DNA from: Mesaphorura yosii
Lineage: Eukaryota > Arthropoda > Collembola > Poduromorpha > Tullbergiidae
NCBI GenBank assembly: GCA_009869945.1
Contig: WIXG01000022.1
Location: forward strand, 358,529 to 422,528
Length of the DNA stretch: 64,000 nucleotides
Direction of reading: 5' to 3'
Under the pieces are notes generated by a model. The model was not told the DNA's origin and ran no database searches. It worked only from the letters and a program-made list of their open reading frames with translations. Made by a program: the position numbers and the translations under genes. Below, in pieces: positions 1 to 64,000 of the stretch (position 1 is its first letter; each line of letters opens with the position of its first letter).

Positions 1-418
1 AGATAAAAACTTGAACAATGGGACAAAATATCTAAGAAACTACTACTACGACCAGGACCGTGTTGGACATCGAACAAGCTTTCCACGGTATAACACAACA
101 GCCCATATAAACATGTTTAATATTTTCGGTGGGCAAAGCACGGAGCAGGTCAAAAGAAATTACAACATTCTTGCAAAAATTGAATCGCATAAAATCTTGG
201 ATCTCACAATGACGTGTCGCATATTTTAATCTGATGTTCACAGCCTGAATTCTTAAGATTTGACTCAATACTGCAGGTAAGCTAAGCAGGTACCCGGTGA
301 ACGTTGAAGCTGGCCCGTGCCATGACGTCGGTATGGTGCCGTTTGCAATTATAAACTCTTGAGCAGAACAACTGGCAACTGGTAAACAACATCACAAGCA
401 GCATCATTAATTCAAGAC

Positions 419-634
419 ATGCTTGTAATTACAGGGTTTTCGGGACGTCTTCATTTCAAAGAATTTGACGAATTAACGTTGCAAGTCGATCGCACGCACG
501 CCCGACGCCGAGTGCCTCCTCTATCCAGAACTAAAGGTGCGGAACCATTTGTGAAAATTGAGAATCCATTAAACCCATGGTTGAAAGGAGTTTCCCGACA
601 ACGTCAGTCAAGTAAGGTCAAGGAGGAAACATGA
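419..634 (+). CDS. hypothetical small basic protein (71 aa)
   Basis: An ATG at 419 opens a 71-codon frame ending in TGA. The product is hydrophilic, strongly basic in the middle (HARRRVPPLSR) and ends in a charged tail (SSKVKEET), with no membrane segment or recognisable domain. The composition looks like real coding sequence rather than chance. A good splice donor (CTGCAG then GTAAGC) lies at 276/277 and an acceptor-like TTACAG ends at 434, inside the frame. It may therefore be either a single-exon small gene with a 5' UTR intron, or the last exon of a gene beginning further left. I do not recognise the family. Confidence 0.4.
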   Translation: MLVITGFSGRLHFKEFDELTLQVDRTHARRRVPPLSRTKGAEPFVKIENPLNPWLKGVSRQRQSSKVKEET

Positions 635-2759
635 AGGAGCCAGAAAGTCCCTTCCTCGCTCAGAAAAACTCCAGACATACTAATAATCCTCTGCCGCACT
701 TCCACAACACATCAAGCACAACGCAAGACAAGTATTATGAATAAAAATTCGTAATATGCAGTTTAGCGTTTAGTAAGTTGAATGGCAGCCAAGAAACAGA
801 GAGAAAATAGTGAAATGACGGATTGAAATTGATCGATGGCTCCTTTATTGTGAAAACTTTAGGTTTCAACCTTCAATGCTCGATTTTCAGTTCAGCAGGA
901 ATGGAAAGGAACGCAGAGCACGGTTTTATTGGAGGAGCGATTGGCAACATCACGTGAGACAATTTTGTACGCTTTCATCTTACCGGAATTAATGCCAATG
1001 CTTTTTGTATTAGTTGCAAATCTTGGAATTGAAATTCATTCAACAACGAACACGTCTGGTGATGGCGTTTGGGTACATTTTGGTATTCAGTATCGGAGAG
1101 GAAGAAACTGAAGTCTGACATGAAAATGGTCTGAAAATGATGGAAATGTGATGCGATCGAATCCTCCTCTTGCATTTCACTGCTGTGAACGGGAATTCGG
1201 TCTTGCAACCATACCGATGCATTCTTTCGCTGCGTTGCTTGCTTGGCTAGTAAGAGCACAATGTTTGGGATACATTTTCTAGTTGATATACATCAGGCTT
1301 CCTGAAAATAAGAAAAGAGAACACGAGAGTCTTCCAGGAACATGACATCCTTGCCTGAAATTAAATGATGAATGAAAGGTTTACCCTTCTCGTTTTTTTG
1401 CGATACAGCGAACTGCATTGCATGGTAATGTTTAGTTCCTTTTCTTGAGCGTACCAAGTAGCAAGTTACACAGCTATAAATGTAATCGCATTAAATATAG
1501 AACAGATCTAGCAGGAAGAAGCCGGCTGAGATTATTGTGCATTGTGCAGAAAACCTCTCCGGTATGAGAACAGTACCCGAGAAAAATTAACTCGCCACGC
1601 CAATTGCAGGACTATGACTTGGACTCCAGTCCAGCTATTCACTAATTCGATAATTGCATGTGGAATTAATTCCATTTCAATTATCAACAATGAAATCTGA
1701 GCAAGCCAAGATCTGAAATGCCCGTCAGTTTGTGTTTTGCATTCTGATCGAAATTCGCCGGTACGAATGTGTATGGTGTTTGGTCCAAAACATTTTGCAC
1801 AATAAAGTGCAACTGAAAAGGTATCAATGATCACTGCGGTTGGTCTTAGCGGTATTCGAAATCTACTGTTAGGCTGTGTAAACATGTAACATGCGCTATT
1901 TTGAACCATTTCATAGTTCACTAGGAAGTCAAAAGCCAAAAGCAAGCGCGCAGGGTGCAGGCGTACGCACGCAACATAAATCGTAATATACGAGAAGAAA
2001 GAAAAACAACAATTTGTCAAGTTAAACTCAATTTAGAGTACCGAAAAAGAACGCTCGCTCGAGTGACTGAATAATTATGCAAATATTAGACAAATGACTT
2101 CTTCCTTACAATTTCGCTTTCGCTACAAAACACAAGAACACACCATCACCATCTCACCCTTGGGCTCAGCCTTTTCCGACTTTTCAAGCTGAAAATTGCA
2201 GTTGAAAGGAGCCGGCGTACTCATTCGTTCGGCCGACACAAGGTGCAACAATTTCTCGTGTTTATTTTGTTTTTCGGTTTAGTGCGGTGGTTAGAAACAA
2301 TTTGAATTCCTTACACAAAAGAATGCGCAGGCATTGAAAGCATGACAAATGCAATTACAATACAACATTAGAAAGTTGGAGAAAGGTTGAAGAATTCCTT
2401 TGCAAGAAATAAAGTTTACTCCGTAACACTTTCTTCAACAACACTTCTACCAGAAGTGTAAATGCCGATGAAATTGAACGGAAAATTCTAAGATCCTGGA
2501 GCTTAGAGCGTGTAGAAAATTATGCTACGAGTGGACCTGAATTCGGGTTGTTTTATTATCCAACTTATTGCGGATTGGTGTACACACGTGCGGTTAAAAT
2601 TTATAACTTAATTGGAGGAGTATCCAGGGTCAATCCTAAAATTCGTCCAGTCGGCCCCAACCACTGACCTAATTTCACCACATTTCTCATTATGTGGTAG
2701 GTTCGATTAAAATTGCTGTTAACCCTTTGGTCTGAATTTGAATGCTTTCTTTTATAGAC

Positions 2760-2918
2760 ATGGAGGAATCAAATGTAGAGACCAGGGATCTGACCGATCA
2801 AGAGTGGACACAATTACGCGAAAACGCAGCTAATCAGCACACAGTAGGGAGCGAAACCTATACGAAACAAAATCTATACTTTAATTTTGTAACAGAACTT
2901 ATATGCTTACTTGACTGA
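2760..2918 (+). CDS. possible short coding exon (52 codons)
   Basis: A pyrimidine-rich stretch ending TTTATAG at 2757 looks like a 3' splice site. It is followed by ATG at 2760 and a 52-codon open frame. The peptide starts MEESNVETRDLTDQEW and is hydrophilic with a protein-like composition. It could be a short terminal exon or a small gene. No family is recognised and no partner exon could be placed. Confidence 0.25.
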   Translation: MEESNVETRDLTDQEWTQLRENAANQHTVGSETYTKQNLYFNFVTELICLLD

Positions 2919-3020
2919 TGATGTTAACTTTGAGTAGAACCTTTAGAGATAATGGAACTAGTTTATTGCAAACCCTGAAAGCCTTTCCAATTAAGTTTAG
3001 TCTTAGGAAATAAGGTTTTT

Positions 3021-3165
3021 GGTTGAATTGGAGTTAAGGGTAGTCAGCCCACAGTGCGCCTCTTTGCACAATGTTACAATGCAGCCTAACCTAACCTAAC
3101 CCATGCAGTCCCATGTGTTCTGGGAATTAGAATTTCTCTGGCTACCCTTAATTCCAATCCAACCG
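3021..3165. mobile_element. MITE-like inverted-repeat element with TTAGG core, copy 1
   Basis: The left end reads GGTTGAATTGGAGTTAAGGG and the right end is its near-complement (CCCTTAATTCCAATCCAACC), giving terminal inverted repeats of about 25 bp with few mismatches. An identical 8-bp direct repeat AGGTTTTT flanks the element (3013-3020 and 3166-3173), as expected of a target-site duplication. The core carries CCTAA repeats, the complement of the TTAGG telomere unit. A second copy in the opposite orientation sits in the Dfd intron. The 8-bp duplication and non-coding 145-bp length fit a hAT-type MITE; the superfamily is inference. Confidence 0.85.
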
Positions 3166-3213
3166 AGGTTTTTGATTAAAGGAAATTATTTACGAGCTTA
3201 CGAAATTATTACC

Positions 3214-3455
3214 TCATTGTTTTTGTAACCACACTCGTAAATGTTTAAACTGCTCATGTGTCTCAACAAAAAAGCTCTGTAAACTAAGACCTACTGAAAG
3301 AAAATATTTAGTACATCGTTTAAAACTATTAAGAGTTCTGACACTGGTCGAAGGCTGCCGGTTCAAGCGATGCTCGAGCTCTCGTCCAAGAGCTGTTCTT
3401 CGCATTTCCTCTCTGGATTGTAAAAAACGAAAAGTCGAATTTACTTTGTCCAACC
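3214..3455 (-). CDS. possible minus-strand terminal exon, unknown product
   Basis: On the minus strand a TTAG acceptor is followed by about 80 open codons ending in TGA. The peptide contains a charged stretch (REEMRRTALGRELEHRLNRQ) that reads like real protein. There is no ATG at its beginning, so if real it needs upstream exons, and none could be placed in a matching phase. No family is recognised. Confidence 0.22.
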
Positions 3456-4642
3456 TCTAATTAGAAGTGCAAGGAAATTCGTAATATATGGATAGTTTTT
3501 TTCAATAAGAACTATTATTATTGTGATGAACATTCGCACAAAATAAAAGCAAGTTGGCTTAAATCTCGATGTCAAACTTTTCATCTTACTCGGAAGCGAG
3601 ATGGAAGAATCGCTTGAAGGCAAAATCAATCTTATACAAGTGGTAATTAATATTTGGCCTTAAGTTATGCATTCTTTTATTTCAACGCAAACTCCAAGCA
3701 GTTAGAAAGCTGCAACACTCCTGAAAAGTTTTCAACAAAGCTCGTCAAGTTGGGAAGCAAGAATCTCACGAAAAAACTTTCTTCCATCACTCTACTTTAA
3801 AGAATTTGAGAAGGCAGGGGCAAACGTACTTCAATGAATATCAGAATGACAGGAAGAAATGAAATAGAAACTTTCACTCTCGTTGTTCCATGCGTTGAAG
3901 AATCTGAGCGAAATGGAGAATCTGACGAGAGAGTGCTTTGCACGCGGAGAGGGTCGGCCTGCCTTAACCGATGGAGGGCGAGAAACTAAATTGAAATGAA
4001 ATAGAAGGACACACATGGAAAGGGAATGGCAAAGATGCTCAAGAACCTGGAAGTTGATTTTTGTTTGATAAATTGATTATTGATTACTTTTTTAGGTTGT
4101 ATTCATTGGATTCTGGGTTTGGATGCTGGACTACAGTGCATCCGCTCCGTGATTGACAAGTCGAGCATCCTTTTCTATGTCTAGCGTGCCTCGAACTTCT
4201 TTCATGCTGTGCTTGTGGTGCTCACTGTGGTGTGTTTCGGTGGCTGTCCGATTCCAAGGACTTCCAAAATCAACGACGGTCACGACAAGTTCTTGAATGT
4301 AGTTAGCCAGTCAAGATTGTGTACATGATGGTTGCAAATGGGGTAGCACGAAATCAAACTGCACATGACCTATCACATGAAAGAAAAGGGTCGTGTCCTT
4401 TCTCATTTTGAAATTGGAAGCCATCAAATGTACAACAGGCCCTTCCCACATGTCAATCAAATCCCATTGTGACTTTTCCCCACTCTTCATCTCTATGTCA
4501 TGGTCGCGTTGCTGCTACTGATTCCAACATAGTTTAATTTTACGACTCTCTTATCGGAGGTTGAGACCTAGCGCAAAACTAGTTCTCGGCGCCGTGGTGG
4601 AAGTTGGGAAGAGACGGTGGAGAAATGTGAGTCCAAGATGCG

Positions 4643-4702
4643 ATCGGCAAACTTCCATTCGAATCGGCAAACCGCTGATCCAACCGGCAAATTGCTGATC
4701 AA
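4643..4702. repeat. degenerate 20-bp tandem repeat, three units
   Basis: Three adjacent 20-bp units at 4643-4662, 4663-4682 and 4683-4702 share the form A(T/C)CGGCAAA followed by a variable half that is GCTGATC-like in units 2 and 3. A decayed fourth unit follows. No function is apparent. Confidence 0.7.
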
Positions 4703-5050
4703 AACAGGAAATCTATTTAATCTATGATCCAGTTATCAAATCGATCTAATCAGCGCAATAGTGACTGGGTCTGAAATAGACCTCGGGTTTAAAACCTCGG
4801 TTGGCTTCCTAAACAGTCCAGGTTGGTTTGGAGTCTATGGAGTCTGCAGTCAACTTGACGAACCGGAGTGCAACAAAAGATCTTGTGAAATTCTTTGTTT
4901 CAAGCTCGCTACGCTCTCGGCGATGCACACGCGCATTTAAAACAGTTTGAAAGTCCAAGCTGCACCAACGCGTCTTTACGATTTCACTTATCAGGTTTCA
5001 GCTTCGATCTTCAGAGGTGATCTTGGCTTAAAGTGGATCTCTTTGGAAAT

Positions 5051-5997
5051 ATGATGGCACCAATGCCTTACTACTGCATTCATTGTGGAAATGAAGAACC
5101 TCAAGTGTACAAAACATACGCAAACGGAAAACTGACGAAACTCCTTAATTGCGTAAGTCCTTGAGCTCGGAAAAGCGCCCTTACAATATGACTGCCTTAA
5201 CTGTAGCTGCTTTCTGATGGTTTCCCTTGTAGAGACAGTGCCGCCAACTAACTGATCCATACGTTGAATACGACACCTTGATTGTGGCCATGAATATACT
5301 GCTGCAGAATGCAAAGGCATACCGGCACATCCTTTTGAATACAGCCTTTATGGTTAGTTTAAAATTATATTGATGCTGTTGAAGTCATTGCCCTAATGGT
5401 GATTATTAATGCTGTGCTTTAAAGGGATATTGGAAGCTAGGTATAATGTTCGTTTTCTGCGAGGCCTATTGTACGTGGTGCTATCAGCAAGGGCAGAAAA
5501 CAGAAGCTGGGACTGACTTCTACGAATTAGAAATCAACTTCTATCGAGTGTTGTTGAGAACAATTTTGGGTACAGCTACTTTTCACGTAGCAATGCTTTC
5601 TTCAGTGATCTTCCAAAGGAGCGTCTTGTCAACTAAACTACCAAGCCAATTTTCCTACTTAACTCTGTGGAAAGGACTCTGCTTATGTGGCTTCGCGCAA
5701 GTTATGGAGTTGCTGGCTTTAATTTGGTCATATTCACACACAATGTCAAGCTTTTTATTTGTCAATTGTTTACTTGTTCTTTCAAATTCAAAGAGCTACG
5801 AAGGTAATGCTACAACTCAAATTATGATACATTCTTATGACGTGCTTGTTATGTGCTCTATGATTACATATTTCTTTTTACCATTAGTCATCACTGGAGC
5901 AGGCAATTATTCAGCGTTGATTATCACCCTGTGCGGAGTTGCTGTGCAAAAATGTGTGGTGTTTTCGTACGATCAGATGATCCTAAATGGAATCTAG
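5051..5997 (+). CDS. ARV1: ARV1-family ER lipid-homeostasis protein
   Basis: Three exons (5051-5152, 5233-5352, 5425-5997) join in phase 0 with GT-AG introns of 80 and 72 bp to give 264 aa, the usual ARV1 length. The N-terminal zinc ribbon has C9-x2-C12 and C34-x2-C37 (YYCIHCG and LNCRQC). It is followed by the family signature DPYVEYDTLIV and QNAKAYRHILLN, and then several hydrophobic membrane segments. ARV1 is an endoplasmic-reticulum membrane protein involved in sterol and sphingolipid distribution and GPI-anchor synthesis. ATG 5051 is the first in-frame start; a second ATG follows directly at 5054. The gene converges with the CatSper-like gene, leaving 239 bp between the stop codons. Confidence 0.93.
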
Positions 5998-6236
5998 ACT
6001 TCTAGACAGGTAATGCTTGTGGCAACAAATATAAACTTACTAATTTTCCAATTGCAATACAAATGTTGATTGCGAGTTACACCTGCGAGTTTCGTGCTCC
6101 CTTTGAGTGTAGTTTGAAGTTATGAAGCCATACTTGCCACACTGAAGCTCAGATCAATTATAACTAACATTTTACTTAACACAGCTGATTTTGAGGATAG
6201 AGGATTAGGCCTTTTGTTTAGCATTTGAATCTTGAA

Positions 6237-8622
6237 CTATACGACTTTTGGCGTCATCTTCGTTTTTGTTGCCGTCTTTCTGTCTGCTTCGCCGACTTGA
6301 TTAGGAAACAGAGTTTCAATTTTATCCCCGAGACGATAATCCAAAGCGTCTTGAACGGTCCAAGTGTTTTGCTAGAATGACAGGCACGTAGTGTTTAATT
6401 TCAGTAGGAACTACACTTTTCAACCTACTAAATCTAATAAGTACCTTTCCTGCGACCACAGCGTCCATCACGATGCCGATTAAATTTGATCGTCGTGTGT
6501 AGAAAAAGTATTCAAAATCAAGTGCAGATATAATCTTCAGATTCTCAGCCATCAGCTTCATTTCTCTGGTGCCGGAACCACCGAGACATGTCAACAGTTA
6601 AAGACTTGATTTGCAAATTCTTTATACATGCATGTAATAACGCGTACTCTGATTTAGGGTCCAAGTTATAGTAGTAGTCTTCTATGTGTAGATCTGCTCC
6701 TTCAGTTTCATCAAGTCCGTAGGCTACAAATCGAGCAATGTCAAAAAGTGCACAATTTCGTTTGGTTTGGATTTAGTTCACCTTTGTCAATCTCTTCTTC
6801 CTCTTCGGCGGCTAACCCAATTGATTCCATATTTTCGAAATCAATTGCATTCGATTCTGCCACCATCTGTGATTCTTCTGTTGATAGTTGAAAATTATCC
6901 ACCAAGACAGCCACGATCAAGCTAGAAGTAGAAATCCTTATTATTAAGCATCCAATTCCAAACCAAAAGGACAATAAATTAGTGTGCTCATACTTGAGAA
7001 ACACGAAAAATTCCAGCAAAATATAGATGAACAAATACACGAAGAACACGTAGTAGGTTTTACTGCCTTCTCCTCGATCGTAGTCGTCAGGAAGGTCAAA
7101 CCAGTCATCAAGCGTTAGAAGTTGAAACATTGTTAGAATTGATGACCAGATAGTATTGAAATGGCGAGGGTCATTCTCCTTAAAAAGTCCACGGCCAACC
7201 ACCGCAAATACAACTGCACAATGCACATTTGGGAATCAGATACTTCAAGTTACGTGCGGCTGTTCCACGATTAGACATTTAAGCACTTGCCCATTATAAT
7301 CATCATTAAGATCGCGATTGAACTCATGCTAATCATACTGTCGAAGATTGTGGAGACGGTGACTTGTAAGTTGGGCATGAATCTGAAAATAATCAGAGCT
7401 TCAGAAATCCGTAATCCTCTGTTTACGATAGCGATAACGTACTTGATGGCTCGAAGAAGTCGTAATGATCGGAGAGATTTTAGAAGTCTGAACACCAAAG
7501 AGCCATTGATGTTGGTACTCAGGGCCAGTATTTTTGTTATGAGTTCAACAAAGATTTCACTGCAAAGTGAGTCAGAGTAATTGCAATTAATAAAAAGCTG
7601 GAATAATGCCAGAATTTACACAAAATGTGTTATGATAATAGACAGGTCCAAGATGTTCCAGACACTTTTAAAATAGTCCAGTTCGTAAATACTGATTTTA
7701 CAGCAGGCTTCAATCAGGAACACGCCGATGATGATGCTGTCGCAAATTCGAAGGGGATGAGCTAGAAGAAAATAGAAAGACAGCAGACATTTTAGCATGT
7801 AGCTCATTAATTATCTAAATCAACGTAATAAAACGTAATAGCTCTCACTGTAGCGGATTTCGATGTATTCAAAGGTGAGTAGAACTATGATTAACGTTGA
7901 CAATGCTATCAGCACAAGCAGGAATCGATTAAAGAAATGGCTGTTCATGAATTCGTAGAGCATTCTTCTTCGTTCTGATGCGTTACGCAAATACAGCTCA
8001 CGCATGCACTTCTCTTGGAAGGCGTCCTTTAATAGTTTTTGCTCGGCTCGGTCCTAAAACGAACATCAAGTTGCATAGTTGCCAGTCCGATCGAGTTTTC
8101 AAATCGTGATAGCCTATGGCGGTATAAAATTGGAAATTACTTTGCACAATTGTAGAATTTGTTCAAACTGTTCGTCAGTAATGTGGAGGTTGCTCTTTAA
8201 CAAGGCTGATTTAGAAACTGAAGCGTTTGCTTTCTCGGAACTCTTGAATTGACGCAATATTAATTCGGCAGGTTTATCAGCATTCGTACTCGTCTTACTT
8301 TGACTCCTTTCTTTATCTTTGGCTTCTGGAGGTTTCGCTTCAGATCCGCGTATGCCGACTCCGGTCAACAGTGCGTTTAGGTCAGCATGTTCTCGTAATA
8401 TCTAGGAGAAATTAAGGCCATTTTGCGTGACTACTCATCTATCAATTGTAGTACAGACTACTTGCTTACTTTCAATTTCTTCTGTTCGTTTTCCAAGCAT
8501 CGAAGAAGTTCGTGAACCTTCATTCGATTAATAAACTTTGTCCATTCCTCATGAAATGCTGCTGCACTGACGGACTTCTTGGCGATCGGCTTTTTCGGCC
8601 GACGAAGCGACTTTATGGGCAT
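6237..8622 (-). CDS. CatSper-like single-domain voltage-gated cation channel
   Basis: Inferred exons in transcript order: 8622-8470, 8401-8141, 8053-7849, 7761-7620, 7559-7443, 7382-7291, 7213-6994, 6921-6782, 6723-6648, 6565-6445, 6371-6237. All phases agree and give 553 aa. After a charged N-terminus (about 180 aa) come S1 (181-202), S2 (212-230), S3 (240-262) and S4 (about 275-293) with basic residues every third position (RLLKSLRSLRLLRAIK). S5, a pore helix with the CatSper-type T-x-D-x-W filter (T357 L D D W361) and S6 (FLNLIVAVLVDNF) follow. The cytoplasmic tail contains EMKLMAENLKIISALD, resembling the conserved CatSper post-S6 region. CatSper forms the alkaline-activated calcium channel of the sperm tail. 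I cannot say which paralogue (1-4) this is. The last two introns are less certain than the rest. Confidence 0.83.
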
Positions 8623-8952
8623 TTTGAAGACACACAGGATTTATAGGCATACGCTTAGCTTCAATGGACGGAAATTGTCAAATCCCTCATGGACTGCTAT
8701 AATAAAGGCTAGGAGTTAGGATAGATTTCAATGGCTTCGGGAAACCGTCGCGTCTTGGTGCTTGTTGTGTTGGCATAAGTGATGTTGTAGTCACTAGAAA
8801 CTTACGAAATGTGACCACTGATTTTGAGTTGATGCAAGAACGATGCACCATTTCGACATCAAATCGATGTCAAATCTTACCCAAAACTGAAATTCTTCCC
8901 TTGTGATGGCAATTTTGTGTACTTGTTACAGTGTCAAGGAGGACTGAGGACA

Positions 8953-9099
8953 ATGCGGCGGAATCTCGATTCAGATGACGAAGAATTCCTTGATTTTGAC
9001 CGCATAAGACTGGAAATGGAAGATATTACTGAAGGCGAAAGTGAATGGACCCGCGCAGGGTGGGTTAGCCTCCGCCGGCGAAACCAGAAAGCCGGTTAG
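8953..9099 (+). CDS. small acidic hypothetical protein (48 aa)
   Basis: An ATG at 8953 opens a 48-codon frame with an acidic N-terminal half (RNLDSDDEEFLDFDRI, then EMEDITEGESEW) and a basic end. It lies in the gap between the divergent start of the CatSper-like gene and the end of the URB1-like gene. An AATAAA signal follows at about 9206. The composition is protein-like, but no family is recognised and upstream exons are possible: a TTACAG acceptor-like site ends just 5' at about 8931. Confidence 0.38.
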   Translation: MRRNLDSDDEEFLDFDRIRLEMEDITEGESEWTRAGWVSLRRRNQKAG

Positions 9100-9259
9100 G
9101 TGCCGACGAGGCGAAGTGGACAGACCCTGGACCAGCTATTATCTGATGTTCATGGAAATTAAGCGTATTATTATTGTTGGTGATAAAGTACAAAATTAAA
9201 GACGAAATAAATTCTACAGAACATTTTTCATTTTTCGCTATTTAGGGATAAATCATATT

Positions 9260-11005
9260 TTAATCATTTTTTTCTTCTTCTGTACCAGTGTTAAGGTCAA
9301 TCATAAATTCGGATTCAGACGTTTCATAACTTTTCACAGATTTAGTCCAGCCCTGTTTCTTAGCTACAAATTCAAACAAGGTTTCCCTCAGGCTTATATT
9401 ATAGTTTCTTGTACCAGAAGACACGTTCAGACTACTCTTCTGACGTAAAACATAAAAGAAGTTCTCAATTTCCTCTTTGAGGCTACCATTTGTAGTTCTC
9501 ACATTTGCTAACCAAATTAAAATTGAATATTTGTCAATGAACTCGTCAACGACTTCCGGAATAGCAGTTCCGTGGGTTAAAATCGCGATTATGGTCCTTT
9601 GTGTTTTCACCTTCTCCAATTGAAATGAAGAACACAAAAACTTAATGAATGGTGACTTCTGAATGATCTTCCAATCTTCAGGGGTTCGGAGTCCACAGTA
9701 CAGAATACTTAACAACCAAGGACGACTCTCCCTGTACAGAAACACAGAAAGAACGCAATTTATTTAGTTTCATGGCTCTGAGTTGCATCTCAGAAAACTC
9801 CAGGACGTACCTATCGTTTGCATTGTTGTAGAAAGGCACAAAATCTGGTAAAATGGTCATTTCAATAATTGGCTTCGCGAGGAGGGAATGCACAACACAT
9901 AGAAACATTGGATTTGTTGGTTCCTTTATAATTTTCCACACTGAAATTATCCAGGTCGCCAGCAAATGTGAAATTTTCGCTGTTCCGACTGTTTCCATCA
10001 TTTGAATCCCTCGTCGAATAGCGTTCAAGAAATGGAGCCAGATTTTAATATCTTGGTTCCGGTGAGCCTGTCCCGAGTCAAGCATACAATTATGTGTTTC
10101 TTCATATTAACGCCGAACGTATATTAATTATTACCTTACCTTGGCTTGTTGGAAATTTATTAGCAGCCTTTGGTACGCTAGAAAGGCCATTTTTCTTAGC
10201 TTTTCGCTTTCTAATGACAACCCCTTCATGATGAAGTAAATCCAACCGTGTGAAATAACCTTTGTCCCATCACAGATATTTGTTTCGCTTAGCACATGGC
10301 AAATTACAGACAATACAAACTCCAAATTATAAAAGTTGTCAGTTGTGGCAGGCTTCGTTTCGGAATAATGAAGGCAGGTGTGGTAGGCTTTCTTCTCGTC
10401 GATGCAATTTGCCAGGATAGTATTCGCTCGAGTCGAGTGTATGAAAAGTGGATTCGGGTTGTTGTTTTGACTAAACTTCTTAGACGAATTCGTTAGCAGT
10501 TCAAAGCTCTTTGGACCAAATAAAGGCATTGTTTCCAATTCCAGTCCAATTCTGCTATTTGAATACAAGGTTAAAATGCCTAGTACTTGCTGGTCCTTTG
10601 AAGACATTGTTCCACCGTACGAATTTAGAAGATATGGAATTGATTTCTTTAAAACTTCAAGTTTGCCCTCCTCTTTTCTTGATTTCTTGCTCTTGATAAT
10701 CGAAGAGGTTGTGTCGTGAATTAATTGAAGTGCTTCTGGGGATACTTGAGCATTTTCTTTGAAATTAACTTCTGATAGATCTGTAGGTGTTTTTGGTTCT
10801 AATAAAAACATACATTTAGATGTCAGCCACGTACGTATAAACGCTTTTAATGTGCAATACCTTCGACTACATTTCCACGGCTTTCCTCCTCGTCCTCGTG
10901 GTTTTCTCGAATTGCATCTGGACCTCGGACTTCCTCATTGTTAAAACGTACACGCTCTTCTGTCGTATTCGACGAGTTCATAAGATCTTCATGTTTCCGC
11001 TTCAT
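9260..11005 (-). CDS. URB1/NPA1-like nucleolar protein, C-terminal half only
   Basis: Four exons (11005-10861, 10798-10140, 10067-9811, 9731-9260) join in consistent phase to give 510 aa. The start MKRKHEDLMN has a basic, nucleolar-type N-terminus. The body matches what I know of the URB1 C-terminal region: MSSKDQQVLGILTLYSNS near the start, then NPMFLCVVHSLLAKP, PDFVPFYNNAND, and SRPWLLSILYCGLRTPEDW across the third splice. URB1/Npa1 acts early in 60S ribosomal-subunit assembly in the nucleolus. Full-length URB1 proteins usually exceed 1,500 aa with an N-terminal Npa1 domain, which is absent here because the next DNA upstream is another gene. This is either a split or truncated URB1 or a stand-alone paralogue of its C-terminal domain. 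Confidence 0.8.
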
Positions 11006-11101
11006 GGTTATACTGGACTTGTTTATTTGATCCGATTGATTAGTTCATAAGTGAATCCGTGTTGACTGTTGACCTCCTGGTATGTAGCTGGGTGTGCACC
11101 G

Positions 11102-11530
11102 CTATGCAGTAATGCAGTTCTCTTGTTCTAGCCAAATCTGTAAATAGTGCTTAGCGGTGGCACGATGACACCCACGGAAAATGAGGGCTTCCTTTAGTTT
11201 GGCTGAAATATATAATTAAACATACAAGGCTCAACGCCGTCACTTTTCCGTGAATGCATCTGCTATCAGCTTCACGCTTTTGTCGAATTCACTTACCTCA
11301 GCTTTCAGAAACGAATATCTAGGTGCTTTCACAGATAAACAGCCCGACAATGATAAATGCGGCCATTTAACTGTAAAATTAACTGAGCATTTATATGAAA
11401 GCACGTTATAAACCGAGCGCCGCTTTCCTTTTTTCAAATTTGGCAAACCAAGCACGTGCTTGTAACAGGTTGAACAGTGTAAGGTCAATGTAATGTTGTG
11501 AGTCTTACTTCTGAGTCGTAGTCTTGGCAC
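11102..11530 (-). CDS. uncertain minus-strand gene with a CxxC motif
   Basis: A minus-strand frame from 11530 to 11240 encodes a basic peptide with a CxxC pair (HCSTCYKHV) followed by KKGKRR. Inside it lies a strong donor (GCTGAG then GTAAGT, about 11299). An acceptor-like TATATTTCAG ends at about 11205, and a further open stretch of about 30 codons (beginning EALIFRGCHRATAKHYLQ) ends in TAG at 11102. Joining the two in phase needs an acceptor slightly inside the second exon. The upstream part is unresolved, and the first ATG is poorly supported. It might be a small zinc-ribbon protein; no family is assigned. Confidence 0.3.
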
Positions 11531-12732
11531 GAGGTTGGTTTCTTAAAACTGATTTTAAAGAAGTAGTTACGTTTTCGCGCATAAGGTTAATTCCAGTTGC
11601 GCTGGCAAATCGGTATCACTACTTCTACTGTTACAGTTACAAGCAAAGCTAGCGGCGGGCTAAAGCCCGCCGAGTATGATCTCGAGCAGGGGCCCGCGTT
11701 GACAATCGCGTCGAAGCCTGATTGAAGTTGGAATGGGATTCTAGAGTGATGGGCTATATGGAATTTGTTGGGAAACCCATCGCCATCGCGTGATTTACTA
11801 AATAAGCCTTCGGTGTACTTACTAAGGCGCACGTTGGCACGATTTCACAAATAAATCCAACATAGCCATCATTGAGGGGAAATACTACTGTGTACTATTA
11901 TGGAATGATTAAATGACGCCATGCAAATGGAGTGTGCAGCTGTGTGTTCCATTACGTCGCGATCCTCGCTTTAAAAAAGAGGTTGCCGCACCATCGACCC
12001 TTCACACCATTTTGTGTTTCTTTATGTTTTTCAAGTATACAAACACTCATGTCCAGGCTCAAGCTTCATGTCTATCTTTACAATTATGGTGCTTGAGCGT
12101 CGTCCGTAGTGCAGCGTGCACCACTTGGAAACTGTTAACTGCTTCAGATTAAATGCATGTAATGTACAGTGCATTCAAGATCGCTCGCATCGTTCCGTGG
12201 TTTTAAAGAAGAGATAGTCTATTGATTATTATTCAATTCTATTTAGCCCAAAGCAGACGCTGCAGCGTTGTACTCTGCATCAGCGCTGATGCGCTTTCAT
12301 CTTGAGTACAATTCTCGAATGACCATTTGAGTTATCTCAGTCACTAAATCGGTGAAACTGAATTTGTAATGTCGCATTTGGCAAACACTTGTTCAATTCT
12401 ACATCCATTGTTCGATGGTTTCGAGATTTCTACCGTTCCAGGGCAACGGAGCGGACACTTACTTGCTGATGATCATCAAACATCTGTCACTGAATTGAAA
12501 ATATGAATTTTTTGACAATGAATTGGGTGAAATGAAACGGTAGTCTCTTCCATTGGATAAACCGTTGCTACATTTAACAATGCATGGCCGAATCGCTTTT
12601 TCTTTCGCACACTTGCATCATTGCATCTTGAATTTGGCCTCGATTACCTGAACTGATAAATGGCTGGTGAAAACTTTCGCTGGCGTAATGTGTCTGGGAG
12701 TTCGTGTCCAGCAAGTACGTCGAAACCCAGCC
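11531..12732. other. intergenic, nothing convincing
   Basis: No gene supported. A GTAAGT donor-like site lies on the minus strand near 11822, and a perfect 16-bp palindrome with core CAGCGCTG lies at 12277-12292. The short frames here show no recognisable domain. Confidence 0.5.
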
Positions 12733-13867
12733 ATGGAGCTTCCAAGAATTGTTCTCCATAGTCTCTTTTCTTTCACGTTAATTATACTAATTCTTCCATC
12801 AATGGTAAGTAGTACATCGGGTTAATTCACTGATAAATCATTATTTCATTATGGCTTCCATATTCCATTCCATTGCAGAGATGTGACGGCAATCTCAAGA
12901 GCTCTTCGTCCAGCCTACATGACATTTGGCAACGAATCGAGAATGACATCATCAGAGCAGGTGGAATTGACGCGGAAGTGCTCAACACGTCTCTCTCACA
13001 GAAGCGTCATTTCCTCGACCCCGAAGGCAGTTCGGGGGACTACAACGTGCGCCTGCTGGACTACTTTCGTCGAAGGAACCGTGATGGCGAATGCAACCCA
13101 GAAACGAATATTTATCCGTGCGGAGCACTAGACTTCCTTGGCTGCACTGGAAATAAGAAGTTCTATGCGGAATCTGTCATTCGGGTAATCACGCCATCGC
13201 GAATGTGTGTATGTGACGCTAATCAGCACTTGTATTTACTAATGGCTTATAGCTGAACTGGTTCGAAGCCTGGGAGTTCTGTCGTAACAATGGCATGCAT
13301 CTCGCAAGTGTTGAGTCCACGTACGAGCAAGTGTTTCTGGAACTGTTTCTCCCAAAGCCAGAATCTGGATCCACTGAAGGTTACTGGCTCTCGGGCACTG
13401 ACTTTGGCCGTGAAGGATTATTCTACTGGATGAACTCTGGCAAATCATTTACGTACACAAACTGGAATCCATCCGAACCAAACAATTACAATGGACGTGA
13501 GCATTGTGTACAAATGATTGCGAACAGGAAATCAACGGATGCGTTGAGGTGGTATGATGCTCAATGCAATAAAGTTGGTTACGTCGTGTGTCAAGAACCC
13601 TACGATCGGAGGCCTGCGTCAACTAATGCTTTCGATTGGGTTCAAGAGAGGGACAATAGTAACAGAAACAAGATTATCGAACAACTCCAAGGTAAAACTA
13701 ACTTAAAACCGTTCCCAGCTGCAGAAATTAATGATGCGCCGATGCCGATCGTTGAACCAGCCACCAGCTTAACAAAGGAAACGGCAGAAGGCCATGAAAG
13801 ACCTAAAAATAAAATTAAATCAGGTTACTCGCCCATTTTGTCAGCATTGGCCGAAGCCGCTGAGTAA
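12733..13867 (+). CDS. secreted C-type lectin, EPN (mannose-type) motif
   Basis: Three exons (12733-12804, 12879-13184, 13253-13867) join in phase 0 with introns of 74 and 68 bp, giving 330 aa. Exon 1 is a signal peptide (MELPRIVLHSLFSF, then LIILILPSM). The carbohydrate-recognition domain runs from about residue 102 to 239, with NWFEAWEFC, YWLSGTDF, the calcium-binding E201-P-N203 motif (SEPNNYNG) and RWYDAQC. Cysteines are spaced as in long-form domains with an extra N-terminal disulfide. EPN generally goes with mannose-type sugar binding. A hydrophilic tail of about 85 aa follows. Arthropod C-type lectins often act in innate recognition; that role is inference here. An AATAAA overlaps the stop codon, and another lies near 13958. 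Confidence 0.92.
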
Positions 13868-14287
13868 TAAAAACTTTAGTGCCGAGTAAAGTAATCAACA
13901 CACTACTTAAACTTTATGAAAACTTTCCACGACTCACTTCAAGGACAGAACAGTGCAAAATAAAACGCGCATGATTCACAAATCGTGGTCTGCAACTTGA
14001 GACATAAAAGTTATAGATGCCAGCTGGACACAAAATGTTCATTTTCAATCCACAACAAAGTGGTTCGAATTTCGTCTGTGGGTACAACTCGTCACATAAA
14101 TGCAGTGTTTTGAATTTTAGGCGACCGCATGTAAATTCGAGGTTGAAGGTTAAATTTGACAGCACTTGCACTTTTCATTGCCATTGCCAATAGGAGGCTC
14201 GCCAAAGCTTGAAATCTGTTGTTCCTTATTCCTGTTTCTGGAACCGAATGCCGGCTACCTGCCGGTTGAGGTCAATCTAAGTGGAGG

Positions 14288-14605
14288 ATGGCGATCATCG
14301 AATCCCACGTCGAACGACACGTGTGCACGATTTTACTGGGTCACTTGTATTCGTTCCTGTACTTGGCATTCGAAGTGGCTGTCCTGTCGTGCAACATTGT
14401 TGTGGTCTGCTGCTACTTTGTCGGAACCATTTTGCAGGTGATTGTGAACTTGGGAAAGTTTATCCTGGCATTCTGTCTAAACTCTTATGCCCACCGTCGA
14501 CGGAAAGTGCAGCGCCATGATCGAAGCAGAAGACATCGAAGTAGATCGAAATCAAACGGACAAATTAAATACGAGATGGTGCCGGTGTACTACGAAGTTG
14601 TCTAG
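14288..14605 (+). CDS. hypothetical small membrane protein (105 aa)
   Basis: A 105-codon frame starts at ATG 14288. It has a hydrophobic region of about 55 residues (roughly 15-68), enough for two membrane passes, e.g. around VAVLSCNIVVVCCYFVG. A very basic stretch follows (RRRKVQRHDRSRRHRSRSK), and the protein ends KYEMVPVYYEVV. The regular layout of hydrophobic hairpin, basic tail and tyrosine-rich end suggests a real gene. No family is recognised, and other exons are possible. Confidence 0.5.
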   Translation: MAIIESHVERHVCTILLGHLYSFLYLAFEVAVLSCNIVVVCCYFVGTILQVIVNLGKFILAFCLNSYAHRRRKVQRHDRSRRHRSRSKSNGQIKYEMVPVYYEVV

Positions 14606-14968
14606 GCCAAAACGTTGAGGCAAGCATTGTGCAAATATAAAATTCGATTTCATAGACGTTTTATTAAAATTTTATCGACATTCGAGGGTTAATAATCGAA
14701 GCCTTTTTAAACCATTGCGGCTTAATTCATTGCCGCCTGCTGCAATTAACCAATTGCCGTAAGTAAGTTATGGTTCTCTTTTAATTGATTATCCTTTCGA
14801 GTTTTCCACCAGTGATAATGTGCTTTGGCTTTGATAATGCAGAGTGGAGCAGTGACATCGGCACAGTTGTGGAATGGATTTTCCCTGCGGAACATTTAAG
14901 TATTTTATGTTACAACCGACAGATGCAATATTTAAATCGTGTATAACGAGTTATTAGTTTCTGGAATC

Positions 14969-15300
14969 TCACCATACAAACTGCTTATGCCTCAAGTGTC
15001 GTTGAGGCTGCCGTCTAGAAGTTTTAAAAAGCGACTGTAAACAGAAACAAGACAGACCGTAGAATGAATCAGCTTCGGTTAGTCGGGAATCTTGTGATTT
15101 ACCTCTAATCTGACAGAATTGGCTTTTTTCGTGGCAGTTGACGAACTGGCGAACTGAGGCAACGTGGTCCCTACTCCTTGTCTCGTTATTCCTGAAGGCG
15201 CAAGCGCAATGCATTTCACAATTACGACCAGAACGAGAATAATCAGGCTAATAAGAACTGGACTTGGGAACTTTTGTATTGTTTTCTTGTACAAATTCAT
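14969..15300 (-). CDS. hypothetical small signal-anchor protein (87 aa, two exons)
   Basis: Exon 1 (15300-15103) begins MNLYKKTIQK and has a strong hydrophobic segment (residues 15-33, LVLVVIVK). It ends at a clear donor (TTAGAG then GTAAAT). A 68-bp intron ends TTTCTGTTTACAG, and exon 2 (15034-14969) continues in phase 0 to a basic C-terminus (RRQPQRHLRHKQFVW) and TGA. The product has one N-terminal membrane segment with either topology possible. The clean splice signals and matching phase support a real gene, although I do not recognise the family. Confidence 0.55.
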
Positions 15301-15357
15301 ACTACTGATGTTTATGGCTCCTTAATAAAATAAAACTGACCGCGTCCCTACGAAATG

Positions 15358-15380
15358 GATAGTCTCGTGACGAGACTATC
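15358..15380. repeat. 23-nt perfect inverted repeat
   Basis: Two 11-bp arms (GATAGTCTCGT and its exact complement) are separated by a single base. It lies between the small membrane-protein gene and the putative extracellular gene. It could be a protein-binding site or cruciform; no function is shown. Confidence 0.75.
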
Positions 15381-15459
15381 GTCGATATCTTGTCATTTGG
15401 AATTGTGTTAACGACTTTCAGAGCGTCAGCACATTCCCCGTTGCAAATTCAACAGTAGG

Positions 15460-16285
15460 AAATGTTTACGGAACGAAATTAATTGCATGATTGGAGTTCT
15501 CGGGAAATTCTCATGACGTATTCTGCAAGAATGCTGAAGAACGCACATGTAGCAACAATGTGCATCTGAATGGAATTCGTCTGAATGTGTTAAATTTGTA
15601 GTAGACAGTTTGTTGCCAATTTGACCTCGTTAGCCACTCCACAGCTGCATTCAAATTCATCCAAACCTTCAAGTATTTTAATCTCGACCTACGTGAACTG
15701 TACGAGAATGACAAAGGACAAAAGCCAAGTAAGACTTGCTAAAAATTCTTAGAATGTTTGATCATTCATTCAAACTTATCGTTTTGCTGACACTTGAATG
15801 ATTACGTGTTGAACCCGTACATCATCATCGCATCACCTGAAATCAAAATATTGTTATGCAGATATTACACCAGTCACAGTGCAAAGACAGCCTTGTCCAT
15901 CTTATTTCATGCTGACGCTGAAGGTTGATGGAGAAGACTCACGCGGTAACTCGGTGGTTCCTGTGTGCATGAGCAGCAGAGAGGCTGCCATTGCAGCGCT
16001 GCGCTGCACTTCATGCCTGAATTTTGTATCCTTTCCGAGTGCACATACGATTTTGATTTTCAACTATTTATTATTCTGCTCGCAGTCTCAGAGCTGTCAA
16101 AAGTTGGATGTCAATTTGAGTGGGTGAATGTTGACGGCATGTCAAATGTAACGAAACAGATTGGTCAAGATATGAAGACCACCCGATTCAAACTTGATCC
16201 TCTGTCCGTATGTGAGCTCATGAGCCGAGCGTACGTCCGTGTCCATCATGGTTACGTGTCAGTCTCGTCAGTTGTTGCTTTTTAA
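15460..16285 (+). CDS. putative extracellular protein, multi-exon, 5' end unresolved
   Basis: Several open segments bounded by splice-like sites join in phase: about 15494-15586, 15645-15728 (CCACAG acceptor, GTAAGA donor), 15891-15945 (GACAG acceptor, GGTAAC donor) and 16086-16285 (CTGCTCGCAG acceptor, TAA stop). The joined peptide of about 145 aa has at least six cysteines (e.g. CKNAEERTC, YVNCTR, PCPSYFMLTLKV, GCQFEWVNV, SVCELM) and N-glycosylation-type sites (NSS, NCT). This suggests a disulfide-bonded extracellular domain. An acceptor at 15862 instead of 15891 would change the preceding frame, and a further 3' exon after 16230 is possible. The start and any signal peptide were not found. 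No family is recognised. Confidence 0.35.
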
Positions 16286-19200
16286 CATTACATCATTGGA
16301 ATTTCGTATTATTACAGAACCAAACCAAGAATTTGTTCCTTCCCAACCTGCCATTTGCCTTCTTAAATTGAACGACCAGTCCTTGTCCTTTCCGCGCAAT
16401 GTTATAAGGTTAAATAGTTGATCTGAATGTAATGTGTCTTCCCTTCTTCGTTATCACAAACCAACAAATCAAAATCTCAACCACTCAAAGCAGGCGAGTG
16501 AGCGAGCAGCACTTCATGCCTTGACGAAGGCGTATAATGAGTTAACAAGGTACATTCATCATAATCTCGCATCGGAAAACAGCAGAATATGTATTGCATT
16601 AGGAGACTTGTTGAAGACTTGTTTTTCTCTTTTCGTCGTGCTCCTTGCTTTTTAAGTTTTGCTTATTTTGACAAATAAAGTCTGGACTGAGATTAAATGC
16701 CTGCCAGGTCTTCAAAAATATCAACTAGCTTGGCAGGCTTGATCTCGGATCCCATTCCCGATTCGTTCTTGCTTGCTGCAAAATTTTATAAACTCTCTTC
16801 TGCCACATTTCTAGATTTCTTTTGGTTTGACCAAGTCGAATAAATCGAATTCCATTTGTACATTTCCTATTCACGGCTCAAGTGTAGTCACAAATGTAAA
16901 GTTCTGGTTTGGTCGTGATGTGACAGTTTCGAGTTTCGTGCGAACTTCTCGTCGTTTCGAACAGACTAAAATTGTAATATTTGTTGGTTTGTCGAAATAC
17001 TGAGTTCCCCATCATGCAGCGTAATCACCAGCCCAAGAATTCGCGTACGAAATCCCTTGATATTAATCAAGTACGACTTTCGCAATTACGCGTAATTTTG
17101 CCACAAAAGAATTTAAATGAATACGTTTCCTCGTACACTGTGGAGGGCGAACAACAAAGTTGGTTGCTACAAAATTTCCTGAAATTTCAGCTTCTGTCAC
17201 AAGACGCGTATTTCTATTTCACAACAGAATGAAAAATGAATCGGACTGGCATTATCCTGCCTCGCTGCGCTGCACGGTTGCTGTTGCTACGATCCAGTTT
17301 CTCCTGTCCCGTGCATTACGTTTACGACTCCCTTGTTATGCGGTGTCTAACGTATGTGTCACACTCATAAGCACGATAATAATGAGATACAGTAACTAAT
17401 TGAGTACGTGTATCTGTCAGTCATTCTCATTATTTTTGTTCAATTTGAAAGATTTTTATAAATGACAGCCACAGCGCGTACAAAGTGACATAATTAATGA
17501 TCTACCTGCATTTCTCTTGCAGCTCGGTGCAGTGCAGTGACAGTCCCGCTGCCCGCGGTTTAGAATTGCGAGAGTCGAAATTGCTACTGAACTCCAAATT
17601 GCCAACTGGCTACCGAATTGAGTATGCTAATTAACTTGATTCTGAATCCAGCCAAGCCTGTAGCTTAGCTCAGGCTTGCGTAAAGTATCGAATTTACAAT
17701 GCCACCGCAGAACAACAAAATGAAGCGTGTAATGGAAATGAGATTCGGTGTCGGATTGCTACCACGCAAAGTCAACTTGTGTGCTGCCACGTGCTAAAGC
17801 AGAATGCGTATGAGTGCAATGGAGCCAGAAAAACAATTAACTTTTTATTGACCACAATATGCCTTTCTATTATTAGAATTTATATTTGTGAGGCATGTGC
17901 GGGGTTATAAATAATGGAAATGAAGCCATGTGGCTGGCACTGCCGGTGCTGATGCTGGTGATAATGGAAACTGCATGAAACTCGAGCAAGATAAATAATG
18001 GCGTGAGCTGCTAGTAAGGTGAAGTGTCAATGGGTTTTTACATTTCAAATTGCACGCAAGATCTACGTATTCAATTAATGCAGTTAAGTTATTAGACTCA
18101 AATTCCGAATATAAACCTCTTTGCTCCTTCGCCTTGCAAACTGGTCCAGATTGAGTAAAGTCTGGCCAAGTTCAACATTTTCACATGTACGCTTCAATTG
18201 AGTCGTCCTTGGATGATTGTGCCTAATTCAGAGTCCTACACGCTGTTCTGTAGCAGCAGCAGTGGACGAACCGCTGAAGATGTTAACCATTTCTGCTTAG
18301 CACTTATCTTCTAATAGATTGAGCATATTTTTGAACAGGAACAGATTTTAACGTGCAAAGTCAATGCATTATTTATATGTGATTTTATGAGGTCTTCATC
18401 TCCTTCGACTGTGCTGTGCTGGGCTTCGAAGCTTTGAAGCCTGAATTAGTCTGCGTTACTGGCCCATTTGTTCCACGACCATAGGAGGAAGATGCGAGTA
18501 AAGCTCGTGTTCATGTTTGACTATTTTATTTATTATTCTTATTCAGATTTATGAGCTGTAATAAAAAACTATCCTCTACGAACGACCGCGTACGCGAGCT
18601 ACGACAGCTAGCATGCATATGCATGACTTGACTGCTGATTGTATGATCAAATAGTTCAGTGTATTTACAATAATTAGGGAATACAGTACGCGTGAATGCA
18701 ACAGTGCTAGGTTAGATTCCAGGACGAGAAGGATTCAGTCCAAACGAAGACAGTGTCCGTAACCGGCTGCTACAGTAGGCTTGTGAGGACTTTACAATTA
18801 AAACGGAAAGGGAGTTTGACTTGAGTAAAGTCGTCGGTCATAAATACTCACAACAAAAGTGTCAAGGCTAAGAAAGTGCCTGCCATAAAACTCAAGCTGG
18901 GAAGATATTTCGAATTTGCTTTGACTTTGACTACTTGACTTTCGGGTAAGTTCTGTTTTATATATTTAATATTCGGAAGGCGCAGCCAACAATGCAATGG
19001 AATGTTGTACGTACACATGGCTAAGCTAAGATGGCTAACGGATATGAATGGATCTGCAGTCTCTCTTTAGGGTAAGGCTAATTTTTGGCTCCCAATGTTC
19101 CAATCCATATTCACTGGAAGCTGTTCGTTGTCTTGCATTACGTAACTGTAATAACAGTCCCTGGTAGATTTGTTTTGGGAAGTTTGTTCAGACAAAGAGG

Positions 19201-22200
19201 ACAATAAATCGCATTCGGGCTGGAAGACACTTTAGCGCAAGCCGCAAGCTTTTGCTCATTCGCTTAAAAGGGTCATTGAAGCATTTATGTTGTTTAGCAA
19301 TTTATACGACTTGAAATGCCGTGGCCCTTTTATGGTCTCGCTTGTGCTATTCATTCATTGCCTCTTGAATCTTCTTCCGACTTGGTATTTTCCAAGAACT
19401 GGGCAGTGTTTGTCGCAATCTGAGAGTATTACAGCATATAAAGTTTTCTTATGTTGTATTGTTGCTTGGTCATCTTGTCTTGCTTGTTGCTTCGCTTGTA
19501 AATTTTGGATCATGGACCAGTACACTGAACCGCCTTCGCTGCAGATTTCAGTCCGCGCTCAGAAATAGACTGGACAAGACTTTCGTCTTTGGCAACTTTT
19601 TAAAAAGTGGGTTGATATCTGAATATAGGCCGTAACGCCGTAACTACATACTTTTTACCATTTCTTCACTATTAAGGTAAGCGATCCGATTTCGATTTTG
19701 TACGCTTAAATCAATAACTTCAATCAATATTGCACAACTGTACAAAGCAATAGAGGCCAGTGCTTGGTCACGCTCGTACGTGGTCTGACCTGGTGCCATT
19801 AAAATTCATTTCGCTGCACGTACTACTGTCAGAATTCTGATACGTAATGATGACAGACAGATTTTTAATAGCATCATATGGTGTGGCTTGCTTGGCCTTC
19901 TGCTCCATGTCAGATTCGCTGTTATCTTATTTGTGACGATGATAGACTCGAGTTAGGAAGGCATCGCGCCCTTTGTTCGTCTTCAGCGAAGCATCTGTTG
20001 TCATTTTCTCATTAAATTTTGAATTCTATTACAAAGAGGAAGCATTATCATTGTTTCGTCCATGCAATGATGCATTTTTCGTACACATGCGCGTTGTATA
20101 TGCATGTGAGGAGTCCAAAAGGTGCACTACATTTATTGTATTTGTTTGGCTATAAAGTACACGGTGACCTTTTAACTTCCCGTCTCCCGTACCTGTACCT
20201 GCATAGTAGAGGAGCGATCTCAAATTCGGTAAAGTAAATTGAAACCTTGTACATGTATTATTGTTTGCAGTTGGCTCGGCCGATGATGTGTAACTTTTGC
20301 TGAATCATGAAAGGCAATAATAACAATTGATCGTATCATCATTGAGAGTTTCTGTTTGACATCCTAATTCACATCTATCTCTTGACTTTTGTGTGCTCCT
20401 ATACAATCAATCACCTAATCCAAATTCCCTGACTTGGTTAGTCCGATTCCATAAACTTGAACTCATTTAGGCGAAAATATTCGGTTGAAAAGTTTAAGAG
20501 CAAAGATGCAATAGAATGCGTTTCGGCGGTTCATGGACTATGTTCGTGTGGGAGAGATTAAATCCATGAATGATGCTGGGAAACTAAACAAGCAACAAGG
20601 AAGGAGAGAACCGGGATTGGTAAATAACTTGACGACTTGACATGTTTCAGTGATGGCGTGCCGTGGGGTTACTCATGATGGGTTGCGTTACGTGTTGGTC
20701 TTTCAGCCGGCAATACAAACTACAGAGGCCTTTATGCAATACGCTACATAACATTGCATTTTCCAAGTTTTCTTCCCTCATTGTGAAATTTGTCCATTCG
20801 CATCATGCTCCTGGTGCAAAATTCTTGGTAATTCAGCACGGCCCTGAAAATGAAGCGCAAATTGATTACTTTGCTTTAGCGCATTACTGGCACTGGAAAT
20901 AAATTCAAAATTGCTCAGTGCCCTTGCATTTTTGTGGCTCAGGCAGTAATTCCCAGGAGAGTGAACTTTTATAAGATGGAACAAGAACTTATTAGACATT
21001 GTCACCTGTAAATTTTTATTAAATATCTTTAATTCATTATGATGTCTAAGTTAAATTGTTAAATCAAGTCTGTCAAATAATCAAACCTGTCATTCCAGCA
21101 TTGTTTGTCGTTGGCTGACCTATTTTCCCGAATGCATTTTATGAAGATTTTTGTAATGTGTCATTACATATTTTCTCTAGACAGAATCTCATCTTCTCAA
21201 GCTAAAACCATTTTGCTCTACAGTTTGAAGAAATTGCCAATCATGAACTACAAATTGGGCGATATTCTAATCTCGTAGAAAATCGTAGGTTCTAATTTAG
21301 AAGCAAATTACTTGGATGGCAAAGCCTCTATTAGGCCAACACTCGGCCTATGCATACGGGAATGGCTTAGCTTGGTGTGGTAGGGTTTATTCAAGTGCTC
21401 AGTGGGAATATGGGAATGACTTTGGCCTACTTTTAAAAAGAGCCTGTTTGGTCTTAAGCAACGGTTGAACCGTGACATGAGAAGAGTTCGTTGTGCAAGA
21501 AACAGTTGCTGAACTGAACCCTGCGAAGGCACGGGCACTGGCAACTGGCATGGCAAGTCTGCAAGTGAGATCACGTCGCGAGATATCTTCATGGTAGTTA
21601 CCCGCGATGCGGTTCCTGAAGCGAAGGCAAGAGGCAAGTCATGATATCAAAAAGAGGATCAGGAATGGTATAAAATAGGGAATCGCCTTAATACAACGAA
21701 CGTAGGAACGAAACGGGTGCGATGCGATGCGCAGTGTACAGGCAGGCACAGACACAAAGTCGAATGTAGTATTGTAATCTGTACAAGTTTGTTTAGACTG
21801 TCAGTTGAGGAACCAAGTCGAGCCAAACGCACAAAGTCGTGGATATACGCAATAAAAATATAACTGTTTAGTTTCATTCCGATACACAATCAAACATTTA
21901 TACAGCACAGGGTTCATTGCGGAAGTCGGACGAATTCTGCCAAGCCAGCCAGAACGAGAGTCGTGAGAGCGATAACCCACTCATGTACCCTGTACCAGCT
22001 GGCAAAAGTTAAATGGGGCAAAATAATTCCAAAGGCTTAAAACTGCCAAGCCGTGTTCCAAGTTTCGATTTCTTCACTCTGCTTTGCCTGGCTCGTCTCC
22101 ACTCCGTTTCCCAGTTCCAAGTATTTGCATTTCTATCCGCCTCTTTCATTCTTGCTCGCTATTGTGCAACTTTCTATACCCGCTCCTCGCCTTGTTCATT

Positions 22201-25200
22201 TCTCTCGTCTCCAGTTATTACTTTTCGCGTTCGCGTCTCTCTCCGCGTACCGCATTCGTATAATCATCATCCAACGACTGGTTTCCTCATTCTGTTGTTC
22301 GCGCTGGGTCTTCATTCCAATGCCTGCGCCCGTCGCTTCTCTTGTCTGATAATGTGACCATGCTTGAATTACTCTGGTCGGTTGCTGGCTCCATGTTCAT
22401 GTTCATGATGATGTTCTTCTTCCTGCTGCTGCTGCTGTGGAGTTGCTCTGAAGTGAAGAAATGGAAAAAGGTCTCGGTTCTTTGGCTCCTTTCCTTTTAT
22501 CGTGTTCCACTCGCTGTCTCTTGCCCACATTTCTCTATACGACTGTATTTGCAGCTTTTTGACTTTTAGGTGCGTTATTTATGGCATTAAGCTCGACGAG
22601 GGGGTAATAAAATTTATTGCTAGGATTTATAGTTGGCCATTTGCTCTTGGAATAAGAAAAAATATTTGGAGCTCTTCGCTCCTCGCATTTCCAGCCGAGC
22701 TGCGACGGCAGCAGCAGCGCGAGTCTCTGTCTTCTTTTGTGCATGCTCTCATAAGTAAGCGTATCACTTTACGGCATTAAATTCCTTATAAAATATACGG
22801 AGAACCTATTTTTTCCTTCATTCTCCATCTAACAGTACTTACTTACTTCATAAACTGACTGGATGCGCTGTATTCTTTCTTCTCTCGGACGACACAATTC
22901 GCAGTGCACGTTTCGTTCTTCTTTAAGTCGGATCCACTTTTGTTGAAATTGTGGCATCAGTTGACCATTCGTAATTTTGCTGCGCCTTCTTAATTGTGAT
23001 TTTGTCATTGTCGATTCTCTGTTAAACATGAGAAGGTCATCCTTCTCATTGTAGCCACTTGCTCGCTTGACTTGGCCTTCCCCCTTTGACTCATTTCATT
23101 GATTCAAATTGACGTGTCAAGTGACATGACAAGCCAGTACGACGATGCAGGCAAAGCGGTGAGAGGAAGGAGGAGTGTTTGTCTTGAGTGATCCGTGTAA
23201 TGCGAGCATTGTGTAGCAGTGCGACGCGGTGGTGGTAACCCACATACGCCTCGGCAAGGTGAAAGTGAGTGAAAGCACGCTGAGGTTGCTGAGAGTACGA
23301 CGAAGACGACGTGTACGGCGGTGGTGTGATGGTGAAGTGCTTGCGATTACTTTAGTTACACATACGTGAGCTGCTATTTTTGTTACTTTTTGCCCGTGCA
23401 TTGGAGCCGTGCTGTTAAAGTAACTTTAAAAACTTTTGCTCCCGTGCCGTCTTGTAGCGCGATCAAGTTAATACCGTGTGCCTTGGCGTGTGATTCATGA
23501 ATGGATGGATTCGAGGCAGGAGAAAGACAAGCATCAAACCCAGCAACGAATCTCGCGTAGCATTGGCAACTCGTCGACCTCTTTCTCTTCTCATCGCCAT
23601 CGTATTGTGTGCCCGCCCGCCTTTGGAAGCAACTCATGATGGCACCAAAGACCCAATCTAAAAGTTGGCATTATTGAAGAAGAATTTCCGTCAATTTCTT
23701 GCTCTCTACCATTACAATTGGCAGAAGTAAGCTTGTATATTGCTGGGATGGCTGTGCTGTGTGGTTGTGCCGAGTTTCGTATTTTCTTTGCCGTACTTCG
23801 GTTATTGTTGACCCTATCGACTTGGCTGAGTCTGAAGGAGAAAAACCTTTCATGTGTCAATCAAAATGAAAAAGGTAGAGTCAGCACCGTCAAATACTTG
23901 TGCTGTGCGCCCGGGATTAGTTTGAGTGAGAGTGGTTGCTATTATTGTGCAGTGCAGGCAGTGGAAACCTTTTTGGGTCTGATTGTGTAGTGCCAAGGAA
24001 ATACGCGCCGCGCCTGATTCTGTAAGCAATCGATAATAATAATATTAATCTCGCCTGATGCATTGTATTGAGTAATAACACGAGACGACCAAGGCCGGCA
24101 TCCTCCACGGTGGTGCACGGTTCAGGGCGCAGGCATTCTCGAACGTTTGGCATCAGATCAAGTCAAAACACAAACGTTTGCTCATTTCATTGGCTAACTG
24201 AAATTGTATTGCAATAAGCTTAATGGTTTAAACTCCTTAAACTCAGCCAAACATTTGTCGTGAAATAATTTGTTTAAAATGTGTACAAAATGTGAGGAAT
24301 TTTTCAGGGCAATCGCTCTCGGCTTTAAGACAGATGAGCCGTACACAGAGCGCAGACGTACAATTGATTAGTAATTCAGTAACCATTTTAACGACTTTCC
24401 AAGTGCCTTTCTCTTGGCCCTAATTGCCTCATAAATAAAACGAATTCCAAGTTTTATAGCCGATCGATACTCCCGTCATCAGGTTAGGCAGGCCAAATTT
24501 CAGAGTTAGCAGAGTAGTTAGCAGCAAGTAAAAAACGATGCTGGTCAAAAACATATGAATTGCGGTAAAACTAGAAAGCCATTTCCGTTGATTGGTCCAG
24601 GAGTAAGTAATCAACATTACGTAGACTTATCCAAATTGGTTTATGTAAATGATGATGATCCTGGGCGAAGAAAGTAAGTGTAAACGATGTAATCCGTGCA
24701 TGCTGAAAGTAGCAGCAATTTCCACAGCCAATTTCGAGCGAATTTATTCTGCACCAACTTGCAAACGATGTTCTCGCATAAGAAAAATGCTGTAGCAGCA
24801 AAATGTTGAATTGGAATTTCCAAATTGAACTTTTCTTACTCAATCCGCGCTCGCATGTTGTATTGATCCTTTACCCTTTGACTTGATTCCAATTTATTCC
24901 ACTGCCAATGCTTGTCTAATCTTTATGGGGCAAAATACCGAAGTGGGTACCGGGCAACAGTGTATTTTTACAAAGGCTCGAATGCTCATCGTCATCGGCC
25001 CTTTTACACTCTGCAAGAAATGAAATGAGCAAATGAAAGCCATCTCTTCTGAATACACAATCGAGCAGCTGATATCCAGCAAAGTTGACTTGATCCTGTC
25101 GGATTGGTACTCGTTCACCCTTTTCTTTCCATCTCTCCGATATTCCACGCTTCTTTGAACTTTTAGCACAGCCCATGCGTGTAGTGTAGCGAGGACGGGC

Positions 25201-25699
25201 AACGCATTATGCGACGAGAGTTTATCGATCCACGGTTCCACAACTTTCGGCGATGGCTGCGAGTTGCGGCACCGAAGTTAATATACCAAAATTTTTGTTA
25301 TTTAATGCTATTTATTCGTACAATTATTCGTGGTTGGGCCAATAAAAATGGCAACCCTCATCGTAATTGCTCTTGAAGGAATCGGCAGAGTGCTGTGGAG
25401 AAGAAACTGCAGTGGTTTCGCCGGGTTTTATCATTTAAATTTAGACATTCTGACGGCGTCTTATGAAAATTACTGCTTACGCTGTCTCGTTTTCCAATCA
25501 ACCTCATTTGAAGGCACATCTTTTATCAATAGGCTTGTATGATGGTAAAGCAAGCATTGGGTTTAAAAGAATCTAATTCGCAGTACGACACTATATATGA
25601 ATTCCCATTTAGTATGTTTTATCTTTTCCTTTTTAGGCGCCGTAATTGAAGCAAATACATGACTGAAGTAATCATCCGATGGACCTATTAAACAAAGAT
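16286..25699. other. gene desert between the gene block and mir-10
   Basis: About 9.4 kb with no supportable gene. Open frames are at chance length and lack domains. A pyrimidine-rich tract lies at about 22060-22360. No RNA gene or transposon ORF was recognised. It may contain regulatory DNA or the primary transcript of mir-10, but nothing in the sequence proves this. Confidence 0.6.
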
Positions 25700-25790
25700 G
25701 CTTCACATCTACCCTGTAGATCCGAATTTGTCTGAAATTTCAGACAGAAAACTTAACAAATTCGGTTCTAGAGAGGTTTGTGTGGAACAT
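25700..25790 (+). ncRNA. mir-10: microRNA mir-10 precursor
   Basis: The 5' arm at 25711-25731 contains ACCCTGTAGATCCGAATT, matching arthropod miR-10-5p along its length. The 3' arm at 25757-25779 (AAATTCGGTTCTAGAGAGG within it) matches the known miR-10-3p. The arms fold into a hairpin with a loop of about 25 nt, and the stem continues outward (CTTCACA against TGTGTGGAA). mir-10 is the ancient Hox-cluster microRNA, placed in arthropods between Dfd and Scr and able to target Hox mRNAs. Here it lies on the Dfd strand, 8.6 kb upstream of the Dfd start codon. Confidence 0.97.
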
Positions 25791-28700
25791 ACTGTACAAC
25801 AATGGAAGAATTCTTCACTTCCATCAGCTGCTGCAAGGAGGCCACACTACAACGGATACAGAATTCACTGATCTGGCAACAACTGCAGTCCTCAGCTCAG
25901 TGCTGATTCGATAATATAATTTGGACGTAATAATGTGCCCAGTCCAGAGTGCAGTGCAAATGAATTTTTCATCGCTTTCGCCTCTCGTGTGCATTGCTTT
26001 CTGTGGCGTGCACACGTTCTTGTCCAAAGCGGAATGGAGTTGATGGAGAATGCGAGACGGGAGAATTATATGGGGGATTCGTTTTCTCGTACTACTACGG
26101 CCTTACTTATTATTTGCGTTTCTTCAATCACTGTTCGCACTATTCGTTTTAACATTGCCGGCATAGGGAAGGGGAAGTAAGACGGCCTTACTTGAGAATA
26201 GACTCCGGAGTATCTCCTGGCCTTACTTGGAAAACTTACTTGAAAGGAAAACTGAATCTTCTAGCAAACAAATGTTGGCGGTACGCAAAGTGCAATAATT
26301 GAAAGTTAATTAAGTTAATTATCAATTTTTAATTTGTTAATTAGTGAAATATTAGTTTTTAAGTTTACTTCATGGTAAAAAGATAAAATCGAGTATATCC
26401 TCCAAAATCACTTCCTTTCCATCAGGAGTGCTGACCACTTAACGCTAAATATTGCGTCACTGGCAATTAATTCTAGCAGCAACCGCTTCCTTGCCTACCA
26501 CTTCTTTGATGTACACGCAACAAGTTGTAAAAACCGGAGTTTGAACGCAGTTCAAAAGGTTATAAGGGCATGAGAAGCAGAGAAGAATACACGGTTGTTC
26601 GTTATTTCACGCGTTATTTGTAAATTGTGAAATAAGCAGTAAGACAAGTAGCAAGTAGTGAAAGAAAACGAATCCCACCAATTTCTTTTCCTTCATCTTT
26701 TTTGGACGGGCAACCATTATTACAGTTCTCTGCGTCTGTCGACTCACGTCACTGTCAGAAGAACACAGCCTCGCATCACATAATATCAAGTTGAGGGAAA
26801 ACGGCGCGGCAGACGGCTGAGTGAAGACGAGAGCAAAACCAGAAATGAACAACCAACCAATTCTTTCCCCACTTTGGACAGCTCCACCATCACCGAAAAG
26901 ATCAGCCTGTCCATCAAAACTTGAACGCTTGGGCTATTCGTACTTAGAATTCTGTTAATAATACTTTTGAAATGCTGTGTCTAGTTTAATTACACACATC
27001 CATGTGCGTACAACTCGCAAAATGCGTACCAAAGAGAGCTAACTTTAGGGTTTAGTTTCATCTAATTTTACATAAGATTGGAATAATAAACGACGTAACT
27101 AGTTCAATGTAGTTTTTTGCAAAATGTTGGCCACTTAAGCAGTTTCAAGTTCCACGTTTTGTCGTGCATTCATTGTAGATAGAAAAGACCATAACCTAGG
27201 TTAAGTGATTTCGCCTTGACAGCCAGCATGGACCTGGATGAATTATTGCCCATACTTAATTCACGTAGCAGTATAGACCATATAACTTTGACCGTAATCG
27301 TTACAGTCGCCGTATGAAAGGGTTGTAATGATGTGTAGACTACCATCAGCTATGTACTATGACTGTAACTGCATTGTACAATACACGAAGGAATTGCAAC
27401 CACATAATGGTAATAGAATAGAAATTCACTTACAATTATAACAGTCTAGCCTGAATGGTGAATATCAAGTTCATTTATTACCTGTCTGCTGTCTAGGTCG
27501 TATATTCTCCAGGCCTTATACCTTAAACTCACAGTGCCTTACGCACGCCGAGTACGGTGCCGTAAAAATTCGTAAGACGAATTTCTCGCAATACTACGCT
27601 GTATGCTGCTCTATGTTGCAGGTACCATTTTCAGGTAAGAAAAGCGCCTCACGCAGCCCGCCGTGTTTGAGAATCAAGGTTACAAATGTGGAATGCGCTT
27701 TTTAAACCCACATACGGCGAAATAAACCAAAGCCGAGCTGGTGAAGATAAAACGGAACCTTCCACACCGCACTTTTAAGCGGCTTAGCTAAAGTGTAGTC
27801 ATTTATTTTCCCTTTTAAGACTTGCAATTCAGTGTACGCTCGTCTCCTGTGAATGTGTGCAGTATTTACAAACAAGTCTCGTGTAACTTCAAGAAACGAT
27901 TAATCTTCCTTCATGCAAGTTTACTCAAGGCGCAATATATGGAAAGGTTAAGAATGCCACATGCACCCAGGAACCACAACGTAATATAAAGTGCAAGTGC
28001 AAATGTGCACATTTAATGAACAAGTCAAGCGCAGTAAATCGAAATCAATTTCGACGTCGTTGTTCTGTGCATAAAACGCCAATAATTAGTTTGTCTTTTG
28101 TTAAATGATGCAAAATATTTTCTCTGATTCCCATGATTATTGCGTCAAATATAAGTTCTGCTATTTATTTCAGGAGTTTGGAAGTATGACCTAAGAGTAT
28201 TGGAAAATACGCACTGAGTTACCAGCGTCATCAACACAATCGCTAGCGCTTCTTTTAGATGACGAGGGCAGTCGAAGGTTTGGACGCCAAGTCAGCGAAA
28301 ATAAATGAAAAACGACGAGCCATTTTAGCTTGCATGTCAGGACCAGGAAAATGAACGTGCAACAGCTTGTGATGAAAGCGGCGTCAAGGAAATTTCCCAT
28401 CCAGGTCAGGCAACTCAGGCAAGGCAAGACCACGGCCACGGCGGCTGGCTGTGCTTATTGCTGCCTTGCCTTGCCTGCAGTAAAACAATTGAATAACGAT
28501 ACATCGCAGAGCTCGAAGCACGAGACGAGGTATACACTTCACCCTACAAAAAGTAAGCACATTGAGCACATTGATTACAAGCTGCAACAACTTTTCTCTT
28601 TCAAGTATTTTCTCACTCCATCTGAATTTCTTTCCCTCGACTCTCACAACATTTTTCCTTCCTCGCGTTCGAGTTCTCTCAGCCGTCGTGTTATTATAAC

Positions 28701-31700
28701 AGCATTTTTTCTCTCGCTCATTCTCAAGTCGCAGTCGTCGACAGATAATAGTTTCACGATAGCTTTCTCTCGGATCGTAATAAATAGATATAACGATCGA
28801 TAGATTCGCACCATACTCTCCAGAGAGACGAAATTGGTCCTGGTCTGGGTTTGTGGAGGTCTGCGCCTTGAGTGAAAGTATTTATTCTCAACAAGCAGAA
28901 TCAGAATGCTGAGTAAGCAAAATACAGAGACGGCAAGCATCTGAAGGCAACATGAAAATTGCTATTTTCGAGTCCGAAATTCTCTTCTGTGTTCTGTTAC
29001 GATTAAGGAACATAATTCACATTGGTCTTAACTTTCTCAACAAAGCTTTAATTTACTTTTCTGTTCACACGGACTCGATTTCAGCAACGGTTTTTAATTT
29101 TGTCACAAGCACATGCTTTCTTGGTCCAAGCAGATAAGAATAATAATTAAATGTTTTCTCTAAGTTGTGTTTGAGTCTGCTTTCTGAATAATTCCAATGG
29201 AATCTGACTCTTCTTCACCTTTTCTGTCATTTTACGCGTATATCCGATAAGGAACAATGATAATTACTCCCACAGGACACCAATTTAAGCTGCAATGCAG
29301 CATGAAATCTATTGAATTTGTGCCCACATTGGGATACGGCAATTTTTACTAAGGATTTTTAAATGTTGTGAAAATTTGAATGATTATCAAATAATGCCGG
29401 TTCTCATTGTCTGAAGCAGGTTTTCAATCAAAACGGGGTCCGGCCCAAATCCATAATTCCAACATCTGATGATCATGAGGTGGATTGTTCACAACATCGT
29501 GGAGAAATGGAGTTGAAGCTAATCAGCACGAATACCGGCGCAATCGTTCCAACCAAACCTGCACGAAGGGCTGAAGGCGGGCGTGGTTTCGTGTAATTGA
29601 AAAGTGATCAGTGGCTCTGCTGGTGCGGTACGCACGAAATGGCGAGGAAGATTGATCGGTTGCTTATGCTATGCTCTTTCAGTAGTCTGAATAATTTCCC
29701 ACAATCGTCTGCAGCTGAAACAAATCGAGCCAACAGGGTAAAGCTGGAAATATGAATTCTATCCTTCTGTCGTGAAATGATAAAATATTTTGACAGCCGG
29801 AATGACGGATTGGAGTCCCAAGCCACTCCATTTTCTCTTCTCCTCACCTTCCGTAACTTTCTCACAACGCTGAAAACCTGATGCAGCAAAATACGCACGC
29901 ATGGACTGAAATGGGATTTCGGAGGCAATGTACTTGTTTACCAAATTAACCTTGTCAAAGCAAAACGAATTACAAATGCCAGATTGTCCTGTTAAAAAGT
30001 CTATGCAAGAGGAAGGCGAAAACAAGTACGATAACAAACCAAACATATGCACTTCTGTAATCACGAATTTACCTTTATCACGATGATTAGCGTGTTATGG
30101 TCATTAAATCGTCATTAAATTAAATTCTCGTTTACTGAATCTGCCATTTCCTAAACCCTAAAGAATTGAAATACGGAGAACCTATCAAATTATTTTGTCA
30201 CAAAAAAAATAACGCATTCTTCACACAATTCATGGCAATTCTCTGCTGAAAAAGCTGGCAATGTGAATGAATTCGAATTTGGAAAGTGAGAGTGTGTTTT
30301 AGCTCAAAATAGAGGACATTTGTGGTACGCCCACGACGTACGCCACGCATTGATGCTTGCAACTTTGTCGAGTACGTCTTGGCTGTAGAATTTTGGGGTG
30401 TTTTCAAGACACACATGACTGAGACCAAGACAAGATGAGTAGGTGTGAATGTGAGTATGATGATGAAGATTCACATTTCACAGCACTAATGAGATTCGTT
30501 CGCCACAAGCTGCTGACGTACAAATGATGAGATACGAGCCATATACCAAATATCATTTGCTGGTGAACGCGAACGGACGCTGCTGACGCCGACTGTGCAT
30601 GCAATTTGAAGATTACCCAGATTTCTAGCTCAAGCCTTTGATAATTATGAAGTATCAATACAAAAACGCCTGTCACATCGTTGGAAACGAAGTTTGGCTG
30701 CACCGTTTTCTAGCATCGTTCAGTTGACCGATGAAGGTTTAGAATCTTCTGCTTAACATTTTAATCTCACATGAATTTATGTTTTTTGTTCTAGTTCAAT
30801 TGCGCACATTTGCATTCATTATTGCAGCCAAGGTTTAGCGTCAATGGTGCGACCAAGGCAAGGCTTCACGTCGGTATCGCCAGTCCGTAAACTTCCTCTA
30901 CACTGGTTCTGGTTATCCTTCACAGCACGGCTCGGCATCATCTATTCAACACAATGCAAGAATCAAGATGAAAGGAAGCTGCTGCTGCTTTGCTTTGCAG
31001 CTCTGTTTGAAGTGGTACAGAAAATAGAATGAATTAAATGTATCTTGATTGAATCAATGAATCCCTCACCCATCACTTCACTTCACCGAGCAACACATTG
31101 CTTGTCACTCAGACGCTCCACGTCTCCGCACTCCGCACTAATAAAGCATGAACATGATTTGAGTCGAGCCGAGTTGACTTCAAACGTTGACAATTGAAGC
31201 AGTCAGCTTCATCTTTTCGATCGTGGGATAAAAATCAGGAAAATTAAGTTAGATTGACAATATGACATTTCAGGCAGGCAGCAACAGCAACGCAGCAGCA
31301 GAGAATGACGTACGATGAAGGCTTAAAGTACTTTTATTCTGTGCATCGTACGCGTGCATGCATGAGAGTGAAGAAGCTGACTGTTCAAATCAAGTCGAGC
31401 GACCAACCGACCGTCTGACTTTCAACAATACGACGTCTCATTATTTCTTGGGCGGAGTGTTCTATTTTAACAATCGACTCCTGATTCAGGCTCAGCCGCT
31501 GACTGGCTTCGTGTAATTAAATTGCTGCGGCGCGAATATGAATAATAATAAATAAATTGAAATTTTACACGACTTTGCCGACCCGGGATTTAGGAGTCAT
31601 CAGCGCACGCACCCTACAGTGCTAGAAAAGCACCGTCCGCATAGAACGTGGTGAATCTGGAGGGATGTCAGGACAAAAATTCTATGGAATGATTTATTTC

Positions 31701-34369
31701 AGCTGAAAGTGCATTTATTATATTTTCGCGTTATACAAGTTTTTAACAAGTCAGGCCAGGCCAAGCTCAAGAGTAGTTTGAATAGCGATCGTACGTTACC
31801 TGTGTGAATGGACACGCGAGAGTTATTTAGAATGCGTGCATGTATGCACGTTTCTACCACCCAACACTCTCAACAATCTCGACTCCCGAGTCTCGAGTAC
31901 ATGAGCAATCCGTCACTGGAGTGTTTGTAGGGTCATTCATTATGTTTTCCATCAAATGGAGAATTTTGCCTTTCTGCCTAATAAACCGAGTTGGCACGGT
32001 GCTTGTGTTCAGCTTAAATGTGACTATACCGCTTCGAAGGCGCTGAAAGGGTCCACCGATAAAAATGCGAATGAATGAATCGAATTGGGCTTGGGATCGA
32101 ATGATGAAAAGTGCACATGCGCAGATCAAGTGCCCAAAACGAAGAGCAATCTCAAAACAACATTGCGCAAACGGCAGACAGCCAAGAATGAGCCATGTCA
32201 AGTGTGGTAATCCAAGTTTGGCAAATCCGCATTGTCTTGATAACGCCAGTGCATGGCAGACATGCTTGACAACGCTGTCACAGGCGCTATGGCTTGGATG
32301 TGGACGTGGGCTTGGGCAGGACGGTGCGTTGCGGTGTTATGACGAGATAATACCAAGCCGGATCCTTCGCGGAATGTCCTTTCGAATCTTTTCGCTTCAC
32401 TACCAATCATATCTTTACATGCATTTCCCGAAGACGACTAGAATGATTTCATTTCATTAAATTCTGTATCGCGGCAGAGTCCATGAGCTTTCGAAACCTT
32501 TCAATGTTTTATTCAACTTCCCTGAAATAAAACACGAACCTAAGTTCTGTTTCGTGTGCTCGGGCTTCCAGTCCGAAGTCAGCGATTTGACTATTCAATG
32601 ATACCAACCGCAAATTTTGAGTCCAGCCGAAGCTTTATGACTGGCAAAATATCAGACGTGCACCAAGTCATCGGTTTTGCTCAAATCTGAGCGGATTGGT
32701 GTTTGTGGCTCTGGCAGCAGTAACTCAAACTAGTCGCCCCATGCCACGGCCACGTAATGCCTGCCAGTTAGCGGAGCCGGAGTTTGGACTTGAGTGACTG
32801 AGGTCCTAAGAGTCCTTCTGAAGAGTGCGTTGAGAGTTGAGTTGGAGAGTCTCCCATCCATCCATCTCGCCAGTCATCCATCTCCTCGCCTCCTCTACAT
32901 TATTGTTATTATATCGCATGTACTGCCTGCTTGCCTGCCTGGTTGCTCGTACGAACGACCACGACGGAGTACGCACACATTCTTCATCCATCCATCCATC
33001 CTTTGAAGAGTGTTGCTGCTAATAGAGACCCACCCCATGTATGCCTGCGCGATGGCCGTGTTTTCTCTTTGCTGTGACTCAAAATAAGAAAGACGAGAAA
33101 AAACATAAAAAAGAAAACTCATCTATCATTCTTGTCCAAATCACCTCACAGCAAACTCCTGCTTAAGAACTCATTCAGCAACAGTTTTGTTCTCACAATT
33201 TTTCTCAACTCCGCTCCACGCTCATCGCGGACCAGGCTCACCGCGCCACAGCAGTCAGATTGCAGTCCAGCCTGGCACTTTATCACACGAGCGGCTCCGC
33301 AAATCACCATATTTAACACGCTAATTGGCAGTCAAACACGTGGTCGCCGCAGAAAGTGCAAGACGGCGGCTTGGACTTGGATTCTGCAATTAGCGAGTTA
33401 TTGAGACGAGAATTCGCTACGGCGCAGTGCACGACGCGTCTGTGAATCATGAACAGTGTCCAAGAGTCGAGTTTACGGTGCAAATAAAATTGACAGCTGA
33501 AATGATACACGGCGGTCATAAAAGGCGAGCGGAGAGTTAATGGATACTTAATAGTTCTGGCACACTGGAGAATTCTACGGTCGGGGAAAGTGGCGTCGTA
33601 AAACGGTGAAAGGTGTGGAAAGATAAGGGAACAGTAAACACAAAGTTCTCTGAGAAAGAAAGAAGAAAGATCTCAAACCTAAGAAAGTGTTTTACGTGTG
33701 CATTTGCTTTGCTTGCTCCGCGGAAGTGGTGAATGAGAACGGTCGCGTACGTGAATTGTGTACATTTTTATGGAAGAACACACACAAAGCGGAATCCGCT
33801 GGATGAACCTTCTTTTCGTAGAGGGTTAGAAATAAGTGCTCTCAGTTTGATTTATGTGGCAATAATTTGTGTTGCGGTTTCACGTTACCGCATACTCGTT
33901 CGTCTGTGCGACCGCTGTTGCTTCTTTTCTCTGAATTACTCTTCTTTCCTTTCACAAGTACATTTCTATTACCACGATAGTTAACACGTTATTACATAAT
34001 AAAAACGGTCGTAAAATTTGGATAATCGGCCCAACGGAGAACAATACTTTCATTGTGGCATGTGGTGGCCGCGACCTGAGACCGTGAATTACAAAACTGT
34101 GTCCGAGTAGACTTCCACTTACCACAAGGACGTCCAGTTTCTTTGAGACCAGTTTTGTGTGAGACGTGTGGAATTTGAAACAACGGACCTGAAGAATGAA
34201 CCAGTCACAATTAATTGGATGGGCATGAATGAAAGTGAACTGAATCACAAACGCATCACTTCGTAATCAAATTTGATCAAAAGGGACACAAAAGGAAATT
34301 AATAATTTCTGTGTCCTGACACAAGCCCAGACACACAAAACCGAACAAAGGCAACTGCCGCCGTGTACA
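25791..34369. other. gene desert between mir-10 and Dfd
   Basis: About 8.6 kb without a supportable coding region. It contains CATC-type microsatellite runs near 32855-32885 and 32985-33001, and a purine-rich stretch near 33640-33680. The last several hundred bases must hold the Dfd 5' UTR and promoter, which could not be located precisely. Frames up to 157 codons (28330-28803) have no recognisable domain. Confidence 0.6.
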
Positions 34370-36953
34370 ATGAGTTCATTCCTGATGAACTCGAGTGCTA
34401 ATTATTTAGACCCCAAGTTTCCACCTCCGTGCGACGAGTATGGCAGTGGTGGCATGCCAGGTTACGGCGAATACTACGGAATGCCACCGCAACAAGCTAA
34501 TAACAGTGCTAATAATAGCCCCAGTGGAAATGGAGGAATGCACGGCTTGAATTCTCCGGCAATTCATCCACATCATCAACTGTCTTCTACCTCCGCCACA
34601 CATCATCATCACCCGCACTCGCACCCTCATCAGATTTACTATGCCCAAACTGGTGGATCGCCACCGCTGTCTATCAGTCAGTCACATCATCATCCACACC
34701 AGAACCTGATTCCTACTGGCGGCTCCGCGCACCTGAATCACTCTTCGCAGCACGTACTTGGACACCATCACTCCTCCATTCTACCGCAGCCGCATTCGCA
34801 TCCGCACCATCAACTAAGTCACAGTTTAAATTCGCAGTCCATTTACCCTGGGAATCCTGGCAGCGAGAGCGGCAACGATGTTCTGAGTCCGAGTAACTCG
34901 AGCGAGCAGCTGATTTCACAGTCAAGGCTAATTAACGCCGGTGGTCGCATTGGGGAGAATGTCTCACCTGCTGCGGGGTTCCTGTCGGGACACTCGTACA
35001 ATACTCCACACCATGCTGGTCTGAATAACCTTAGTGGCTCGCACCACGGTCTGAATCCGCACGGACACCACCAATCACAATACTACCCGGGCGCCGGTTC
35101 TTCGGGAGTGAATCTTGAAGATCCACACCACCAGCATTCTAGTCCACCACTCAATGTTCTCAACAGGAATACATCTCCCTTGTCATCTAATTACTTGAGC
35201 CAACAACTTCAGAGGAATTCGAACAATAACAACGTCGCCGTGAAGCAACCGTTGTCTCCAGGCAGCAATTCAACAAACAGCAGCAATGCGACGTCGGGCC
35301 TCATGGGCCTGATGTCCAGCTCCGGACTCGGTGAATATTTAACCAAATTTGATCCTGGAAGCATCGATAATAACAACGATTGTGATGTGTTAGCGAATAG
35401 TAGCAACATTACTCATGTGAGTGGTGGGACAATGTGCAACGGGAGAGGTGACAGTGGCGGTTCGACCATTCCGAATGGTCATCATTCGCATCCTCACCGC
35501 GGCTCGCATTCAGGCGGCGCGGCAGGCAGCATGGAAATGAGCCCATGTGTTGGTGGCGGCTTGGACGATCTTGACGATGACGATGACAGCAGCTGCAGCA
35601 ATAATATTCCCTCAGAATGCCTGGACTCCGACGAGGAAGGCGAAGATGGCCAACGAGTCATTTTTCCATGGATGAAGAAAATTCATGTGGCCGGTGTCGG
35701 TAAGAGTCTTGCCCTTTCGTTAGAGATAAGGCCGCCAAAAGTCTCTGCCAAATATGACATTTTCTACTTGGAGATATGAATCTACTTGAAATTCGGACAT
35801 CGAAATTTTGATGAGGCGATTTTAGAATATCGAAGCTAGCAAACAAATAGAGATTCAAATGTCCAATTTTAAGTCATAGGCAGGGGAAACAGTTAATTGG
35901 CTGGATTGGAATTAAGGGTCGCCAGAGAAACTCCCAGAACACATTGGACAGCATGGGTTAGGTTAGGTTAGGTTCGTTTCCCAAGACAACTAACATTGTG
36001 TAATGCGGCGCACTATGGGCTGGCTACCCTTAACTTCAATTCAACCCAGTTATTTGATCTTTGCATTTGCAAGGTATTTGCTGTGCAATTTGTTGTTTTT
36101 GAGTCAGTGTCTAAATCTCCCCTTTTGAGTAACTACGACTGGACTATGACTTGCATTGCGTGCTTTCTTTTTCCCAAGGCTGCTGCCTTGAACAAGTGTT
36201 CCACAGTTCAGTCAGAATCCACGAAAATATTGCACAGTAGAATTGCGAAAATATTGAAAAAACATTCGATCGAACCACAAAAGTCCCCAGCACCACGTGT
36301 CAGCCAGAAATTGTTCTCATGCTTCCTATCTCTTTCTCCCGTCTCTCATTGCAGCAAACGGTTCGTTCCAGCCGGGAATGGAGCCGAAACGTCAACGAAC
36401 GGCGTACACTCGTCATCAAATATTAGAATTGGAAAAGGAATTTCACTTCAATCGATACCTGACACGGAGACGACGGATCGAGATTGCACACTCGCTCGTG
36501 CTCTCGGAAAGACAAATTAAAATCTGGTTTCAAAATCGACGGATGAAATGGAAGAAAGATAATAAATTGCCGAATACGAAGAATGTCAGACGGAAAAATA
36601 AACCCACCGCAATCGCCACGACGGGTACGGGAACGGGGACGGCGAACAGCACGACAAACACGACGGCGACGAATTCCAAAACGACAACTACGAGCTCCAG
36701 CGGCAGTAATAACATTAGCAATAGCGGCGTTAACAATAATTCAACTTCTTCCAGAACACCGACGGGCAGCGGCAACGGGCCGAGTTCCATGAATAACAAC
36801 AACTACATGACACCTGATTTGATGAACTTCCTCGGAAACTCGTCGTCTCCTGCGTCATCGGCAGCCTCGAATGCATCGAATTGTTCACAATTGCTGTCAA
36901 CCCACAATATCAAATCGTCGGGATCGCCAGAGTATGGCCTTACTGCCCTATGA
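34370..36953 (+). CDS. Dfd: Deformed homeobox transcription factor (Hox4)
   Basis: Exon 1 (34370-35699) and exon 2 (36355-36953) join across a 655-bp GT-AG intron inside the codon for A444, giving 642 aa. The N-terminus [19 protein letters not shown] is the Hox4/Dfd signature. A long His-, Ser- and Asn-rich region follows, then an acidic run ([10 protein letters not shown], about 401-410). The hexapeptide FPWMKK (432-437) is followed by the Dfd linker [20 protein letters not shown]. The homeodomain spans 454-513 ([33 protein letters not shown]) with Q503 and N504 at its DNA-reading positions 50 and 51. A Thr/Ser/Asn-rich C-terminal tail follows. Dfd is a nuclear regulator that patterns the mandibular and maxillary segments. 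AATAAA candidates for the mRNA end include one near 37794. Confidence 0.98.
35899..36047. mobile_element. MITE-like inverted-repeat element with TTAGG core, copy 2, in Dfd intron
   Basis: This 149-bp element matches copy 1 (3021-3165) in reverse orientation. Shared blocks include GGATTGGAATTAAGGGT, CCAGAACACAT, GCATGGGTTAGGTTAGG and GCGGCGCACTATGGGCTG. Terminal inverted repeats end in GATTGGAATTAAGGGT and CTACCCTTAACTTCAATTC. Flanking 8-bp direct repeats are AGTTAATT (35891-35898) and AGTTATTT (36048-36055), one mismatch apart. The core holds three tandem TTAGG-type units. It is an insertion in the only Dfd intron, away from the splice sites. Confidence 0.88.
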
Positions 36954-39900
36954 AGAAATTCTTGCGCGAAAATGGCAAATATGCGACGCGGACATTGGCC
37001 GAAGGTATGCAGATCCGGCCCTTTGAACTGGTTTCTAATCACAACACCTTGTGGGAGTCTACTTTGGTTTTCGATAGCTGTTTCAAGTTCCTTTCAGTAG
37101 TAGACTAATTATTATTTAGGTTCCTTGAGTGTTTTTATTCAGATTTGTAATCAATTGAGTGGTTAGTGATTTAAATTGTGGGGTTGAATTACAAAGCAGA
37201 AGCAGATCAATTACGCAGCCCAGCCTGAATCAAGATCTCATCCCGGTGAAATTCGGCGATCCACGACCGCGTATGATTTGCCAGCAAATTATTACAACTC
37301 ACTATTGTTCCCACAAACTTAATTTTATATTTTAAGGGCAACTTATTTTTTCCTATTGCAAACTAGTGATTTTATTGATTTCGCATATTTTGCGTTCGTG
37401 TGTGTTAATGAACCAGATATTACTGCACGTGGAATACTCTTACAAACGTTTAGTCAGTAACTACTTAACCTTAACTTGAAACAATAATACAAAATTCTAC
37501 GTGTATATTTCTTAAGCTAGTTAGCGAGCAAAGAAGCAAAGCAAGGCGTAAGGTAACCAAAAAGTATGTTCACATTTTTATTGTGGAATTCTTATGAGTT
37601 CGTTTCTTAAGTCGTTCAAGGTAACCTGTAAACACGTAATACGAGAAAGTGTATACGCATACGAATGACCAACACTTTACTTTACCATCGAGTATTGAAA
37701 AATAATTCGATTATGAAAAGACAAGGTAAACTGTAAAGAAATACTACATTACATTTATTAGTTGCGAAGTAATGAATTTAAACGTGAGAAAAACAATAAA
37801 GCAGCGTGGTGAAATAAATTACCAGAATTCACAAAACTTCCCGACCTCGAAGTGTATGATTTTATGGAGTTCAATTTTGATTTTACTTGCGGCAGCGGTG
37901 AATTTCACAATGGCAATGGTAAAATCAATGAATGACGTGTGTCCGTGTCCGCAGTCCAATGGAAGCTCCTCAGCGTCAGCAGCAGTCAGCAGTTACAGTG
38001 GTTAATCTTTTCTTCAGGCAACAAGAAATGTTAATACGCAAGCTTTCAGACGATTCGTTAATTTCGGCCTCACAATTTAGCCGATGGCAATTTCCTTATT
38101 ATAATAATTTGTTTCATTGCGTCTTATTAGTGGTAATGTGAGAACATTGCATAATTCAGTGGCCAGTGGCGGCTATCACAGCCACTTCTTACCAAATTGT
38201 CAAATATTGCGCTTGTAAAACTGATCGAAGTCAAATCAGCTGCGGCAAATGGAGAAATATCATTGGATTCCTCTCGTACGCCTTTTTATGACGGTATGTG
38301 CGTGTTGAGAACTTCTATTTAAAAGCACCGATTCTCCAAAGGGAATTTACAGCTCATTCATGATGCTCATCCATTATCCTAATTACTGCACTAGGGAAAT
38401 ATTGTGACTTCTATCCTTTTCAGGTAAGGCCAGTCAGTCAGCCTTCGTCGTCGTCATCACTTGCATTACATTTTTCATGAGGAATTTGATGCTATTTTCT
38501 GTTCGACTGACGATCGGACGGCCAACTATGAATTCCTTTAACATCTTAGGTCGTTTCACCAATTAGAATAAAAGAAAATCTATGGATGGATGTTACAGCA
38601 GCTTGTGAAATATTCTTATCAAGCATAGATTCCACAATTCCTCAACCGAAACGCAGTTTGCCGTATGTAAACACTTCGCCCGTACATCAAAAATGTTGCT
38701 AAAACTATTCTAAATTCAACACACACGTTTTCTGACTTTATACATTTTTAATCGGACAACAGTCCGGGTGGGATAAACTCATAATAATATTTATTGAAAG
38801 AAAGATGGGCATGACTGATACAAAACATCAGCACGTACATCAGCAGACATCAAGTTACACGAAAAGTAACTCTCAACAACAAAAAACAAGCAAGCAGGCA
38901 GGCGGGCAAGGAACATTCGTGCCGTGCCGTTCACCACCAACGGGTTGGCGTTGGCGCACCGCGTTCATGTATTTACCTTTTGTCTCACGCTTCATGCGCG
39001 CACCAAATTTATATTCTGAGCAGTTCGTAAAGCATTAGAAGGTAATGGGCATGATTGAATAAATAATTCCGTAACGAGAAACAGTGAGAGAGCGAAGAAA
39101 CGACAAGCGAAGATGATTGAAAACGTTTTAAGTCAAATTATCCCAATTCTATTTTGTATTACATGAGCCAAAGGCTCAGAAACAGTGAATGCTGGCGGTC
39201 TCGAATGGCGATGTACATGGATAGGCAATTGAATACAACTCACAACTCCTTTGGTTGTAAATCTTACATGCAACTGAAATAACGTTACTCACTTGTTCGG
39301 TTGTTCCGTCTACCAATAAAGCAGGAATAGTACTCAATGAAGTCTAATAATAGGAACTGGTATGCAAAATAGGGAGCATTTTGAAAAGAAATCAGTCAAA
39401 AACTCAACATGAATCCAACAAAGAAAGGGACGAAGAGGCGCGGTCAGCAAGAGCTCATTATCTTGTACATTAAAACTTATAAAACTCCCACGTAAATTTT
39501 ATGGCTCGCTCATCATGACACTAAACGATACTGAGTTCGATACTACCAACTGCAGTGCCGAGTCAGCGCGATTGTATGGCCGTAAGTCCAGCCGTCAAGG
39601 CTCGTGCAATAAATACAATGAAACTTTCGGGACCAAAAATAGAGTTAAACGCTTATGAGTCGTCATGAGTCTTCGCTGAAATCCAAACCAGGAATTCGTA
39701 CATGCATTACGACTATTTTCACTGAAATTTATGCAGGTTCAGAACCGGAACTTAATTGCACGTACGACCCCTTGCTGATTACTCGTAAATCGAAAAGTGA
39801 AGAATTAACACCGACGTGAAACTAAAGAACTATGCTAAGCTGTTGTATTTCCATTGGATTTTTAACCTTTGCCAACGGCTTTGCATCTCCGTCCTGAATA

Positions 39901-42900
39901 CCAAATTTCATTGCAATTCAGTGTCAGTCTGGTCAATCTCGTGGTCAATTCACTTGACAAGGATCACTGGTCAATCAAAATTCAACTTTATGCTTTACGT
40001 GTTAACTTTCCTAAAGTTACTTCCTTCACTTGCTTGCTAAATCCTATGGCGTACTATATCCCACCGGCTCGAAGGACAAGAGGTATTTTCACACACTTCA
40101 GAAAACTTGTAATCTCTTTTTTCACGGTTCATTTGCGCCTAATTTGCGAAGGACTCGAAGAGGCCAGGCTAGAGAGGCAGAAAGGCGACGCGACCGAAGA
40201 GAAACCTGGTCAACACGATGGTGGCCTGTACGGCACTTGTAAATGACTCTGACTTTACCCTTTTCTTGCATTATCTTTTTCATGACACGACATTATTCTT
40301 TCTGCCGCTTGCCTGTTGTCGTCGCCGGGCGTCCAACACCCGAAACTGCAACGGTAACCGGCTTAACGTGCTTTTTGTGACTTTTTCATAAGACACAAGA
40401 CACGGAAAGTACTTGAACAAATGCAATTTGTCAAGGAGGCGGAATAAATGTCATTATAACGCACGAACCCAGCAGACGTACGCTACGCACACTCACATGC
40501 ACTAAATGGATCAAGCGGAATGCGACACGAAGCCACAGAAGTCATAAAATCATGCCATGCAACGCTCGTGTAGAAACTATTTTAAAGACCCACGCCGGGT
40601 GATGAAGACTTCGCCGAAGAAATTCCAGCTCAAATGCAAACAATGAACATCGGATCGATGTCATGATAGATCAAAGCGGATTTTACCGCTTGGCGTGCCT
40701 TTGAATAGATCGAAGGCTCTGCGGCCGGCCGAATTGGATGACGACTTTGATTTCAATCTCAACTCGCTCTTGGTCTTGGTCTTAGTATGTATAAATATTT
40801 GTATGCTCATTACAGAATGAACACGTAACATTTTCTCCCATCGCATCTTCTTTCTTCTTCTGACTGACATTGTTGGTTTGGTTCGGTGCGGATGCTGAGT
40901 GAAGACAGTCAAGGTGTACATTAATAGTGCACGGTTCTCCGGCCCATATAGTTGGACTTGGAGTTTTTCCGATCCGATACAAAAGCTTCTTGCTTGTTAG
41001 AAGCCCGAGCACCGACGGCATAGATTCTCAGTTTCATTTTAATTTGAAGACGAGGCCCAAGACGACGAACTACGAAGAAGCTGGCGCAAATGAGCCGTGG
41101 TAAGACAAAAGAAGCATCGGAGAAGAGATAAAGACGCGGGGCTTTGTTTGTATTACAAAAGAGAACCAGAGGCGCCGATAAACAATACAGATTAATTATA
41201 CGTAACCTTCACAAGAATAACACTGCAGCAAGCCTTTGGCAAGACTGCCGAGCCGCCTCGTAAAGACGTAATCAGAGTTTACCTTTGTTACTGTTACTGA
41301 GAGTACTGACGGCTTACTACAAGGTATTTAATGTTAAAGAGCGGCTAATCACTTCTAATAACATTTTCAATGACTTGGATTGATTTTTTGCAAGTATGAA
41401 ATCCAAACCGGATTGAGTGATGGGGCGAATCGAGAATTTTGAGAGGACACGGCAGCAGTTTTGACGGAAAAGGGAAATTCACCACCGAGCTGGAAAATTT
41501 TACTCAGTCTTCGCTAGTGAGTTGACTTCATGGTTTTGCATAGAATTCTATTCTTTACTAGTTTTTTAAGCAAAATTAATGATTTTCACGCACTTGAGGC
41601 ATGCATCAACTTTTAGAAGCAGCAAACACTGTCTTGGGCTCAGTCGACGGAAAAGAAATTTTGATGGACACTGGAGTCAACATTTTTGGCTGACAATGCA
41701 TGCGGCTACCTCTAATTTGCAGCTAAAACAGAAGAAGCGTCGAGCGTCAGTTGAGTAATAAAGTGTACGCATTTATTTTGTAGACTTTTGTGTTTACATT
41801 TCTGTTGCAGGTTTTTGCGTTGCTGTCTGCTGATTATATTAGATTAATGAACTTCTTTTTCGCATTTGAAGCAGCCACATTCACTCGTCCATGCCTCCTG
41901 CATCAAGCACCGGAGTTCTTCCCATATTTTCATTTTCATATTTAATGTACACTGGTTGCTGGTCGGGCCTTATCTGAAATATTCAGCTACAAGCCACCGC
42001 CGCCACGTCATGGCAGGCTGAAATGTTATTCTGATATGCACGAACGCGTAAGGTATGGACGGTTCTGTTTGAAGTACTTATCAAAACAATTACACCACAC
42101 TCAGCTCAACTCAACAAGGTGGCCGTGGCATATTCGCCTCATAAAGCGCCACGCTCGCAGCGCGGAGGAAACGCGAAGGCGGCATTCTGTTTGCAATCAA
42201 ATTCACATTCTTTGCCCAAAACATCGCGTCACATCACATCAGCTTTGCCGTGCTCGTGTAAGAGTAATAATAAGATGGATCATCATAATCAAAATTGCCG
42301 AGTGCAAATGCAGCGCAGTGCAGTGCGATGCAGAAGCAGCAACACATTGTTGCTTTCCCAAAGTTGAAAGGAAAGTTCTGCGTGAAACTAAGCAGAAACA
42401 CTTCGCATGGAGTTTATGCAGGAGAAAGACAGTCAAGTCAAAGTTAAAAAGAGGCAGCAGGAGCAGCAGCCGAGAAGAGTCTGAAGTCTGAAACTTATCA
42501 CATTAATCTTCTGTTCGTTTCGCCACATCTTGACGGCTTCTCTTTCCTCTGACAGAAATCGCATATTACATGAAATGAAGAGAAGATCTTGAGGAATAAA
42601 TTCCACATTAGACCCTTCATTATATTCCTGTTCCAGTCTGCCTGCTCGCTTGTTTCTGTTTCGTCTCATTACTTTGCACGTAAAACACAAGCGTCGATGC
42701 AGCCGCCAGTTGCCGTTATCGCTTGTGCCTGCCTTTATTAGGAATTCTCTCCTCCCGATTTCCTGTGAATCGACGGAGGCGGAGGAGGGAAAGAATGAAG
42801 ATGAGTGTGGAATGAACCATTATTGTCTTGTTGTATTAATGGATGAGATCACACAAACCAGCTCAACTCAAACAAACAGATATCGCTCAGTCTCGGTCCG

Positions 42901-45900
42901 TCACAAAACACGCTGCTACTTTATGCTAATATTTCAATCAACGTTTCCGAAATGAGAGCACGTCAATTCTATCTGGCTCTGGCCCGACTTAGTCTTATGA
43001 AATTATGCCCTGCTCGATTCGAGTTTGATCGTTTTTCATGTTTTTGATCTGTTTGAATTATTGCTCATTGCCTTGTTGGCCCCAAACTAAATCCATCCTA
43101 TGCTGCATGCTCAAGGGGTAAGAAAATGAGCAGGCAGATGACTAAGCGCGTGTGTGGATGTGACATGACATGACAAAAATCAATCCAGAAACAAAAAGGA
43201 AGGAATTTCATTAGAATCTCATCTCCCGTTTTCCCATTTTCAATAAAATTCATAAATAATGCGTGAGCGCGAGGAACGTGGAAGGGTTAAGCAAGAGCGA
43301 AATACCAATCATGTGAATACCGCGACAGCCGCGTGCCTGATTATTACGAGACAGAGCACATTTTGGAGGAGCGTTCGGCACAACCCACTGCCATCTTGTA
43401 GAATGTAGCCTTCAAAATCTGAATCTAATGAACTGAATGAATGGCAACTAACGATACGATGCGATACGCATCTCATCTACACTCTACGATGAATAGAATA
43501 CAGATGAACTCATTGTTAACTGTGCTCCGGACGAAGAAGATGGATGCTCCTGCATTGGATGCAGGGGCTCAAAATTACTTAGTGTCGACGACTGATAAAC
43601 GGGATTCGCTGTACTTCATCGCTGGACGATATTGGAAATGGAAAACACTATGCCACTGCACCGCTCGCGTTGAGTTGGCTGAGTGCGATGATAATGTAGC
43701 AAAATCCAGCATGAGTGAGCCGATTTCGATTCAATTTTGTTCTGCGTGCAATGCTTAGATTTTGGCATGGCTTTATATTTTTACATTTTGGCCTGTTACA
43801 TGCCAAGTGAGGAATTATGCACACACGGGTCACAGCAGGAGGTGCACAATGGAGCCTGCGGGGCCAAGGGGTGCTTATTTGTGTCAGTGGATTATTCGAT
43901 AGTCTGATTAATGGATTCTCACTGCCACTGGATGTGTCTCCTCTCTCTATTTTCTTTCTTTTCTCCTCGCATTCATCCAAATTCACTTGGTTCGTATGGT
44001 AAAACATGTTATTCAAAAGAGGACTTTTCTCTCCTTCAGCCTTCATCGTCTCGGCCTGCATGCTTCGGCCGTTATTTGCCTGCCTGCTTCATTTTCACAA
44101 AACCGTCTAGAACACATACGACAGACAGGCAGGACAGAAAAGAGTCGCAAGTTCGAAAGATCCGTTCAGACAATATCTGTCACTCAAACTCAGAGTTTCA
44201 ATAGGCAAGAGGAGATGAGGGAGAACTTCACTACAGCCACGCTGTGTATGTACGGACTTTTCAATTCTGTAATAACACTTTTTAAAATTCTATTGCTTAG
44301 TTTGGTAGATTTTCATTTCAGTCTGAATGGAGAATTAAGAACTGTGCTGCTGCTGGAAAGTGTGAAAGGGTTGCAGCACTTCGGCAACCCGACGAAAGGA
44401 TCTTGTTATTTTTGTATGGAATCCGACAGAGAGGAAATGGAAAGAGTTTCTGGAGTAAGCGCAGGATTATTGAATGAAATGGAATCTGCAATAATCATTG
44501 GATGGATTAGAGAAATGACAAAATAATGACACGGCACCGACTTGACAAAATTTCTTTATAACAGGCAAGGGGGAATGGAAGGAGAAGCAATTGAACGTTC
44601 CTTTCTGTCGCCGCCGCTCGAGTTCAGCCTGAGAAATTCAGTTTGCATTCATTTCCTGTGATATTCCTTTTGGAAAATTAATTAAAGAAGCCCCTGTACT
44701 GATTTTTTCTTAACTCGTTCACGTCCACGTTTTATCCAGCTTGAAATCTGACTAGAAAGTCATTTTGTGACACTGATTTTGAATATCGCCCATTTCGTGA
44801 AGATGACAACCTGCAGCGCCTCGTTCGGTCGACGAAGTACAGCCAAGCCGCTTAGGCTCAGATAAACCATGTCAGAATAATCAAAGTCGGACCACAGTTG
44901 TGCGAAGAAAAAGGCTACGGCAAATCTCCTCTGAAGCCAGACACGTTAGCATATAATTTTCATCTTATTATTATTGTTTATCGTGATTCGAATCTAATCA
45001 AATTGAATACCCCACAGACTTTTGGCTTGGCTTCGTGTGGGCAAGCCTTCCAAGCGACCAGCGAGGAGTTGAACTGAATCGGCAGACTGCGTTGTGCTCC
45101 CACTGTGAGAGTGACTGCAAAAGAGTTGACTACGCTAGAAATCCAAGCAAAGCTTGCACAAAAACTAAAGCAAACAATTCACAGCAGCAGTACAAGCACA
45201 AGCGCCGAGTCTGATAATGGAATAAAATGATATTCAATGCTATGCAGTGTAACAGCTACAATAATACAGATTTTATGATATTATTGTTTTCTTTCCCAAT
45301 CTCCATCACCGTGAATGGCAAACGAGCCTGCACTGCGAAGTCTTCAATGAGATTTGCCGTTTCATGAATTCTTTCTTGTGCAAAACAAAAACGAAACCAT
45401 AAAATTCAATTTATGAAATTGCAGAGCACAAAACACCTCATTCAAATATGAAAATTCTAATTCATGGCGATCCATTCAGCCATGTTTTTCTTTCGCAGTG
45501 GCAAATTCGTGCTCACAAAAGAGCGAAAGCATTAGCACTGGCGAAACATGTGTTCGTTCTCGGCTGGCCTACCCATTTGTAAGTAGAATTCAGAAAACTT
45601 CTGCCATTACCGACTGCGAGCCTTCGAGTCCGAGTCGAGTCGCAGCTTGCTGGCTGGCTGGCTCGGCTCACATTTCATGCATGCATGGCTTATTACTAAA
45701 GTTATAATTTCTACGCAATTCTTCGGCCGAATTGTGTACTGCGCATCATTGAACTACAAAATGGTGAAGTATTTGAGAAGGATATGAGCGAGGGTGAAGT
45801 GAAACAAAAAGGAAACTTATTTACGCCGCGCAAGATGTAAGACGATGATGAGAATTCTTCTCAAGAAATGTGTTTGGCTCTTGCAAGAAAATTTTCGTCT

Positions 45901-47287
45901 ATCCCAGCCTCCTTGAGCTCCAGCTCATGGTTGGATTCATGCAGAGTTTCTTTCCAAAATATGATTGGCACACCCCAACACAACATTTCAAAAATACTAC
46001 ACAAAAATAAAAATAAGGAGAGACTGAGACGGCGACGACTTGGAAAAGTTCAATCCTGTTCTTACAAAAGTAATCTCCTTTGAAAGCAACAGCAAGCAGC
46101 GCGTTTCAGGCAGAGCCGTACAGCGAGGAATTCTGTTTTATAGTATTTGGACCGCGTTAGGCGCAGGCAAACATGCTCGTGAGTCTTTAATTCTTGTCGG
46201 GTCCCAAGAATAGTAATCATGGCATGGCACAGCAATGGCTGAGCAGTCAGCAGTCAGTCAGCCAAGTCGTGGAAAAATCAAAGAGGAAATAAAACACCGT
46301 TGCCGCTTGCGCCTGCACATGCCAGCCAGCCCAGTTTATGTGCCATACGCGGAGCAGAGCGACTCTTTCATCTTTATATTTTCTTTTCAAAGTTTTAAAA
46401 TTCTTGAGTTTCAATTTCAAAAGTTGAGCCAAATAAATGTCATATCAGAAAGACAGAACACGAGAAACGCACGAGGAAAAGAAGAAAAATGATGCGCTTG
46501 TCTATCATTTAGGAGGGCGAGAGAGAACGCCAAAGATACACAAAGAATTCGGAACACATGCAGCCGAGTGCTTGTGCCTTGCCTTGCCGTACTACACCTT
46601 GATGATGATAAATGAAATCCAAGCCATCACGGTATAATTTTGTGAATGCTTTCAGAATTACGCGTATAAACTGTGAGCAAAGGGCCGCGCGTTGCCGTTG
46701 CTGGTGTGTACCGTAAATCGAAATTCAAGGAAATCAAATGTTTCGATTTCATAAATAAAGAAGAGGAAGAAACTGTTTTTAAAGTGAATCAGAACAGCTC
46801 AGAAAAGATGAACCAGTGCAGAGCAGAGCGTCCAGGCCGTGTGGCATGCATCAAATTCAAAATCGAGTTATGGACCTCCCTGCGGAAATCATGAATATGC
46901 ATTTGAAGTTTAGGCGTATGAGATTTGTTTTGCAATTTTTATTCATAACTCACATATCAATTGCTCGGATTCGAGAGCACGATTCTGGGCGAAGTCAGAC
47001 CTGGCGAGCCACGCACGCAGACTTGGTGTACATGCACATTTTAAGACAATTTAAGGTAAATTACAGCTGCTATTTGACGAAACCTTTACTTCGAGCCTCG
47101 GGCTCAGCTTTTCACAGGTAGAAGTTGTGTTTTTAAAGCTAGCCATTGAAATTGTAGCAGCGCTCGCCGCCAAAACTGAAGAACGAAGGCATTTTGCTTT
47201 GTCTTTGGTTTTCCATCGACCGAGCAGCCGAACAATCCATCATAGTCTCCATTTTCTCTCCCTCACACCGGCAATGTCCCGTCTTCC

Positions 47288-47311
47288 GCTTCTAGCGCTA
47301 GCGCTAGAAGC
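47288..47311. repeat. 24-bp perfect palindrome
   Basis: A perfect palindrome with arms GCTTCTAGCGCT and its exact complement; the centre contains overlapping AGCGCT sites. Function unknown. Confidence 0.8.
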
Positions 47312-50012
47312 AAAAGATTGAGAAAAAAATCCAGTGAGTGCCTTGCTTAACTACAAAATCGACATGTCTTGTCCATTTTGACACAAACACTCGAAAAGTC
47401 GGACTCCTTCTCTGTATTTGCGCTCTCGAGTTGCTTTTTCCATTGCTTTCCTTTCAACAGCCTCGGAATCTTGTTAGTGCAACTCGCGGAAGGAGTGCCC
47501 GGCAGTTGTTTTATTTTTACACAACGCATTTCGAGATTTGATTGATTTTTCTTGTTCGCCTTTCTCTCCGCTTGTCGCTTACTTTGCGATTTCTGCTGGA
47601 GCACAGTCACCATCGCCCATCTCCGGCGCTTTGTCTTACGATAAAATTCCTGGCATTCTATTACAGTGATGGATTTCTTCATGTCCAGATTTCAGACTGT
47701 CCACTCCATTTTTACTACTTTATATTTAATTTAATTCACTTTAGGAGATGAGAGATAAGGACGGAATATGCCATAAAATGCACATCAAAACTAGATAAAC
47801 TTTCACAAACGACTTTCACAAGATCGCACGCAAAATGGAAGGCATTTCATCACTTTGATAAAGCAATAAATTGGAATCTAAGTACTTTCTAGGCATTAAG
47901 ATCTTATCGATAATGGCCTCATCGCGTCATGCAAGCATGACGTTTTTCACGTGATAAAATTACAATTATAAAATCACGCTTTTGACAATTTAGCGAAGAG
48001 GCTCACTACCTCAATTACCTTTCGACCTTCCCAGGTCAATGTTTTAGCATCGGAGGAAGCATGGAGTACCTCGCGAGCCAATAAGCCAATAAATTACAGC
48101 AAAAATGCAAAGCTGTATCCATTCGTTAGCCACCGCAAAGCTATAAACTCGGTCCACCATTGAGGAAGTTCCCTAAAGCTTGCGTCCATCTACAATTTTG
48201 TAATGTAATGCAATGTTTTACATTGGGCCTCCACTCAAGTTTTGGTTTTCTGACTGTCCTCGCCCTTCCTTCTATCAAGTTATTAAATTCTATGCAACGC
48301 ACAACTCAACGAGAAGAGCAGCTGAGTTTCGATATCGAAGGGCGAAACTTTCTAATAACATTGTTCTCAAGTTCCTGCACAAATCTACCGAAGGCAAAGT
48401 TCTTTACAAAGGCCACCACTGCTAGACGTATTCTATTTCTATTTTAGTGACGAAAACACAAGGCCGGCTAGCAGGCAGGAGACTTTCGTGTGATGCGTCA
48501 TGAAGCAGGCCTGCCTGCCTGCCCGCACGGTGTTGCAGTTGTTGTAAAAGTAACAACTTGAACAAGAATAATTCAGCCATCAACGGGACAGAGAACGATT
48601 AATCTTTGTCCATTTCTTGCACTTTATGAGAAAATTTTCGTGTTGCTACATACTCGATGTGTCTTGCCTTTCGTTCACTTCTTCACTATTATATCCTCAT
48701 TATTCAGCTTTTCTCTCACACACGCGCACAATGCTCACGCGCTATAATCAAAGTCTGGACATGGACATGCACGGAAGTATTAGGCTAGGGCTTGACATGT
48801 TGGAATGCGTAACCCGTCATCTGCGCGTCGGCGTGTCCTGCCTTGCCTTGCACAGGAGAAAGCTGGCAACCCTCCAAGAACCCATTTATTTGCACATATA
48901 AATTAAAATATGACCGTTGGCAGCATTAGTGTTGGTGCTGGCGATTGCTTTCCTTTTTGCATTTCTTCACGCATGCATATTTCCAGAGTGCATAAGCTGA
49001 AAAGGTTTCCGGTTCACTTCACGAAGTAGAACAGGCCTAAATTCTGTTTTGAATTCTCGGAATTCTGCACTGTAAAGGGTAGTAATAAAGTGTCCGAATA
49101 AATGACTCCGTCGTACGTCGACAAAAATGAATGCTGAAAGTGAAAGCCGGCTCGAGCAAGTATTCCGGCTGTAATGGCGTTTAATGCTGGATCCTTGACA
49201 AAAATGCTGTTACGCAGTCTATACTGGCTTAAAATACTTTCAGAAATATGCTGAATGCAGTTACACGCACGCTTGTTCGCGTTCCTACTCAGCTGATGGC
49301 GGTAATGGTAAAATTCTTTTTTGAGAAAGAAAAATGAATGCAGTCCATTAATAGTGTGAGAAACAGGTCAAAAAGACTATAAATTATCGGGCAAGAGCAA
49401 GTAAGCAGGGCGAAGTTATATTGCACTTCAATCATTTCTTTTCTTCGATTCAAAGTCGAAGTGCAACTTTCCTGGCCTTAGATTTTACTCAAACGAACTG
49501 TAAAGTGCCTGATTCTAAATATAGCATAATCGGAAATTTATTTTGTAATTAGTACACAAAGGTTTTGACAAAAGGCACACAGCTTTCTTGACGAGGTCGT
49601 AATTCTTTTCTCACTCTTGACTTTTGACTTTTACAGTTGTAGTTGTTAAAAGATCATTACAGATTATACAAACTTCGAAAGGGTCAAGCGCTGACTCTGG
49701 CCAAGCACGAGTACGACCACCCGAAATCGAAATGCATTTAATATCGAGTGTAGTTCTTGCATGCTGTGAGGGAAGAAGTCTAATTTTAAGTTTCAAGTCG
49801 TCAACTTCATGTTGTAAATTGAATTTCATGGTGCATTATTGGCAAAGGGCCAATGATAAATTGGTTTATTAGTCCTAACCCCAAAATTATAATCGATAAA
49901 CAAATTGGGACGGATTCAAGACTGTTTTTATAATAAAATGGCCTCTGGTCTTAAGTTACAATTTGCTAGCAATCAGATTATCTGAATTCTGCAAGCCGCG
50001 AATACAAATAAG

Positions 50013-50117
50013 ATGTCGTCCTCGGTCGACTCAGCACGACGTGATTCTGTGGCTGCAACAAACAACAGCAATCATGTCACGTCGGCCAAGAACGATGATA
50101 TTCATAATTTACGACAG
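50013..50117 (+). CDS. possible first coding exon (35 codons)
   Basis: ATG 50013 opens a 35-codon frame, MSSSVDSARRDSVAA then TNNSNHVTSAKNDD, ending exactly at a donor-like CGACAG followed by GTAAAG (50117/50118). The serine- and asparagine-rich peptide resembles the start of a regulatory protein. However, no matching downstream exon was found: the candidate at about 51689 is out of phase. It may be chance. Confidence 0.22.
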
Positions 50118-53100
50118 GTAAAGAAGAAATCAGCCGTGTGCCTTTGACTCAGCAATTTATTCCTGCGCTGTTCTGTTGTGCACTGATGGTTGAGTTGAGA
50201 GTTGACAAATGCGCATTGAATGTGAATATAATTTCAGAATCTCTGCGCATTGAAAAAATGCTTGCACGGAGAGTAACAGCATTGCGTTGCGCAACGTGGA
50301 CATGTAAGGCTATTATTATGGCGTGGGCAATCCGGGGCGGGCAGGACAAAAATAGAATCCTGAATCCACAATTCCTTTGGTCGCTATTGTAAACATTATG
50401 GTTCCTAATTTAATACAAATAATATGACCGCTGTACACGGAACATAGCGCTGCACTGGTGCAAAGAAGAGTGAAGAAATCAAAACTGATTCACACTCACG
50501 ACTTTGAACGCGTCATCATAATCATAATTTCAGCTCTAATCATAGTCATGAGTCCATGAAGAGTTGCCAACATCATCGCCGCTGCCGCAACGTCATCTTC
50601 GTGTTTCCTTCACTTGTACAACGTGCATATGTATTCGTAGAATAGACATACTAATTTCATTTTGTGTATCTTTCTATTTTCAATAATACGCCATGCCATG
50701 CTGGTTTATTGTATGCACGGCATTGTTAGCGAGAGACAGCGGCTTCGGCAGCGGCATGTATCATTACAATTACGAGGACAAGGCAATGCTTGTAGAAGGT
50801 ATTATTAAAATATTAGTATTCCTATTCATGTCTTCTGAACAGTAGCCAATGAGAATATTATTACAAGTAAGAACATGGGGACGCATTATTCAATTAACAA
50901 AGCACATGGCCAAAGGCAATTAAATTACGAATGAAGCAAAATCGAAGAATTCTAGAAACCACGTACAAGTCCAGTCGAAGTTCATAACAACCGTGCTATC
51001 TATGGCACCGTTGGGACCCTTGATGTAAAAGCATTAAACATTGTTACATTAGTCAGATTGTCTGCGATTGCTATCGAATGGTACTTAGTTTACTAATCAA
51101 ATAACCTCCAAGCGTTAAATCTACAAGATTTCGGTCTAATTATCGCCCTGTATTCTGTTGTAATTCCACCAATCGATCAAGCAGTAGATTTTCAGCATTT
51201 CAAACACGCCTTACGCTTTTTGCACCGCGGTTTTCTCTAAACTCATAATTACATCACGTTGAATTCATTCTCCTTTTATTTCTTTACGTTTACCATATTT
51301 GTTTATTTTACTGCTACTACTGACTTTTGATTCAACTTCTTCTTACTAGAATGGTCAATGCTGGCATTTGTATGCAGGTAGCCAAGCACGAAGTTCTTCT
51401 CAGGTTTCCATTTTTCATTTGTAGAGACCTGCACAATGAAGCAGCGTTATTACCCAAGCCAAGTCTACGCTGTATTGTTATTATTATTACAACAATATGC
51501 AGTGCGGTGAGAACGAATGACAAACATTGTTGTACACTTTTGGATATGCGTGTTGGCTCAATCAGCACTCGAGACGACGGCTACTAAGAATCATCGCCTA
51601 AAATTACAACGTATGAATTTGTAAATTACTCTCAATTTGAATATAAGCGGAATTTTTGTCAAATTTGTTGTTTTGCATTTCGCAGTGATGATGGCGAATC
51701 AATGATAGACGACATTAGCAAACAGTCGAAATCATACATGGTCTTCGAGGGGCTACGGCCGGGATTCAGGAACAACATCTGTGTATTCAATTCTCATTCA
51801 TTTAGAATTTGAAACCACCAATTTCCAATGAAGTAAACGCAATTGTTCAAAATGTCGTCTGTCATGCTTCGGCCCACAATTTTATGGCTTCATTTGCTGT
51901 TCATACGCTTTTATGAATGTGGTTGAACAATACAAATCCTAATTTCTACTAATGACAAAGAAATCACCAAATTTGCGTTGTATTTCCTTAAATTACTGTA
52001 ATTATGTAGATCACGACAAATTCTCTCTGCGGATATGAACTCTGTGTTTGGATTTGATGAGAGCATTTCAAGAAAACCTCGTCACTGATGAAAAAACGCA
52101 GGCGTAAAAAATGGACTGCATTTCGCCGGAATTCAACGCATGAAGTGATGATGTGTTGAAATGAAGTTAAATTTACTAATGAAACTTGGTTTTCGGGATT
52201 TCACATTTACTGTCTTGTCAGCGTCAGCAGTCAACAAGTGAAATGGGAGCCTATGCGAATAAAAAGGCGTACAAGAGAAAGACGTAAGAGTTAAGATGGG
52301 GATGCTTCAAGAAGGGTTGAATTTGAATTATAAAATGCCGAAACTCCTATAAAAAATCAAGGCAAGGCGCAAATGGAAGCAGGTTGTCTAGTTGAGACCA
52401 TTTATGATGATTTATAATCGTCGCAACTCGCAAGTTGCTTAATTTTCTTCAATTTATCAAACTATCAAGTAGCTCCTTCACTGTGCGTTCACGCGTACTG
52501 GGTCTTCACGGTGATGATTTTAGATTTCTTCAAAAGAGACAGGCTGCATATTCTTTTCTTAGCACAAACCGCACAAACCCTTAACAGTACCACTCCTGCA
52601 AAAACACGAGAAGGATCCGGAGCCTAACAGTTGTATATACGGATCCAGCAGGTTCATGGACAATATGAAAATGCAAACTCTCCTTGACGCATCTGAAACA
52701 ATTTACTGGAACAATTCCTTTGGAAACAATTTCTCCAGGAACAAATGTCTCGGATATGTACTGATTGCGCACAAATTCGAATGCTTAGGGTTGGACGTCA
52801 TTGAGAAAGTAGGAATGTTGCCAAAATCGTTTGGATTTTTGTTTTTCGTGCTGAAATTGTTCGCATTCGTTTAACCGAAATGTACTCATTGAGGAAAGGC
52901 TCCGAACAAAGAAATATGCGACAAACGAAGCAAAGGTGTGGGATTTACAGACTAAAAGAAAGTGGGCTCTTGAGCACGTCTTAAGAATCCTGATTCACAG
53001 ATGTCTCAAAGGGTTAAGGCTTTCCTCGCTGAGCAGAACGAAATTCTTTCCCATTCATGTTCCGAATTTGCGTTTGGTAAATAGAGACTCCAGTTACCAA

Positions 53101-56100
53101 ACTTCACTCTCACCCGGCTTTTATAGTTTGCATCTAACTTTAATTAGCGAATAATTAGAATTATTAATTGGTGGCCAATATTAATTTACTGAACAGTCAT
53201 TGAATTCAAATTGAGATTCGTGTTACACGGTTTGTCCACACACCACATTGATTAATGAAGCGGATTGGATGCTGTATCTTTTCAATTAAATTCTACCATG
53301 TGCTGTCGAATAGTAAGTCGAACATCCATTCTAATTTCAGGCCGACAACCATCAGCAGTCTCCGTTTTTGCTCTGGCGTACTTCTGGTTGACTTCCATTT
53401 CATTATTCAGTCGATTACATATTCGTGCACGCTCATGTGAATATTTAACCCGATTCTCCGGCTCTTTTGTCTCTCCACGAGTCTCTAATAAAGAGAAATA
53501 ACAGCGGCTGCAGAAAAGCAGCTCCAAGTGTTAACTTGTTCCTGTGACTCAGTCTTTCATCTCATTTTCCGTGGACAGAGACATATGGTTGGAAGATGAG
53601 AGAGGAAAGTGTGACATGACGTGCTTGACATGAGCATGATGAATGACCTTTTTTCATGCGTGATTGACATGTCCGTCCCATGCGTCTCCCTTTCCTAAAA
53701 TTATGAAGATTTTTACTCTCCCATGCGTTTTGCTCCAGAACTAGGAACTCGAGTTGGTTGTAGTTTTGTAATAATCGCGAGCGCAATTCTTAACAGATTG
53801 TCAATGGGGGACACCCACCTGAGAAAAATCGGACCATACGTTTCGATAGAATTGAAGTTTTCAATGACACTAGGAGTCTAGCGGCTCTCTCACAGTGCAA
53901 CTTCGACTACTGATTAGATGAGAACTTGCAAGCATTCTGATTCAGTGATTAGCATGTAGATCCACCGCTTGCAAGCAGAAAAAATGGAGGATCGTGCCTG
54001 TTAAATAAATTGACATAGCAAACTTTTCACTCAACTCCTTTCACAACAATATTCCGCTATGATTGACAGGTTTGAGGAATGTTAAAGGAAATGAAGAAAG
54101 GGGTAACTGGAAACTTGCTCATTTTTCTTAAGGAAATTCTGTAGCACGAGTTTTGTACTTCAGTCGCCTGCATTGAAATGAAATATGCAAACATCTCCAT
54201 CCATGAGCGGGAGGCCTGGCGTCCATTCTGCTTGCGTCAAATTTCGAGGAACATTTCGACAAAAATCTTTCCAAGAGAAAACATGTACGACCGATTATTT
54301 CATTCATTCAGTAGGCATTACACTAAGAAGTAGTGAACTTGTGATTGCCTACAGTGACTTCAATGGACATTACACAAACTCAAGGGATTTGCACAAATTG
54401 TAGAAATATTTGCACTTGCTCGTTGAATTAGTTGTTTCTCATTTATCAGTGTAACTGGAGTAAAGTGTTCTGTTGAGTCAAGCGAAGCTTGCCCAGCGTA
54501 ACTTTCCCATCGGGATCATGTACAGGTAGGAAAAGTTTCTGAAATTTTAGCGAGATGCATGAATTAGATTGGCCTTATGCTGAACTGCAAGAATTTAGAC
54601 AATATCGCAAGTTCAGTTCCTCGTTGTACTTCTCGTCATTTCATCACTTTTTATAAAGGCAGAGACTCGCGTATCGTTAACTGTATTTCCAATTATTGAT
54701 ACAAGACAAAGCGTTGACCTTCGTGTGCACGGTCAAATTCACCTTATCATGGTGACTAGTACTTTGAAGCCGACATCTGACATCAAATTCATCCAGGTCA
54801 CCAGGCTCAAGAGTAAAGGTATCTGCAGTAACGTAATAGCCGATACCAGAATGGCATGCCCACACATGTGAACTATGATTACTGTTGTTGCCGCTTCTGG
54901 TTCGGTGCTTGCTAATAACAAGCTCCGGCTTCAGGTTCTAAGTCAGCCTTTACTCGAGGCAGGAAAAGTTCCTTTCTTGTAAAATACAAAAACAAGGACG
55001 CTGAAAAATATGTTGGAATGGAGAAGGAGAAAAGAACTGTCATTTTTTTGTAGTAAACAGACAAAATTAATGATATCAGACTTTAAAATGTGCATGTAAC
55101 AGTGACGAAAAGGGATAGGAAAACTTTGTGCTTCGAATAGGAGAAGCAAAGACGTTTTCGTGGACTGCACTGATCCGTTTTTGACACTGAGTTGAAGGGA
55201 CTCAAGGTTGAGGTTGAGCCCAAAGTCTTTTTCCAAGAATCAAGATTTTGGCCGTGATTTTGTTGCTTGCTTCACCTTGTCGGGAGTCAGCATGCTGTTA
55301 AACTGACCATCGTCCGTTAATTGCATGCAATAGTCAAATATTCTTGTATACAAATTCAGAGCACAGATTCCATTAAAATAAGCTGCACATGCAGCAGCCA
55401 ATGCCAACACGAGAAAAATGCATTGAGAAATGGAGCGTGTTCATTGGTGAAACTTTGTGAGGAATCTCGGATCAATCATTTCAAGTGTCAACTTTGCATT
55501 CCCCCGTCAATCAAAGTTCTCTGTAAACCATAATTTGCAGGGCCCAGGTTGCGTTACCCCTCATTGTTCAGTTGTAGTTCACACGTCCTGACATCTTTTT
55601 GGATACACTCAAATGAAACCAACGTTGGCAAGTTGGAATCCATCTTTTGCTTTGTCATCAACGTTCTAAACAGTGATTGCAAGCTTACTTCGTACAGCAA
55701 AATACCTAGATGAAATTGTTAGAGGGATTCAATGGAGCACCGCTGCTAATGGTCATTGTGCAATTGTTCTTAACCTCCGCGAACTTTCTCTGATTGTATC
55801 TGTTAATATTCCCTCAATAAATCTTCCAGGTTGCAAGTACGGTTCATTAGATATTTCATACATGAATGAATATTATTGCAAATTCATGTCCACACAGAAA
55901 GTCTCGTTGGAGTTCCCTGGTCTTGAGGATTGAAATGAAGTTCTGAAAGGTATCACGTTTTTCGTCAAGAAAGTACGTCTGCCAGATGTAAGATGGCAAT
56001 GGTGTCAACAATGGACGAGAAAGAGTAAAGATTCTCACTCACTCCCGCATCAAGCAAACTTGACCAAGTTTTTCAACACTTAAATATAATGGGAATACGG

Positions 56101-56530
56101 CTTCCCTTTTAAATTATTTCTTGTCGACGAAATTCTAAAAGCCGTAATTCCCAGTCGCATTGCAATGGAGCATGAAATTCAGCTCCATTTCTTTGGTGCG
56201 CGTGCAAGGATCAACAGCAAGCGCAGCGGACTCAAACCTTTTACACCTCTGTTTATTTGTCGACGCAAAACTAAAATTTACAACTATCTTCGACTTTCCT
56301 GGTTAGAAAGCTAGAAATATATATTATTCCGTTGCATTACAAAACATAAAGTGTGATTTGCAAGTTATAAGTTAAAATTAGGCCTTAAGAAATCAATTAG
56401 TAGGTTACGTACTTAACAACTATCCAGGCGCCATTAGTGAGATCATTTTCAATACGCTAAATACTTTAAGAAATTACCATGTACGATTCAATACATGCTT
56501 TCATTATGATATATGTAAAATTGAAAATTG

Positions 56531-56587
56531 AAACGTAGCAGATGGGATGGCAGGTGACACGATTTAATGAATTTACCTGCTACGTTT
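56531..56587. repeat. inverted repeat / potential hairpin
   Basis: Arms AAACGTAGCAG (56531-56541) and CTGCTACGTTT (56577-56587) pair perfectly, with partial extension outward (AAATTG against TAATATTT). A 35-nt loop contains a second short inverted pair, GGCAGGT and ACCTGC, that competes with it. It is not similar to a microRNA I know. Confidence 0.5.
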
Positions 56588-57924
56588 TAATATTTCTCAA
56601 CTGACATTTGTGTGGTTAATTGTTTAGTTTTAGTTGTTTACAATTATGTACAATGTTAAATGTACCTGCATAAAAATCCAGACACACAAAAGCATACTAC
56701 ATACTATTTTGTGTCTGACTGCTTTAAGCGTGGAATTAAAATAAACTATTGACATTCTGGATCCGAAAAACGTCTTTAATTGCTTAAACCACTTTAATTT
56801 AACCAATACTAATACAATTTCTTGAAATCAAGTTAGAGTTTACGTTTTCACAACCAGCGTTAATGAGTCAATTCTGAATTGGGATACTCATCGACAGTGC
56901 GTTTTATCCTACTTAACTTAAATATCTTAATCATGTTCAGAATTGTTGTCATAACGGATGCAGAGCTTTATACTCGCGAATTCTAAAACTTTTAGAATGT
57001 TTTTGCGAAAATATAGTAAAAATATTAAGTATAGTGTTAAGTAACGTTTCCAATTACAGAGGGATCAATTTTAAATCACCCTACCACTACTGTAAGTTTG
57101 CTAGTGTGTCGTTCGTGGTTGTAAATACAGAAGCCGATGGTTATTGTCGCATTCTTGATTGCATTGCACGTGACAGGAGCTTGTTAAATGCCATTATGTT
57201 TGTCATCTTCATTTCTTCGTGTGTCATTCTCCCATCCTTTCGTTCTTTACGGCTCGCTTGAGGTTGTTGTTATTTGCTCCTCGTAAGAAAAATCTCAGTC
57301 TTTCATGTATCTTCTTTCTTCCCATCACATTACGTTTCTTCTTATTACAGACGTTAATCTAAAATACCAGAAAAGAAATACTTTCAGTTATTCTTCTCAT
57401 AATGGCATGACTTGCAAGAATGTTATTATTTCTTTCGTGCATCTCTCACTTTTCCTCCGTAACTCCTGTCTTGTAGCTGGTGTCGTGACTGAGTCAGTTT
57501 CTACTTGCTGTCGTTGATGCCGTCCTGTACACTTCGCAATCACTTGCAATCTCTGATCTTGCCCTTCTTGAAGTCAAGTGTACCACTCAGACTTCATGCT
57601 TTGGGTCCAAGAAACTGCGTAAGTCCGGTTGAGTTCAATTCCAAGAATGCCTAATGTGGACTGTAAATGTAGAATAAGAATTCAGAAATTTCGTTTCGTT
57701 TCACACGTTTTATGCCTTTCTGAAGGCACATTAACTGGCACAATGGAAATACAGAATTCTGAACAATGATTCTAACTACGACAATTTATAGTGACAAAAA
57801 TTGAACTAATTGGTAGGCATAACCAAACAGTAACGGAAGAAACAAGCTTTCCAATTGAAAGCACTTTTAATTATACAGACGACAAAGAGATCCTGTGATG
57901 CATCGATTCGCTTTCGTTGATTTC

Positions 57925-58017
57925 TCAGATCCCGTAAGATACCTGTAGAAACGAGCTTCTGAGGTCTAAAACCCTTTACTCTACAAAAGCCCGGATCTAC
58001 AGGGTAGGTTACGGACA
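57925..58017 (-). ncRNA. mir-993: microRNA mir-993 precursor
   Basis: Read on the minus strand, the 5' arm at 58006-57984 contains TACCCTGTAGATCCGGGCTT and the 3' arm at 57959-57937 contains GAAGCTCGTTTCTACAGGTA. Both match arthropod mir-993, a mir-10 relative. A stem with a 24-nt loop forms and continues outside the mature arms (CCGTAA against TTACGG). In arthropod Hox clusters mir-993 lies on the anterior side of Dfd, normally on the Hox strand. Here it is 21 kb downstream of Dfd but transcribed from the opposite strand. Confidence 0.95.
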
Positions 58018-61000
58018 TGATTTAAAGCTCTCGTGGATTGCATCACATTCACTTCGGATTCTTCTCTTCGGGTGCAATTCTTGCATGTAATTTGCTTGTA
58101 ATTCTTGCTGACATCTCGAAATTGCATGCAAGGTGGGTGCGACCTCCAGCAACGTTTAAAAACTTAATCGCTTGAGTAAGCGCTCAGTGGTTTTATTTGA
58201 CAGTCAGTGTCTATATTTCTTCTGCGCTTGGTTCCAAATGAAAATCCACGATTATAATGATGTTGAATCCAACTGCTAATGGTGAGGAGATGGACGTCCA
58301 ACTGTTTTATGGTGCATTACGATACTGAACTGCAATAATACAAACAAGAATGGATTTACGTTAGTTGTGCAATAAAAATGTGTTCAGATATGAGGGCATC
58401 TTGTCGATTCAGGGAGAACAGGTCAGTTAGATTTAATATGGAAAATTATTGCTATTGCACAACGCTCCGATTCAATTGTTGAGCACAATTCGGGAATTCT
58501 ACACAGCGACCGGGGGCAGTCGCAGGTCTAAACCGGAGAACAATGATAGGCAATAAAACATAACAAATTCATAAAGATTGGCGTACGATCCCATTCTCGT
58601 TCCACGCAAGCCCATAAAACTCACATTCTAGAACACGACTGGCCATCTTGCATCGAACTCCACATAAGCGACAGTGGGAGATTGTATCCCGCTTTTTATC
58701 TACGCAATTTCTCTTTTGATTAAGTGTTCCCCAAAGAGAAAATTGCACAATTTAAAAAACACATTCTATAATACTAAGCAGAGCTGCTGTTACAATGTAC
58801 CCCACGTAATGGGCTCACTAATTATATTGTCTAGATTGCAATTCCAACAATGGAAACGGCACAGGAGGCTTCAATGAAAGTTTTGATTGCGATTGCGGTA
58901 CTTCTTTTTACAGAACCCAAAACTCACTCGTCTCGCTGTCGTACGAAAGTCTCACCAAAAGGGCTCTGCGTCAACTGTGTCTAGTATTAGATTATGTGCA
59001 TTGCGAATGAAAGTTATCACTTTCTTTTCTCCCCTTTTTGGTTACTGGCGAGACTTTCACAATTGGTTCCTGGTATTGGGTGTCACTGCACTAGTCTTAT
59101 TATTGATCAAATTACCTTCGAGACCGTAGAGTACAGCCACAGTCTGTTGATTCTGGTTTATTATGCGGTCGAGATTTGGAAACTACTTGGCACTTCACAT
59201 TGAATACAAACTGCCGTGAAACTTTCTGATGTGATTGTACTTTTGTGTGTCCGTGTTGAGTCACAAGTAACAATCATCGGTGTACGTCGAATACCATGCA
59301 AAAATTTACCGAATTTCTTCGTCCAAAATTTGAATGTTCATTGACTTTTGACGAAGTAGACAATAAAATTAAAGCGATCACACTAGCCAATGTTTATTTA
59401 TAGCCCACAAATTACACTCAACACTTGCTCTTGTCCAGAATCGAGATCAAACGATCACGGACACAGGTACAGGTGAACAGCGAATGCGAGCAGGAAGCCT
59501 GTGTCTTGTACGAACACTTGTCTGTCCGAACCGAGACGAGAGGAGTGAGAACACCTTGCTCACACAACTTCATTTGAGCAGTGAGTAAAGCGAAATGAAC
59601 TGATGGAAAGCTAGCGTAATGTAATAATGCAATATAAAAAATCCATTTTGCCTTTTAACCAGTTTCTATTATTATTGCCAGCTTTGTATTATTGATGGTG
59701 TTGTACATCAGAGCACGATACAAAGTCAGATCTCAGGACTCAGGATAGATACAAGCATGTGTTATTTATAAAAGAATAGAATAGATAGAAAATCAAAAGA
59801 GTAAAGAGATTATGCTTAGCTCTGCCAGCAATAGCAATAATAATACGAGCACCGAGCTTCGTTGATGATGAGTACTTACGTTTACGTTTTCCCATTACGA
59901 ATTATGCTGGTTTGTGTTTTAAAAGAAAAGAATTCGAGTTCTAGTCTACGGAAACGTTACAAGTTTGGTTTGCCATTGCCACCGCCAGCATTCTAGCCTG
60001 CCTTCATGTAGCGCATTTGTGGCCAAAATAACAAATTCACATTCAAAGTTAAGTATGGAAAAGTCACATTATTACCGTGCCGGCATAACTACGAATACGA
60101 GTAACTGCCCTTCTATTTCTACGCGAAGCGAATGAAGAATTGAAGATGATCGTGATGACTTGACTTGGCGAGACGAGGATAAGAAACTACGTGCACGCTG
60201 CTACCTGCGCGTCTTCGAATGCCTGTACCATGAAATCTCAATCTTCGGTCTGGTCTGGGTAGGCACGGCAGGCAGGCATTGAGGCTCTTAATAGCACAAA
60301 ATGTACGATTCCCATTGTCTGAGGTGGTTCTCGCTCGTTATTGTTATTACTATTATTAACATCGTGATGGACCTGAAGGAGTTCGCCTCGGAACCTCACG
60401 ATTCGTAAAATATGTGCGGATTGTAAAGACCATGACATTATGGCTAGTGCGGTGTGTTGATTGGAATATGATTCATGCCTTCTTAAAGTGAGCCTGCATA
60501 TAATATGCAAAATACGCATTGTGCTCTGCGCAGTATTTCCGCCTGGAGATCGGAATTACTGACTGAGAGATCATATTGCAATGAATGACATTTACAACTG
60601 ATCCCTCTTTAATCTTCGTTCATTTTCCGAAGATGATGAGCATTCATTTGGAACTGTTGCACCGACATGTACCTTTTGATAGGAAGACTTACTAGGACTC
60701 CTAAATGTAGAAAGAGGAGACGACGGTTGGACGCCTTGATGAAGGTAGACTTAAATCGAATTTGGTTGATACTTAATGCCCAATTATATCCAATGTTACA
60801 ATTCGCGACAAAATTCTCTAACAAGACCAAATACCTCACTCTTAGTTAGTCAAGTCATTAAGCAAGATCGCGATCATAATGCATTCGGCTCGGTTGCTTT
60901 ACGAGTCGCTTTCCAGAAGAAAACATTACTCAGATTTTTCCATTTACATTCTTCGGTCGATTTTGGCATTTGCAACAAAGGATGATGACGATGACGGCGT

Positions 61001-64000
61001 TGCTGACAGAATGAATTTCGAAAAATGCATGTCTTTATAAGGGTAATAATAATATTGTTATTAAAAGCTTTAATTCATCAACATCATCCTCGCAATCACA
61101 TTATCCACAAGTCATGCTTGTGAAAATATGCACGGCATGAGCTGGCTAGCCGAGCAGAGCCTGAGCGAAGCGAGACATACCTGCGTTATGATGATGAAGG
61201 CGCGATGAAAGCCTCCGTCGAATGCTCGTCATTTTAAATTAATGCAACTTGACATTTGCATTCTCATATTCATGGACGGACAGAAGCGTCAGTCGCTATT
61301 TTCCACGCTGTGAGCAATGCCACGCTGGCAAACAGTAAGCAATCGAAATCGCAATCGTCTCGAAGACCGTCGCGTCGCCAGCGAAAAGCAAAAATCTTCG
61401 AACTAGACGCGGCACTTTAATTCTGTGCCTTTTGAACGGTGCAAGGCGAATTATAAATGACAGGTGGCTCCTATTCAGCGCCTGTACAAACAAATGTGCG
61501 AACCTGAAATTACAAGCGCACAATCTTGATTCACGTTCCTTCAAAATTAGATTCTTTTATTCTCACGAGACTCATCCTATTATTCACTCTCCACGCTACG
61601 CTTCTCTCCGTTCTAAGCTCAGTGTTCAGTGTTCATTGCTCAATGCTGCTAGACTTTCTCTATGCGAGGCGCTCTTCGCTTGGCGGCCATAAACTCGTGA
61701 GTCAGTTTAATGATGGTGTTGAGATTCATGTCGCAATATAATTGCAACAAAAAAGAATGTGTAATTGTAAATGTACCTAGTGCGAGCTCCATGCATAAAA
61801 AATCCAGCCAAGACGTCTCGAAATCTTTTCATCTGAATTTTTTGCCTGCGTGTCTGTCTGCCGCATCAGTGCAGAGCACAGAACGACAGAACCCGGCACG
61901 GCGCGGCGTGGCTTGGCCACGACACGACGTGAAGCGGCTTTAAATCTACTTTGGAAGTCATACGTGTACTCTAATCTCGGTCCATTTATCTTCCACCTTC
62001 ATTCCTGAGAGTGAGACGGAGATGTTATGATTTCTTACTTCTGCCACTCAGAGTCGGGTCTGGTATGTCGTACTCAAGAAAGCAGTACGAAAAACGCACA
62101 GTGGTGATGATCAACGGGAACAAGTTAAAGAGAAAAGCGAAGAAGCCGACTCATTCGGTTATGATGGTTTATAATGAGAATGACACTGAAAGACAACGTG
62201 TACGGGTTTGGGTCTTGCTTGGTTTGGAGCGCATTAGTGAACGGATGAGCCGGGGGCTTTGGTTTCTTTCCACGGAACCATTTACGTTACGAAAAAGTAA
62301 ATCATCGTTCCATCTCTCCTTTCTGGTATTCTGTTCTGCCCATTGTCTTAGCCAAACTTAAGCACTAGCACTACTCTGACTGCGTATGATAAACAATCTG
62401 AAGCAATTAAGGTACAATTCATAAGCTACTGAAGCGGCGGTAATTACTACTGGCATTGAACCACAGTAGTAATTGATCATATTTATACAATGCGCAGTTA
62501 ATTAATATCCATGGGAAGTCTAGCACTCGGCTCTCGGACTGGCTTAGTGCAAGTGGAGGCACCGCCAGGGTGCTTTGTGACTTCTACAGCCATAAAATAT
62601 CGCCGTAACCGTGTCTGGTCTTCGATAAACTACTGAATTGGAGTGGATAGAATGCAATAGCTAACTTGACAGTGCAAACTTATAATTGTACTTCAATTCC
62701 AATCTTTTAAAGCGATCATGGGTATATCTTTGCCATTTACAAAATTACTTACTGGCTTTGAACGGCAGATCTCAATTTTCCCCCTACTTTATATGAATTT
62801 GTCACGAGTAGTTGTCATATTGCTTAATTATAATTATCGCCGTTAGCACATGGGAAACTCGCATTTCTGGTATTGCACTCTAAAATACTGCCACTTGCGG
62901 CTCAGGAAGCAAGAATTGTATGATTTTCCCATAGCGCTGTAAGACAGTGACAAGTGACACTCTCAGAATCTTGAAAAATAAAGGAAAGCGAGGCAGGTGA
63001 ATCGAATCTTTAAATATCAACAATTTTTTTATCTTTAGATCTCTTCGCAATCCCACAGTGAAATTTCACAAGCGAGAGATCACAATCGTAGACACAGATT
63101 GCATTCAATATCCGAGTGCAACATACGCCATATCAAGACGCAATACTGCAAGAAATATGAGAACAGAAACAGAGTCATGTTGAAATCAATTTCCAAATGC
63201 ATAAATTATTTTCTCACCTCTTACCGTCATCTCATAAACTTATGTAGTAACTTTGTGACCATATTAAGCACAGAATAGATTCATTACTGCAGCCTGCCTT
63301 GCTGAATGCAAATATGAATTGCCTCAGCGGTAATTCATTATCCAAGTTACCACACCCACCAATCTGGCTACTCTTTATCGTGAGCCCAACTCCTTATGAC
63401 GGGCATGACCGTTAATGCTCAGAGGCCTGGAAGACTGCATTCTGCAAGCCATCAACGAGTTCGCATTGTATTTTAGCTCATTAGCATGATTTATGGGTTT
63501 CGCTGATGATACGCGGCGGAACAACAATGCATAATGTAATTTACCTAATCAAAAATTTCTGCCCTCAAATAAGATCCAATTCAGCTACTCACAACGGTGA
63601 GGAATTGACTTCACGTTCGTCAGTTTCGAGTTCCGACATCGAGCCCGGATTGCCGGATTTCATTCAGCATTCATCCGACCAGAGTCGAACTTCTAATGCA
63701 CTGCAGTACGACAGGTTGTTTCAGTCTCACGCACACGAAATTACTCAAGATGAGATTTTTCATTCATGACGTTTCTCAATCTAAAGAAACGCGAACGATG
63801 AGTCAACAGTTTGTGTGGGGAGAAGACTCTTTTACGAAAATTAAAAACTCACACCACTGGAACGTGGAACATTTAAAGACTGCAATGGAAGTGAGTGCGA
63901 TTCGTCGCAGCGTCTGGGCTCGCGCATGTGGATGCGAACGCAGTGAGCTGCGATGTGGCAATATGCGAATGCGAATTATGGAGCGGCTTACGCTTGTGAT
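58018..64000. other. non-coding stretch at the right end
   Basis: About 6 kb with no supportable gene apart from a possible small secreted-peptide frame at 58874-58984. The last frame, 63506-63769 (87 codons), is unrecognised. No Hox coding sequence is visible up to the window end. Confidence 0.55.
58874..58984 (+). CDS. possible tiny secreted peptide ORF (36 aa)
   Basis: ATG 58874 opens a 36-codon frame. It begins with a short signal-peptide-like stretch (MKVLIAIAVLLFTEP) followed by a basic segment with three cysteines and TAG. The layout resembles a small secreted peptide, but it is very short, stands alone, and has no family match or splice evidence. Confidence 0.2.
   Translation: MKVLIAIAVLLFTEPKTHSSRCRTKVSPKGLCVNCV

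Follow-up and report, generated by a model that had tools for sequence, protein, structure and literature searches.

The gene at positions 6237-8622 on the minus strand of the window, by which we mean the whole 64,000-nucleotide stretch of DNA analysed, is best explained as an arthropod orthologue of CatSper1. Its product would most likely form one quarter of a heterotetrameric, voltage-sensing and Ca2+-selective channel together with the CatSper2, CatSper3, CatSper4 and beta subunits encoded in the same genome, a reading to which we assign a probability of about 0.87. That arthropods have CatSper is in part already known, and what is of note here is that a single genome encodes beta as well as each of the four pore subunits, along with paralogues under constraint.

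Gene structure and protein features

The gene consists of 11 exons, which run from an ATG at 8622-8620 to a TAG at 6239-6237 and splice without frameshift or internal stop into a product of 553 residues. The 10 introns are each 58-87 bases long, nine with GT-AG borders and one, with its donor at 7290, with GC-AG borders. Exon 1 (8470-8622) begins with the start codon and encodes residues 1-51, exon 2 (8141-8401) encodes N-terminal tail, and exon 3 (7849-8053) covers the end of this tail and S1 (at about 7924-7865). S2 and S3 are located in exon 4 (7620-7761), the S3-S4 region and the S4 voltage sensor in exon 5 (7443-7559), and the S4-S5 linker and most of S5 in exon 6 (7291-7382), which is followed by the GC donor. 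Exon 7 (6994-7213) contains the end of S5, the pore helix, the filter TLDDW (7115-7101) and most of S6, the end of which (LIVAVLVDNFQ) lies in exon 8 (6782-6921) next to the start of the C-tail. The rest of the C-tail is encoded by exons 9 (6648-6723), 10 (6445-6565) and 11 (6237-6371), the last of which also contains the C-terminus and the stop codon.

The least certain points of this gene model are the boundary between exons 9 and 10 and intron 5, which is in frame and stop-free. For the 3' boundary of exon 9, which is less certain than the other boundaries, the choice was guided by the length of the intron and the reading frame. Exon 10 finds support in a homologous stretch of a further CatSper1-like copy, located on contig C499. 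If read as coding, the 60 bases of intron 5 would insert 20 residues into the S4-S5 linker. This was rejected since the spliced form aligns without gaps to CaV and NavAb at the linker; an alternative isoform may still retain the intron.

The N-tail of 177 residues is rich in basic residues (37 K+R, 24 D+E), and the C-tail of 145 residues is acidic (31 D+E, 14 K+R). The S4 segment, FRLLKSLRSLRLLRAIK, has a basic residue at every third position, six in all (R278, K281, R284, R287, R290 and K293), and the selectivity filter is T357-L-D-D-W361. The Ion_trans model of Pfam matched the protein in a single stretch (177-414; 143 bits, E = 1.2e-41), and a weaker match was obtained for the PKD_channel model (E = 3.7e-11). 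The original prediction had described an apparently intact gene for a channel with six segments, a regular S4 and a T-x-D-x-W filter, all of which were recovered, whereas the "CatSper-like tail" that it also named gained no backing from Pfam, as no model matched the C-tail at E values up to 1. Parts of the C-tail do recur in the second CatSper1-like copy on contig C499.

Similarity to known channels

A phmmer search of the PDB chains aligned mouse CatSper1 to the window protein in one stretch with 134 bits (E = 7.4e-38), a value at which the homology, as judged from the sequences, is not due to chance. The search names the molecule only, and we take the CatSper1 chains 7eeb_A and 9ubw_A to be from mouse. 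This was the best single-domain match, the CaV domains displayed reaching at most about 77 bits, with domain scores given for 5 of the 60 chains listed. By total score CatSper1 ranked 20th, below CaV chains and one NaV chain, and the CaV chains top this list because the scores of their four domains add up. Bacterial-type single-domain chains, some of which are chimeras with human NaV segments, scored 77-84 bits, with the CatSper1 match about 50 bits above the best of them. When the pore alone was used as query, CatSper1 was the top match, and the CatSper1 chains likewise show TLDDW. Out of 2000 shuffled versions of the protein, 33 contained the motif TxDxW, which is therefore weak evidence when taken by itself.

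Like mouse CatSper1, the window protein has a single six-segment domain, the filter TLDDW and an S6 ending in LNLxxAVLVDNFQ. The two proteins are 34% identical, as compared to 22-29% identity to the 13 other rows of the alignment, among them the CaV domains II used (25-27%) and mouse CatSper2-4 (23-25%). They differ in or after S4, where the mouse protein is longer by six residues that two aligners put at different places, and in the N-tail, which is rich in histidine in mammalian CatSper1 but contains only 5 histidines in 177 residues here; we do not treat this feature as defining the family. Domain II of the CaV channels shares the Ion_trans fold and aligns without gaps over S4 and the S4-S5 linker, but is one of four domains per chain and has a different filter.

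Other CatSper subunits in the same genome

The genome (93.0 Mb in 1127 contigs) was searched with the Ion_trans model, which yielded at least 123 matches. We took 40 regions from the genome and scanned all of them by motif and phmmer; open frames were read at contigs C217, C532, C102, C4, C1 (at 491300), C499, C5, C66 and C477, the other regions being covered by the motif and phmmer scan only. Among these matches and through direct searches, all four pore types were found, each with a TxDxW filter that includes the aspartate.

CatSper2 is present in two copies, on contigs C217 and C532, with the filter TLDHW. The C217 copy matched CatSper2 with 131 bits in one stretch, and the best CaV domain among the three chains displayed scored about 61 bits. 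When only the pore served as query, the total scores of two CaV chains (69.5 and 69.2 bits) exceeded that of CatSper2 (68.6 bits), their best domain scoring about 22 bits. CatSper4 is likewise present in two copies with the filter TQDGW, one on C447 without introns, which looks like a retrogene, and one on C1 with introns. The former matched mouse CatSper4 with 121 bits, as compared to 42 bits for the best CaV domain displayed. CatSper3 is located on contig C5 and shows the filter TLDGW after splicing by eye. It matched mouse CatSper3 with 93 bits in one stretch; no domain of the single CaV chain displayed scored above 45 bits, and the best bacterial-type chain listed scored 60 bits. By total score, CatSper3 ranked 25th. 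In the reverse direction, mouse CatSper3 gave its best matches in the genome to other channels and matched C5 only with an E value of 4.5e-6. A second CatSper3 was not detected in the genome at E values up to 0.01. On contig C477 (39000-44500), Ion_trans matched four times within one divergent, apparently intronless open frame of about 1310 residues.

The model for the C-terminal domain of CATSPERB (PF15149) had one match that passed the cut-off, on contig C66 (E = 8e-27), in one of the nine open frames scanned at this locus. The models for CATSPERG, CATSPERD and CATSPERD/E (PF15064, PF15020 and PF22850) gave no match in the genome at E values up to 1, nor did they in the control genomes. Of the animal complex, which comprises CatSper1-4 and the beta, gamma, delta and epsilon subunits, the genome shares CatSper1-4 and beta, and it has in addition extra copies of CatSper1, CatSper2 and CatSper4. 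The search for further pore subunits and for beta and gamma proposed along with the original prediction was thus successful for CatSper2, CatSper3, CatSper4 and beta, while it returned nothing for gamma, here as in the controls. Genes for radial-spoke proteins were represented by nine matches, seven on contig C157 and two on C186, which implies motile axonemes or flagella. To our knowledge, motile axonemes in arthropods are those of flagellated sperm.

Genomic surroundings and host

The window is part of contig C22, which carries homeodomains in the order abd-A, Ubx, Antp, ftz, Scr and Dfd; another contig, C209, carries Hox3, pb and lab. The names are our assignments, based on diagnostic residues. 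This Hox set identifies the host as an arthropod, in line with what had been assumed, and the canonical Hox3 presumably means that it is not a winged insect. A search of the assembly for COX1 gave no match. Between Scr and Dfd (window positions 5040-13864; C22 353991-395112) lie the non-Hox genes ARV1, CatSper1 and a NopRA1-like gene, as well as a C-type lectin domain; apart from this interruption, the Hox cluster keeps its order from abd-A to Dfd. A mir-10 precursor (25703-25784, plus strand; 53.5 bits) is located upstream of the Deformed-like gene, which occupies positions 34277-36950 on the plus strand and has the start MSSFLM, an FPWM motif and a homeodomain. A derived Antp-like homeodomain was observed off the cluster contigs (C621, 12349-12534).

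Phylogeny

For the maximum-likelihood analysis, we used an alignment of 261 columns and 15 of 19 rows; the divergent four-domain C477 sequence was omitted, with four rows dropped, and the analysis did not include the CatSper1-like sequence from C499. The dataset contained one mouse CatSper1, four CaV domain II sequences and NavAb as the sole bacterial channel. The window protein and mouse CatSper1 were placed on one side of a branch with support values of 99/98, and the pair held at 99/99 when mouse CatSper3 was left out and at 98/96 without NavAb and both CatSper3 rows. The two CatSper2 copies were placed as CatSper2 with support of 100/99 and the two CatSper4 loci as CatSper4 with 95/94, whereas the CatSper3 on C5 reached only 88/92, for which the program warns that two long branches meet. 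Support for the whole CatSper group was 79/80 in the full tree, and 51/24 and 99/97 in two reduced trees. Together with the match in the PDB, the tree supports the identification of the gene as a true CatSper pore subunit, as originally predicted, and more precisely, by sequence, as CatSper1.

Extra copies and constraint

The second CatSper1, on C499, is partial (4151-4989 of the extracted locus) and covers the end of S5, the pore, S6 and the C-tail. Segments S1-S4 were not detected within the surrounding 6.5 kb, and no S1-S4 fitting this copy was matched elsewhere in the genome at E values up to 0.001. Directly upstream of the copy is an open frame that, in our judgement, resembles a BTB protein.

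We compared the codons of the three paralogous pairs over conserved stretches. The two CatSper1 copies share 86 identical residues over 130 codons, with a dN of 0.25 and saturation at synonymous sites, and the two CatSper4 copies share 135 identical residues over 210 codons, with a dN of 0.30 and synonymous sites again saturated. For the CatSper2 pair, 90 residues were identical over 126 codons, dN was 0.21 and dS 3.3, corresponding to a ratio of 0.06. Since the stretches were picked by hand for conservation and do not represent whole genes, these values are biased towards constraint. The values indicate that the pairs are old and, at least in the stretches compared, constrained.

Alternative interpretations

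A different single-domain or CaV-derived channel could have converged on the TLDDW filter. Consistent with such an origin, the CaV chains outscored CatSper1 in the PDB search when their domains were summed, the identity of the window protein to the CaV domains II is no lower than that to mouse CatSper2-4, and the whole CatSper group was weakly supported in two of the three trees. We nevertheless consider it very unlikely and largely refuted: the CaV domains displayed fell far below the 134 bits of CatSper1, to which the identity is also highest, the pairing with mouse CatSper1 was strongly supported, and grouping of the window protein with the CaV domains was rejected by the AU test (p = 0.005). 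The single domain, and the scores of the bacterial-type chains, some of them NaV chimeras, would also fit a NaChBac- or NavAb-like channel acquired horizontally. The gene, however, has ten introns, a placement with NavAb, the only bacterial channel in the tree, was rejected (p = 0.015), and the CatSper1 match exceeds the best bacterial-type match by a wide margin, making such an acquisition extremely improbable. The phylogenetic comparison with bacterial-type and other channels, suggested at the outset as one that could refute the prediction, came out in favour of CatSper1.

A more serious alternative is that the gene is a CatSper1 that no longer works in sperm, either as a decaying relic or redeployed in another tissue. 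The patchy retention of CatSper in arthropods, exemplified by two rather than four pore subunits in Heliconius according to Romero and Nishigaki (2019, PMC6660944), would be in line with this, as would the second CatSper1 copy, in which no voltage sensor was detected. Against decay or redeployment stand the intact frame over 11 exons, the dN of 0.25 alongside saturated synonymous sites in the 130 conserved codons compared with C499, and the persistence of four pore types and beta together in a genome that also has axonemal genes. We consequently regard a loss of the sperm function as unlikely and retain a CatSper1 subunit of a sperm channel as the preferred reading.

Discussion

In mammals and sea urchins, CatSper is a channel of the sperm flagellum that opens upon depolarisation and alkalinisation, and the entry of Ca2+ reshapes the beat. 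By analogy with these animals, four different subunits, each contributing one filter aspartate, would assemble into a Ca2+-selective pore, with the S4 charges sensing voltage and the beta subunit supporting assembly. The predicted channel would be expressed in sperm and located in the flagellum, would be opened by depolarisation and alkalinisation, and Ca2+ entry through it would change the flagellar beat and so contribute to motility.

The host may even build two alternative channels, one from the standard subunits and the other from the extra copies of CatSper1, CatSper2 and CatSper4, with CatSper3 and beta shared between them. If true, each channel might serve its own sperm type or stage. 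We consider this doubtful; what bears on it is that the codon comparisons point to constraint on the extra copies, that no voltage sensor was detected in the second CatSper1 and that one of the copies resembles a retrogene.

A CatSper gene in an arthropod is less of a surprise than the original prediction suggested, since pieces of the complex are already in print. In Cai and Clapham (2008, PMC2572835), a CatSper4 EST is reported from the springtail Onychiurus arcticus, and lineage-specific losses are described that leave many animal lineages without CatSper. Romero and Nishigaki (2019, PMC6660944) describe the arthropods as heterogeneous, with two pore subunits in the Heliconius butterfly and no CatSper in the fruit fly, and another study states that CatSper was searched for in a mud crab and not found (PMC8952799). 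As compared to the springtail EST and the two butterfly subunits (PMC2572835, PMC6660944), the genome studied here combines all four pore types with beta. In the literature searched, consisting of partial texts without figures and of no bioRxiv preprints, we met no earlier report of a full pore set with beta and retained paralogues in an arthropod.

Fruit flies have no CatSper, whereas the host lineage appears to have retained the channel. The finding of CatSper1-4, beta and axonemal genes in one genome shows that at least one line of arthropods still has the core channel. This favours separate losses inside the group over a single loss that preceded it. The retained paralogues fit badly with the suggestion of Cai and Clapham (2008, PMC2572835) that a further CatSper duplicate is excessive and then degenerates. 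This genome offers a system in which to ask what role CatSper plays in arthropod sperm.
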